From contig JAMSLZ010000020.1 in assembly GCA_026027325.1 (NCBI GenBank), positions 1 to 64,000 on the forward strand: 64,000 nucleotides of DNA, in the 5' to 3' direction. Position 1 is the stretch's first letter, and each line of letters begins with the position of its first letter. The position numbers were made by a program, and so were the translations under genes. Of the stretch, positions 1 to 64,000 are shown in pieces. The DNA is from Actinomucor elegans (lineage: Eukaryota > Mucoromycota > Mucoromycetes > Mucorales > Mucoraceae). The notes under the pieces are model-generated. The model searched no databases. It was not told the origin of the DNA and worked only from the letters and a program-made list of their open reading frames with translations.

Positions 1-32
1 TTTATATTATATCAAATTAAATAAACATCAAA

Positions 33-105
33 GCCCGGTTGCCTAATTGGATATGGCATCCGTCTTCTAAACGGAAGGTTAGGGGTTCGACCCCCTACTG
101 GGTAT
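33..105 (+). tRNA. tRNA-Arg (anticodon TCT)
   Basis: A cloverleaf can be drawn directly. Acceptor GCCCGGT pairs with ACTGGGT near the 3' end. An anticodon stem TCCGT/ACGGA closes the 7-nt loop CTTCTAA, whose central TCT reads AGA (Arg). The T arm is AGGGG, TTCGAC, CCCCT. No intron is visible. With the perfect acceptor pairing the T loop has only 6 nt. With a normal 7-nt loop the acceptor shifts by one base and acquires mismatches, so the exact ends are uncertain by 1 nt. A run of T follows within about 15 nt, as expected for a Pol III terminator. Confidence 0.87.
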
Positions 106-1779
106 CATTTTGTTTTTATTCTTTAGAGTGTATGTAGCGTTGAGACATCATTATTATGCTATAGATCAGAAGAGATAAAAGTTATGTATTACTTTTTTTT
201 TTCTTTCTAAAATCATGGCTCATAATCAAGAGCATATTATTGCAGTAGTTTGTGCTTCATTGATCGATTAATAGAGATATTAAGAGCGAAAATTACATTA
301 TAATCTTGAAAAATGTTCAGAATAAAACGTTTTGGAATGTTGAATCCACTTGGTCAGTGATGAAAGAGCTCCAAACGCGTAGTTTTGTTAGCCTTTAGGG
401 AAATGTATAATTACAGATATATAAAATTTGAAATATTTTGAAAAAGAACAGTTCTTTACAATTTACACATATTATCTTGTATGATATACCATTTTGGTTC
501 CTAGGATGGAATTTTCAACTGAAAATTGCAATCTTGAAAGTTGGTATAGCGCTACAATACACAAACGATCTCGATCATCTTGATCCAATGTTGTATTAGT
601 TAGTAATTCCTATTTAGGGTGATTTAATGCATCGATTGAAAACGACAGCTCTACACCATTCTTTCGTTGCATTTCAATGTCTATCCACATTAGTTAATTT
701 CAAAATCTCAGTAACGAAAAGTCTTTAGAACTTGTCTCTTTTAGCAAATGATAATAACATTTGACATATTATGAATGTCATCTCAACAGTTTCTCAGACT
801 TGTGTTATAGAACCTATACAAATAGATATGCATCAGTAAAGCCGATTTAATAGTAGTGTTCTTATCAGCTATATCGCATTATCAAGCTTGATAATACTGT
901 ATCACTTCCAAAACACGCAAAGTCAAGAGAAAGTAGTAATGTTTATGGGCCCTTATAATCACTTATTTTAGATTTGAAGACCCTGCTCATGCTGACAGCG
1001 TGATCAGAGCGATGAATTTGAAACTATAGCGAGATAGATGTTGTTGTTATGTTTGAATTAATAAACAAATTTTATGGTCGTTGTTATTACTAGCTTTTCA
1101 CAGCTCCTGCCTCGTTTTGCCCACCAAAAAATAAGAGTCAATAAACCACAGGTTATAGAATCTTTTTTAGACCAATATAGACTCGATTCTCTCTGTAATC
1201 AATCTATGCTTGTTGCTGTAACTTACTATTGATTTAGTTCTCGGTGAAAACAAAAATGTTTGTGTTAATGTAATCATTAAAGATGCTCGCTTTATCAAGC
1301 TATTTTAGTATAAGAATCGGCCAGTACAGTAAAAGAAGTAATTCAATATTACTGCATCTGGACCATTTCATGATAAAAAAAAACCAAAGCTCCCAGGATA
1401 ATACTAGTAATTTTATCATGAGCTATATCATGGTGATATGTTATTTCAAGACTTGTTTCAATGCGGTGGTGTTAAACATGGACCTGAAACTGTCTCAAAA
1501 GAATCAAGGGAGCAGTATATATGGTAACGTGTTTTTATGCAGGCGTGTTGTATATCAAGATAGCCATTATTGACTGCAGCATAAGGAGCTGCATGCATCT
1601 GTTGCTTCAATCTACTGCTTGTCTCGGTAAACAAAAAAAAAAAAAAAAGAAGCATGCATACATTCATGGAACATATATGTTCATAGAAGATGCAGGAGTC
1701 ACTTGGCATTAATTACATGATTATCATTAGCAGCAATTCTAGAGGTATCATCATTTATTCACATAGGTTAAGCATATGT
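106..1779. other. Stretch without a supported gene
   Basis: AT-rich DNA with only short chance reading frames. The one suggestive item is a short open segment near 970-1020 that reads FEDPAHADSVIRAM, directly after a possible splice acceptor and ending at a TAG. It resembles the C-terminal half of an RNA-recognition motif. No matching RNP1 exon was found upstream, so it is at best a fragment. Confidence 0.5.
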
Positions 1780-3862
1780 CTACTGCTCGTGTTGTTCAGT
1801 CATTCGAAGTACACTAGAGTCTGGCGCTTCCTGGTGAACTTCATCAATCGTCAAAGTATGACTAGACTTTCAATATAATATTCACTTTTCTTACTTGGCC
1901 GTCTGGCCCACCAAAAGACAATTGGAAAGCCATTGTATTCACGTTTCTCCACAGGACTCTTTCTTCTATCTGCGCTCACCATACTGCCCAGTGGCTCACG
2001 GCTGCAAGACACCAGCTGCCATCCGGCTCCCACATGATATGCGCCCACTTGTTTACCATGTCGCATTTGAAACACCTTCAAAAATCCTCGCTTGGAAGAA
2101 TACATGACCAAAACAACAGAACCTTGGGTGGTGTTGATGCATCATGCTGATACAACTCGTGTTCAAAAATCTCGACCCAACCACAGGTAGCGTCACGCAC
2201 ACCCTTCCACATACGGATCATCTCGCCTTCAACCACATCCCATAATATAACGCGACCAAGGGCATCGGCTGTCACCGCCAATGTCTGACGCTGTGCACTT
2301 GTGCTAGGCGGACAGATGGAAATTTGGTTGATCTTGCGATAAGCATCGTTGGCTGAAAGATGGCTGGAATAGGTGTAGCAGGTTCAATGTGGCTGGGCGG
2401 GCGACGCATATCAGGTACATAAGGCGTAGGTGAACTGGATCGACTTGTATTTTGACTGTTACTATTAGATCCCCACCAAGACTTTGCAAATGAGAATACG
2501 GGAGATGTAACGCGTGAAACTACGTAGCTTGCCATAGAAGCTGCAGACATGAGAGGCCGACTGGATTCGGAAGTAGCATAGTATGTAAGCATTGGATGAG
2601 AACCTACACCAATATACCGTGAAGTAGCATTTTTAGAAGGGAAGGTACTGGTACACGTCGAGATAGTCGTAGAAGGATCCATATAGGGCGTTTGATTATA
2701 TGTTGGAGAAGGTCCTATCCATGCCAATATTAATATAACTATCAAGAAAAATCATGCTTTCATCTTACCCAAACTAACGATGTCCTTGACTTGATCTTGG
2801 TGTTGAAGGTCCCATTTCTTGTATGTAAAAGCTGTATGCATACGAGAAGCATCTATGCCGCTTTCTCTTTGACCATCACACACTCTTAATACCATCCAAA
2901 GGCTTTGTCCATCAATACTAACCACTCGATTGTCATTGAACAATATAGTTATATCTTCATCCTCATTCGAAGGGTTGATTTGCGACTTTAAACACAGGTG
3001 GCGGCGTTCTGATCTTGATCGTTAAAACAGCTGTTGTTTCTAACTGCTGCTCTGTCAAAAGCACACCTGCCTAAGTAACATTATGTCAAAGTACAATCAC
3101 AAAAGCCCATTGACCTTTTACTTACGTCGAAAATACTGATCCATCCTGTATTGTATCCACACATGATATAGTTCTGTCTAAATCAAGAGATCAATTTTTT
3201 TCTTTTTTCGCTGGTGTTATATATTCTATTCAAACTTACGTTAAACGCGTCGAAGGCACAAATAACGGCAGACATAGAATGGCAGTGATCTCTTCTCTAA
3301 AATACAAAGAATTTCAGTCTAGTTTGAGATGGATATGTATTATTCAACTTACCCAGGTTGTATACAGCCTGATCCTTGACCTAATGCTGAATTCACCTTC
3401 GTTATTCAATTGAACCATGACAAACTTGGTTTTATATGCTAGTAAAAGACTACGTCCTCCGGCAGATGCAGATACCATATATCGATCATAAAACAGGCGT
3501 ATGAGGTGAAGGTGAGCGCGTAATGATATCAGCTGCTGATGGCACTGGCTCCTATCAGGTCCATTATATGAGGGGGTTTTTTTTTTCGTTCCAGTACTCC
3601 TGAGTTCCTTACCTCGTCCACTTCGTCTTTAAAAACCTTGTTCCAACCGTCTATTAGCAATATTATGAGTGAATGAAGCCTAATGGCAATAAGTACCTTC
3701 TTTTGGCGCTTTGATGATTTGTGATTCTTCTTGACTTTCATCGGTCACATCCTCATTGAACTGGAGGCTTGAGGCATGTTGCCCATGAGTATCATGAGAA
3801 CAGGCGAAGGTATTCTATAATGTGCTTCTAATATACACTTGACTTTCTTTGGACAAGACATG
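1780..3862 (-). pseudogene. Rab3GAP2-like N-terminal domain gene, frame broken
   Basis: This is a homologue of the non-catalytic subunit of the Rab3 GAP complex (RAB3GAP2 N-terminal, WD40-like domain), which with RAB3GAP1 acts on Rab GTPases in membrane traffic. Reading downstream, recognisable blocks appear in family order: GGRSLLLAYKTKFVMVQLNN (about 3480), YIMCGYNTGWISIFDV (3170), VVSIDGQSLWMVLRVC and YKKWDLQ (2752-2943), IGVGSHPMLTYYATSESSRP, EPATPIP (2370), [26 protein letters not shown] (2200), then [20 protein letters not shown] (2080). A clean intron joins SLG to GPSPTYN. The frame changes at about six places (near 2990, 2360, 2110, 1940 and 1870 among them) through one-base indels. 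No in-frame nonsense substitution is needed. The terminal TAG at 1780 follows VLRMTEQHEQ. Only the N-terminal domain is present, much shorter than animal RAB3GAP2. The start is unclear. It may be a young pseudogene, or sequence error in a functional gene. Confidence 0.75.
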
Positions 3863-3932
3863 GTTATAGTATGTACAGCTTTTTTTTTTATGAAGTAGAA
3901 AGAACAGTGCAGGTTTTATTCACTGTTCTTAA

Positions 3933-6699
3933 TTAAAAGCCAGAGGCTAGTTTCGTAAAATCATGCCTTTTATTCTTTTGTTTCTGTTTGCTATTCAACA
4001 GCAATGCTCGGAAATCATCATTGCTTTTAGGTAGGTCTTGTTCTACCTTATCTACCACTGAGTCTACAGAAGCAGCAGTGTTTGCTGCAACATCACTTCG
4101 ACTAACTGATTTGAGGTAACTTCACTGATTTACCTCGTCTAGTATTGGGTCTAACAGAACGAGGACGAGGTTTAAAGGCTGCAATGACAGGTCTTTCTTC
4201 CAAGGTATCTTCGTCCGCTTTATGTCTTTTAGATTCTTCTTGATGCAAATCCTCAGCCGAAAGCTTTTTTTACGTGCCATTGTCTCTTCTTGATCGGTAG
4301 ATTCCTCTGTTGGTTCAGTTTTTTTCTCAGTGGGTTCAGAAGCAACATGCAATGGTTCGACATCCACTTGTGGTTTCTCAATAGGTTGCTCTGGTTTCTT
4401 GAAAGTTGGTTTTTTAAACGCTTTTTCGATTGGCTTTTTGAATTCACTCTGATTTTCTTGTTTTTCTCTTTGGCTCTTTGCTTTTGTGCTATACGATGTG
4501 CACTCTTCTTTTTCTACAGACGCACAAGTCAGTTATCCAGTCAATCAATTGGTGTTTCACAAGGCACCGCAACTTACTCTATCCATTTCCTTCTTTTCCT
4601 TGGTTTGATTTCTTTTTCTTCTTCATGAACAGCATATTGCGATTGCCACTGTCTAGTCAAGATCTTTGTTTTGCGGTTTATTTTAACAAGAGCTTGCTCA
4701 TAAGACTCTAAAGTGCCAATTTCATGTTCTACAGTAGTCCAAACGTCGATCAATCTGGCAGGATTATCAATTTTTCTGAATCGCTTGTTTGAATAACGAA
4801 GCACACTTTTGATAATTGCCTTGATCGCTTTAAAATACATTAGTATACAAACAAACGTAACTGCTTTATGCTTACCGTTCAAATAGTATATATTGAATCC
4901 ATGCTTCAGTATCAATACCATGCGTATTCACTACAGATTCCCAAATTTCTCTAGCTTTATCCGAGTCACCTAATCTCTTTAATGAAATATAAGCATAGTA
5001 CTTTTCCACTCGATAATAGGGATCGCCCGATTTTGGGAATGCTATAAAAAAGTTAAATTGATGGTAATTACAGGATCAGCAAGTGTTACCTTCAGATATA
5101 TTGCAAGCACTCTTCAAATGTAACACGTAAATCCATGACTGCATCTTCGTCCACTATACAGTAGATTAGTTGCAGTAATCTACCCAAAAAGAAGGTTTCT
5201 TACCATCTTCCCAATCAACACGTCTTCTCTTATAGTCACATTTAGCCAGCAAAATAGTGACTAAATCATCCAAACTAGATAACAGAGGTTTGGATGCCAA
5301 GGCGCGATCGAATATCTATTTAAAATAATTGAATATATGACACTTTTAGCACATATTTAATTACCATCGATTTGTTCATCCGACTTGTTTCCAGATTCCA
5401 ATAACCGAGCTAAATGGCCCCATAGAGTACCAGACCAAGGGCAATTACGAATAGCTCTCAAACAGGTAGTTTCCAAAAAAGCTTGTACTCTTGCACGTTC
5501 AATCTAATCCTAAGCAAGTTAATGACCTGAGCCTACATGTGCATATAATATATTACCAAAAACAAGATGTAATCGTCCCACAATGCTGCATCTGTACAGT
5601 ATATCACGATTGCTCTTTCGTACAACGATCGAACATGATTTAATGAAAACATGTTTTTGGTGCTCTTTTCATATTCAATATATTGATAGAATGAATCGAG
5701 TGTGTAGCCTAAAGAAGCCAACTGCAATTCATAAACGTCTCTTTCTTCGGCAGCTTTTTTGGTTTTAGCATAGATCTTGTTGGCTTCTACCATATTCTTT
5801 TCATAATTGGCATTATCATAGTTGGTAACAAAGCTCGAATACGCGTCAAATGTATCTTGACAATCAATGTGAAGAACGCTCAGTCGATCCAAGTACATCT
5901 TTTTGACGCGTTCCAATTGATCTGGCTGTTTAAATCGTTCCAACAGCAAAAGTTCAAACTCTGCATAAGGTTTCCAAATCTCTTGGCTTTGTTTTACATG
6001 GGATGTGGTCGCACGCACTGCTTTCAACAAGTCTTGACGTGTCTCATCCACGAACTCTTCTACTGATTCGTCTAAGTCAATGATATCCTCGGGAAGATCC
6101 GCATTAAACTTGCTCAAAATGTAATCGATATAATCCTTCCAAATAGCAATGGCTAATACACAAAAAATGTTCAGTATATATATATATATATATTATGAAG
6201 AAGTGTTCAATGATTTGGATAGCTTACAAAGATAATCTTGCTCTGCTTGATTATAATTGCAGTAGTTTGGTTTGACCTTCCACTGTATCCGCATGTTTTT
6301 TCGCGTCCTGGATCCAATCTAGCCATAAAGCTGTACTCAACAAATAAAATGCGTAAGCATACCATCAATAAAATAACTTGTTATGAATTTACCTTCTGTC
6401 ATGGGGTAAATATCGTGCATAGTTAGCCGAGCTGTCTCGAGCTGATCGTCCAATTGAAGCTTTCTCAACAGGTCAATCAACTGAACATGCAAGTCGTATT
6501 GCGTATTATCTGTTCCAACTACATTAAAGAAATCTCAGATACATGACCACACGTTCTTGTTATCGTAGGCAAACCTTTTCCATAAGTTCAGGTAGTTTTT
6601 CGAGAGCATTCAAGGTTTCTGCGCTTCTTCTTCTTCCTTTGATACAGGCTGCTGTTCGATATTTTGAGGTGATACCTCAGTCATGTCGACTTGTTGCAT
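3933..6699 (-). pseudogene. SART3/Prp24-like HAT-repeat U6 snRNP recycling factor, frame broken, no RRM visible
   Basis: This is a homologue of SART3/Prp24, which re-anneals U4 and U6 snRNAs in the nucleus. HAT (half-a-TPR) repeats are clear across several exons: LHVQLIDLLRKLQLDDQLET, the block 5533-6117 (DLPEDIIDLDESVEEFVDET, QSQEIWKPYAEFELLLLERF, SLYERAIVIYC), then NCPWSGTLWGHLARLLE, GDPYYRVEKYYAYISLKRLG and LIDVWTTVEHEIGTLESYEQ. A basic linker follows. The C-terminus carries SNDDFRALLL, very like the conserved LSm-interaction motif of Prp24/SART3. Between the HAT block and this motif lie only about 600 bp of Lys/Glu/Pro-rich coding, and neither expected RRM is visible. The frame is broken at about five points, several at homopolymers (T7 at 4265-4271, GAA repeat near 6625, near 6265, near 4462, near 4115). 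It lies head to tail with the Rab3GAP2-like gene. Whether it is broken in vivo is uncertain. Confidence 0.75.
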
Positions 6700-7604
6700 T
6701 GTGTTTGGATTTTCTCTGTTTGTTCTGCTACTACGTCCATTGTTTTTGTTACAAATGAGAAAAGTACCTTCAATCGTTCAAGCGACTGAAAGCAATAGCC
6801 GTCACTTTAGGCAAATTGGGATTGTATTGAATTTTCTGTAGGTATACCCATTTAGGGCTTTTTCCCCCAGAATGTTGGTTATTTATTTGTAGCTACAAAT
6901 CACGTTTTAGAGACAAGTTTTATAATACCAAATTGTTTTGTACATATAAAGTTATTCTGTACCATTTTCTTCATATTTTTGAATACTCAGAGCTCCAAAA
7001 AATAAAAGAAAGAATTGATATACAAAAGATGCATTAATAAAGTTATATAAGACTAAAAGAAAAATCACGACAACCAACAAAACTTTTAATTTGCTTAACT
7101 AAAGCGCAATGGGCTATTAATAGGTGGCTTTAATTACAAACACATTTTATATACATTAGCTCATGATTGACAGATCTCTCAATCAATCCCAATTTAATAT
7201 CGCATTGGATTATTTGAACACAGTGAAAATAACCATTTGCATCTATTAGATCATCTATTTAGCTAAAACATAGCGAGTGTACTATAGCATTAATAATGAT
7301 TAGTGTATAATACACGCATTTCATCAGATTAGATTTAATAATTATAGATCTCTTACCCGATCCCCGTCAAATCTCGCATCTAATTAGCTCATTATATTCA
7401 GAATAGTTTATTACACCTACCATAACCTTTACTAAAGCGTAGATCATCTTAATTGAACACTAATTGATTTCGTTTTTAAGGAACAAAAACCTTTTCGAGT
7501 TGACTGGTGCTCTATTAAACTTCTATACCCAGCTAAAACTCCAGACAGGTCATGGTTTGTCGAGCCTGAAATGCTTTTTTTTTTTTTTTTTTTTTTTGGT
7601 TCAG
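6700..7604. other. Intergenic stretch with two old repeat monomers
   Basis: No supported coding region. It contains two copies, about 170 bp apart, of the dispersed repeat described elsewhere (around 7175-7225 and 7344-7412). Just before the DUS1-like exon lies a T-run of about 22 bases followed by GGTTCAG, a strong polypyrimidine tract and splice acceptor. The 5' exon of the DUS1-like gene should therefore lie in this stretch, but I could not identify it. Confidence 0.5.
7175..7412 (+). repeat. Dispersed about 60-bp repeat, two forward copies
   Basis: Copies start AGATCTCTCAATCAATCCCA (7180) and AGATCTCTTACCCGATCCCC (7350), 170 bp apart. Both continue with a TCGCATC/TTGGATTA-like core. The second ends in TATTCAGAATAG. 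Confidence 0.55.
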
Positions 7605-8910
7605 GACGTATTAAGGTCTCATTATTCAAATGCTAAACGACAATTGACATGTCACTTGTCTAAACGAGTTTACTCAACATCCACTAAGTTAAAAAGCTAT
7701 GAATTCTTCAACAAAACACTAGGATCGCCCAAACACATTGTAGGGCCCATGGTAGAACAGTCTGAATTGAGCTGGCGGATCCTCAGTCGTCGCTACAATG
7801 CTCATTTATGTTATACGCCTATGTTCATGCCAAACTATTTAGTGATCCTATTCATGGCTATAAATACCGAGACGATCAATGGACGACCAATGCAGCTGAT
7901 CGCCCCCTTATTGTTCAGGTAAATTTAATAGAATCAGAGTAAATACGGATTCGAGATCTAAATGCTGTGTAGTTTTGCGCCAATGATCCCAAGACCCTGC
8001 TGACGGCGGCCAAAATGGTCGAGCACCAATGCGAGGCAGTTGATTTAAACTAGGTTGCCCACAGCATATTGCCAAAAGAGGTAGATATGGGTCCTTTTTA
8101 CAAGATGACTGGGAATTGATTCACAAAATGATATCCACATTGGATGAGCACTTGCAAGTACCTGTAACAGCCAAAATACGGGTGTTTGCAAGTACTGCCA
8201 AGACTGTTGCATACGCCAAGATGCTGGAGGCAGCCGGAGCCCAGTTATTGACGGTGCATGGTCGTCTACGAGAACAGAAGGGCATCATACAGGACTTGCT
8301 GATTGGAGCAAGATTAAAGCAGTCAAAGAGGCTGTTGGGATACCAGTGATAGCCAATGGAAATATTATTTATCACGATGATGTGCAGCATTGTTTGGAAC
8401 AGACAGGTGCAGACGGGGTGATGAGTGCCGAGGGTCATTTGTATAATCCTGCCATTTTTAAGCAGCAGCACCCGCCAGTGACGTATGATATTGCACTTGA
8501 ATATCTTGAGATCTGTAAACAAGTCGATACGCGATATGTTGTGATCAAAGCCACCTTTTCAAGTTATTTCATACTAGTCTGCCTATGCATACAGACTTAC
8601 GGTCTCGGTTGGGTGTAGCTACCTCTTTGAAAGAGATGGAAATGATTACTTTAGAGCTCAAAGATAGATTGCAAAAACAAAGACAATTGGCTGGTGATAG
8701 TAATACAACTGTTGCCCCATGGCTATGCCAGGTAAAAATATACATATTATACATATTGTACATGATGGAGTTACGATGTCTTATACATGTATGTAGCCTT
8801 TTATTGAACCAAACAAAAACAACGAGCCAAATAATAATGAAATGCCAAATGAAAGAAGACAGAAAGCCATCAAAGCATTAGCAGCTAAAAAGTCGATTCA
8901 CGGACATTGA
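7605..8910 (+). pseudogene. tRNA-dihydrouridine synthase DUS1-like, frame broken
   Basis: This is a homologue of DUS1, the flavoenzyme that reduces U16/U17 in tRNA D-loops. Blocks in family order are [80 protein letters not shown] then [13 protein letters not shown] (catalytic Cys retained), [46 protein letters not shown], and a last exon ending in ALAAKKSIHGH. Introns lie at about 7919-7976 and 8731-8797. Four single-base losses break the frame: near 7826 (before HAKLF), 8050 (inside NLGCP), 8283 (before [12 protein letters not shown]) and 8555 (before [10 protein letters not shown]). All catalytic and structural residues outside these points look normal, so this is either a very recent loss or uncorrected base-calling. 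The 5' exon was not identified. Confidence 0.8.
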
Positions 8911-9570
8911 ACAAATCAAGCGAATAGTGTGGATGTAACAACGAATAAATGAAGCGGCAAAGGAAATTGCCATTTATGTTCATCATGCGTAATTCATGCG
9001 GTACTATGATCATCTCCCCTATATTAATTCAACTCCTCATGTACTATTATTGTTGTGTGTAGTGCTACTATTCATTCCTATAAAAGTCAATAAATGAGGT
9101 CTGCACGGTCAATACCAACAAGAATCATACTCGTCATGGATCATAATAACTGCCTGTACATTGATTTGCAAAAGGGAGCTCTCAATGAAACCGGGCCGTT
9201 ATTTATAACAAGCGCTCCTATGTTTTTGTTAATATGTCAATAAGGAAAACAAAGGGGTTTGCTTTAAATATATAAATACCTTTGCTGTTGCTTAACTTTC
9301 ACTTCTCTTTATATTATTACTATTATTATTACCACTTATTATTATTATGCTTGGCTCACATAATTCAATGTTTGATAGCCCTTCTTTTATTCAAAAAATA
9401 CTGAAAAAGTCTTCAAAATACAATATCCGTCCTCTGTATACTGCTGATATTGTACTGGAAAAGAAACAAATCTATGCTTCTACAAAGGCTGCTGCTTCCT
9501 ATTCGCCTCATAAATCAAAAAGAAAAACAAAACTTACAATATATTCCAACAACAGCAACAGCAACAGCAA
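8911..9570. other. Intergenic and 5' leader region
   Basis: No supported protein gene apart from an upstream reading frame (9347-9595). The stretch holds the likely promoter and leader of the methyltransferase gene, including a TATA-like site and a (TTA)n-rich run near 9311-9348. Confidence 0.5.
9269..9277 (+). promoter_or_regulatory. TATA-like element
   Basis: TATATAAAT lies about 75 bp before the first ATG of the leader frame and about 300 bp before the methyltransferase start. Its position suits a core promoter. This is an assignment by consensus only. Confidence 0.35.
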
Positions 9571-9595
9571 ATGGATTCTTCTGTACCATCATTAA
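9347..9595 (+). other. Upstream open reading frame overlapping the methyltransferase start
   Basis: An 82-codon frame starts at the first ATG after the TATA-like site. It runs past the methyltransferase ATG (9571) in a different frame and stops at 9595. The predicted peptide is Lys/Ser-rich and not recognised. If translated it would compete with the main start. The alternative is that it is the true N-terminus, joined by an unseen intron or indel. Confidence 0.3.
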
Positions 9596-10979
9596 CTCCT
9601 TCTGCTTCTTCCACCACCAACTCTTCATTATTGTCTGATTCAACCATCCTCATGCCTGCGCCTTCTACTTCTACGCCACAACCTCGAAAGCGTCCTCTAA
9701 GTTCGGAAATCTTGATCAAAATTATGGACCAACGCTTACTCAAGAAACAACAACGCGCCAATGATGAATTGCTGCTTAGTGCCCGCGCACCTACCGTGGT
9801 CAAACCACAGTCCTCTACCAGTAGTACCGCGGCTACAATCACACCAGTTCGTCGCAATAAATTACTGCACAAGCCATCTTTAAGCACCACTACGTCCAAA
9901 AAGACAGTTCAGGCACCTCAATTAAAGAAACTCAAAGCAGTTGTACCTCAATTGGATGAAATGCCGTACTTGTTAACCCAAGACAATGACGAACAAGACC
10001 GTATGGTGGCTCAGCATTATTTATTGCGTACTGCCTTTGGCTCTGATTTCAGGCCACCCATTCGCACCCAGCTTCAAAAGGGTATTGTGGTATTGGATGT
10101 CGGTTGCGGTCCAGGCACTTGGACAATGGAAATGAGTACAGCCTTTCCTAAATCAACCTTTATTGGTATCGATCAAAGCGCATTTTATCCTCGAGACATC
10201 AAGCCACGCAATTGCCATTTTAGAACATGCGGTTCACTGGTGGAACAGCAAGAATTACCGTTCCCCGATAACAGTATTGATTACATCTACCAACGCGATA
10301 TGAACTGGGGTTTGACAGGTCAAACATGGCAACCTTTGCTGTTGGAATACCAACGCATCTTAAAGCCTGGAGGTTGGATTGAATGTGTCGAGCCAGTAAG
10401 TAAAATAGAGTTTTTCATCCATATAACTTTGAAAACTGACCTAAAACAATAGGATCTAGAAACACAAAATAGCCTAGAAAATGAGTGTTTGATGAATGAT
10501 AAACGTAAGTTACCTACTTTATTGTTTGTATATATGAACAGTTGACTCATCTTGTGTACAGTTATCACAGGATTAACGCTTCGTCAACAAGACCCATATG
10601 CTGTTCATCGTTTACCCACCATGCTTTCCATCAATGGCTTCACACGCGTAGAAGACTACACTCAGGACTTTCCTCTTGGTTGGGGTGCAGCCTTTAGTAC
10701 TTGCTCAAACAGTAACAGTATCTTGGAAGAAGATGAAGAAGAGCAAAGTATTGAAGAAGCATCAGTTAGTACTGATGAAGAACGATGCAGTGAATTTGCT
10801 AGAGCCATGTCAAGTCAATATCTCTTTTTGCTAAAGTCTTTAAACCTTGGCTATCCACTGTGATGAACTTGAGTTCGGAAAAGTACGATGATTACATTGC
10901 TGGCTTGCCAGCAGAATGGAAACGTGCTCATACCTTTATTAACTGGCATTGTATTATTGCTCAAAAACCCTATGTATAG
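9571..10979 (+). CDS. SAM-dependent methyltransferase, class I (one apparent frameshift near the 3' end)
   Basis: Three exons: 9571-10395, 10453-10504 and 10562-10979. The first about 130 residues are Ser/Thr/Pro-rich and look disordered. A class I (Rossmann) methyltransferase domain follows. Motif I is VLDVGCGPGTWTMEM, the acidic strand is TFIGID, and later motifs are LPFPDNSIDYIYQRD and ILKPGGWIECVEP. This resembles the UbiE/LaeA-like methyltransferases common in fungi, so the substrate cannot be told. In exon 3 the frame ends early at 10861 unless one T is added to the T5 run at 10825-10829. With that base it continues through VFKPWLSTVMNLSSEKYDDY to a TAG at 10977. A homopolymer undercall or a real frameshift are both possible. 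A Glu-rich insert (DEEEQ) lies near 10725-10745. Confidence 0.8.
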
Positions 10980-11056
10980 TTTATTCTTAATTCCCCCCCT
11001 CCTCCCTTGTCTATAGTCAAATAATGTACAAAATAAAAAAACAAACTGTTATTCTC

Positions 11057-13502
11057 TTAAGAAGAAACCTTTGTAAAGACCAAAACGATCATAGCCATGT
11101 TGATTGGCCAATAGACCATACAAACATAGGTCAAGAACCAAGAGCGTACAATATGATAATCCGATAGAATGATCGAGATTACGTCTGTTAATTTGGAATC
11201 AGTTACACAACTAAACGCAGCAAGCAATCCTGCAGGCGATAAACAGACCAATAGAATTGTTTGTACCAGTTTCACCACTAAATTTGTACTAGGTCTAACC
11301 AGACTATAAGGCACTAAGATCAGAATGGCAGTGGCAACTCCCAATGTGAAATTGAGGAGCGATACTGTGGCAATCACTAATGCACTTTGCGCAAGACAAA
11401 ACGACTTTAGGATGGTACCATCGTGTTCAGGGGAATCGCTGATCCACATAATTGCAATTACAATAGTTATTATAGTGGTGAATAGACAGGCTCCATATTG
11501 AATCAAGATCATCTATTAATAATGCTAAGTAATGCATCCCTATTTCATATAAACATCTACAAACATACCTCGTTTTCGGTAAACTGTCCTAGGTATTTCC
11601 ATCCAAAAGTTGGCTGCATTATATTAAATACAACAATACCAGTTATATGCGTCAAGATCAAAATGGTAAATGCAAATAAGGTATGGCGTTTTTCTAATGA
11701 ATAGGCGGGAGTAGCTGTCTTTTCTGTATTAACAGTAATTTTTTTCGTACCCAAATAATACAAAGACAGCGATTGAAAGATGAGAGCGCAAGCAAACAGG
11801 ATGACTGGAGGCATATACTGACTGATGGAAACATAGCGATTAGGCTGAGGCAACAAGTAGAAAAAAAAGGATTGGTGAAAGTGTTCTAGCAAGTTGTTTA
11901 AGCTACGGAAAGTGGATTCGACCAACCTATACAACTACAGTTAATATACTGCAACTGTATTTGGAGGTTGTTACTACCTGCCAATACGGCTAAATCCAAA
12001 CAATTGGCCCAAATGCTCACTACCAACAATGCCATGTATTGTAACAGCGTCGATTGTGTAACTACTTGGTAATGAGTATCACATTCTCCTATGTTAATCG
12101 ACGATCTTATAGAGTACGTACCGAAGATAAAGACCCGCATCACTGGAAGGATGGCCCGCCACTAAATATTTCATACTGGATAGCATGTGATTCAATGAGC
12201 CCAGATATTCACTGTATTTATAATCTTCATAAGGATTCTTGCTATCATCATGGAGTGTAATATGAATAGGTGGACTGGTTCTTGTAGCAACTGCTACAAT
12301 CGTATTGATCAAATCCAAGTTGGGCAATTGACCATTGACACCCTCTAATAGATGATAGGATCATGAATATCATTCATTAATGCTTCTTCAAAAGCTTACC
12401 AAAAAATATACCAAGCGTTTCATAGTCTTGAGTTCCGGGAAAGTCTAAGTTTACAACACCCTGAACTGCGCCTGATCGAGGCATCACCACTGAAGAGAAC
12501 TCATCTATGTACATATTTAAGTTAGGCTTTGATTACAATCATTATAGGAAATATTACCATTCTGTACAGTGCCGTGATATGCATCTAACCAAGCCTGAGT
12601 ACCTGACATACCATGATCTGTCACTAACAAGATTACATCTTTGGCCCAATACACATTCCTTTTGAATAACTTGGCCAATGACAATAAAGAAGCAATGCCA
12701 TTTGTATTATCTAGTAAAAGTATTATAAGTATATCCTACAAGACCTTTGCTTCATAAATTACTATATATGTACATTCTCCGGTCCTAGACACCCAAGAAG
12801 CACTGAGGATGAGTGCCTCTTTACCATCGCTACGAGGTGCCCTATTAATAGCAAATGCATTCACGCCCTTAAAAATAAAACTCGTTAATGAAATGCGCTC
12901 CTATTTGGATCACTATGTTACCATTCTAGGATCTCTTCCGTCGACGACAAAGTGCTGCACTGCAGATACAAATCCAGTTCTTCTGAACTCTTGATGAATG
13001 AACTTGGCGCGTCTATGATCAACAAGTTCAATGGAAAACATCGTTTTACAGATACAATATTCATTTACGTTTCACTGTCTTGGTCTTGAATTTCAAGAAT
13101 CTTTTGTCGATATTCCTCAGCGGTACGAATGTCATTGAAGCCATAGTCCAAATTGGCCTGTTTTTATTATGTAATTAGTTTTTTTTTGTTGATATACGTA
13201 CGCGTCCCAATAGCGCTCCCTCTACCTGTCCTGGCAATAACGCGTTTTCTGAAATATACGTTTGCTTATTATAACCTTCAAAAGGCAATATCAATATCCA
13301 AGCAATACCTATAATGAACAGCAAGAGACTACCATATGGTTTTAGATGCTGGATAAATACTACATTGAAATCAATGAACAAACCTCAAAACAGGAATGTA
13401 TCTTTGCAAGAGCCTTAATATCTTGACTCTTTTCTCGGGATCAAACGCAGCTTTGGCAGCCTTTCTTGATGCCCATCGTTCTCTTAATTTATTCAATAAC
13501 AT
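11057..13502 (-). CDS. GAA1: GPI transamidase subunit GAA1
   Basis: GAA1 is the ER-membrane component of the complex that attaches GPI anchors to proteins. It has eleven exons: 13392-13502, 13202-13348, 13069-13157, 12922-13012, 12774-12867, 12558-12710, 12400-12504, 12122-12344, 11978-12061, 11569-11926 and 11057-11512. Joined they give 636 residues, close to the yeast protein. Family blocks include GIAWILILPFEGYNKQTYIS (first membrane span and start of the lumenal domain), RAPRSDGKEALILSASWV, NTNGIASLLSLAKLF, VILLVTDHGMSGTQAWLDAY, SGAVQGVVNLDF, EGVNGQLPNLDLIN, YTIDAVTIHGI, and SLNNLLEHFHQSFFFYLLP, which is diagnostic. A C-terminal run of hydrophobic spans follows. The start was placed at the ATG giving MLLNKLRERW. 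An in-frame ATG 27 codons upstream is possible. Intron 1 is only 43 nt with a weak donor (GTTTTG). The 5' end is 137 bp from the transposon edge. Confidence 0.92.
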
Positions 13503-13636
13503 GCTAAAAAATGAGACGATAGAGTTTGCTCTGTCAGCAAAACAGAGGCAGTTTAATGAACTTGATAAAGGCTTGCGTTTCATTGGATGATATAATTAAA
13601 TGCATATCATTGGCTATATGAGATTAAAATAAGTAA

Positions 13637-13639
13637 ATA
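13637..13639. repeat. Left copy of putative 3-bp target-site duplication (ATA)
   Basis: ATA directly precedes the CACTA terminus and matches the ATA directly after the other end (23893-23895). A 3-bp duplication is typical of CACTA elements. With three bases chance identity is not negligible, and the right flank is an ATAATAAT run. Confidence 0.6.
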
Positions 13640-13949
13640 CACTATGGGAAAAAAAAAGTGAAATAAAGTGAATTCATGGCAAAATCAAGTGAATTTCAAG
13701 TGAATTAGTGCTTTCACCTGAATTTAAAGTGAAATAAAGTGAATTTCATGGCAACTTGGAAACCAGGTTAATGCACCTTAACTTTTATTTCCATTATTTT
13801 TCCATGAATTTCCATGTTTCCCAATTGGAGTGAATATGGAGCTAGTTCGAGTAAATTGTATGTTAAACTAAACAGTGAAGCAGAGCTCTGGTTTCAACGA
13901 ATATAAGACAGCATTGATAGTATAGAATAAATTTATATATGTACTTGGT

Positions 13950-16900
13950 TTAATAAGGTCTCCAAGCAACATATGTTTTGTCTTTATTTAATAAAGAAGG
14001 TATAAGTATAGCATATCCTATTATGTCCTTGGCTTTGATTATTTTCCATAGGAGCCTTTCTTCATAGGGTTGCGTATAATAGCAGCATGTTTGACCATCA
14101 AACACTAAAGTCGTTTGATGTTGTAATAAGGCAAGTATTTGATCTTTCCATCTAATAAACTGCTTTACTTGGCCTATATTATATTGTAAGGACATAGTAT
14201 CATCTGATATGTATGCAACTATCTTTTGGTTTTGTTTTCTTGAAGAAATATCAACGGTTTGGCCATTCCTCGTTTTACCGTAAGTATTAGAAGTAGAAAC
14301 AGAGTACTCCTCTTCTGTTGAACTGGAACCATTATGATCGGCTAGATATTGCTGGATTAGATGCTTAATATCACACGTTGGAAATAATTGGTTGATTAAG
14401 TCAGCAGAAGAAGGTTTAAATACCATATCTTCATCAACACTATGGCTTTCAATTCCAATCTGCCAGTTTTTATACGCTTTTGTGTAGTGATCCATTAGAA
14501 CAGTGACAGAGTTTTTTGAGGATTTTGTTTAGACTTGATATGTCTTTTTACATCTTGAATACTTCTTTCAAGAGTTCGGGCGCTTATCAATCTAAGTGGA
14601 CCAAGCTGAAAAATAATATAGGACAAATGTTTTAGATAATGCTGGTTAATGGTAAATGTATCTTTTCCCATCTTCTGCAGTAAGAACGCATGCCATCTTT
14701 TTACTAATCTAGAATGAAAAGACGATATAAATTATCGAAAACTTAGCATAGCTGCACGTAGTAGTCTCTCAAAAAAAAAACTTACTCATCAATCCGTAAC
14801 AGATCACTTGGATATATGTTGAATTTTTGGGTCAAAGTGCAGACCATGGATATTGATTTCAAAGCATTGCACGCATCATCAACAGCTTCCAGTACAGGAG
14901 AAGCTACCTTTCTCTTCTTTTTTCTATTTCTTTCGGTTTGGTAAATATCAGCATGTTGTTTTCGTAACGCCTCCACTACCAAAGTGGGTACTATGTACAT
15001 TAAAAAATCAATCCAGTCAACGCTACGAGATTGGCCTGATTTGGAAGAAATATCTAAGTGAAGAAAAAAGCAAGGATATTAATTCATTGGAATAATTAGC
15101 ATTAAGTTTCTTGAGTTAATCTCTAATACCTATAAATTGACCATCAATGGCTCCATTTGGAAGCATTCGTTGTATTTGAACCATTGCTCTGCCAATTTCT
15201 TCTCTATAGGCGTTCCGAAGGAACAAAGGGTTATAGTATCCGAATCTCTGAGAGTCATCCTTCATCATGGACCATATGTGCTTGGCTATATTCATTCCCC
15301 ATAAGTGCATCTCATCTAATCCAAAAAATGAACATCCATGAAAGCTTTTTAATAATGCAAATGGCAATTTCCCTTTGAGTGAAGTAGCCTAGATAGTTAA
15401 TCAAATCATACTGCATTAGACACTGATACAGTTACTATTGTTTAATTTATTAAGCTTCTTACCAAGTCACCGTTTTGATAATCCTCAGAAGTCCTTAATG
15501 GGTATTCAATGGGCTCTTGTGCTTCATTTGTTCCAGGAAAAACTATAGTCCTTTTTGATTTGGAATAAATGCCTTTGATCTTGCAAATGCGGCATCCATG
15601 GTAAGAATTATGGCCAGCATGTAAACATAGCTCTGATAGTCCAGGAATATCACCAATTATGTTTAATAAGTGGGCCTTTATACGGATGGAAGAGGTTCCT
15701 GTTTCGACAATAATGCCTTCTGTTTCCAAAACGAGAAGCTCCTGGATGGTAGGATAAAGGAAACTAAAGATATCATAGGGTTTTCTCGGACCAGGTATGA
15801 CGGCAACGATCAGTCTGTTTTCTGGATCAAATCTATAATAGAGCATTTAATTTATCCATTAAAGTTTCAGCGCCAAGTTATTTTGTTTTGTACCTTTGTT
15901 CTGGTGGTATATCATTAATAGTAAACATGATAATTGCCATACTATTATCACCTGTGTCAAAAGGATGGAATCCATCGTAATGGAACGAGAGCGAGAGGTT
16001 ATAGTCTTCTTCGGCGTCACTATTTCTACTTTTAAAAGCGAATCCATCCAATATATCTCTCTCGCAGCCATCAAGCTCATCGGTTGAACTATACACAGAG
16101 CTACGCGTAGCTTTATATTTCAACTTCTTCCTATTCTTTTCAGACAGCATAAAATAGGCCAACTGCTTACTAAGTGATAGTTGGTAATGCTTGGCTTTAG
16201 CTTCCATGATAGTTGATGTGGACGATGTCTCTTCATAACGATGTCTCTTGCAACTTAACCTAGGGCAAGCAGTTTGACTGTCACCAGGGTAATACATGTA
16301 GCACCCTTCAGGACACATGTCATATTTATCAGCTTGAAGTTGGATTATATGATTATTATTAATGCTTTCGCATTTATACGGGCTGATGAATTTTAGATGT
16401 TCTATAAAAGAAAATAAGAATAGCAGTGAGCACACTGGTAGTAGTAAAGCAGCAAGATGGAAATAATAACTATACCACTATTCATCTCAATTAAGTACTC
16501 ATTGAAGAAGTTGAATATTTTTTCGGTCGTACTTTTTGATACATTGTTTTCTTTTAAGAGATACTTCAGTTCTAGACTTTTCCTCTCTGGAGGACTTAAA
16601 ATATCCATGTACTGTTTACCATCGTCCTTGATTTTAAGCTGAATAGGATGGGTAATAGTATCTTTGAATTTGCTTAATCTAGAGTATATTTCTTCCACTG
16701 TGGTTTTTTTTATTGCGTCTTCTTCTATAGCGCCAACTGTTCGCCAACCTTCTTGTATTACCTTAGTTTTTTCTGAATTTTCTTCTTCATTCGCTATAGA
16801 GTCGCATTCATCCAAGCTGTTCATATCTACAGAGTTACTGAAATCACAGTGGCTTGTTCGTAAAATATCAGCAGGATTGTTATTTACAATATCAGTGCTT

Positions 16901-17103
16901 GATTGATGTTGCGTTTCATGGTTTAAAAGATCATCTGATACATAAGGGTTACTGGCGAAATGACCTTGCTGAGATAGTGTAAGTTTCTGCTTTACTTGAC
17001 TATATATATTGAAAGCACGTCGCATTCTGCAATTGATAATATGCCTTCTTATTTCTTTTTTAGTAAAGTACTGTTGACACACTGGGCAGTTTTCACCAGG
17101 CAT
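13950..17103 (-). pseudogene. Tnp2-type CACTA transposase, left copy, frameshifted in last exon
   Basis: Same six exons as the right copy: 16476-17103, 15894-16401, 15463-15832, 15130-15388, 14786-15053 and 13950-14708. The predicted sequence is otherwise the same. The last exon is one base short: the T6 run at 14512-14517 corresponds to A7 in the right copy. Translation therefore leaves frame about 180 codons before the normal end. If real, this copy lacks its C-terminal part. The C-terminal region lies downstream of the presumed catalytic acidic residues, so partial function cannot be excluded. A base-calling error in a homopolymer is an equally simple explanation. Confidence 0.8.
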
Positions 17104-17715
17104 TATTCTTGTTGAAATAGGCGAAAGAGTAAAATAAAGGTAAAAGCGTTGGGACTCTGCACGTATTATATGCACAGTTTTAGAGATGCGGTAAAAATTG
17201 AATAAAAAGCGAATAAATGAATTAAAACCGTTTTATGAGGTTTTATTGATCTAAAGTAAGTTTAGCTATCCTATCTAGCACGTATGTCTTGTATTTAGAT
17301 TTCAAAGAAAATAGTCTCTTGGTAACAATCAAAGGTCTTTTTAATATATGTTCACTCTGCATTAATTGTCCTTTCAGCGGTGATCCAAACTTCCCTCTTT
17401 AGATGGATGGTTAGATGAAACCCATTCCTTAATATATATATGCAGAGTGCCATATGTGCGTTTCACCACAAGAGAGATATCAATATTCGAGCAAGGTTTG
17501 TTTATTACGCATAATTACGTTACATTAGCTCTAATAGGTTCTGATTTTTTGTATATGATACCTAGCACTTCCTGGTAAGATTCTCCCGACACAGGCTATA
17601 CCTATTAAGTTAAAGCCATTTTTAACTGCAGGGCTTATGATATAAAGATGGTTCCACTACATGCATTTCTTTTGCACTCATTTCTTTCCATAAATTTTAT
17701 AAAATCATTAGAATC

Positions 17716-18389
17716 ATGCCAGCTAACAGAAGACAAATTAGACAGACCAGCCAATCCAGTCAATCCAGCAGCAGAGAAAACGACAGAGATCTTAACAGTC
17801 AAATAAATCTACCTCCACCTTGGATGGAAGATTTTAAACAAGATCTCGTAAACTATTTCGATGAAAAGCTTCAACCCTCTTTAAACATAGGAAGCTCAAA
17901 AACTATCCCAGTGCCAAAGAAGCAAAGGAGAGTAAATTCTAAAGTCTATATCCAATGCTTTTTAAAAGAACACCTAAAGGAGCCAGTGCCTAATGATGAA
18001 GATATCAGCAGCCTGATGGGAATACTTGATCAAGAAGCTTTCTCTTCAGTACTAACTTTTGCGCAGCAGAACCCAGAAGCTGCATGTAAAAGCTGGAGGC
18101 TGCTTTCTTCTCTTAATAAGCTCTCCATGATACAGTCGGCACTACAACAGTCGATAGCATCAGATGAACGGCTTGCTATCATCAACAAGTGTGTAAGATT
18201 TTGGCCTTGCGAGTTTCTTGTGCAAGAAAAATGGACTAACAGAAGCAAATATAACAGGAAGAAAGTGTAAGTGTACATTCTATAACTATTGCATATTGAA
18301 TCAAAAGGAGAGAAAAATGAACACCCATTTGTAGGCTTCAAGCGGAAGGTGCGCAGTTAAGAAATGCAAGAAATCAAGGACTGCAGTAA
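17716..18389 (+). CDS. CACTA-associated second gene, left copy (unrecognised, about 201 aa)
   Basis: Two exons, 17716-18266 and 18335-18389, joined by a consensus intron (AAAGT/GTAAGT to TTTGTAG). The start is MPANRRQIRQTSQSSQSS and the product is about 201 residues. It has a polar Ser/Gln-rich head, the segment PPPWMEDFKQDLVNYFDEKL, a basic patch (PKKQRR), then a predicted helical region ending LQAEGAQLRNARNQGLQ. I do not recognise the family. CACTA elements commonly encode a second DNA-binding protein (TNPA type) beside the transposase, and this small basic protein could play that part, but only its position suggests this. It is transcribed away from the transposase gene and toward the central repeats, in mirror image of 19141-19814. 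Confidence 0.75.
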
Positions 18390-18548
18390 TATATCAGTAA
18401 ATATAATTAGCTTAATATTATATACCCATTTTGTATCGTTTATCTTATTGAATAAAGAGTCATCATTACACATATGTTGTTTCATTATCTATACATGGTT
18501 AATACATGCAAAAAAGGTTGAAATATAAGTGGTTGAAATCATAGGAAG

Positions 18549-18822
18549 GTTAACATGCTTTTCGAGTGAATTGCAAGTGAATTGCAAGTTAACATGTTTT
18601 TCGAGTGAATTGCAAGTGAATTGCAAGTTAACATGTTTTTCGAGTGAATTGCAAGTGAATTGCAAGTTAACATGTTTTTCGAGTGAATTGCAAGTGAATT
18701 GCGAGTTAACATGTTTTTCGAGTTAATTTAAGGTGAATTTCGGGTTAACCTGATTTTCAAGTGAATTGCAGGTGAATTGCAAGTTAACTTGAATTCACTC
18801 GAAACGGCAACGATTCTCCTGC
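18549..18822 (+). repeat. 39-bp tandem array at the inner end of the left arm, running into the centre
   Basis: Units start with GTTAAC at 18549, 18588, 18627, 18666, 18705, 18744 and 18783, exactly 39 bp apart. The first four are near-identical, with core GAGTGAATTGCAAGTGAAT. The next two are diverged and the last is cut off. Units five to seven form the asymmetric centre and have no counterpart in the other arm. The AAGTGAATT motif is shared with the outer subterminal region. Confidence 0.9.
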
Positions 18823-18981
18823 AACTCGCAATTCACTTGCAATTCACTCGAAAAACATGTTAACTTGCAATTCACTTGCAATTCACTCGAAAAACATGTT
18901 AACTTGCAATTCACTTGCAATTCACTCGAAAAACATGTTAACTTGCAATTCACTTGCAATTCACTCGAAAAGCATGTTAAC
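18823..18981 (-). repeat. 39-bp tandem array at the inner end of the right arm
   Basis: Four units in reverse orientation, matching the first four of the left arm. The array is truncated where it meets the centre. Confidence 0.88.
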
Positions 18982-19140
18982 CTTCCTATGATTTCAACCA
19001 CTTATATTTCAACCTTTTTTGCATGTATTAACCATGTATAGATAATGAAACAACATATGTGTAATGATGACTCTTTATTCAATAAGATAAACGATACAAA
19101 ATGGGTATATAATATTAAGCTAATTATATTTACTGATATA

Positions 19141-19814
19141 TTACTGCAGTCCTTGATTTCTTGCATTTCTTAACTGCGCACCTTCCGCTTGAAGCCTACA
19201 AATGGGTGTTCATTTTTCTCTCCTTTTGATTCAATATGCAATAGTTATAGAATGTACACTTACACTTTCTTCCTGTTATATTTGCTTCTGTTAGTCCATT
19301 TTTCTTGCACAAGAAACTCGCAAGGCCAAAATCTTACACACTTGTTGATGATAGCAAGCCGTTCATCTGATGCTATCGACTGTTGTAGTGCCGACTGTAT
19401 CATGGAGAGCTTATTAAGAGAAGAAAGCAGCCTCCAGCTTTTACATGCAGCTTCTGGGTTCTGCTGCGCAAAAGTTAGTACTGAAGAGAAAGCTTCTTGA
19501 TCAAGTATTCCCATCAGGCTGCTGATATCTTCATCATTAGGCACTGGCTCCTTTAGGTGTTCTTTTAAAAAGCATTGGATATAGACTTTAGAATTTACTC
19601 TCCTTTGCTTCTTTGGCACTGGGATAGTTTTTGAGCTTCCTATGTTTAAAGAGGGTTGAAGCTTTTCATCGAAATAGTTTACGAGATCTTGTTTAAAATC
19701 TTCCATCCAAGGTGGAGGTAGATTTATTTGACTGTTAAGATCTCTGTCGTTTTCTCTGCTGCTGGATTGACTGGATTGGCTGGTCTGTCTAATTTGTCTT
19801 CTGTTAGCTGGCAT
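19141..19814 (-). CDS. CACTA-associated second gene, right copy (unrecognised, about 201 aa)
   Basis: Exons 19264-19814 and 19141-19195, with the same predicted protein as 17716-18389. The start is at 19814, fixed by mirror position and by the upstream T-rich leader. There is no recognised domain. It converges on the left copy across the 39-bp arrays. Readthrough from either copy would give RNA able to fold back on itself. Confidence 0.75.
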
Positions 19815-20427
19815 GATTCTAATGATTTTATAAAATTTATGGAAAGAAATGAGTGCAAAAGAAATGCATGTAGTGGAACCATCTTTATATCATAAGCCCT
19901 GCAGTTAAAAATGGCTTTAACTTAATAGGTATAGCCTGTGTCGGGAGAATCTTACCAGGAAGTGCTAGGTATCATATACAAAAAATCAGAACCTATTAGA
20001 GCTAATGTAACGTAATTATGCGTAATAAACAAACCTTGCTCGAATATTGATATCTCTCTTGTGGTGAAACGCACATATGGCACTCTGCATATATATATTA
20101 AGGAATGGGTTTCATCTAACCATCCATCTAAAGAGGGAAGTTTGGATCACCGCTGAAAGGACAATTAATGCAGAGTGAACATATATTAAAAAAGACCTTT
20201 GATTGTTACCAAGAGACTATTTTCTTTGAAATCTAAATACAAGACATACGTGCTAGATAGGATAGCTAAACTTACTTTAGATCAATAAAACCTCATAAAA
20301 CGGTTTTAATTCATTTATTCGCTTTTTATTCAATTTTTACCGCATCTCTAAAACTGTGCATATAATACGTGCAGAGTCCCAACGCTTTTACCTTTATTTT
20401 ACTCTTTCGCCTATTTCAACAAGAATA

Positions 20428-23400
20428 ATGCCTGGTGAAAACTGCCCAGTGTGTCAACAGTACTTTACTAAAAAAGAAATAAGAAGGCATATTATCAATT
20501 GCAGAATGCGACGTGCTTTCAATATATATAGTCAAGTAAAGCAGAAACTTACACTATCTCAGCAAGGTCATTTCGCCAGTAACCCTTATGTATCAGATGA
20601 TCTTTTAAACCATGAAACGCAACATCAATCAAGCACTGATATTGTAAATAACAATCCTGCTGATATTTTACGAACAAGCCACTGTGATTTCAGTAACTCT
20701 GTAGATATGAACAGCTTGGATGAATGCGACTCTATAGCGAATGAAGAAGAAAATTCAGAAAAAACTAAGGTAATACAAGAAGGTTGGCGAACAGTTGGCG
20801 CTATAGAAGAAGACGCAATAAAAAAAACCACAGTGGAAGAAATATACTCTAGATTAAGCAAATTCAAAGATACTATTACCCATCCTATTCAGCTTAAAAT
20901 CAAGGACGATGGTAAACAGTACATGGATATTTTAAGTCCTCCAGAGAGGAAAAGTCTAGAACTGAAGTATCTCTTAAAAGAAAACAATGTATCAAAAAGT
21001 ACGACCGAAAAAATATTCAACTTCTTCAATGAGTACTTAATTGAGATGAATAGTGGTATAGTTATTATTTCCATCTTGCTGCTTTACTACTACCAGTGTG
21101 CTCACTGCTATTCTTATTTTCTTTTATAGAACATCTAAAATTCATCAGCCCGTATAAATGCGAAAGCATTAATAATAATCATATAATCCAACTTCAAGCT
21201 GATAAATATGACATGTGTCCTGAAGGGTGCTACATGTATTACCCTGGTGACAGTCAAACTGCTTGCCCTAGGTTAAGTTGCAAGAGACATCGTTATGAAG
21301 AGACATCGTCCACATCAACTATCATGGAAGCTAAAGCCAAGCATTACCAACTATCACTTAGTAAGCAGTTGGCCTATTTTATGCTGTCTGAAAAGAATAG
21401 GAAGAAGTTGAAATATAAAGCTACGCGTAGCTCTGTGTATAGTTCAACCGATGAGCTTGATGGCTGCGAGAGAGATATATTGGATGGATTCGCTTTTAAA
21501 AGTAGAAATAGTGACGCCGAAGAAGACTATAACCTCTCGCTCTCGTTCCATTACGATGGATTCCATCCTTTTGACACAGGTGATAATAGTATGGCAATTA
21601 TCATGTTTACTATTAATGATATACCACCAGAACAAAGGTACAAAACAAAATAACTTGGCGCTGAAACTTTAATGGATAAATTAAATGCTCTATTATAGAT
21701 TTGATCCAGAAAACAGACTGATCGTTGCCGTCATACCTGGTCCGAGAAAACCCTATGATATCTTTAGTTTCCTTTATCCTACCATCCAGGAGCTTCTCGT
21801 TTTGGAAACAGAAGGCATTATTGTCGAAACAGGAACCTCTTCCATCCGTATAAAGGCCCACTTATTAAACATAATTGGTGATATTCCTGGACTATCAGAG
21901 CTATGTTTACATGCTGGCCATAATTCTTACCATGGATGCCGCATTTGCAAGATCAAAGGCATTTATTCCAAATCAAAAAGGACTATAGTTTTTCCTGGAA
22001 CAAATGAAGCACAAGAGCCCATTGAATACCCATTAAGGACTTCTGAGGATTATCAAAACGGTGACTTGGTAAGAAGCTTAATAAATTAAACAATAGTAAC
22101 TGTATCAGTGTCTAATGCAGTATGATTTGATTAACTATCTAGGCTACTTCACTCAAAGGGAAATTGCCATTTGCATTATTAAAAAGCTTTCATGGATGTT
22201 CATTTTTTGGATTAGATGAGATGCACTTATGGGGAATGAATATAGCCAAGCACATATGGTCCATGATGAAGGATGACTCTCAGAGATTCGGATACTATAA
22301 CCCTTTGTTCCTTCGGAACGCCTATAGAGAAGAAATTGGCAGAGCAATGGTTCAAATACAACGAATGCTTCCAAATGGAGCCATTGATGGTCAATTTATA
22401 GGTATTAGAGATTAACTCAAGAAACTTAATGCTAATTATTCCAATGAATTAATATCCTTGCTTTTTTCTTCACTTAGATATTTCTTCCAAATCAGGCCAA
22501 TCTCGTAGCGTTGACTGGATTGATTTTTTAATGTACATAGTACCCACTTTGGTAGTGGAGGCGTTACGAAAACAACATGCTGATATTTACCAAACCGAAA
22601 GAAATAGAAAAAAGAAGAGAAAGGTAGCTTCTCCTGTACTGGAAGCTGTTGATGATGCGTGCAATGCTTTGAAATCAATATCCATGGTCTGCACTTTGAC
22701 CCAAAAATTCAACATATATCCAAGTGATCTGTTACGGATTGATGAGTAAGTTTTTTTTTTGAGAGACTACTACGTGCAGCTATGCTAAGTTTTCGATAAT
22801 TTATATCGTCTTTTCATTCTAGATTAGTAAAAAGATGGCATGCGTTCTTACTGCAGAAGATGGGAAAAGATACATTTACCATTAACCAGCATTATCTAAA
22901 ACATTTGTCCTATATTATTTTTCAGCTTGGTCCACTTAGATTGATAAGCGCCCGAACTCTTGAAAGAAGTATTCAAGATGTAAAAAGACATATCAAGTCT
23001 AAACAAAATCCTCAAAAAAACTCTGTCACTGTTCTAATGGATCACTACACAAAAGCGTATAAAAACTGGCAGATTGGAATTGAAAGCCATAGTGTTGATG
23101 AAGATATGGTATTTAAACCTTCTTCTGCTGACTTAATCAACCAATTATTTCCAACGTGTGATATTAAGCATCTAATCCAGCAATATCTAGCCGATCATAA
23201 TGGTTCCAGTTCAACAGAAGAGGAGTACTCTGTTTCTACTTCTAATACTTACGGTAAAACGAGGAATGGCCAAACCGTTGATATTTCTTCAAGAAAACAA
23301 AACCAAAAGATAGTTGCATACATATCAGATGATACTATGTCCTTACAATATAATATAGGCCAAGTAAAGCAGTTTATTAGATGGAAAGATCAAATACTTG

Positions 23401-23582
23401 CCTTATTACAACATCAAACGACTTTAGTGTTTGATGGTCAAACATGCTGCTATTATACGCAACCCTATGAAGAAAGGCTCCTATGGAAAATAATCAAAGC
23501 CAAGGACATAATAGGATATGCTATACTTATACCTTCTTTATTAAATAAAGACAAAACATATGTTGCTTGGAGACCTTATTAA
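20428..23582 (+). CDS. Tnp2-type CACTA transposase, right copy, intact (930 aa)
   Basis: Six exons: 20428-21055, 21130-21637, 21699-22068, 22143-22401, 22478-22745 and 22823-23582, totalling 2793 nt. The N-terminus has a C2HC-type zinc-binding pattern (CPVCQQYF then H-x4-C in IRRHIINCR). A Cys cluster follows (MCPEGC ... ACPRLSCKRHR). The Tnp2 core runs YDGFHPFDTGDNSM (first acidic residue), VAVIPGPRKPYDIFSFLYP, AHLLNIIGDIPGLSELC (second), HGCRICKIKG, and LDEMHLWGMNIAKHIW, equivalent to the D-x-M-H segment of Tnp2. Its role is excision and insertion of the element, acting on the CACTA ends. The start MPGENCPVCQ was preferred to an in-frame ATG 24 codons upstream because it sits directly before the zinc-binding motif. 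The length is plausible for a fungal Tnp2 protein. The C-terminal part (NQHYLKHLSY, GPLRLISARTLERSI) is also seen in Mucoromycota transposase-domain proteins. Confidence 0.88.
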
Positions 23583-23892
23583 ACCAAGTACATATATAAA
23601 TTTATTCTATACTATCAATGCTGTCTTATATTCGTTGAAACCAGAGCTCTGCTTCACTGTTTAGTTTAACATACAATTTACTCGAACTAGCTCCATATTC
23701 ACTCCAATTGGGAAACATGGAAATTCATGGAAAAATAATGGAAATAAAAGTTAAGGTGCATTAACCTGGTTTCCAAGTTGCCATGAAATTCACTTTATTT
23801 CACTTTAAATTCAGGTGAAAGCACTAATTCACTTGAAATTCACTTGATTTTGCCATGAATTCACTTTATTTCACTTTTTTTTTCCCATAGTG

Positions 23893-23895
23893 ATA
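23893..23895. repeat. Right copy of putative 3-bp target-site duplication (ATA)
   Basis: ATA directly after the TAGTG end of the element, matching 13637-13639. Confidence 0.6.
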
Positions 23896-24730
23896 ATAAT
23901 AATAACAACATCAACATCAGCACCTATTTTACGTAGTTCTTGGATTATGCTGTGGTTGTTCATTAAAAGAAAAACATACATTGTTTAATAGCATTTTGTT
24001 CAATTTTTTTTACAGGATTAATTGAACATAAAATAATAAAAGATATGTTATATTGTATAACAGAATATAGAGTAATAAGATAGTCTTACTATTATAACAA
24101 GCTTCCTATAAAAAAATGCAAATATATATATATGTATATTACAATTAAAAGAGGCGCTAAAGTTTTAAAAATGTCAAGCTAAAGAATTTTTTTTCCTGTA
24201 AATTGATATTTTAAAGCCTACAGTTGCATTGAGAACTGGAGGTTAATAACGTATGATTTTACGAATTGTATCCACCTGAGTTAAAGGTTTTTGTCTCTAA
24301 AAAAAAAGAGTTAGCAATAAACACTTCATTTCCCAAGCTTATATAAATGCGGATGACAAAAGAAATACATAGGGTTTGTAACTCAAGCATCCACTTTGTC
24401 CCTTTAGTACATATTTCATTGAAAGATTAGGATCCTAAGCCTCTTTACACTACTCTAATGATTAGATCTAGACTTCAAGTCCAATAGTAGATTCAAATGG
24501 GATCAGTTACCTACATTATGCGTATTACATAAGAAATGACAAATCGATAGTGTTCTTTGTACGTCCATTGTTTAACTATGACCTCATGCAGGCTAATGGT
24601 ATCACAAATAAGCCTCGTTTTCGATCTGATAGATTTGTAAATATAATACAAAATACATTTTATTTAGAAGTTGCAGTTATATATAATGGTACAATGTAAA
24701 ATGGATAAGAAGGGTAAATGTTCCAAGGAC
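23896..24730. other. Intergenic stretch
   Basis: AT-rich, starting with an (ATA)n run next to the transposon. No coding region or structured element was recognised. Confidence 0.5.
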
Positions 24731-25516
24731 TTATTCAAAGGTCTTTTTGAAACTAGGACGAGCTTGAATGCGCTCATAGTAAGCCTTCAAAAGAGGGCGA
24801 TCAGCAAACACTTGATCAGGTTGACGCACCAAAAGAGTGCGGAAAAGATAAGGTGTAAAGTGAACATCGGCAATGGAATAGGCACCAAAGAGATAGTCAC
24901 CTTCATATTGCTTCAAAAGAGCTTCAGCGCTATCAAGGAACTTGGAGCCTGCTTCCCAAAGCTTCTTATTGATAGCAAACATAACTTCAGCATTGCCCCC
25001 CGTGTAACTAGCCAAAAGACCCTTGGTTTCATTGATGTTCTTGTTATAAAGCTCGGCATGTTCGGGTGCTTGCTCCAGATAAGTCTCCCAACCCTTGATA
25101 CGGCCTTGCAAGAAAGGAGGCACAATTGCTTTCTTGGCCTCCAGCTCTTCGGGACTACCTGCTGTGAAAAAGAGAGGATTACCCACATCACCTTCTTCAT
25201 GCATATGCTTCAAAAACGCATCGATTTCGGCTTGTTTGTCGACAATAGTTAGTTTATTATCGGCTAATTGGTTCAAGTAATTCACAACAGATGTAGTATC
25301 ATCAAGGTATTGCTTGCTGCCATTGTCATCGATCTCCAAGGCAGGAACTGTGTGGTTAGGATTGATCTTTAAAAACTCGGGTGAGAAATTTTCAGCTTTG
25401 GAAAGATCGACTTCGACCAATTTGACGTTAGGAGTTTCTAGTTCGTGAACAGCTAAGCGAGGTACACCAGCCCAAAGAGAGAGTTTAAAAGTATAGAGAG
25501 TAAGTTGAGGAGACAT
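24731..25516 (-). CDS. Glutathione S-transferase-like protein (261 aa)
   Basis: Single exon starting MSPQLTLYTFKLSLWAGVPR. The N-terminal 90 residues fit a thioredoxin-fold GST N domain: beta strand LTLYTF, VEVDLSKAENFSPEFLKINP, the cis-Pro segment NHTVPALEID, and DDTTSVVNYLNQL in place of the usual D/E-S-x-x-I. The C-terminal half is helical, as in GST C domains, with DYLFGAYSIADVHFTPYLF matching the conserved N-cap region. The family conjugates glutathione to electrophiles or acts as a peroxidase, so the substrate cannot be assigned. The catalytic Ser/Cys/Tyr position near residues 10-15 has Ser13 as a candidate. Being intronless is unusual among its neighbours. Confidence 0.85.
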   Translation of the reverse strand: MSPQLTLYTFKLSLWAGVPRLAVHELETPNVKLVEVDLSKAENFSPEFLKINPNHTVPALEIDDNGSKQYLDDTTSVVNYLNQLADNKLTIVDKQAEIDAFLKHMHEEGDVGNPLFFTAGSPEELEAKKAIVPPFLQGRIKGWETYLEQAPEHAELYNKNINETKGLLASYTGGNAEVMFAINKKLWEAGSKFLDSAEALLKQYEGDYLFGAYSIADVHFTPYLFRTLLVRQPDQVFADRPLLKAYYERIQARPSFKKTFE

Positions 25517-27144
25517 GTTTTCTTTTGTAGATATGGTATCGTTTGAATTTTTTTAAAAAAAAAAGATCCATGAGTTATGCAGTTTTTATATCAACGCAAA
25601 TTTGTGCCGCAAGGGTTTTTTTTGAACCCAAGAAAGGTAAGGCGAAATGTACCTTCTTCTACTTTACTAATCAGAGTTTTGATTGGACAGATCCCAAATA
25701 CGGAAAGCCGCGTCAAAAGGGCGCAGAGGATGAATAATCTTTAAACAAGTATTACACAGCCATTTTTGGATAAAAGATGACAGTGCAGTATAACGTATAT
25801 TATTAATTCTTGACAAATAGTCAGATTGATTTATCAAATGCCAAGCATAACTTCAGATATATGTCATTTGTGAGTATTCGCGTTATTTTTCGCATCATTA
25901 TTTATAATTCCATGTTTATTAAAAACAATTGCTTATGTGAGACTATTTCCAGCTACAAGTTAATTAGTTCAGACAATTAATACGCAATATTTTTCATTTT
26001 ATTATTGATACTTTTAAGGTGTTCCATTGACTGCAAACAAACTTGAACTATTTAAACTAATAGAGTTATAAACTGGCAAATAGTTTAAAAATAAAGACAG
26101 TACTGGAATCAAAGTAAGATTTTAATGAATACATTAATTTATTCTGAGCATGACCTACTGATTAAATACAACATTTGGCCTAGATCGGTTGAGATATATG
26201 TGATTTACAGTTACTCCTTGCTAATATGATACATAGTCAAAGCGTCTTTTTTTTTTTTTAAAAAAAAAGAAAAGGATCAGGGCAGATACAGCGATTCATT
26301 CTGAGCTTGGAATACTAACTAAGTCTAATGGCATCTGATCAGTATTTTATCTTTAGAATGAGAAATTGCAATTGGAACATGTATTTAACTGAAAAAACAT
26401 AGTAGTAGATTTAAGTATGATCTACAGATTCCTCGATTGATCCCGATGAAATGTGGCATTTGATAAATAGCCCTTGTTCAAAATGACGTACTTCATCTAT
26501 TAGCAACTTTCCCTTAGTTACAGCAAGACTAATATACTTTATTTGTTTATTGCTAGACATATATGCTGTTAAATAAAACTATGTATATATATTGAAACTA
26601 ATATCAGTCAAATGTCATATTTAAATTGTAATTATCCATGCGTAAAATAGGTTACTCTCTCCATTGAAATCTCAGTTTAACTAGAAGAGCTAAAAAAAAC
26701 GAATATTTTTAAGGCGATTAAAGTAATTGTATTGATCCAATGATCGATCATTAACTGTTCTCACTTAGGCTCATCTGAAATTGACATAGCTTCCTCTCTC
26801 TTTGAAAGCTATTAAGCTCTTCAATATATAGGTGTTTTATAATTCATGATCACTTTGCATATATTATCATTCCACTTGTCGCCTATAATAAAAGTTATAC
26901 AATAGACAACAAAAATATTAGCAAAAAGCTAGAGTAAACTGGCTATTTCAAAAAAAAAAGGTAAAGGAACAGATTATTGTTTTATGTGACAAATATGAAG
27001 CATATGCGTATTTATTGTTTCTGAGGCTATATTACAGTGTTGAACTTTTTACATGAAATTTGAATAAAGGAAAAATTAAAAGAATATAAAGTGAGGGATA
27101 TCTAATTAGTGTTGAACTTTTTACATAGAATGATCAAGATTGAT
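25517..27144. other. Intergenic stretch with old repeat copies
   Basis: No gene supported. Three copies of the dispersed repeat lie between 26140 and 26500, the first two reversed and the third forward. A shorter partial copy lies near 26600. A T11-A8 homopolymer hairpin lies near 26250. Confidence 0.5.
26140..26500. repeat. Dispersed about 60-bp repeat, three copies
   Basis: Reverse copies at about 26140 (TTCTGAGCATGACCTACTGA) and 26290 (CATTCTGAGCTTGGAATACT), and a forward copy at about 26430 (TGATCCCGATGAAATGTGGC). Spacing is about 150 and 140 bp. Copies are clearly diverged from one another. Confidence 0.55.
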
Positions 27145-29520
27145 TTAAGCGTATTGAGCACGGAAGTACTTGGCGACCTCGACCATGTTAACTAAAGCAG
27201 CTTCAGTTTCGGACCAGCCACGAGTCTTGAGACCACAATCAGGGTTGATCCACAACAAGTTCTTGTCAAGGTGGTTCAACATACCAGCGACCTTTTGCTT
27301 CATTTCTTCAACGGAAGGAACACGGGGAGAGTGAATATCCTAAAAAAAAAAAGTACATGTCAGTAAATCAATGCTAAAATAATTCAACTCTCAACAACTT
27401 ACATAGGTACCGGGACCGATTTCGTTGGGATATTGCTTGGTATCAAAGATCTTGAGGAGCTTCTCATCAGACTTGGAGAATTCAATAGAAAGAACATCGG
27501 CATCCAAAGCAGCGATAGCGTCAAAGATATCATTGAAGTCAGAATAACACATGTGAGTATGGATTTGAGTCTCGTTGCGGACACCAGAAGTAGAAAGACG
27601 GAAACAACCAACAGACCATTTGAGGTAGGCATCCCAATCAGCACGACGAATAGGAAGACCTTCACGAATAGCAGGCTCATCAACTTGAATACAAGGAATA
27701 CCAGCAGCTTCAAGGTCTACAACTTCATCACGAAGAGCAAGACCAATTTGAGCACATACTTCATTAAGAGGAACATCATCACGGACAAAGGACCACTTCA
27801 TCATAGTGACAGGACCAGTCAACATACCCTTCATAGGCTTCTTGGTAAGAGATTGAGCATAGACAGTTTCATCAATGGTCATAGGGCCACGGCGAGAGAC
27901 ATCACCAAAGATGACAGGAGGCTTGACACAACGGGAACCATAAGAGACAACCCAACCGTTTTCAGTAAAGTCATAACCGAAAAGAAGATGACCAAAGTGT
28001 TCAACCATGTCGTTACGTTCAGGCTCACCGTGGACAAAGACATCCAAACCAACCTTTTCTTGGAATTCAACCATCATCTTCATCTCCTTCTTGATGAAAG
28101 CATCGTAATCGGCAGCAGAGAGCTCACCCTTGTTAAACTTTTGACGAGTAACACGGATTTCCTTGGTTTGAGGGAAAGAACCAATGGTAGTAGTGGGGAA
28201 CAAAGGCAAGTTGAGCTTCTTGACTTGAGCTTCACGACGAACCTTGAACTCGGAAGGACGCTTCCAGGCTTCAGCAGGGATATTGGCAGCACGGTTGCGG
28301 ACTTCAGGGTTCTTGGTTTGAGCAGAGGTGCGACGAGACTCGACAGCAGCAGCATTAGCAGCAAGAACCTCCTTGACAGATTCAAGACCGTTGTCGAGAG
28401 CAGTAGCAATAGTAGCAATTTCCTTAGTCTTCTCAACGGCAAAGGACAACCAGCTAAAGAGTTCAGGATTCTTCTCGGCAATCTTTTTCTCAAATGAGGT
28501 AGAGAAAGGAGAATGGGCAAGAGAACAAGAAGGAGCAATGAAGACACGTTCCTTACCGAGAACGGCAACAGCCTTTTGAGCTAATTCAATAGACTTGGCA
28601 AGGTTGTTGATCCAGATATTACGACCATCGACGAGACCAAGAGACAAGACTTGGGTGCCGTTCAAAAGAGGCAAAACGACATCGAGTTCCTCAGGAGCAC
28701 GGACAAGGTCAAGGTGAAGAGCATCAACGTGAGGGAGAAGACCAGAGATATTAGATTCAACGCGACCAAAGTAAGCAGCAACCAAAGTCTTGATAGAAGT
28801 AGAGGCCTTGATGGTCTTGTAAGCTTCTTCATAAGCAGCCTTGACGTTGGTAGGCAAATCAAGGATAAGAGCAGGCTCATCAATTTGGACCCATTCAGCA
28901 CCAGCAGCTTGGAGTTGGTTCAAGAGTTCAATGTAAAGAGGAAGAAGCTTGGGAAGAAGAGAAAGTCTGTCGAAATCAGCATGACCTTCAGCAGCCTTAC
29001 CGAGATGAAGGAAAGTAATAGGGCCGACAATGACAGGACGAGTTTCGATACCAAGAGCCTTGGCAGTGTTGTATTGCTCAACAGCACGAGGGTTTTGAAG
29101 CTTAAATTCTTGAGTGGGTTCGAATTCAGGGACAATGAAATGGTAGTTGGTGTCGAACCACTTCTTCATCTCTTGAGCAGGAACATCAACTTTCTCAGTA
29201 GTTTCAGTAGCGGCCTTTTGAAGACCACGGCCCATAGCAAAGAACTGTTGAAGAGGGTCCTTGATATGTTGGTAGCGGGTAGGAATAACACCGAATTGTT
29301 GAGCAGTATCCAAAACACGATCGTACAAAGTGTATTCACCAGAAGGAATATGTTGAATACCTTGCTCCTTTTGCAACTTCCAATGTTGTTCTTGGATCTT
29401 TTGGTAAGCGGTCTTGAGCTCATCAGCAGAGATCTTACCAGACCAGTAAGCCTCAACAGACTTCTTAAGCTCACGCTTAGCACCGACATAAGGGAAACCG
29501 AGGTTAGTAGCAATGACCAT
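27145..29520 (-). CDS. MET6: Cobalamin-independent methionine synthase (770 aa)
   Basis: This enzyme transfers the methyl group of 5-methyltetrahydropteroyl-triglutamate to homocysteine, giving methionine in the cytosol. Two exons, 27403-29520 and 27145-27339, are separated by a 63-bp intron (CTAT/GTAAGT). The start [20 protein letters not shown] aligns with the family N-terminus. An upstream in-frame ATG would add a hydrophobic leader not expected for this enzyme and is rejected. N-terminal barrel motifs include [13 protein letters not shown]-terminal barrel motifs include [47 protein letters not shown], and [12 protein letters not shown]. The zinc-site segment [12 protein letters not shown] and, in exon 2, the Cys of [11 protein letters not shown] are present. 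Length and sequence are normal. The coding strand avoids A/T more than its surroundings, consistent with high expression. A TATA-like site lies about 80 bp upstream of the start. Confidence 0.97.
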
Positions 29521-31416
29521 GATTATAAATATAAAAAAAAGTTGGAAAAGAGTAAAGAATAAGAATAGAAAATTAAAATAAGTGATACTCCATCCTGTAT
29601 TTATATCAATTGTTTTAACCTGCAGCATGAAAGATCTACTAAGGTTGCATTGACAGATTAGATGCTATAGAAAGTGACCAATGAAAGCTGGACAGATGCC
29701 AATCTCCGCAATCAATGTTCTAACTGCGGTAGTGTACTGTTCTGAAATCCATAATTAACACAACGACTAAATATACTTCATCAATATATACACATGGTTC
29801 ATGAAGAATGCAGTATTTTATTCTATTACTACGGTTTCTTATAAAGAAAAGATTGTTTAACCATTCAAGCTGTACATGTGTTTGACAAATGAAAAGCCTG
29901 ATATAAAGTAGATTATAAAAAAACGTTATTCTGATATGATGAGCCAATCATTACAAGGCATCGCATATCCTGCATAATTATTAAATCTATTATGTTTGTG
30001 ATACCAAATACCATAAAGTGTGCAACTTTAGCCAATATACTTTTTTGCATTGAAGTAACTGATGCCATGGAGTATGTGGTAGGAAGCCGAAACCTTTATT
30101 ATATCCTCCGGGTATAATGACATAAGATGAAAATGCCACAGATGTATAGCGTATGAACAGTACTTCAAACTATGTCTTAGTTTTTTTTATATATGTGTAC
30201 AAACAAAGATGATTGTTCGCTTTAGACCGAATATCTATAAAATTCTCTAGTAAACCATTTTGTTATTTGTCTAGACCTTTTCAATTTGCCCTTACAAAAC
30301 GTGTTGGTGATTTAGAAAAACGTCTATTTCGCTAATTCATACTGCTGATGGACATAGACTACTATACAGTTTAGCGCATCTTGTTGTACTCTGTTTAGCG
30401 TCCAGCCCCCAACATCAGTTCAGATTAGCCAATAGATGTTGTCCTATTTCCAAATATTTCATCATTTCTTGCTCCTCAATATCGATTAAAACTCAGGAAC
30501 ACAAAATCTCATCAGTTTCCGATTTGCCTTAGTTCAATAACAAAGAAACATGCACGTTTCAGACAAAAAGATAAACTTTCTCTTGAATACAAAACACAAT
30601 AACTTGTTTATCAGATTTTCGAAAGTGGAAACGTTTTGAATAGACAAAATCTATACAAATGACGCGTATTTTTTTGAAACCATGTGCGGTAACACTGTTC
30701 TCCGTTTCACATCAGGAAATGGGCAAATCAAAATCTCTACATTAGCACATTCTGCACAACTGATGTTGTTTCTAGTATATATTCAGGCTAAATGCGATAA
30801 ATATAAATGTTTGATATAGTCTATTGATATCTTTATCATGAGCTGCATGCCGTAGATGAAAGGATAATAACATGCAGTCGCTCATCAAGCGAAATCTGAA
30901 GAATCACGTAATTGGTAATTGATGATTGGCTGTAAAATATCTCTGTTACCTAATAGGATTGCGCTAAACCATCATAATGATTTTCTGATGAGATGGTTTT
31001 AGTCTTGCGCAGTAGAACATTTACATACAATTGGTTTAATTTCCAACTTCACTTCTGATGATCAGAATCTCCCCTCATTATATCGTGGGATTTGAAGCTC
31101 AAAAAAATTATATACTATCGTCTATAATAATTTCAATTGTAAATAGCATACATACAAGAATAAGGTTGTAGTCAACTCTTCGCTTAATGGCATTTCCAGT
31201 CGAGTATACTTTTCTTTTCACAGCCAAATATCGCTATTTTGGATCTGTGAGTCTGACAAGAAAACATCTTTATACTCATATCTCTAAGCACACTTTTTAT
31301 TTGAATGTGAGGTTAACTGCTTGATTAATGAGAGTCATGAATTAACAAATACGAAAAAGGTCCATTTAATATCATAAATGCATTGAAAACAGAAGATTTA
31401 TCAGACACATCAACTC

Positions 31417-31920
31417 ATTCTGAGCATGAATTATTTACTAGATTCGACGTTTGACCGAGATTAGTTGGTTTTTTTCTCTAAGTTTGCGGATACTTTTTTT
31501 TTTTTTTTTTTTTTTTGCGTACATGCACTCCGCACAGCCTTATATTTTGTATAGTATCTGCAAACTTAGAGGAAAAAGCCAACATTGGACTATATACCAT
31601 GTTTGTAATTTATTACTAATTAATGATTGAGAAGCAGTATAACCATTGTATCCTAATTAAATAATAGTACTAAAAGATGTAGCAGTTATTCTGCACGCAG
31701 AATATTAAATAGATACGACATTAAACTAGGATCGGTTGAGAAATTTATCGATCCATTTATTTGATTCATATGAAATGTGTATTCAATGCCGATCAAGAAT
31801 CTGTAAAATAACCATAATAGTCTAGTTAAAGACTATTTGTACGTAATATCTAGATGCAGCTTTTCATTCTGAACAAAAAAAAACACTAATCAGATAAACA
31901 ATAGATCAAGATCTATAGAG
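31417..31920 (-). repeat. Dispersed about 60-bp repeat, three reverse copies, one interrupted by a small element
   Basis: Copies lie near 31419 (CATTCTGAGCATGAATTATT), 31690 (CTGCACGCAGAATATTAAAT) and 31865 (CATTCTGAAC). The last two are about 175 bp apart. The first two are 271 bp apart, and subtracting the 120-bp element at 31464-31583 leaves about 151 bp. The family's regular spacing is therefore roughly restored. Confidence 0.55.
31464..31583. mobile_element. MITE-like 120-bp element with 30-bp inverted ends
   Basis: Arm 31464-31493 begins GTTGGTTTTTTTCTCTAAGT. The reverse complement of 31554-31583 begins GTTGGCTTTTTCCTCTAAGT. The two 30-bp arms differ at three positions, all transitions. 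The interior is a T24 run plus about 35 bp. No clear target duplication is visible. It sits inside or beside a repeat monomer and explains its excess length. Confidence 0.5.
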
Positions 31921-32123
31921 ATCTAGAAATGGTTGAATTGGAATAATTCCCAAAAAAAATTGCAAGACCATATCCAAAAGAGGCCCTTTAAACCCCGCCA
32001 TTTAATTAATATTCTGTTAAAATTGAAAAAAAACAAGGTATACATGATATTAATTTTTTTTTTTAATACTTGTAATCATCTTTGTTTTACTTTATTATAG
32101 ATAAAATGCCCAAAATTATTGCT

Positions 32124-32151
<28 letters not shown>
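32124..32151 (+). repeat. (AAT)n microsatellite
   Basis: About nine uninterrupted AAT triplets in non-coding DNA. Confidence 0.9.
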
Positions 32152-32155
<4 letters not shown>

Positions 32156-33181
32156 GCATTAAAAAAACCAAGATTTATCAAGTAAACTCCTTTGTTTCAA
32201 AAAAAAAAAAAACGAACAATAACATACACTGAGCTAATTTAAGTTCGTTTCTCATCTTAATATGCTAGTAGCCATGCAGCCTTTCAGTCTTAATTAAGAA
32301 ATCTTCAGTTTTTCAGATTTGCATATTTGCCACCCTTTTTTTTGTCTGCGCACTTTCTAATTCAAGCACATTGATTGATCATCCATGAGCTTATTTCCAT
32401 TTTATTCAGTATGTAATGATCATTGGACGTACAGGAACTCGCTCCTCATAGCATACTTGTCCTTAATTGGCTTTTTCACTTTCAATGTTATACTTCTCCA
32501 ACAAAAATGGGACAACTATCACTCGTTTAACTGTACAATGCGTACAGAAGAATGTCTTTTGATTCAGGGATCCATTTTTGTTGGTAGTTCCATATAAATC
32601 AATATAAATTATAAATAATAAAAATGATGAGGAAGAAGAAAAAATACAGGAAATACTCAACTGGTCATATGTCTTGCAATAATAAAAAAAAGAAGCTTTT
32701 GTTAGGTATCACCTATTGCTACAGAATCTACTAGAGCCAATATGAATAACCTTACTTAACCTTTACCAGTATTTAGTATAGTATATTGGTTTTAGATTTT
32801 CCATTTCTCATGCTACAAAATAAAGTACCATAACACTGCTCCCAAAATATACATCTACCTTGTCCTGTTTCTGTTATCTAAGAAATAGTATATATACTTT
32901 GGATCATTCGCAGCCACTTACATTAGGCTACAACATAAAAGTTGACCTATTTGAAAGAGTTTTCTTTGTTTTATATATCTTCTGAAACTGAGAATTTATT
33001 CAGGTTCATTGTTAAGTTCTATATGCTTTTTTAATGATAGTGAGTTACCAGGCTTTCTTATTCAATCACCACTTTACAGTCTGATCATAATCTGAATTTA
33101 TAAAAGTTGATCTATTAGAAGAAATTTTTTTTTTCTCTACATTATCCACCGAAATCATAAAGGCTAACATGTATTCATTTG

Positions 33182-33245
33182 ATTTTCAAGTTGCCATATG
33201 TTTCACTTTAGATGTGAGTGAAAACACCAATTTGATTGTACTTAC
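33182..33245 (+). repeat. Possible relic of a CACTA subterminal region
   Basis: TTTTCAAGTTGCCAT, then TTTCACTTTA, then GAGTGAAAACACCAATTTGA recalls, in the same order, the right subterminal region of the CACTA element (TTTCCAAGTTGCCAT, TTTCACTTTA, GGTGAAAGCACTAATTCACT near 23770-23835). The match is partial and only about 60 bp long. Confidence 0.3.
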
Positions 33246-33597
33246 ATTGCTTTTTAATTAATATGAATGTCTAGATAGGCATCTAGATAGATAGAAAGTA
33301 CAACAATCATAACATGTATGTAAATTTTAAATGCACTTCTAATAATGTACATATCAAATTATTTTTCATCAAAGCAATGAAATTGACCTTATTATCATCA
33401 CTATCTATATATACGATAAAGTACAACAAAAATAGTTGCGTATACTATAAAAGGTTCAAAATTTGAAAACTTAGAAATATGCCTCCAAAATTTAAACATG
33501 CAGTTCTAATAAGTCTAAAAATATTTCGAGATTTAAGAGAGTTTACTCTGGCTATCACATTATATTGTACTCCATTTTAGCCATTTCTAGAACTCTC

Positions 33598-33830
33598 GAA
33601 GATCTCGGTCAGATGCCGTACTTGATTAGTTGTCCATGCTCAGAATGAACTGGTGTATTTATTGAAGTTATTGTTGAACTAAAATACAGTGGCTATATAT
33701 TATATATTAATGGTTGATGTTCTATACATTTCTTATAGCTTAAAACTAACTATCTATTGGTCTCTCTACCGATCTCGATTCAATATCGAATTCGATTAGC
33801 AATGCTTGCTCAGAGTGAGCTGCTTATCTA
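33598..33830 (+). repeat. Dispersed about 60-bp repeat, two forward copies
   Basis: Copies start GATCTCGGTCAGATGCCGTA (33601) and GATCTCGATTCAATATCGAA (33772), 171 bp apart. Both end in a CTCAGAATGAACTG-like segment. A weaker third copy may lie near 33949. Confidence 0.6.
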
Positions 33831-36622
33831 ATAGAACATTAAGTTTGCGTGATTGTGTCAAATATATTGTTGATCGAATAGTTTTCATTAGCCAAATGAC
33901 AGTTTCTTCGTTTCACTTTATTATTTAGTAATATAGTGAGGAATGTTTTCATCTCGATACCACCGAATCGAATGCCGGCTATAAATGTAAGAATAGCTTG
34001 GGTATAGTCGAAGAATATCCTATCACAAGCTATGTCATACTTCGAGTTCCTAGGGTCTTGGTTCCCAAGCAAGTCTTAGTCTTGCCATTTAAGCAAAAAG
34101 TGCTGAAATGCTGAACTGTACAACAATATCGTTTTGAATCACGGTCACCACTTTTAATTTCCCAGGTAAAATCTTTCTATTCTTTAGTTGTATGAGTAAT
34201 TGTACTGCGAGATATCCATCTTATTCCCGCTCAAAAGTTTTGAGAAATGCGAGCTCAAAAAGATGACTGCTTTGTAGTGTTACGGGTAAATCATTAATAA
34301 TCAAGCAATGCTTTTTTTTTTAAGTTTCTCTCAACACGTTCTTGTTGACTTGTTTTGTACCATTTTACCTAAAATAAACGATTTCCTGAAAAACAAATAT
34401 GCAAAAAAAAAGGTGAAGGAACCCATTATCAGAAAACGTAATTTACTGCGGCAAGTTTTAGCATTTTTATTTTTTTTATTGGGAGCGGGGGAAAGAAGCA
34501 AACTTAGCTTTTATATATCGATTTGACAGAATGCAGGTACCGAAAATGAAAATAAGCCAGTAGCAAACGCCGGGATAAATGGATAAACTGTTGAGCCAAG
34601 TAATTGTTCCAGAAACTCGACCCAAGTCACACCAAGTAATCTCGCTTATATAGAATAAAGATCTAATAAAAGCGGACAATGAAGAAACTGGATGTTCAAT
34701 GACTATTATAGCTCCAGCTTGATTGTTACTTGCAATAGTGGTTGTTGGTTTCTTATGTTCCTTCTAGTGGTGAACCAAGCCTTTTTTGGTCCGAATTAAG
34801 GCTATAAAACGCCGTGTAACACATTCTATTATCTTTAGTGTTGTGCAACATCTACTATTTTAATAAGAAGGTATCATGGAATATAATAGAAGCACCTCAA
34901 GGACAGATCAATAGGGTAATTCCAGTTCTTCTATCTAGTTGCTATGTGACCTGAATAATTTTTCCCAAGTATCATGGTAGCCACATACTATATCCCGAAG
35001 AAAACAGCAGTAGTTGATTCTTTGGTGCTTGGTAAATGAACCATGATTTCCCCTTTAACTTGCAAGTGTTTCAATCACCCATGTTCAACTGTTTATTGTC
35101 TGCAATCCGAGACGATCTTCTTGAGGAATCACCTGTCCATCTTGGGATTTTAATCTAGTGACCTCTCTCTCTCTCTCTATTCTTTTTAGACACAACCAAA
35201 TTCATCAAAGATGACCAATATGATGATCGTTTGCTTACAAATCTCGGATATAAGATCAAATTTTCTAGCACAGCGCCTTCGCTTTTTTTGACATGTAACC
35301 ATTTGGTGGCACAGTATAAAAGAGCGTTTTCGAAAGCTTTATCTTCCGGAAGTGAATGCTTTCAATGATGATTAATAGTCCATTGTGACAGGCTTGCTGT
35401 TTAGTTGATCCATATCATTGTAATGCCGCAATCTGTCATCCTTTTCTTTCTTTCTCAATGAGCTTTCTTTGTTTCTGTGTAGTCAATGTAACGAGACAAT
35501 CATTCGATTTAAATAGGTAATCACACAGTACAAAAGGAAGAAAAGTCATATGAGACCATCAGCTTTCAATATAGCTATGATGATTGAATCATGTTTTGAA
35601 TCAAAAAAAAAAGTGCTTGTCCGCGCCGTTTTTTTATTTTTTATTTTATATTTGCTTTCTCCGACACAAAGCACTAACTATTTTTGAGACTATAGCACTC
35701 GTTATCGAACGAACGTACACGTTTGAAACTGTCATATCAATGTTTACAATCGAGTACTGCATAGCGAATTAAGGCCTAATTAAGATTAAACACAAAAAGA
35801 GGCTATGGTACACAAGAAAATGACGGAAGATTTGTTTGCCGGATTATGATAATCCTCTTCTATACTCGGGCCGAAAGTAACAACGCCTAAAACCTCAGCA
35901 CGTTCTATTAGTCAATACACTATTAATACAAAAGACACGCCTTAACTATAGCATCCTTGACCGAAGATCCACGCGTTGAAATGTTATCAAATAACCTTTA
36001 TACTAATATGGACAATATGACACCATTGCTGTAGGGGACTGAATTCGGAGACGGTAGCAGACAAACAAAAACAAGATCCTTTGTAGTCCTGATCCATCTA
36101 TGCGTATATTAAATCAAACAATCAACACACTGCGCAATGAGTCAATAATGAAATCTAAACCATTGACATCCAAAGCGTTTGGCTGCAATAGAAACCAGAA
36201 ACCACACAGAGGTCTTAGTTTATGACCCGATATACTATCGTCGATTTTTTTTTTCTTGTGTTCCCTTAGTGATTCAAGTTTTTTTTTGAGATAAATACGA
36301 TAAACTCAAGAAGTCCTTGGTCTGCTCCTCTTTTTCTTGATTTCTTTTTTCCTTTTTTCTTCTTCTTCTTTTTGAGCTTTAAAGAACAGCTTTTTCTTTG
36401 ATTTTACTAGCAAAGAATATCGATAGGAATAAAGGTAACAAAACAAAACAATTCGCGTTACTTGCAGTCCAACTAATACCTTTGCTAGTAACAAGAAAGA
36501 AATGTCTTCATCAAGGTAAAAACTCACCTTATTCATTCAGTTTGTTCTCGGCTAATCTATTATCTATTAGTATTTTTGATCCTCGTTCTATCGAGTCAGC
36601 AAAGAACACTGTAGCTTCATTC

Positions 36623-38403
36623 ATGAAGACTGCTTTCTCCCAGCAAAATGTGTCCACCACTGCTATCGTTTGTTCTGCTATTGTTGGTCTCTTTGCTTAT
36701 GAACAATATGTTTATCTCAAAAAGAAAAAATCTTTACCTGGTCCTAGCTTCAAGATTCCAATCATTGGTGCCTTTATGGATTCTCTCTATCCTACTTTTG
36801 AAGGCTATATGGGCAAATGGAAGAGTGGCGAATTATCATGTGTTTCCGTGTTTGACAGGTAAATAATCTGATTTTTAAGAGATATAATAAAAAAACGAGA
36901 GAGAGAGAGAGAGAGAGGGGTATAGTGAAACAAGGGTGTTTGATTTTTGCATATCGATTGGTTGACTGTACATAATACGATGCCTATTCCTACTTGAATG
37001 TCCGATTTTACTGACGCTTCAAAATTTTTCTCTTTGATAGATTCGTTGTGATTGCGTCTACCTGTGAACTGAGTCGTAAGATCCTTAACGCACCCGCATA
37101 TGCCGAACCGGCCGTTGTGGATTCCATGAAGCATATCCTTTGTAGTGATAACTGGGTCTTCTTGAGTGGCAAGGCTCATGTCGATTACCGAAGAGGTTTG
37201 AATGTGTTATTCACTCGTAAAGCTTTAGGGTAAGTCTATACAATCTTGTACAAGTAAAACTTGTATTGATATCTTGTTATCAGTATCTATATTCCTATTC
37301 AAGAACGAGTATATCAAAAGCACTTTGCCGAATGGCTCGCTCTGGATGGTATCTCGGAGCAATACCAGTTACGTTTCCGTGAACTCAATATGGAAGCTTC
37401 TCTTCGTGTATTCATGGGTGATTACATGTCTGATGAGGTAGCTACTACCATCTCTCAAGAGTATTTTAACATCACAGCAGCTTTGGAGCTTGTCAACTTC
37501 CCTATTCCTTTGCCTGGTACCAAGGTTTATAAAGCTATTCAGTGTCGTAAGTACATTGTCAAGCACTTTATCGAAAGTATCAAGGACAGTCGTATTAGAA
37601 TGGCTCAAAAGGGTGAGGTCAAGTCCATGATGGATGCTTGGATCAACTCTATGAACGAAAACGAAATTGAATGCGAAAAGAATGGCAAGCCTGCTCCCAG
37701 AAAGTTTGATGATCGCGAGATTGCATTGACTATCTTGACTTTCCTCTTTGCTTCTCAAGACGCTACTTCTTCTGCATTAACTTGGGCCTTCCAATTGTTG
37801 GCTGATCATCCTGATGTCCTCCAAAAGGTCTATGACGAGCAAATGAAGGTTCGTAAAGGTAATATTCATCAAGCACTTACCCTTGAGTTGATGGAAGAAA
37901 GCCCCTACCTTCGTCAAGTCGTAAAGGAAATCTTGCGTCTTCGTCCTCCTGTATTGATGGTTCCTTATCAAACTGTTCGTGAATGGCCTCTTACTCCCAG
38001 TTACACTGTTCCCAAGGGCTGTAAGTATATATTTTCTTGATCTAATCTGAACAAAAATCATACTCACATTTATATAGCCATGTTGATTCCTACTACTTAT
38101 CCTGCTCTTCATGATCCTGTTGCATATCCTAATCCCGATGCCTTTGACCCCGATAGATGGGGACCTGAAGGTACTGCCGAAAAGCACCCCAAAAACTTTA
38201 TGGTATTTGGTAACGGACCTCATCACTGTCTTGGTAAAGAATTTGCAGTTATGCACTTGATGGCAGTAATCGGACAAGCCGCCCTTCAATTAGAATGGAC
38301 ACATACACGTACTGAAAAGAGTGATGATATCTCCATCTTTGCTACTATTTACCCTCAAGATGGCTGTATCATGAGTTTCAGACCCAAGAGTACATCTGCT
38401 TAA
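36623..38403 (+). CDS. ERG5: Cytochrome P450 CYP61, sterol C-22 desaturase (495 aa)
   Basis: It introduces the C22-C23 double bond of ergosterol and is ER-bound. Four exons: 36623-36858, 37041-37229, 37284-38020 and 38078-38403. An N-terminal membrane anchor (TTAIVCSAIVGLFAYEQYVY) precedes the Pro-rich hinge KKKSLPGPSFKIPIIG. The I helix is FLFASQDATSSALTWAFQLL, the K helix ExxR is KEILRLRPP, and the haem-binding loop is FGNGPHHCLGKEFA with the ligand Cys. The overall resemblance (AFQLLADHPDVLQKV, FDPDRWGPEG) is to CYP61/ERG5 rather than CYP51. The start was placed at MKTAFSQQ, just before the anchor. The frame is open further upstream. Intron 1 (182 bp) holds a (GA)n run at about 36899-36916. 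Length is normal for the family. Confidence 0.92.
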
Positions 38404-38817
38404 ATCTCTTGAATCTCGCTCGCTCTATACTCTTTATATTTATTCTTAATGTCCTTGTATCTCTCATCATCTATCATTCTAATTACCTTCCTCCCTTATT
38501 TTCATACTATAATCTTTTGCATAGGTGTCTATGGATGAACCATGGCCTTGTTTTCCCTCTTAATTATCCTCTTCCTCTCCCATAGTAATTCTACTAATAA
38601 TACTTTTTTTATTACTCTTTTCATTGTGTATTTTTTTTACACGTACTGGAGTGACGTGACCATCGTTGATGTACAACAGCTTTTGGCTGGGTATAATGAA
38701 AATTTGAGAAGAGGTACTAGACGCTAGATAATCATCCATCGTGAATGTAGAACAGGTTTAACTACCGAAACTTACTTTTCTAAGGATTGTAATGGTTTGT
38801 TCTTCTGAGTATAGACT

Positions 38818-39215
38818 CATTTGATGCAGCATTAAACCAGTATCGACCGAAAGATCAAGGGATCTATAGGCCTATAGATCTAGTCTATAATTTACATCTA
38901 ATAATCATATTGATTGTACAATATATTCGCTATCCTTCAGTTGAACAGATGTTTCCATAGATGCAAAAGCTCATTCTGAGTACTCTTCAATTATCAGATG
39001 CAATATCAATCCCTAATCAGCCGAGAAATCTATGGATCTATAATAGATCAAATTATACAAAATATATGTAAATTTCTGCCAGTCATTGACATATTGTATA
39101 ACCATTATAATTCAATTAAAAAGCGATTCCGGTAGAAACAATAACTCAATCCTAACATAGAATACTAATTATACGCGACATTTAAACGGAATTTGTTGTA
39201 AGATCTAGAAATAAT
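38818..39215 (-). repeat. Dispersed about 60-bp repeat, three reverse copies
   Basis: Starts near 38818 (CATTTGATGCAGCATTAAAC), 38970 (CATTCTGAGTACTCTTCAAT) and 39171 (ATTATACGCGACATTTAAAC). Spacing is about 165-175 bp measured at matching internal points. Confidence 0.5.
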
Positions 39216-39839
39216 TTTAAAATAGGACTAAAGAACTTACATCCAGAAGTTTCACCTTTGAAACGCCAATGATTCTCCAGCATTTTTGACGTATAATTTA
39301 TTAGAAAAATACTGGAGTTATTGTATTTGCTGTGACCAAAAAAGTAATCTTAATCAGCGATAGCTCCATCGATTAAAGTCAATGTAGGATCCATTTATTT
39401 TTAATTGCTTCTGAACAATACAATGCCATCTTATGCAAAAAGTGTCTTCACAAAGTTAGTATTGGGTTTTATTTCTTATAAAATCATCCAAATGTTATAC
39501 TGCAATGACTTTGATTTATAGAATGATCACAGATCAATATTGTTTTTTGGTTGTTTTAAGTTCAATGATAACTCTAGCGGTTTATAAATGAAAAAGAGCA
39601 CATAATGATTATTTATACATACTGTGTACAATAAAAAAGCAAAATTATTTATAGATTATGTCTCAAAACTGCTATTTACACCTTTTCTTTAATTGCTTAT
39701 TTAATGTTCCGTGTAAGAAGAGTTCCAATCAAGAGGGGAGTATCTATTTATGCATTTAAGAAAACACTACCGATAACGCGAAGTTTAAAAGTGGAACCAC
39801 GGAGTATGACCATTTCTATTTAATATTAAATCTTATTAC

Positions 39840-40245
39840 TGATGTCAGTCAAATGTCGTATCTGGTTATCACTTCATACTTGGAATAAACTGTTACGCCT
39901 ACGAATACTACAGTTTAACTAACTTATGGTGATCTATATTGTACATTAATAATTGGTATTATCTGATATACATTTCATAGCCCAATTATAATGTTCGTTC
40001 TTCATCTTTAGATCTCCCCAATAATCTCAGTCAAACCGCATCGAATGAGCATGCCAATCCCAGAATATTTTACTGTACCTATTATATTTTTTGCTTATTT
40101 AAAATACAGTATACAGACGATACTAATCACTGTAAGATTAAAATATATAGATTTTATATTACCCTATCCAATCAACTCTAGATCTTTCGGCCAAGCTCGG
40201 TCAAATGTTGCTTTTAATGAATAGTTCATACTTAAAATGAGCTAT
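39840..40245 (+). repeat. Dispersed about 60-bp repeat, three forward copies
   Basis: Matching points at 39846 (CAGTCAAATGTCGTATCTGG), 40023 (CTCAGTCAAACCGCATCGAA) and 40195 (GCTCGGTCAAATGTTGCTTT) are 177 and 172 bp apart. This is the clearest sign of tandem periodicity in the window. Confidence 0.6.
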
Positions 40246-40327
40246 CGCATCTGATGAATTCCTAATTAGATTCGAATGATTTTGCTTTATTTAATACATT
40301 TGTACATTTATTGTAAATGATACGCGT

Positions 40328-40553
40328 TTATTTATTATCAGATTTACTATCATTCTTTTTATCAGCAGCAGCAGCATCCATTTGAGCCTTTAAAGCTTTC
40401 AATTGTTCGGCTTCCTAAAACACGAATATTAGTTAGTATTATTCACTGGTTAATAAATTAACTATCAACCTTTTGGCGAGCATACTGATTTTCAGCAGCC
40501 TTTTCTCTTGATCCGAATTCTTTTGATCCAGCAGTTGCACCAGCTTGATTCAT
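40328..40553 (-). CDS. Mitochondrial ATPase inhibitor (IF1/IATP)-like small protein (56 aa)
   Basis: Two exons, 40470-40553 and 40328-40414. The start is MNQAGATAGSKEFGSREKAA and the rest is polar and helical, ending in an Ala/Lys-rich tail. The pattern FGSREKAAENQYARQKEAEQ followed by LKALKAQ resembles the inhibitory helix and coiled coil of IF1, which blocks F1-ATPase hydrolysis when the matrix acidifies. As read here it lacks a mitochondrial targeting sequence. The open frame upstream could supply a 38-residue hydrophobic extension with an alternative ATG (40658), or an upstream exon may exist. Assignment rests on a short motif. Confidence 0.65.
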
Positions 40554-41053
40554 AACAGTAATATATATGCGAAATGAAATAAAAAGGCCAAATGAAACGC
40601 CTAGGAGAAAATACGTATTTGGGTGTAAAAAGATTCGAGTCACGCAACTAAAACCCACTAAAACGCTTGTCTAGTTAAACCACTGATTAATTCTTGCTGC
40701 GCGTTCTAGAAATAATGAGTTCTACCGAGAAAGCACATCCGTAGTTCTCCATATTTTCTGTCCGCTATTATCTTAACCTACTGTCCCAGAAAAGAACATG
40801 TCCACGTAACTTGATCTCGGATTGGACCTGAACGAATTAACGCTAAAAGGGCCAATGGCTTCTTATGATTGGTTCCTTGGTTTAGCCGGGTGGGACGGAA
40901 TTCGTTATGCGTCAAAATATGGATTTACACTTGCCGCCAGTTGCTGCATTTCTTTCTGGCAAGTTCCCCCGCAACCGCAAATATAACTGCGACAAAGAAT
41001 TTTTACACTCTTTTCCTCTTCTTTACTCACTTGTATTACAAATTATAGAAAAA

Positions 41054-41339
41054 ATGGCCCGTTCAAGACAGGTAACTTTAATACATAGCGATGTTTTCGT
41101 ATAGGATCTAAGCTAATAACTGCTTTTGTAATAGACTAGACGTGCAGGTCCTACTCAACAAACTCGTAGTGCTAGCACTATGCCTTCCAGACAAGCTCCT
41201 CCTCCTCAACAGCAACATGCTCCTGTTCAACATCAAGCTCCTCCTCCACCTGCTGTAGCCCAACCCCGCCAACCTGGCATGTTTGCACAAAGTAAGTAGT
41301 AATTCAAATATTAAAAAGGGCCGAGATACTCACATGATT

Positions 41340-41372
<33 letters not shown>

Positions 41373-41676
41373 AGTGGCCTCTACCGCTGCAGGTGTAGCC
41401 GTTGGTTCTGCTGTGGGTCATACTATGGCTAATGGTGTATCAGCCATGTTTGGTGGCGGCAGCAACAATAGCGAGCCTCAACAACAACAACAACAAGAAG
41501 CTTATCCTCAATCATATCAACAGCCCATGGCTGCACAAACTCAAAACGGAGCTTCTTGTGAAGCAGACGCCAAAGCCTTTACACAGTGTCTGGAAGCTAC
41601 TAATAATGATATGTCTGCCTGTAAATGGTACTTGGATGCACTTAAGCAATGCCAACAGATGGCTTCTCAATATTAA
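41054..41676 (+). CDS. CHCHD2/MIX17-like twin CX9C protein (158 aa)
   Basis: Three exons: 41054-41071 (six codons, MARSRQ), 41135-41291 and 41375-41676. The N-terminal half is Pro/Gln/Arg-rich. The middle segment STAAGVAVGSAVGHTMANGV is the conserved hydrophobic part of the CHCHD2/CHCHD10/MIX17 family. A Gln-rich stretch follows. The C-terminal CHCH domain has Cys at CEADAKAFTQC and CKWYLDALKQC, both CX9C, as needed for MIA40-dependent import to the intermembrane space. Family members influence respiratory-chain assembly and stress responses. Intron 2 contains a T28 run before its acceptor. The stop codon is only 36 bp from the stop of the convergent VMA5 gene. Confidence 0.92.
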
Positions 41677-41712
41677 ACAATAAAAAACACACACTTATTT
41701 ATTTCATATCAT

Positions 41713-43159
41713 TTATCTACGTTCGTATTCAAAGTTAAGTTCGAATTGAACATAAGGTCGGTAACTGCTATCATTGACAGATTGTAAATCATGGTCCAAG
41801 AGTTCATCTTGGTTATCATTCTTGATGGCTTGACCATGAACACCGCCTAAACGACCATACTGAGCAACCAAAATCTCATCTACCTTCTTTTCAAACTTGG
41901 GCTTTGGTGAAATGGTAACTGAAGCAAAATCGGGAGGCAAACCATAACGAAGAACAGATTCAACAAAGACACGAAGAGCCTTCAAGTGCAACCAAGCAGC
42001 AAAGGTTTCGCTAAAGTTAGTCTTTGTTAAACGCAACAATTCGGCCTGCTGCTCGCGTTCGGTAGCAGCAGCTTCTTCCAATTCACGATGTTGGGTTTGC
42101 AAAGCATCTTCATCATAAGTAAAATCACGAGGAATGAATCTTTCTTCTCTTGCCTTGTGGCAGAACTCATCGGCTGTTCTCTTAAAGACAGTAACAGTGA
42201 ATAACCCAAATTCTTCATCTTCAGCGATCTTACTATAAAACATAATGAGATATAAGTATTTCTAAAACTTTTTCCATTAATTGATGCTTACACAGATGAA
42301 CGAGGAACAACCATATCTGTCAAGGTTTCATATCTGTTATTCCATTGCTTGAAAAGTGTCTTGGGTACAGCAATAATCAAAGTAACCAAGAATTCAGAAT
42401 TCAATACACAATGCTGCTTCTTGACGATGCTGTTCAAGTTGCGAACAGACAAATTACCACTATACATAATATGTTAGTTTATCACTCAAGAGGCTCCCTA
42501 TCGTTTACTGACTTACGTTTGCTTGCGTTGTAATGTTTGAAGTGCGTTCTTATTTTGGGTATACAAATTCAACTTGTTCTTCATGACATTATCAATAGCT
42601 GTAACTTCCTAAAAAAAAAATCAAGGGGATTTTTAGTTTTGTATTTTTCGTGTTTCATGTTATGCTTTTACCTGACTCAAAGTAGCAGTAGTCTCTTGTA
42701 ACGATTTATCGGTTCGATACTTCATGGTGTTCCACTGAAAGGTCGAAATATATTGATCAATAGGCTCTATTATTGCTACTGGTTAGATAGAAACGCGTCA
42801 AATAAGGAACCTGAAACTCACTGTCATTGACCAACAGGTGATCTTGAAGATTGCCGCCTTGTTGACTTCTCAACAAGCTATTCAACATGTCTGCCATCTT
42901 GTTAACAGACTGTTCGAAAACAGTATCGTATTTAACCAAATCATCTGATAAAAGAACCAGACCATCCAATGTACCAATCTAACAAACGGGTTTACTATTG
43001 TCATCCTTACTTTTTTTTTTTAAAATATAATGTTCCAACCTTGAAAGAAGGAATGCTATACTTGTAAGTTTGAGCGTACTCAGATAGCTTTCCTTTAATA
43101 TTTAAAAATCTGCTTTGCTTATCTCCTAAAGCAGGGACCGAGATAAAGATGTACTTCAT
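41713..43159 (-). CDS. VMA5: V-type ATPase subunit C (376 aa)
   Basis: This is the V1 peripheral-stalk subunit that links V1 to Vo and controls reversible assembly. Six exons: 43040-43159, 42811-42978, 42672-42734, 42517-42608, 42292-42459 and 41713-42232. Joined they keep one frame. The family start is MKYIFISVPALGDKQSRFLN. Other blocks are FEQSVNKMADMLNSLLRSQ, FQWNTMKYRTDKSLQET, KRTADEFCHKAREERFIPRD, NFSETFAAWLHLKALRVFVE, SVLRYGLPPDFASVTI, and VQFELNFEYERR at the C-terminus. Length is near that of the yeast protein. Intron 2 uses a GTTCCT donor, chosen because it restores FQWNTMKY, which is conserved in the family. Confidence 0.95.
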
Positions 43160-44640
43160 GTTTTTTCTGGACTAAAGTGGGGAGAGTAGAAAAGAAAAGA
43201 TAGCGAAAACCCAGTAGAGGAGAGAGGGAGAGCGCTCGATGCCGTAACTGGGAATCGGTCTCGGTAGGAGTTTCATTTATTGAGTAAGGTATACTTTAAG
43301 TATCCTATTATCATACCTGTATCTTTTAGCTGTGTAAATGACATTTTCAAGACAATACTTTTAATTTGAACGCATTACTTGTTCTGAATAGTGTTCACCT
43401 ATAATTTGTCGTATTTTTATATAAATAACTTGAATTTTAAACAAATAGACTGAAAGTTCAAAAAAGCTAGCAAATTCAATGCAGTATGGACGCCACTAAA
43501 TGTGCAATAACTTTCTGAACAAGACCGATCAACATATTTTATGCTAATTCTAGCACCAAAATTATAAATCTGGATTTAAAACTGCATTAAAGTACGTAGA
43601 ACTAGATATCGAGCTAATTGGATATTCATAACACGTAAATTTGGCTCTTCACATTAAATATGTTGATTATAACGTCAATGTCGTAACCTGGGCCCAAAGA
43701 GTGGAAAGAGAGTATGTAGTGTGTTGTAGAAATATGTATAGTCTACTACTAGTCATTAGAGAATATACCATGTTCAACTTAATTCAATTAAATAGAAGCT
43801 TTAATAGACGCAGCAGCTCATTTAAGCAAGGAACGATATAATCAAAAGAGATATTTCGTAGATTTGTTGGTGGCCAAACTCTCTGGAGTTAAATAACTGT
43901 TGTGATAAGAAGCACGCGACAAATAGAATACGATCACTGTACAGGCAGTGAAGAAAGGCTCTAATAGATGCAGATACTCAGCCTGAGTAAGGAATACCCA
44001 TCAGATGCGACATTTAACCAAGATTGGCCAATAAATCCGAACATGATTATGCGTTGTTTATAAGAAGAAGTATACACATACCCATTATCTATTATTAACA
44101 AACACATTAAAAGATGGAATGCAAGTTTGCCTTTCATATGGATTACGTCTGCTGCGACATCAAAATTAATTAAATGATAGTATGTTTGTTCGTACTTCAA
44201 AGCAATCAAATCAACAGCTTACCACTTTACAGTGAAGAAGTTAAGTAGGCCTTTGGATCTTCAGGTGCACTTAAGGATAAGGTATCTGTGTTCATCGTTA
44301 AACAAAGACCAATTTTATTATGAATTGGCTCTAAGCAGGAAGCACCCATTGTTGATGTAAATTAGAGAGAACAAGAATCTCTACAACAGTGACCTCAAAG
44401 CTGCTATGGACGAATCTTCGCTATTACTATTTTGACACTCATTATCGATCTTATATATATATATATAATGATACCAATAGGTACGCATACAAATTTCCTT
44501 TTGATGTCAGCTTTTTGTGTTTAGAATAAAAATGAATCTCACTATAAGTCACCCATTATCTTTAAAGGGTATATATAATACCGAACTTAACAAGTATATA
44601 GGTTTATTGTTTTCTTTTCTATCGTATTCATAATAAGATC
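43160..44640. other. Intergenic stretch
   Basis: No gene supported. A reverse copy of the dispersed repeat lies at about 43975-44035, with a weaker one near 43815. A (TA)n run at 44452-44467 precedes the SUN-domain gene by about 175 bp. Confidence 0.5.
43975..44035 (-). repeat. Dispersed about 60-bp repeat, one reverse copy
   Basis: Contains CTCAGCCTGAGTAAGGAATA and CATCAGATGCGACATTTAAC, the reverse of the family consensus. A partial copy sits about 168 bp upstream. Confidence 0.55.
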
Positions 44641-46244
44641 ATGTTTGAAGAAGATAGTTTTAGTATTCCTCATACAAGTTCATCATCGTCAAGAAGTCTA
44701 GCAGAAGGTAGCTCCTCTTCTTGTCGAAGAATACCGCATAACCATTCGCTAGGTAAATCTACTAGATTGATATATACAATATGAGTTTTGATAAATTGAC
44801 GTTCATCTACCTTATACTAGATTGTGGTCAGACCGATCTTGATGCCAAAGTCCTTGAAGCTGATAATGAAAACTCTTCCCAACGCATAGTTCCTGAGGAA
44901 CCAGGATCTGACAGTGCAACTTGGGGACAGTTCTTGATGATGTGGATTACGCTATCTAACCTTATTGGAGGAATCATTTATCGGTTTTTTCGTGCCAGAA
45001 TCATATCGGTTACCCGATCAACTGAAAATATTATTGTCAAGTTCATTATCTATCCTCTGTTTTCTCTTTGGTATCCTCGTCGTTGGTTGAATAGAGACCC
45101 TAGGATAAAACAAAACATAAAAAAATTGAGCCATAATCTCATGCTTGCTTTCTTCATTGTATTATCGGTTTGGATTAACGCATATATCAATCCGGGATTC
45201 CAATATATCAATACATTTAACGCTATTGTAAACTCTATCAGCGAGTTAGTAACTCCTTTCCTCTCAATCAGCAATATTTACAATCAATTCAAATTTGACG
45301 CTAGCTTTCTCACTTTTTTGGCGCCTTATCAGTTCTATATCGTCCTTGGTATGGATCAAATCAAGCGGCATCTCATCTATATCAATTTTCAACTCAAAAA
45401 ACAAGATCAAATCAACATGGATATCGCTAGCAATTTAAATGCGTACCATGATAAAATAGAAATCACTTGGCAAGTCATCAAAGCCAACCAAGATTCTATC
45501 AGCCAAAAGCTTCGAGAAACAACTGATGAACTCACACAGCAAATAATGCTAAGGATAGACAATAACATTGATGATTTAATTCTTTCACCCAGATTCTTAA
45601 ATTGGCTGTATAATACCAAGTTTTTTAAAGAACTCGCTCAACAAGAAGATGAAAAAATCGCAACCAAATATTTCTTTGATGGTTTCAAAAGGTTTATAGT
45701 CGATGGAAAGCAACTCGCCTCGGATCACTTGGATAGCAGGGTAGATCCTACTTCATACAATCACACTCTTGACAAGGATGGGGTGACAGTCTTTTATGGT
45801 AAAAACACGAGCCTAATACCACCGATGAATTTGGTTCTTTTCAACTATTTGATGTTGCCCTGGGTTGAATTCACTGCATCTGACGCGATCAGAAGGAATG
45901 ACGATTGCTGGTCTTTTACTAGTGCGACTGGTACGCTGGGAATTCGTTTGAGTGGTACTGCGAATATCAAGTATATCTCAATCAAATGCCTAGATGCAGA
46001 TACCGCGCCAAAAGCATTTGAACTTGAGGCTATTACAGATTTTTTTACAGATTTACGTTTTACGTATAGAGGCACAGTCCCTTTAGGTGAATTTGAGTTT
46101 AGAAATAATGAACCAGATTGCACTCAACGCTTCCGTGTTAAATATAAAGGGCCAGTAAAAGCTATGTTTGTTAAAATCAAGACAAACTGGGGAAGTAAGG
46201 AAACAAATATTTGTAAAATTGGTATATATAGCCACAATATTTAA
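44641..46244 (+). CDS. SUN-domain nuclear-envelope-type protein (511 aa)
   Basis: Two exons, 44641-44752 and 44821-46244. The N-terminal 65 residues are Ser-rich and acidic. Hydrophobic segments lie at about 72-94 (LMMWITLSNLIGGIIY) and 143-159 (LMLAFFIVLSVWINAY). A predicted helical and coiled-coil-prone region follows (KIEITWQVIKANQDSISQKL). A C-terminal SUN domain covers about 380-511, with CWSFTSATGTLGIRLSGTAN, ISIKCLDADTAPKAFELEAI, LGEFEFRN, and VKAMFVKIKTNWGSKETNIC. SUN proteins sit in the inner nuclear membrane and pair with KASH proteins in the LINC complex. Some family members (SLP1/EMP65 type) act in the ER instead. The terminal Cys and GIYSH motif fit a canonical SUN domain. Pair partner unknown. 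Confidence 0.9.
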
Positions 46245-47044
46245 CAAATTTCAATAAACAAAGCCTTTTTTTTGGCAATAGTTATCTGAATCTTTATTCT
46301 CGTTGAATTAGTCCGTAGCCAATATATCTACATTATTCCATTTAAAATCTCCTCAGCTGCATCAAGGCTAAAAACATAAATATAGGTTGATATTAACAGA
46401 TTACCAACTAGACTTGTTTTATCCATGTTTTGATATTATGATGCATCATTTTTATGCCTTCGATACTAGTTGAAGCCATCACGAAACTTGTTAAAAATAC
46501 AATATCAAGTCAGTTTTTCAACTAAAGGAAATGAATTAAAATGTTAAAAAGTGTATTTTTAAAAGGGCAATTATTCATAAAGGTCTGGGGTATGGATCTT
46601 GTATGATGGTCAGTTAAGTATTCATTGGACTGAAAGAATAGATTTATACATTAATCACTCACAAAAGGAGCTTTAAAATACTTTGTTAGATACCAACGAT
46701 ACTGATCATGGGTTTTGTTTTACTGATCGAGGCAAACAACTGACTTCTTTCTCTTGCTCGATACGAGCACTTCATCAAGAAAATGATGGTATGTGTTTAA
46801 TATACGCATGGAATTCAAGAGAGGTAGAGTTTTATTAGCACTAACTTTCCCATTTGTATCTTCTTGCTTCCTTTTTGGGTAGTCTGTTTACGGTTTCTTA
46901 TTCAGAAAAGGTGTAACACCAAGTAGTAGAAGGGTGTTGTATAATATTTTCCTGTTAAGGCAAGATACACACAATCAGCTTTCTTTATCACCCTTTTTAC
47001 TTCACAGCTCACCTTTTCTACCTTTTTTCAATTATATTGTTCTA
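46245..47044. other. Intergenic stretch and kinase promoter
   Basis: No coding region supported. The last 100 bp are pyrimidine-rich and probably hold the kinase leader. An in-frame ATG at 46934 precedes the chosen kinase start but adds an unconserved hydrophobic segment. Confidence 0.45.
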
Positions 47045-50000
47045 ATGACAAGCATCTATACCACTACTGCCATGACATCAACACCTGTTTTCCAGCAACA
47101 ACCTGAAGAAGCTGTAAAGCAATTTCTGATAGATACACTAGATAGAAAGGAACTGCCCAAAGGATCACTTCAAGAAATCCTCAAGGATGGTATATTATTA
47201 TGCGAGTACGGTTTCAATTGCTTTTTTTTTACACTATTTCATACACGCTCATATTCGTGATTTTATAGGTTGATTAAACGCTTTTCGCCAAATGAATGCA
47301 TCGTTAAAAATGAAGGACGTACCAAATTTGCATATGTAAGTAATAGACGTGTTGATGAAAGCTACAAGTACAGTTTTTCTGATATGCATTATAGCAAGAT
47401 AATATTGGTCAGTTTCTGCGAGTAGCAGAAAGCGTAAGTATGCTAGACAGGATCCTTTTAGACTTTCGTTAACCAATTTACATAATAGCTTCATATACCC
47501 CAATCTGACCTTTTTCAAACTGTTGACCTTTTAGAGGGTAAACGGATGCAAAGTGTTATTTCTTGCCTACTGGCAATTAAGAGAATCATGACAGAAAGAA
47601 AGATTATATCTACTAAGAAGAGCCCAGAGTTCTTAACGACCGGCAGAAAGCAAAATCTGGCATTGCTATCATCTGCATCACCCACTTCATGTAATAATAG
47701 TGTATACCAACAAAAAAATAGCGCACTATCAATCAACAAGAGTATTGCCAATTCTAAAACTGGAAACAGAGACCCTTCCTCACCCTTTGTTTTGTCTGAA
47801 GATAGTTGCACTAAAAAGAACAAGTTTTCAACCACCACTCCAACTACAAATCCAGCAGCACACTACTTGCTATCAGCTACCTCCTCCAAAAAGAAAGCTA
47901 CTAGTGTGCCTTGTATTCCAGCATTCAAAAAACAGGATAAAGACGATGATTCACTAACACCAGATTGGTCAAAGAAACTAAGTAGTCCTACCAGAACTCA
48001 CAGACGTAGTTTTGAATACAACGATAGCTGTAACACAAGAGTTTCAAATGTTACTTGCACAGAAAAAAAAATAAGTTCTCATCAAGGCAGCAAATTAACC
48101 GCAGTAGGGGTTGGAGGAGGATATGTCAAATCCCAAGTACATATGATAACTACCAATAATCACTTGAGCGTCAATCCTGAGCCATCCAGTAGATCTCGAA
48201 GATTTTCCTCATCGGATAATACCCCATCTTCAGCGCCAACTCCATCAAGTGCGTTTAGAGAAAATCTACACGCCGAGGCTCCAACATCAACTTCAACTCA
48301 CAAAAGACTCTCATCACCGCCAATGCCTAAGCCGTCGAAGTCAACACCCTTAGTAGCGGCTTCTAACGTCACAGTTACGGCATCAAAAGCAGCTAGTGGT
48401 GGTGAAAAGAAAATGACTGCAGAAAGTAAGATGAAATATTATACAAACATGGAGAACTCCAACCGCAAAACGTCTCTTAAAAAGATGGGATCATGCGCTA
48501 TCACTGTTGAGAGTGATGATGGTACACCTGCTGTTTATGTATGATTGCATAATTCACAAGTAAACTCGTGTACTAATGGTTTTACGTATTAGGCATTGGG
48601 ACGAAGCATTGGAAAAGGGCAATTTGGTGAAGTATTTGGTGGCTTAAATATGGATACTGGTGAATACGTTGCAATCAAACGTATAAGAAGAAATCAAATG
48701 GATTGCGATGATATGGTAATTGCATCTCTTTTTGAAAATATTAGAGACACATGTCTAAGAGCTTTATTTTGAGTAGAACGAAGTAGGAGTACTTCAACAC
48801 TTAGATAGTGAACATATTGTACGTTACAAAGGTTTCTCGAAAGATAAGGAATACCTCAACATTATCCTAGAGTAAGTATTATACCAGCAATCAAATGGAT
48901 AGCTAACTGAGTTTTTCTATTATTTTAGATATGTGGAGATGGGGTCTCTATACAATAACATTAAATCATTTGGTAAATTCCCTGAGAAACTAGCAGCCTC
49001 TTATACCTACAAAATCCTCTCAGGTCTTCATTACCTTCATTCCAAAGATGTAGTTCATTGTGACCTGAAAGCCGCCAATATCCTAACTACCAAAACAGGG
49101 GGTTTGAAATTGACTGATTTCGGCGTCTCTTTGAGCTTAAAGATGAAAGATAATGAAAATACAGGAGAACCAGCCGGAACGCCAAACTGGATGGCACCTG
49201 AAATAATTAAATTCACAGGCGCTTCGGCCAAATCTGATATTTGGTCTTTGGGTTGTACTATTGTAGAAATGTTGACAGGAAAACCACCTTATGCTGGCAT
49301 GCCTTCATTTGCAGCTTTATATCGCATTGTGGAGGATGATGAGCCTCCTATTCCTAAAAATATCAAACTGTCGGAGGTAATCATTGCTAGCGAAGACACT
49401 TGTCAATATCTTATTGTTAACGTACTACTGATAATAGGACGCCCAAGAATTCCTCATCAGTTGTTTCAGAAAAAATCCTCAAGATAGACCTACCGCTTAT
49501 GAGCTCATGCGATCAAAGTGGATGGCGCCTTACTTCAATCTTGACCAATCATCTCTATGTCCCCCTATAGAGGGCACAATGAAAAAGAGTAAAAGCGAAA
49601 CATGTCTTGAGCTTTTTACTGATACCTACAACGTCAGTTTACCAAAGGACAGCAGTGATTTTCGTATACACTATTTTGTGGATTACGAAACTTCTCAGAG
49701 AGGTGAGAAATGCCACGGATGCTCTATTCTTATGAAGCGATTATCGGCCAAAAGCTGCCAAGGTAAATACATAGTAGTATACTGAAACATGATATTCACA
49801 GTTCTAGGATATGACAGACTGTCATCTGAATTTCCATTCACACTGTATCGATAAAGCATCTGCATGTAGAAAAGGACAACAGCCCTCATTGTCAAAGTCA
49901 AAGGCTCGTGACAAAAAGAACCATACCCCACTTGGGCCTTTGAACAGTGATATAAAGAGAGCATACCTTCCAGTACTTCAACAGCAAAAAAATCAACATC

Positions 50001-50101
50001 ATTCCCGTCATTTTTATCATCATTATAAATCTGAAGGATATATCCAGACAAAAGGTGAAAGTAACAGCAAAAGGAATCTAGTATCATCTATTATGACATA
50101 G
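47045..50101 (+). CDS. Protein kinase with CH, kinase and C1 domains (863 aa)
   Basis: Nine exons: 47045-47205, 47269-47335, 47395-47433, 47489-48538, 48593-48715, 48777-48871, 48929-49376, 49438-49762 and 49818-50101. A calponin-homology domain covers about 15-120 (LQEILKDGILLCELIKRFSP, DNIGQFLRVAES, SDLFQTVDLLEGKRMQSVIS). A long Ser/Thr/Pro-rich linker follows. The kinase domain, about 440-700, has GKGQFGEVFGG, VAIKRI, YVEMGSLYNNIKSFGKFPE, VVHCDLKAANIL, LTDFGVSLS, GTPNWMAPEII and SDIWSLGCTIVEMLTGKPPY. It looks like the STE group near Cdc7/Cdc15/MAP3K. HRD is replaced by HCD. A C1-type zinc finger, about 739-788, has the full H-C2-C2-H-C-C spacing (HYFVDYETS, CHGC, CQDC, H-x2-C). It is a likely actin- or cortex-linked signalling kinase. 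The pathway is inferred only from kinase similarity. Confidence 0.88.
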
Positions 50102-52100
50102 GCTCCTTGCTATATGTATTTAATACCAAGCGAGTATGGAAGTCTGTACCGTCACTTCTTTATTTTCCTTCAGTGTACAAGCCTAAGCACTGTAAATAAA
50201 TTGAATAAACGTTCATCGAATAAAGTAGCAAGCTCTTTTTTTTTTAAAAAAAAAATCGACAATTATTTCTCTATAGATAACTATCTCAATATAGATGCAA
50301 TTGTTATTGAAATTCCTGGAAGCATTTAAGTTTGGTAAATCTAAGATGAGTTGATAGAACTGTAGGCCATTAGGTTTAGACTACGCGGAGTTTTTTCCAG
50401 ATGAAATGTGAATATGAGTCTATAACTTTAGAGCTACTTTACTAAATAACAAGAAAGCCAACTATTATAATATTATAAATAGTTAGTAAAGGGCATTTTA
50501 AGAATATATAATCATCACAAACTGGATAGAATGTCGTTGGTTAAATGATTATAATAGTAACATAGGAAATTAGAGAAAAGGAAGGAAATAGGCATGTTAA
50601 TAGATTAACATAGTTTATATATTATCTATAGTGAAACTGGTAAGGAGCAAATAAAGTCTGCGCCACGAGAAAAGGCAGCACAATATATTTAAAATAAGAC
50701 AGGAACAGATCACAGAGGTAATTTTTCTGAACTTAAGAAAAACGCTTGGCATTTTATAAAATGTTTGAATAACGCAAATGTTCAGATGAACGAAAAAAGT
50801 CTGTACAGACAGAGAACACAGCGCTTCCTTCAATCTTAGAGTTTATTCTGATAAAAAGTAGGCTTCTTCTATTTTCTTAAATGCGACTATATCTTGTATT
50901 CTTTTGAAACTCAAAAATGCAAGAAAGTTCTGCTAGTATACTATAGTATATACTATCCACAATATTCAAAAAACTACACTTCAAATTTTATCTTCGTGCC
51001 TTACACAAAAGCACAATTTGAATATTTAGAACTTAAGGAAATGACCTTTTTTTTTTCTTCGAAACCAGCTATTTTTAAAGTCTTTGAATTCCTTGATCAA
51101 CTCATGGCTTAAGAGCATCTCCAACTTGTTTATCTGGTTCTCTAAATATAATGACTTCTAGATTTGTTTATTCCTAACAAATTCTCGTTATTTTTTGAAA
51201 GCTGGGAATTAATATAAGCTCTTAGAATTTAAATAATTGAGCTTTGAATATATGGCATTTTATTAGTTATATATAGGGAACTAAAGTTGTTAGAGGTATT
51301 TTAATGCTGTATCTAATGACCAGTACATATTTAATACTGGAATACTGTATCTGCTCTAACTAGCATTTGACAGAAGTGTTATGAATATATTTTATTTTAG
51401 CAGTCATGTAATTTACGTACATTCCACAAACTAAATCTAATGATCTCTTTGTTGATCTCAGTTAAATATCGCATCTGATTAATGATCCTTGTTAAGAATG
51501 AGCTACCACATCTAAATAAACTTCAAGTCTACTGAAGTATTACTACTATATTATATTATTAACAGCGACTGACAAATACCACGTACTTCATAGCGTAATA
51601 CAAGTTCAACAATAGATCTTCTAGACAATCTCGATCAAAAGTCTTGGTTGATTAACAACCCATATCCAAAATGGGCTGATGCATTTAGTAGAACTGCATC
51701 TTTACTCCTGTTATGTCTTTTTTGCTTGGAATAATTTACATTCATTTATTAAATTAGCTTCCTTATTCTAATATATCTTTGTAAGTGATCAATAGTTGTT
51801 ATTGCAGTTGTTATAGTAATTACAACCGCTTTTTGATTTCAAATATCCAACCTTGAAGAAGGAAGGAAGTAATATACTGAACTCGCTATAGTGTGCTTAA
51901 CAAAAGATATATAATTTTTCTATTACGTCTCACACCAAAAGTTAATATGAAAATGTTTTCAGAATTGTAAAATGATCCTTTTACTAACAAACAGGAAAAG
52001 TATGTCGTCATCCGATAAAACAAATATGCACAGTTTAAACCTCTCATATAGCATCCGTCGGCCTTTTCCTTTCTTCCCATTTAAACTATCTTGAAAGGCC
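50102..52100. other. Intergenic stretch with three repeat monomers
   Basis: No gene supported. It is AT-rich, with repeat copies at 51281-51680. An A/T hairpin-like run (T8A9) lies near 50238. Confidence 0.5.
51281..51680 (+). repeat. Dispersed about 60-bp repeat, three forward copies
   Basis: Copies near 51290 (weak), 51455 (GATCTCAGTTAAATATCGCA) and 51629 (AATCTCGATCAAAAGTCTTG) are about 170 and 174 bp apart. The last two end in AAGAATGAGCT and AAAATGGGCT. Confidence 0.55.
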
Positions 52101-52864
52101 ATGACGAAACGAACTAAATCAGCTCAAGTACCACTGCATAAAGTCATTATGGTGGGATCAGGCGGAGTGGGTAAATCAGCATTAACCCTTCAATACATGT
52201 ATGGAGACTTTGTAGAAGAATATGATCCCACCAAAGCAGATTGTAAGTTGAATCAGGTCCAAGTTGCTGAAAAGTATATGCTCAATTTACGCGCGGTAAA
52301 ATAGCTTATAGGAAGAAAGTCTTGTTGGACGGTAATGAATGTCAAATTGATATTCTTGATACTGCAGGACAAGAGGAGTACGCTGCAGTAAGAACTTATA
52401 TAGAACCAAGAGAAAGCGTGCATAATGACAGCTCTTATACATAGATTCGTGATAATTACTATAGATCTGGAGAAGGATTCCTCTGTGTATTCTCAGTATG
52501 TGAGCAAGAGTCTTTGGAACATACACAAGAGTTTAGAGACCAAATACTACGCGTTCTTGACGATGAAGCTGTAAGTCGGATACCTCTTAATAGTCGACTA
52601 CATCCACATAACAGTATATTGTTGTAGGTGCCCTTTGTATTAGTAGGAAATAAGGTGGATTTGGCCCATCTACGTAAGGTAAACTATGCAGAAGCCGAAC
52701 AACTCGCTCGGGACTGGAATTGTCCTTATATCGAAACTTCTGCAAAGACAAGACAAAACGTCGATGAAGTGTATTGTACTTTGATGAGACTTATTTCTAA
52801 AAGAAAGGAACTCTTACATCTAGAAGAGGCAAAATCTAAAAAGAGCTCATGTTTGATTCTCTAG
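52101..52864 (+). CDS. Ral-type small GTPase (195 aa)
   Basis: Four exons: 52101-52242, 52305-52387, 52445-52570 and 52628-52864. G1 P-loop is [11 protein letters not shown]. The switch I effector loop YDPTKADSYRKKV has the Thr and the Ral-type KADSYRKK instead of the Ras ...DSYRKQ. G3 is [20 protein letters not shown], with AAIRDNY as in Ral. G4 is NKVD and G5 is ETSAK. The C-terminus SSCLIL is a CaaX box ending in Leu, suggesting geranylgeranylation. Ral GTPases steer exocyst-dependent secretion and related traffic. The resemblance to animal RalA/B is closer than to fungal Ras1/Rsr1 in the effector region. It lies 87 bp upstream of TDP1 on the same strand. Confidence 0.9.
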
Positions 52865-52951
52865 TTCAACCATCTTCTGTGACCGTATATTGTACCTTTC
52901 TCGTAAATAAAACCAGGCTTTCTTGTATACATTTCTTCCTTTTACTACATC

Positions 52952-54918
52952 ATGAGTGACAGTGATGAAAATAAGCAGATCGCTCAGGCTATAGCTTTAT
53001 CAATTCGAAGTTTAGAATCTAGGCTTGATCAAGATGAACAGGAAAAGCAAGATTTAAAAGAAGCAATTGCCATTTCTCTTGGTAAGCAGGTACATGAGTT
53101 AACTGCGAGAGATATGCTTTTAGCCGACGCATCAAACAACGCGTCTGCTAGTAAGCGACCAAGAGAGGAAGAGCTTAGTTCGATGCATCGCGTTTTGAAA
53201 CGATTTGATAATTCAGAGACGCGTTATTGGGATGGTACTGTCAAGTTGACGTATGTCAAAGGGTTTGTTGGCCCGGATTACATTCGGTTCGAAGATATTG
53301 TACAACGAGTAAGCGTCAAAACTTGAGATATATTTTATAGAAGCATTAATTGGACTGTAGAGAAGCCTCAAGAAAGCTCTTGTAACAGCGTTTGTCTGTA
53401 GTTTGGATTTTATCAATGATAATTTTCCTTCGGATATTAATATGTGTATTGTAACTCATGGTCGCCCTGTACAGTACATCACTTACGTTAATTATCCTTT
53501 AGTTACTAAACTCTTTTACAGTCTATCAGGAAACAGGTTAATCCTTATAGAATAATCATTCAACCACCTCTCAAAGATGAGAAATTTGGTGTGTTCCATC
53601 CCAAACTCATGTTACTCTTCCATGAAACTTCTATGCGTGTGGTTATAGGCTCTGCTAATATGGTGGGAATTTGTTTATCTGCTTATTCAAATTATTAACT
53701 ATTACGTTAGGAACGCTATGATTATGAAGATTTGGAAAATGTAGTATTTATTCAAGATTTCCCAAAGCTAGCCACACCTTTGAAGTCTATATCTGAACTT
53801 CCACGCTTTGCTAGAGATATCTGTGATCTACTTGTTCGAATGCAAGTACCACAATCAGTTCAGGACGAGCTATTAAATTATGACTTTGATAAAGCAAAAG
53901 TAAGCTGTGAATGAGATGTGTAGGTATATATCTAAACAATATTGAAACCAAAGGCACATATTGTTGCATCTGTGTCTGGTGTCCACGAAGGGGATGAATA
54001 TAGCAGATATGGACATACTCGATTAGCTAAAGTAGTTAAAGAGATGTATGGCTCTGAATTGGATCCTACTACCTTCCCCAAAGTAGAAATGCAGGTAGAT
54101 ACAAGGCTGTCTGAACTAACAGCCCTTCGACTAATTCTTTTGTAAAGACATCTTCTTTAGGTGGGCTAACTCCAAGTTATCTAAATGAATTGTATCAATC
54201 ATTCTGTGGAATTTCCTCTCGTAATAACAAAAAGGGCCCTACTAATCCTGGCTCAGAGCTGCCACCAATTGATATTATCTACCCAACTCTCGATACTGTC
54301 GAATCAAGTCGATTAGGGCCGCCAGTAGGTATACAGTGCCCGAGTTCGAGCAATTACTAAACACAATACTAGGGCGCAGGAACAATTTGCCTTAACAAAA
54401 GTTCATGGAACAAACCCTCTTTCCCCAAAAAAGTAATGTGCGATGCTATTAGTCAACGTCAAGGCACTCTTATGCACTCAAAGGTAACTTGGAAAAGAAT
54501 AGTCTAGAACTTTGTTCCTAATTCCAATGAATAGTATATCATTGCTACCCTTAAGCCAGATTCGGCATCGTCATCAAGTAGTAATAGGAAACTTAAGGGC
54601 TGGATTTATGTTGGGTAAGCAATCATAGCTGCGTACGTATATACATAAAACTAAGTACAATTATTAGGAGTCACAATGCAACAGTGTCAGCCTGGGGAAA
54701 ATATACAATTACCAGAGAGCGTAAACCCAAGATGACTATTAGGTAAAGAGCTTTCAATTACTTCTATTTCACATTCCACTAACTTGTTTAGTAGCAATTG
54801 GGAACTCGGTGTCGTTCTTCCATTATACGAGAACTCGGATATCCCAGCACCTTACATGAGACCTGCACCAAGGTACACAGAGTCTCAACAGGCATGGACA
54901 CAGGATATACAGTGGTAG
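52952..54918 (+). CDS. TDP1: Tyrosyl-DNA phosphodiesterase 1 with N-terminal UIM-like motifs (501 aa)
   Basis: TDP1 removes trapped topoisomerase I peptides from 3' DNA ends in the nucleus. Ten exons: 52952-53308, 53361-53468, 53522-53662, 53711-53899, 53954-54094, 54148-54324, 54373-54483, 54535-54614, 54668-54742 and 54792-54918 (the last acceptor could be 3 nt later). The two H-x-K catalytic motifs are present: FGVFHPKLMLLFH with downstream GSANM, and GTLMHSKYIIATL with downstream YVGSHNATVSAWG. Other family blocks are ENVVFIQDFP, TSSLGGL and NWELGVVLP. The first 50 residues carry two tandem ubiquitin-interacting-motif-like helices, QIAQAIALSIRS and DLKEAIAISLGK. Length and motif order are normal, so it should be active. 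Confidence 0.93.
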
Positions 54919-56223
54919 TTCAACTATACCGTTGATGGAAATCAAATAAAACTGTTGTATATATTATAATAGTGCTATATTACCGCACACATCATATCAA
55001 CGCTTTAAGGATTATCCTCTGCTTGGTCCCGGCCAGAATCCTTGTGAATGTGAAGTTTTATAATCTGCTTTTGTTTTGATTGAAATGAAAAAGGCCTGAT
55101 AGGCATGGTAAAACTTGTTATATACAGCTGCATATATGATACCTATCACTTTAATGACATTAGTACTTTCTGTTTGATATATGAGATCTCTAAATTAAAT
55201 TTGTTCTCAGACGTATCTAATAGAGCTCATATGCTTCTATTAAATTCCTCAACTTAAATCAGAGTTTTGGCTAGACTCAGTTTGGTATAAACCATATTCC
55301 CGAGAGCATATGGAAGGTTTGAGCAATTATAATACTGAAGTTTTGTTTTGTCCTTGTATATAGGCAGAGTAGTATGTTCTATTTTCTACTTTTAAGATAC
55401 GGAAAAAGGCGAAGGATCTACATCAGAGATAATACCAATATCATTAACGTGAAGCCGGAAGAAACTTCAATAAGTAAACGCGTTGGTGCTTAAGACTGAG
55501 ATTTATCAGGGCTCTGCTGGCCTTGTCAGACAGAAAAAGACCTCATACTGCTTAACTGTCATTTATTTCACGTGTTTATCAAAATAGAAGACCTTGGTCT
55601 ACTACAAACCATTTATCACGATGATCCTGTCCAGCTATTTTCCAAAATTGATGGCGTAAGCCGATTCGCTTATCAATTCGACTAAGAAAGTTCTCGAGCA
55701 GCTTAAATGTAATACCGCCTTCCATTATACAATTCTACTGGATACGCTTAATTATAAACTGTTAATTGATAAATACACGATCAGGCCCAGTAGAATACCG
55801 ATAAAAGCCTGTTAAGGTTAATTCAAAAAAGGACATTCAAGGTTATGCTTCTATGGACGAAATCAAAAACTATTGTATTACTTTTAAGTGTCAATACGAA
55901 TGCAGAACAAGAGACAGCCCGCCCTGATTTGTAATTGAACTAACCTATTTTCAATCGCGTTAGCGTATTAAAAATCAAAAGTCAAATTGTATGCATGTCA
56001 ATACCAAAGAATCTTGCACAGAGCACGGCCTAACAAACATCATCGTCGATCATATAGCCTTTCAATGATGGGGTTGGCGTGACAACATATAATAGCTTCG
56101 TGATTTCTTTAAATAGTACCTTCCTATCGCTCCAATTTGACTCTTTACCTTTGTTTCTTTTTCTTGTTACTTTACGGTCTTATAAAGCCAGTTGCTCAAG
56201 ATTAATCTTGCCTGATTTACTCA
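54919..56223. other. Intergenic stretch
   Basis: No coding region or element recognised on either strand. The last 100 bp are pyrimidine-rich, as in other leaders here. Confidence 0.45.
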
Positions 56224-59200
56224 ATGGCACGTAAATTATTCCTTTACAATGTCCTGGGGGTATTTGCAGCATTGACTTGCGTTGCATCAGTCGGCCACGG
56301 TAATGCATCTTTACGGACACAAAGTACTAGCATCAGTAGTGACCATACCAAATACAAGGCAAACGAGCCAAGCTTCAATATTGTTCCTGAACGAGAGTTC
56401 TCTAAGAACCAAGCTAAAACAGTCGTTAAAGGTAATCACCGTACTCATTCGTTATCAAGAAGACATTGGAAGAAGAAATCAAAACATCATGATAATGATG
56501 CCGATGACGAAGACAATGGCTACGACTACGAGGAATCTGATGATGATTATGATGAAGAAAACGACGACAAAAGCAAAGAATATGAAGATAACTACGATGA
56601 CTATTATGACGGAGGGAAAGGCCATGACTACCAAAGTGACCATGATGGTTATACTGACTACGACAAGTATAATAGCCATGATGGTAAAGAATATTATCAC
56701 GATGACGAGGACGATGGTAAGTAAACCGATATTATTGATAAAAAAATAGTTCCTTAGCTGATCTTCTCGCTAATCTAGAATATGAAAACTGTGAGAACTG
56801 GAAATACGATTCAGATAACGATGATGGCTGGTTCAAGAAAACGCATTCTGGTAAATGGCATCACCATAGTGGAAACTGGTGGCATGCTGGAAAAGACAAA
56901 GGGTGCCAAGAAATCTTACCAAACCATTGCAAACCACATACCACTAATAGTCCAATTCAATGGCACACTACAAGTGATTACTCTTGCACAGATACCGATC
57001 AATTTGGCAATACGATTTCCAGCACTACAACCACAGCTTCAAGTCATACTACACATCATATAACTATGTCCACTACTACTGCCGCTACCCCAAGGAAAAC
57101 TAAGAAAATAAGTACATCCAAGACTAGTAGCACCCAAAAGACCTTTTCTCATGAAAGTAAAACGACCACCGTTCGCCAAACAATTACTCATCCAACGACA
57201 ACTGTTTCCTTTGCTACAACCAAACATACTAGCTCGGTTACCAATGTGATTATTTCACCTAAGATTACATCAGCTAATTCGATATCTAAACTTTCATCGA
57301 CTTTGACTACTAATAGTCCCACAATGAGTAGGACGTCCCAAAGCACTCTATCGAGAACTACTAGCTTAGCCAATACAGAGACTCCATTGCCGACTCCTAG
57401 TATACCTACACCTCACGTAACGTCTCAAACTACTACTTCACATGTTATACTCTCTTCTACCATCTCAACTGCCAGTACAACTTCTTCCTCTGATTTTATT
57501 GAAATAATAATTAAACCAAAAACTACTGTGTTCTTGGTTGATAGCAGCTCTATTTCCTCAATCAGTGTGAGCAACACAGAGAATATATTTAGCTCAATAG
57601 CTACTACTTCGTCGGCATCTGTTACATCAAATTCAGTATCCAGTATTTCTTCAGTATCCGCTACATCACATTCAGTATCTAGTGCTTCTTCAGTGCCCAC
57701 TACATCAAAACCAGTATCTATTACTACTTTGTTATCTACTAGCTCAACGTCCAAGTCTATTACTATGCGTGTGTTTTCTTTTTCAAGTTATTTTAGTTCG
57801 CGTAATACTGATTCTACTGGCGCACCTACCCCAACAGTGGCAGTTTCTAGCATAACTCCAACAACTAGTGGTAAATCAATCCAGGTAGTGGCTTCTAGTA
57901 CATCTGAGCTTTCACAATCAGACACTATAACCATGTCAACTCGTAAGTTACTCATAAACACAGCTATATATTCAGATTTAATTGCTAATTCACTGATATT
58001 TTAGAAGAATCCTCTTACATTCGGTTAACTACTATATCTTATCCATTTTCAACTACTGATAATACAGCTAGTGCCTCAAGTAGTACTACAGTCCCAAGCA
58101 CACCAACTAATAGCCCCCCAATAACAACGCTTCCAGTCTGTGCACCTTCGAACCCAGAATTAACAGCAAGCGCAACAACGAGTTCAAGCACTCAGCCCAC
58201 TTTGCAGGCTATATCAAGCATTCCCTACTGTGTTATGCCGAGTGCATCATCTTTACCCGCCGCTTCTCCTACAGTCGTGTCCCCACATGAAGCAATGTGT
58301 AGCCCAAGCACCAAACCGTATACATCTGAAGAGATTAATTCATCTTATTACGTGGTCACAATACCTATCCCAACGACTAGCACTGGTACTCATGATTCAC
58401 TCACATCTGGTACTGTGCTCACTCTACCTGGATCAGACGTATGTGTATTCGGATCTGTGTTAGCTAACCCTACATATATGGTGGAAGAAGCAGCAACTCA
58501 AATTCCCGTTTGCATGCCTACTACAGCGCCAATTGCTACTGATTTCCATACTCTTTCTTATACTACCGCTAGCCAACCTGCATTTACTGAAGTTTGTTTA
58601 CCACCGACAAAACCTAGTACCACTACTTCTACATTGGCTCAAAGTATTATGCAAACAAGCTCTCCCGTCAATGCTGCTACTGAAGTATGCACAGCTCCTT
58701 CCTCTACAAGTAATGTTATTTGTCCTATTGCTCCTACTAGGATCACTACTTCTACAATGATTCCTATTACTACGGACATATGTCGTGTTCCATCCGACAG
58801 TAGCTCTGTTGGTAACTCGTTTTCCTCTGGAACAGGCGACTCAGCAGAGATATGCAATATACCTGGAGTTATATCAGGAGGATCTTCATCTAGTAGCAGT
58901 AGTTCGTCATCCAGTTCAGATAGCAATATCAGTTCATCATCCTCGTCGTCATCATCAAGTAGTAGCGGAGGCAGCTCTTCTTCCTCCTCTTCCTCCTCTT
59001 CATCAGGTGATGGTGGTGTTTCTTCTTCCTCTTCTTCCTCTTCTTCAACAGCAGGAAATGGTATAACATCAAGTTCATCTTCCAGTTCCTATTCTACTGG
59101 CAACACCGCTTCAAATGTGAACGAGGCGATCAACAAAGATTGTACCATAGCAGCTCCTGATGCCGCTAATATATGTCTTGCACCATCGGATACTACGTTC

Positions 59201-59731
59201 CAAGCTTCTAGTTTCGGCGACTTTAACGGTAACAATCCAATCTCGCATCATTTAACTTCTCGTCACAGTACTAGTAGATCAACTACATCTACTTCTAATA
59301 TCACCCAAGATGGTGTACAATCAACCACCATTATTACAAATGTATTAGAATCGAATTCGACCATAATTGAAGAAGTGATTGACAAAGGAGCTGGCACACC
59401 GAAGCCACTTGATGTAGTTAAGAGCAGTACGACGAAAAGAAGCTCCATCAATGAACAAAAGAACAAAGAAATCAATGAAGATTCTTCTATTAGTGGAAAT
59501 GCCAAAGTGGTGGTTAAACGTGAAGAAATTGTAGTGGGACCAGCACGTATTTCAGAAGGGGAGAGTATTGACCAGAATAGAAGCAAGGCTAAGAAACAAA
59601 TGAAGCGTATAATTATGCGTGTCATGGCAAACCAACAACGCAACAAGAGTGAGCATAATTCAGCTGCGTTAATGAAAAGAGAAGCAAAATTACCTCGTAT
59701 GAATCGTAAAAGGCCTCAAAACCATCAATAA
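56224..59731 (+). CDS. Large secreted Ser/Thr-rich mucin-like protein (1127 aa)
   Basis: Three exons, 56224-56716, 56779-57942 and 58005-59731, share one frame. An N-terminal signal peptide (MARKLFLYNVLGVFAALTCV) is followed by a possible KR/RR processing region (SLSRRHWKKKSKHH) and an Asp/Tyr/Glu-rich segment (about residues 90-165). A short Trp/His/Cys-rich part follows (CENWKYDSDN, SGNWWHAGKDKGCQE). A very long Ser/Thr-rich region comes next, presumably heavily O-glycosylated. Its second half carries about ten repeats of a short Cys motif: PVCAPS, EVCLPP, EVCTAP, DICRVPSDS, EICNIP, NICLAPSDT. Poly-Ser blocks lie at about 58880-59095. The C-terminus is basic and has no GPI signal. It is a likely cell-wall or extracellular protein. 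The family is unknown. Confidence 0.8.
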
Positions 59732-59897
59732 CAATGGTAGTATAGTAGTGGTGTACTTTAACAACAAGAACTGATAGCAACAATTAGATAATAATAATAG
59801 CTAATGGATAATAACTAATTAATAAATAACAATCATTTAATATTTATTCTTTGCTCGCCATTTACATTTTCGTTGTTATTACTTTATCAACCTTTTA

Positions 59898-60790
59898 GAA
59901 ATACTTGTCTGAAGCTGGTTGTATGTCAAAACAAGTGCAGTAGTAATAGATTGCAGAACACTTACAAACACCTTTGAATAGTGATCTAATACCTTTCTTG
60001 ACTATGATTTCACGAATTCCATAAAAGGACGATTCATACTTGGTAGTAGTTCCTGAAGCCATCACCATATGATGGACTATTGTGCTTATAGGATATGATC
60101 CTAATAAAAAAGACAAAATTAATAAAGATCATTTTCACTAAGACCGTTTTTTTTAATAAGCTTACAAAGAGCAGCGCCTGTTGTTACACCCCAAGCAAGT
60201 AAAAAGTAGCATATAGATGATGATGAGGCATGAAAGGCTTGATTGAATTAAATAATCCAAAATAGATGGCTCGATACGCTATCACACACCAGTGCAAGAA
60301 ATAGGAAATCCGCGATAAAAGCTAGTGATGCTGTCTGTTTGAACAGTTTTTCTGTAAACATCCATCATATTCTTATATTGATGTTTATTTTGAGGAGATA
60401 GAATGTCATTTGCAAGCCGAACACGCGTATAATTAAGCGAGTACACACATGACAGAGATATTGCACCTATGAGACCATCAGAAAGCAAACTACTCGCAAA
60501 CTAGCACTTATAACTGTCTTCTTGTTTGCTTACATTAAATTCTGGGTACTATTTTATTTGCTTACGTAGAGCAGAGTAGACAGCTAGTGAAGGAAAGTAA
60601 GAAATGATACTTGTAGTATTACCTTTCTATAAAGTATGGGATCCTTTTTCTTTCATTATGCAACAGAGGCAATCTTTGAAGCATGTATAAGGTGTGTGGA
60701 GAAGACTTTGCTTAGTGAGTTTGTTTTGGCATTGGAGCAAAAGTCTGATGTGATTAAGAGGCGCTACTGTGATGTTTACAAAGATATAAG
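59898..60790 (-). pseudogene. Decayed ADP/ATP carrier (mitochondrial carrier family)
   Basis: Segments match the ADP/ATP translocase in order: KGNTTSIISYFPSLAVYSAL (after a TAG where the family has Trp or Arg), LIGAISLSCVYSLNYTRVRL, DVYRKTVQTDSITSFYRGF, YRAIYFGLFNSIKP, WGVTTGAALC, SYPISTIVHHMVMASGTT and SSFYGIREIIVKKGIRSLFK. The signature RRRMMM has become HHMVM, and there are stops and at least one frameshift near 60200. Unlike the broken genes in the first 9 kb, this one carries many substitutions at invariant residues, so decay is real. An intron-like gap remains near 60115-60170. It cannot act as a nucleotide carrier. Confidence 0.8.
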
Positions 60791-61057
60791 AGATGCTACC
60801 TGTTAGTAGACTCTGTTTTCAGGCGTTAAAGATACAGTATAATTCAAAAGTCATGCATCTACCATCATAAACTTGTCTGTGGAAGGACCAGACATTTTAG
60901 AAACGAATTGGAGTATGTAAGATGAACAAGAGACAATATTTCCTTTTTATAGATCTTTGGGCCCTTCGGGCCACAGTATTATACATCCATTTAAATTATG
61001 ATTCAAATTATAAGTGGTATTCCAAAGTGAAAAACTCAATCCAAATTTATTTACATA

Positions 61058-62494
61058 TTACAACTCATTGCTTTTAGAGCTCTTAGTTATGCTTTCTTGC
61101 CAAGTTCTTAACAAGTGATTCGATCCATGTATCTTTCGTTGCAATTGGAAAAGCTTTTCTGCCCTCTCTTGCGATGAAGATAGGGCCAAGTCCTGCTTCT
61201 TTACCAACATGATATATTCCATAGAAATAACCCGTATCATCCAATCTGATCCACTTATTGTTTGATTGTTATACAGTGTATTTGGCGGATAAGCGTTCGC
61301 TGTAGCTGCATTTATCCATGGGCAATATTCCTTGTGAAAATGGACTATATCTAATGACTCGGATGGGTTCACTTGGCAGAAAGCCTTTTTACTAAAGCAT
61401 AGGTCGCATTGTATGCCAGGTACTTCCATATGTAATGACTTCCAACCGAAAAGTGCAAGTATAAACGCTGATTCTCTATCATTTCTTTTTTTTTCTTCTT
61501 CTTGCTCGAAATGTTTTGCTACATATTTAATTTTTGATAACAAATTGTCATCCTTTTGAGTAGATTAGTATTATCAGCAAATAGTATAGCATTGATTGTA
61601 TTTACCAGAGGATGTATCAGTTTGGGTATAGATTCTTGCATCTTGTTACATGATAATAGAATAGACTTTGCTTCTAGTTTAAACCTCTCAACACCTTCAG
61701 ATAAGTTCACCAGAGGAAAGTTATATAGCTTGTCTGTTTGTTGAAAAAAGTTAGTTTCAGTGGATCTCTTCGTGAAAGCTTTATTACCCTGGCATTGATG
61801 CAATTTCCACGAGCATGTATCCTTGTGGCAATCGAGTAAGCCAGATTTATACTTTCTATCAATTTCAATAGCTAATCATGCATGTGAGCATGAGATAGTT
61901 CATTTGAACACCGGTATATCAACTGGTTACCTTCTACTCTATGCTTATCCTTTGGCTCGATTTCTATCACATACATTTTATTTCCACACTCTTCACATAC
62001 AAGTACACACATTGTAGGGTCTTCTTCTATCATAGTATGTGTATCTTTCCATCCATGCTTTGCGCAAGCCAAGGCTGAAAGTGGTCGATCGGTACTGTGA
62101 TAGAGAACTGAGAAACTCTTGAGACGATTCATCAATTCAACGCGCTTTTCTTCTTGTAATACATTTTCTTTATCAATTGTTTCTTTAATGTGAATCAATC
62201 GCGATTTCTTTTCACTGCAAGCATCAAATTGGCTAATGTAAATTTTAGGTGAATAAAGAAACAAAATGTTTAAGCTTACCTTTCTAGTTTCTCGTCATCG
62301 ATGGTCACTGGAAGTGGACGTTTTGCTCTCATGATGGGTAGTAATTGGTGATCTGCTCTGATTTTTTTTATCAGCTCCAGCGTGTTAGTTGCATCTTCTT
62401 TTAAAGGAGTGTCATGGACTTGTTGAATTGTTTCCATTTTTACGATAGGGTTGGTGGAAGAGATTGGAAAGTGCGTTCGTCTCATTTCAAACAT
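61058..62494 (-). CDS. C3HC zinc-finger protein, NIPA/ZC3HC1/Rsm1-like (one apparent frameshift)
   Basis: Exons 62280-62494, 61938-62232 and 61058-61851. The zf-C3HC domain is recognisable from STDRPLSALACAKHGWKD, then MCVLVCEECGNKMYV, and HKDTCSWK in exon 3. The second, Rsm1-like domain follows: ALFGWKSL, IQCDLCFSKKAFC and HFHKEYCPWINA, then SGSDWMIRVI. In animals NIPA/ZC3HC1 is linked to nuclear pore baskets and cyclin B turnover, and fission yeast Rsm1 to mRNA export. Intron 2 uses GTAGAAG. The frame breaks at the T4 run 61553-61556 (AAAA on the coding strand), where one extra A would restore LLKKDDNLLSKIKY. It is either a one-base sequence error or a recent frameshift. The start may be any of three in-frame ATGs (62494, 62485, 62437). 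Confidence 0.78.
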
Positions 62495-63132
62495 ATATTT
62501 TACTTTTATTCGCGGTCGGTGAATTAAAAATCATTGCCAGGCCAGCCAACACAAAAACTTGCTCAGAGTAACATCAACATAATTTGTCTCTTTCCTTCCT
62601 CTACCTTTTTGATCTTGACCCCAAAGGGGGTTTTGGACTCCACTTTCCTTCAGATCTAGCCTGGGAGGTATAGGTGTACCGAATTAACACCATACGCTTA
62701 CCAAGGCCTTTTTTTTATAATAAAATTCTTAATAGTCTATCATAATTAAATTTTAGAAAAACACCGTATCTTACATACATTTGTTAGATTTCTTAAATCT
62801 AAAGAGGTTATCACCCAGCTTGAATCCCAAACGCTCTCATATAAACTCCTATATCATGTTAATAAAAGAGAAAAAACAACCTAAATCGACCAAATGATTT
62901 ATAGTATATTAAATCAACCACAGATAGAACTACTTGTTAAATATGACATTAACATGCGTTCTATCTAGTATATATACTATAACCTTTATTAAAAAAGCGT
63001 TTTAGTCGTTGAACATGCTTCCTTTTCATTTGGAAAATAAGACCTTTATTATACTGGACTTTTCCAACCTTTTTATACCCAGTAAATTTCAAACAAATCT
63101 AACTGAAGTCTTTTCTTTCAAATTATTTTAAT
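62495..63132. other. Divergent intergenic stretch
   Basis: Shared upstream region of the zinc-finger gene and FAN1. No gene is supported. It contains a G/C-rich inverted patch near 62617-62640. Confidence 0.45.
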
Positions 63133-64000
63133 ATGCCAACTAACAAAAAAAGACAAAATAAAAGCGATAGTAATAATGACTCGAGTAAAAAACTAAAACA
63201 GCAACCTATTGCGAGCTTTTTTGCTCGAACTACGATAAAAAAGGCCGAGCAAGATGTCATTTGTGAAAGCAACAATGCCAAAGTAGCCAATCTTGAACAA
63301 AATGAACAGCTGAAAACTTTTGATCTTGTTAAAATGAATGAGGATAAAGATTTGATAGTAGAACAAAAGGACGAGTTTTTTGAAACTTCTGTTTACACTG
63401 ACGAGTTCAGTACTATACTCGATGTTGTGTTGGAGGGAGAAAAGTATCTATTTGATCAAGCCGAGCTTCTTTTATTTGACACCTACAAGGCTTTACATGG
63501 TACGTGTCTTTGAGAGATAACGTGTATAAAAGCTCATGTATTCGTCATGTAGAGGAATCTAAGCATTTACTTGTTCGACTATTAATGAGAAAACACAAAT
63601 GGCTGAGAAAGAGTAAACTTGATTATGCCAAAAATATACGCGATTTAGATCAAACGACTGCAGATTTGGTGGCACGCGGATTACTTGAAGCTGAAATCGA
63701 TGATATGGCTGAGGCAGTCAAGATTCTATCTAAAGATGAATTGAAAACTATCGCCAAGGATCGACGAATGGATATCACAATAGAGAATCCAGTAAGCACA
63801 GCAAAGAGTCATACGAAGCCCTTATATTGAACGTAAATCTAGAAAAAGAGTGATTACGAAAAATTGATTCTTTCGTTTGGGTCAAGCAGTACCGCAAGCA
63901 TTGTTACACATTTTTCTGATACTGACATAGATGAATCCAAAGTGAAGAAACTATGGACTTCCATTCATCAGCATTTAGGGCCTTGCATCAAAGTAAACGA
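63133..64000 (+). CDS. FAN1: FAN1-type DNA repair nuclease, 5' part (cut by window end)
   Basis: FAN1 is a structure-specific nuclease for interstrand crosslink repair. Exons seen: 63133-63499, 63553-63791 and 63843 to beyond 64000. The start MPTNKKRQNKSDSN leads into QQPIASFF at residues 23-30, a textbook PCNA-interacting (PIP) box. The family-specific region begins at about 95 (EKYLFDQAELLLFDTYKALH) and continues LLVRLLMRKHKWLRKSKLDY, DLVARGLLEAEIDDMAEAVK, and ILSKDELKTIAKDRRM, matching the SAP-like and N-terminal nuclease-associated part of FAN1. The VRR-NUC catalytic domain lies outside the window. The usual N-terminal UBZ finger is not seen. Confidence 0.87.

Follow-up and report, generated by a model that had tools for sequence, protein, structure and literature searches.

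A CACTA transposon copy rearranged into a tail-to-tail inverted dimer with two left ends in Actinomucor elegans

Transposons of the CACTA superfamily are defined by CACTA termini, 3-bp target duplications, subterminal direct and inverted repeats, and by the transposase and second protein that they encode (PMC8978399). In maize, Mu killer derives from MuDR and is described as an inverted duplication of the transposase gene together with a transposon end, for which a hairpin RNA has been proposed (PMC3440606). The maize Ac/Ds system includes a structure named double Ds, which is given as absent from the B73 genome (PMC3260210), and very long terminal inverted repeats are described for Foldback-like elements and Galileo (PMC4168063). 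In yeast, inverted products form at inverted repeats (PMC6103520; PMC10766183), and the summary of the second of these studies favours replication error over breaks. A literature search limited to the terms used and to titles and abstract openings gave no palindromic CACTA dimer among the matches listed.

Here we analyzed a stretch of 64,000 bp from Actinomucor elegans (hereafter the window), which lies on contig C13 of the assembly, and we found that positions 13640-23892 are a rearranged tail-to-tail dimer of a 5,239-bp CACTA (tnp2) monomer. A preliminary description of the locus had reported CACTA termini at these coordinates, flanking ATA, mirrored arms and an asymmetric centre of 115 bp, and all of these are present in the sequence. 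The region is an inverted repeat between the termini CACTATGGG and CCCATAGTG with ATA beside each. Comparison with the monomers shows that its left part (13640-18824, forward strand) corresponds to monomer bases 1-5187 and begins with the left terminus CACTATGGG, and that its right part (18823-23892, reverse strand) is the reverse complement of bases 5070-1 and ends in a second left terminus, the two parts sharing a 2-bp overlap (AA) at the junction (18823-18824). The mirrored arms (13640-18707 and 18823-23892) represent 5,070 bp of the monomer and differ from each other by two 1-bp gaps only, both in T runs, at 14511 and 17337 (a third gap, placed where the slices used for this comparison stop, is an effect of the slice lengths). 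Chance cannot account for an inverted match this long. Between the arms lies the unmirrored centre of 115 bp (18708-18822; monomer bases 5071-5185, or 117 bp counting the overlap), surrounded by the subterminal repeats of the monomer right end, in units of about 39 bp, and their mirror copy (18549-18981). The last 52 bp of the monomer (bases 5188-5239), which contain the right terminus, are missing, and the right-end pattern had no match within 13640-23892. Consequently, instead of one left and one right end, both outer ends of the dimer are left ends. The palindrome initially described is therefore real, but the unit of this family is a monomer with differing left and right ends, of which the palindrome is a rearranged dimer.

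To describe the monomer family we used searches of the whole genome (36.5 Mb in 27 contigs). With the first 2 kb of the element as query, at least 41 matches were obtained (40 of the 96 candidates were scored), and rounded identity was 100% in 40 of the 41, both palindrome arms among them. Searching for the end patterns led to the identification of 59 left ends (at most 3 mismatches) and 57 right ends (at most 2 mismatches). In 54 cases a left and a right end lie about 5.2 kb from each other, and one further pair is separated by 28 kb. Four left ends remained unpaired, namely three of the palindrome (two on C13 and one on C23) and C10:61298; the fourth palindrome left end, on C23, was missed by the pattern in a stretch that is rich in indels. 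The unpaired right ends were C6:67508 and C12:1668494, the latter belonging to a copy (L033) that aligned along the whole monomer with many gaps. We fetched and read 18 of the 54 end-paired copies (L011-L028). Sixteen are 5,238-5,239 bp long, and the remaining two, L022 and L024 (5,198 and 5,200 bp), have a shorter right subterminal array. When L011 itself is counted, 16 of the 18 depart from L011 by two substitutions at most, or by a substitution plus a gap. All 18 start with CACTATGGG and end with CCCATAGTG, with CACTA inverted at both termini, these patterns being themselves the means by which the monomer ends were located. In every one the left end is like that of the palindrome and the right end is different, the two termini being identical over their first 14 bases. 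The right end carries subterminal direct and inverted repeats and folds strongly as single-stranded DNA (z -7.1; none of 100 shuffles was as good). The monomer family is thus an ordinary CACTA family, and the assignment to CACTA made previously is borne out by the termini of the monomers, their 3-bp duplications and a Transposase_21 match. The near-identical copies suggest recent activity in this genome. The similarity of the two arms had been taken as a sign of recent formation or ongoing homogenization; this does not hold, because ordinary copies are equally alike and arm identity is therefore uninformative. Among the 18 monomers base 2717 is variable, being G in L011, L018 and L019, and both palindrome arms have A at this position.

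Other members and relatives of the family were also seen. The pair of ends 28 kb apart (left end C26:15379, right end C26:43554) belongs to a family monomer flanked by TAC on both sides and swollen to 28 kb (C26:15354-43602; L031, L032, L034 and L035). In the portion read, which comprised all but the middle (C26:25901-33299), it contains several repeats of 0.36-0.41 kb and ORFs that by eye resemble reverse transcriptase and integrase. We rejected the possibility of a giant cargo-carrying CACTA element, since in the stretches read colinear segments of a single monomer alternate with other sequence, which we take as nested insertions. A related element at C7:29914-30454 is 79% identical to the query over bases 15-501 and begins 21 bp from the left end of a monomer, head to head with it.

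The junction pattern (at most 2 mismatches in the genome search) was found only on C13 and on the part of C23 that overlaps it. The overlap consists of the final 24.7 kb of C23 (C23:3018326-3043051) and of C13:1-24691, which differ by 4 mismatches and 201 gap bases, so that positions 1-24691 of the window are present twice in the assembly, and the two contigs look like an end-to-end overlap of one chromosome region. We accordingly rejected the C23 copy as a second palindrome locus. The search for further palindromic copies, which had been proposed as a check, thus returned one locus only. C13 opens with a tRNA-Arg gene (anticodon TCT) at positions 33-104 of the window. In the first 8 kb of the overlap 105 of 111 gap bases are missing from C13, and beyond 16 kb C23 lacks 73 of 79. 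The quality of each contig thus falls toward its own end, as might result from low read depth there. The junction and both flanks are present in both versions, with 781 bp of right flank in C23. Given their opposite error gradients, these are two partly separate consensus sequences with the same dimer, which argues against an assembly artefact. The two gaps between the C13 arms are not among the differences in C23; the arms may consequently be identical, and the frameshift that the gap at 14511 causes in the left arm may be a consensus error.

The right arm carries an open transposase gene of six exons (20428-23582, forward strand) encoding 930 aa, with a match to the Pfam profile Transposase_21 (tnp2) of 43.3 bits (cutoff 28.6). 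Its exon chain was picked by eye using GT-AG signals. The 18 monomers read all encode the identical 930-aa protein, in which putative residues of the DDD/E catalytic triad were picked by eye. The left-arm copy (13950-17103, reverse strand) is shifted in frame by the 1-bp gap at 14511 in C13 and not in C23. The two transposase genes reported at first are therefore a genuine doubling of the gene, with the left copy interrupted in one of the two versions. A protein search with the whole transposase gave 4,988 candidates, none of which was scored, perhaps due to exon-sized ORFs in the database, and the ORF of the last exon had 2 relatives, both named just 'hypothetical protein'. The second gene, a 184-aa ORF (17716-18270, forward strand), points toward the centre and has a mirror copy (19260-19814, reverse strand), so that the two copies face each other across the 115-bp loop. 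It had no Pfam match at E 0.1, and its protein search gave three relatives, again all just 'hypothetical protein'. An AATAAA at 18451, ahead of the centre, may stop transcripts short of it.

Judged from the sequence and from the monomer flanks, the dimer lies between target-site duplications of ATA, at 13637-13639 on the left and at 23893-23895 on the right, the latter where an (ATA)n run begins. Matching flanks of 3 bp were seen in 15 of the 18 monomers and of 4 bp in 2, and there was none in L022; of two further copies, the nested one on C26 has TAC/TAC and L033 has no match. The flank rule is therefore not absolute, as L022 and L033 have no matching 3- or 4-bp flanks. The chance of a 3-bp flank match is about 0.02, and the frequency of ATA, with which the left flank ends, is about 0.03. 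Rejoining the flanks gives an empty site made up of a 14-bp AAT run, with period 3. Period-3 runs of at least 7, 10 and 12 bp were found at 8, 5 and 3 of 20 sites (the 18 monomers, the palindrome and the C26 copy, leaving out L033) compared with 4.1%, 0.4% and 0.27% of random window positions, in a test made after the pattern was noticed and with this window alone as background. Trinucleotide repeats are thus over-represented among the insertion sites of the family relative to random window positions. A disrupted host gene was considered and rejected, since the longest stop-to-stop frame across the rejoined site is 34 codons, and the insertion looks intergenic. We also looked for a single-arm or empty version of the locus through its flanks. 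In a search that passed over simple repeats and very frequent words, the 1.5 kb on either side had matches nowhere but on C13 and in the C23 overlap, and no such version was found.

We propose that a CACTA element truncated at its right end was joined tail to tail and then inserted as a dimer by means of its two left ends, an account to which we give a probability of roughly 0.55. The hairpin-prone right end would have been lost, and what was left would have been joined to its mirror image, through synthesis after its own right end had folded back or through end joining of two copies at a microhomology. With a left end on either side, the resulting inverted dimer would then have been inserted by the transposase of the family into an AAT repeat, with duplication of ATA. 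The strong single-strand folding of the right end makes fold-back or inverted-repeat annealing plausible, and routes of this sort are described from yeast (PMC6103520; PMC10766183). The breakpoints at monomer bases 5187 and 5070 leave a 2-bp overlap, which argues weakly for fold-back pairing and fits end joining equally well; by inspection, about 9 bp that are missing here would have remained if the longer imperfect repeats had annealed. The route of joining and the insertion after dimer formation are what we infer, and so is the mobility of the dimer, since a single dimer locus was found. The preliminary description had read the matching ATA flanks as a sign that the dimer moved or inserted as one unit; a single insertion is indeed favoured given the chance match of about 0.02, although the right flank is itself an ATA run, and conversion in place is compatible with the same flanks.

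Such a conversion ranks next and is, in our opinion, rather unlikely. An ordinary monomer would have inserted here between ATA and ATA, and its right end, lost to a break, would have been replaced by a copy of a left arm, rejoining the flank through the 14 bases that the left and right termini share. The flank duplication would survive these events, and many near-identical copies could serve as donors, but the process requires a template switch to the opposite orientation together with an exact 14-bp return, and the copies read included no intermediate. We regard as improbable a history in which two monomers inserted tail to tail near each other and a deletion then took both right ends and the intervening DNA, joining the remainder at the 2-bp overlap. 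The junction does resemble ordinary end joining, and closely spaced copies exist, as illustrated by two C12 copies about 9.4 kb apart, albeit head to head. In this case, however, the ATA flanks would match by chance only (about 2%), and they would not be expected to rejoin as one AAT run. Least probable of all is an assembly artefact, in which two monomers were misjoined via repeats or a chimeric read was included. The locus does lie in the overlap of two contig ends where the consensus is of low quality, and the C13 and C23 versions may share reads. Against this, two consensus versions with different errors have the same junction and flanks, the ATA flanks match, each flank matched only this locus, and by inspection the junction does not coincide with the longest overlap between the repeats, as one would expect of a misjoin. 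We regard the dimer as one aberrant copy whose structure is well supported at the level of the assembly.

If the dimer inserted as a unit, as in the account we prefer, it amounts to a natural experiment on what is required of the ends in a superfamily where these differ, and a left end alone would be enough for pairing, cleavage and insertion. It also shows a possible one-step route from short terminal repeats to a foldback-like transposon, and structures of this kind may be an origin of hairpin loci that silence a transposon family. The facing copies of the second gene could further make the dimer a source of hairpin RNA that acts, like Mu killer, on the young family from which it derives; that it both transposed as a unit and has such a role seems doubtful to us.

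In comparison with CACTA (En/Spm) elements as they are generally characterized, the palindrome shares the termini, the 3-bp duplications, the subterminal repeats, and a transposase accompanied by a second protein of unknown function, but it has two left ends and no right end, and both genes are mirror-doubled. In its sequence geometry the dimer resembles Mu killer as summarized above, since a transposase gene and one end of the transposon are duplicated in inverted orientation; Mu killer, however, is a partial duplication from another superfamily that silences its family, whereas here nearly the whole element is mirrored. A double Ds consists of one Ds within another in inverted orientation. 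It resembles the dimer in that two copies of one element are combined in rearranged form, but nothing is nested in the palindrome. The very long terminal inverted repeats reported for Foldback-like elements and Galileo are likewise found in the dimer, yet in those elements they are a property of the family, whereas here they belong to one aberrant copy, with the junction at one locus and 54 left-right pairs about 5.2 kb apart, in a family whose terminal repeats are short. Finally, the inverted products described in yeast are chromosomal events, whereas the limits of the dimer coincide exactly with transposon ends.
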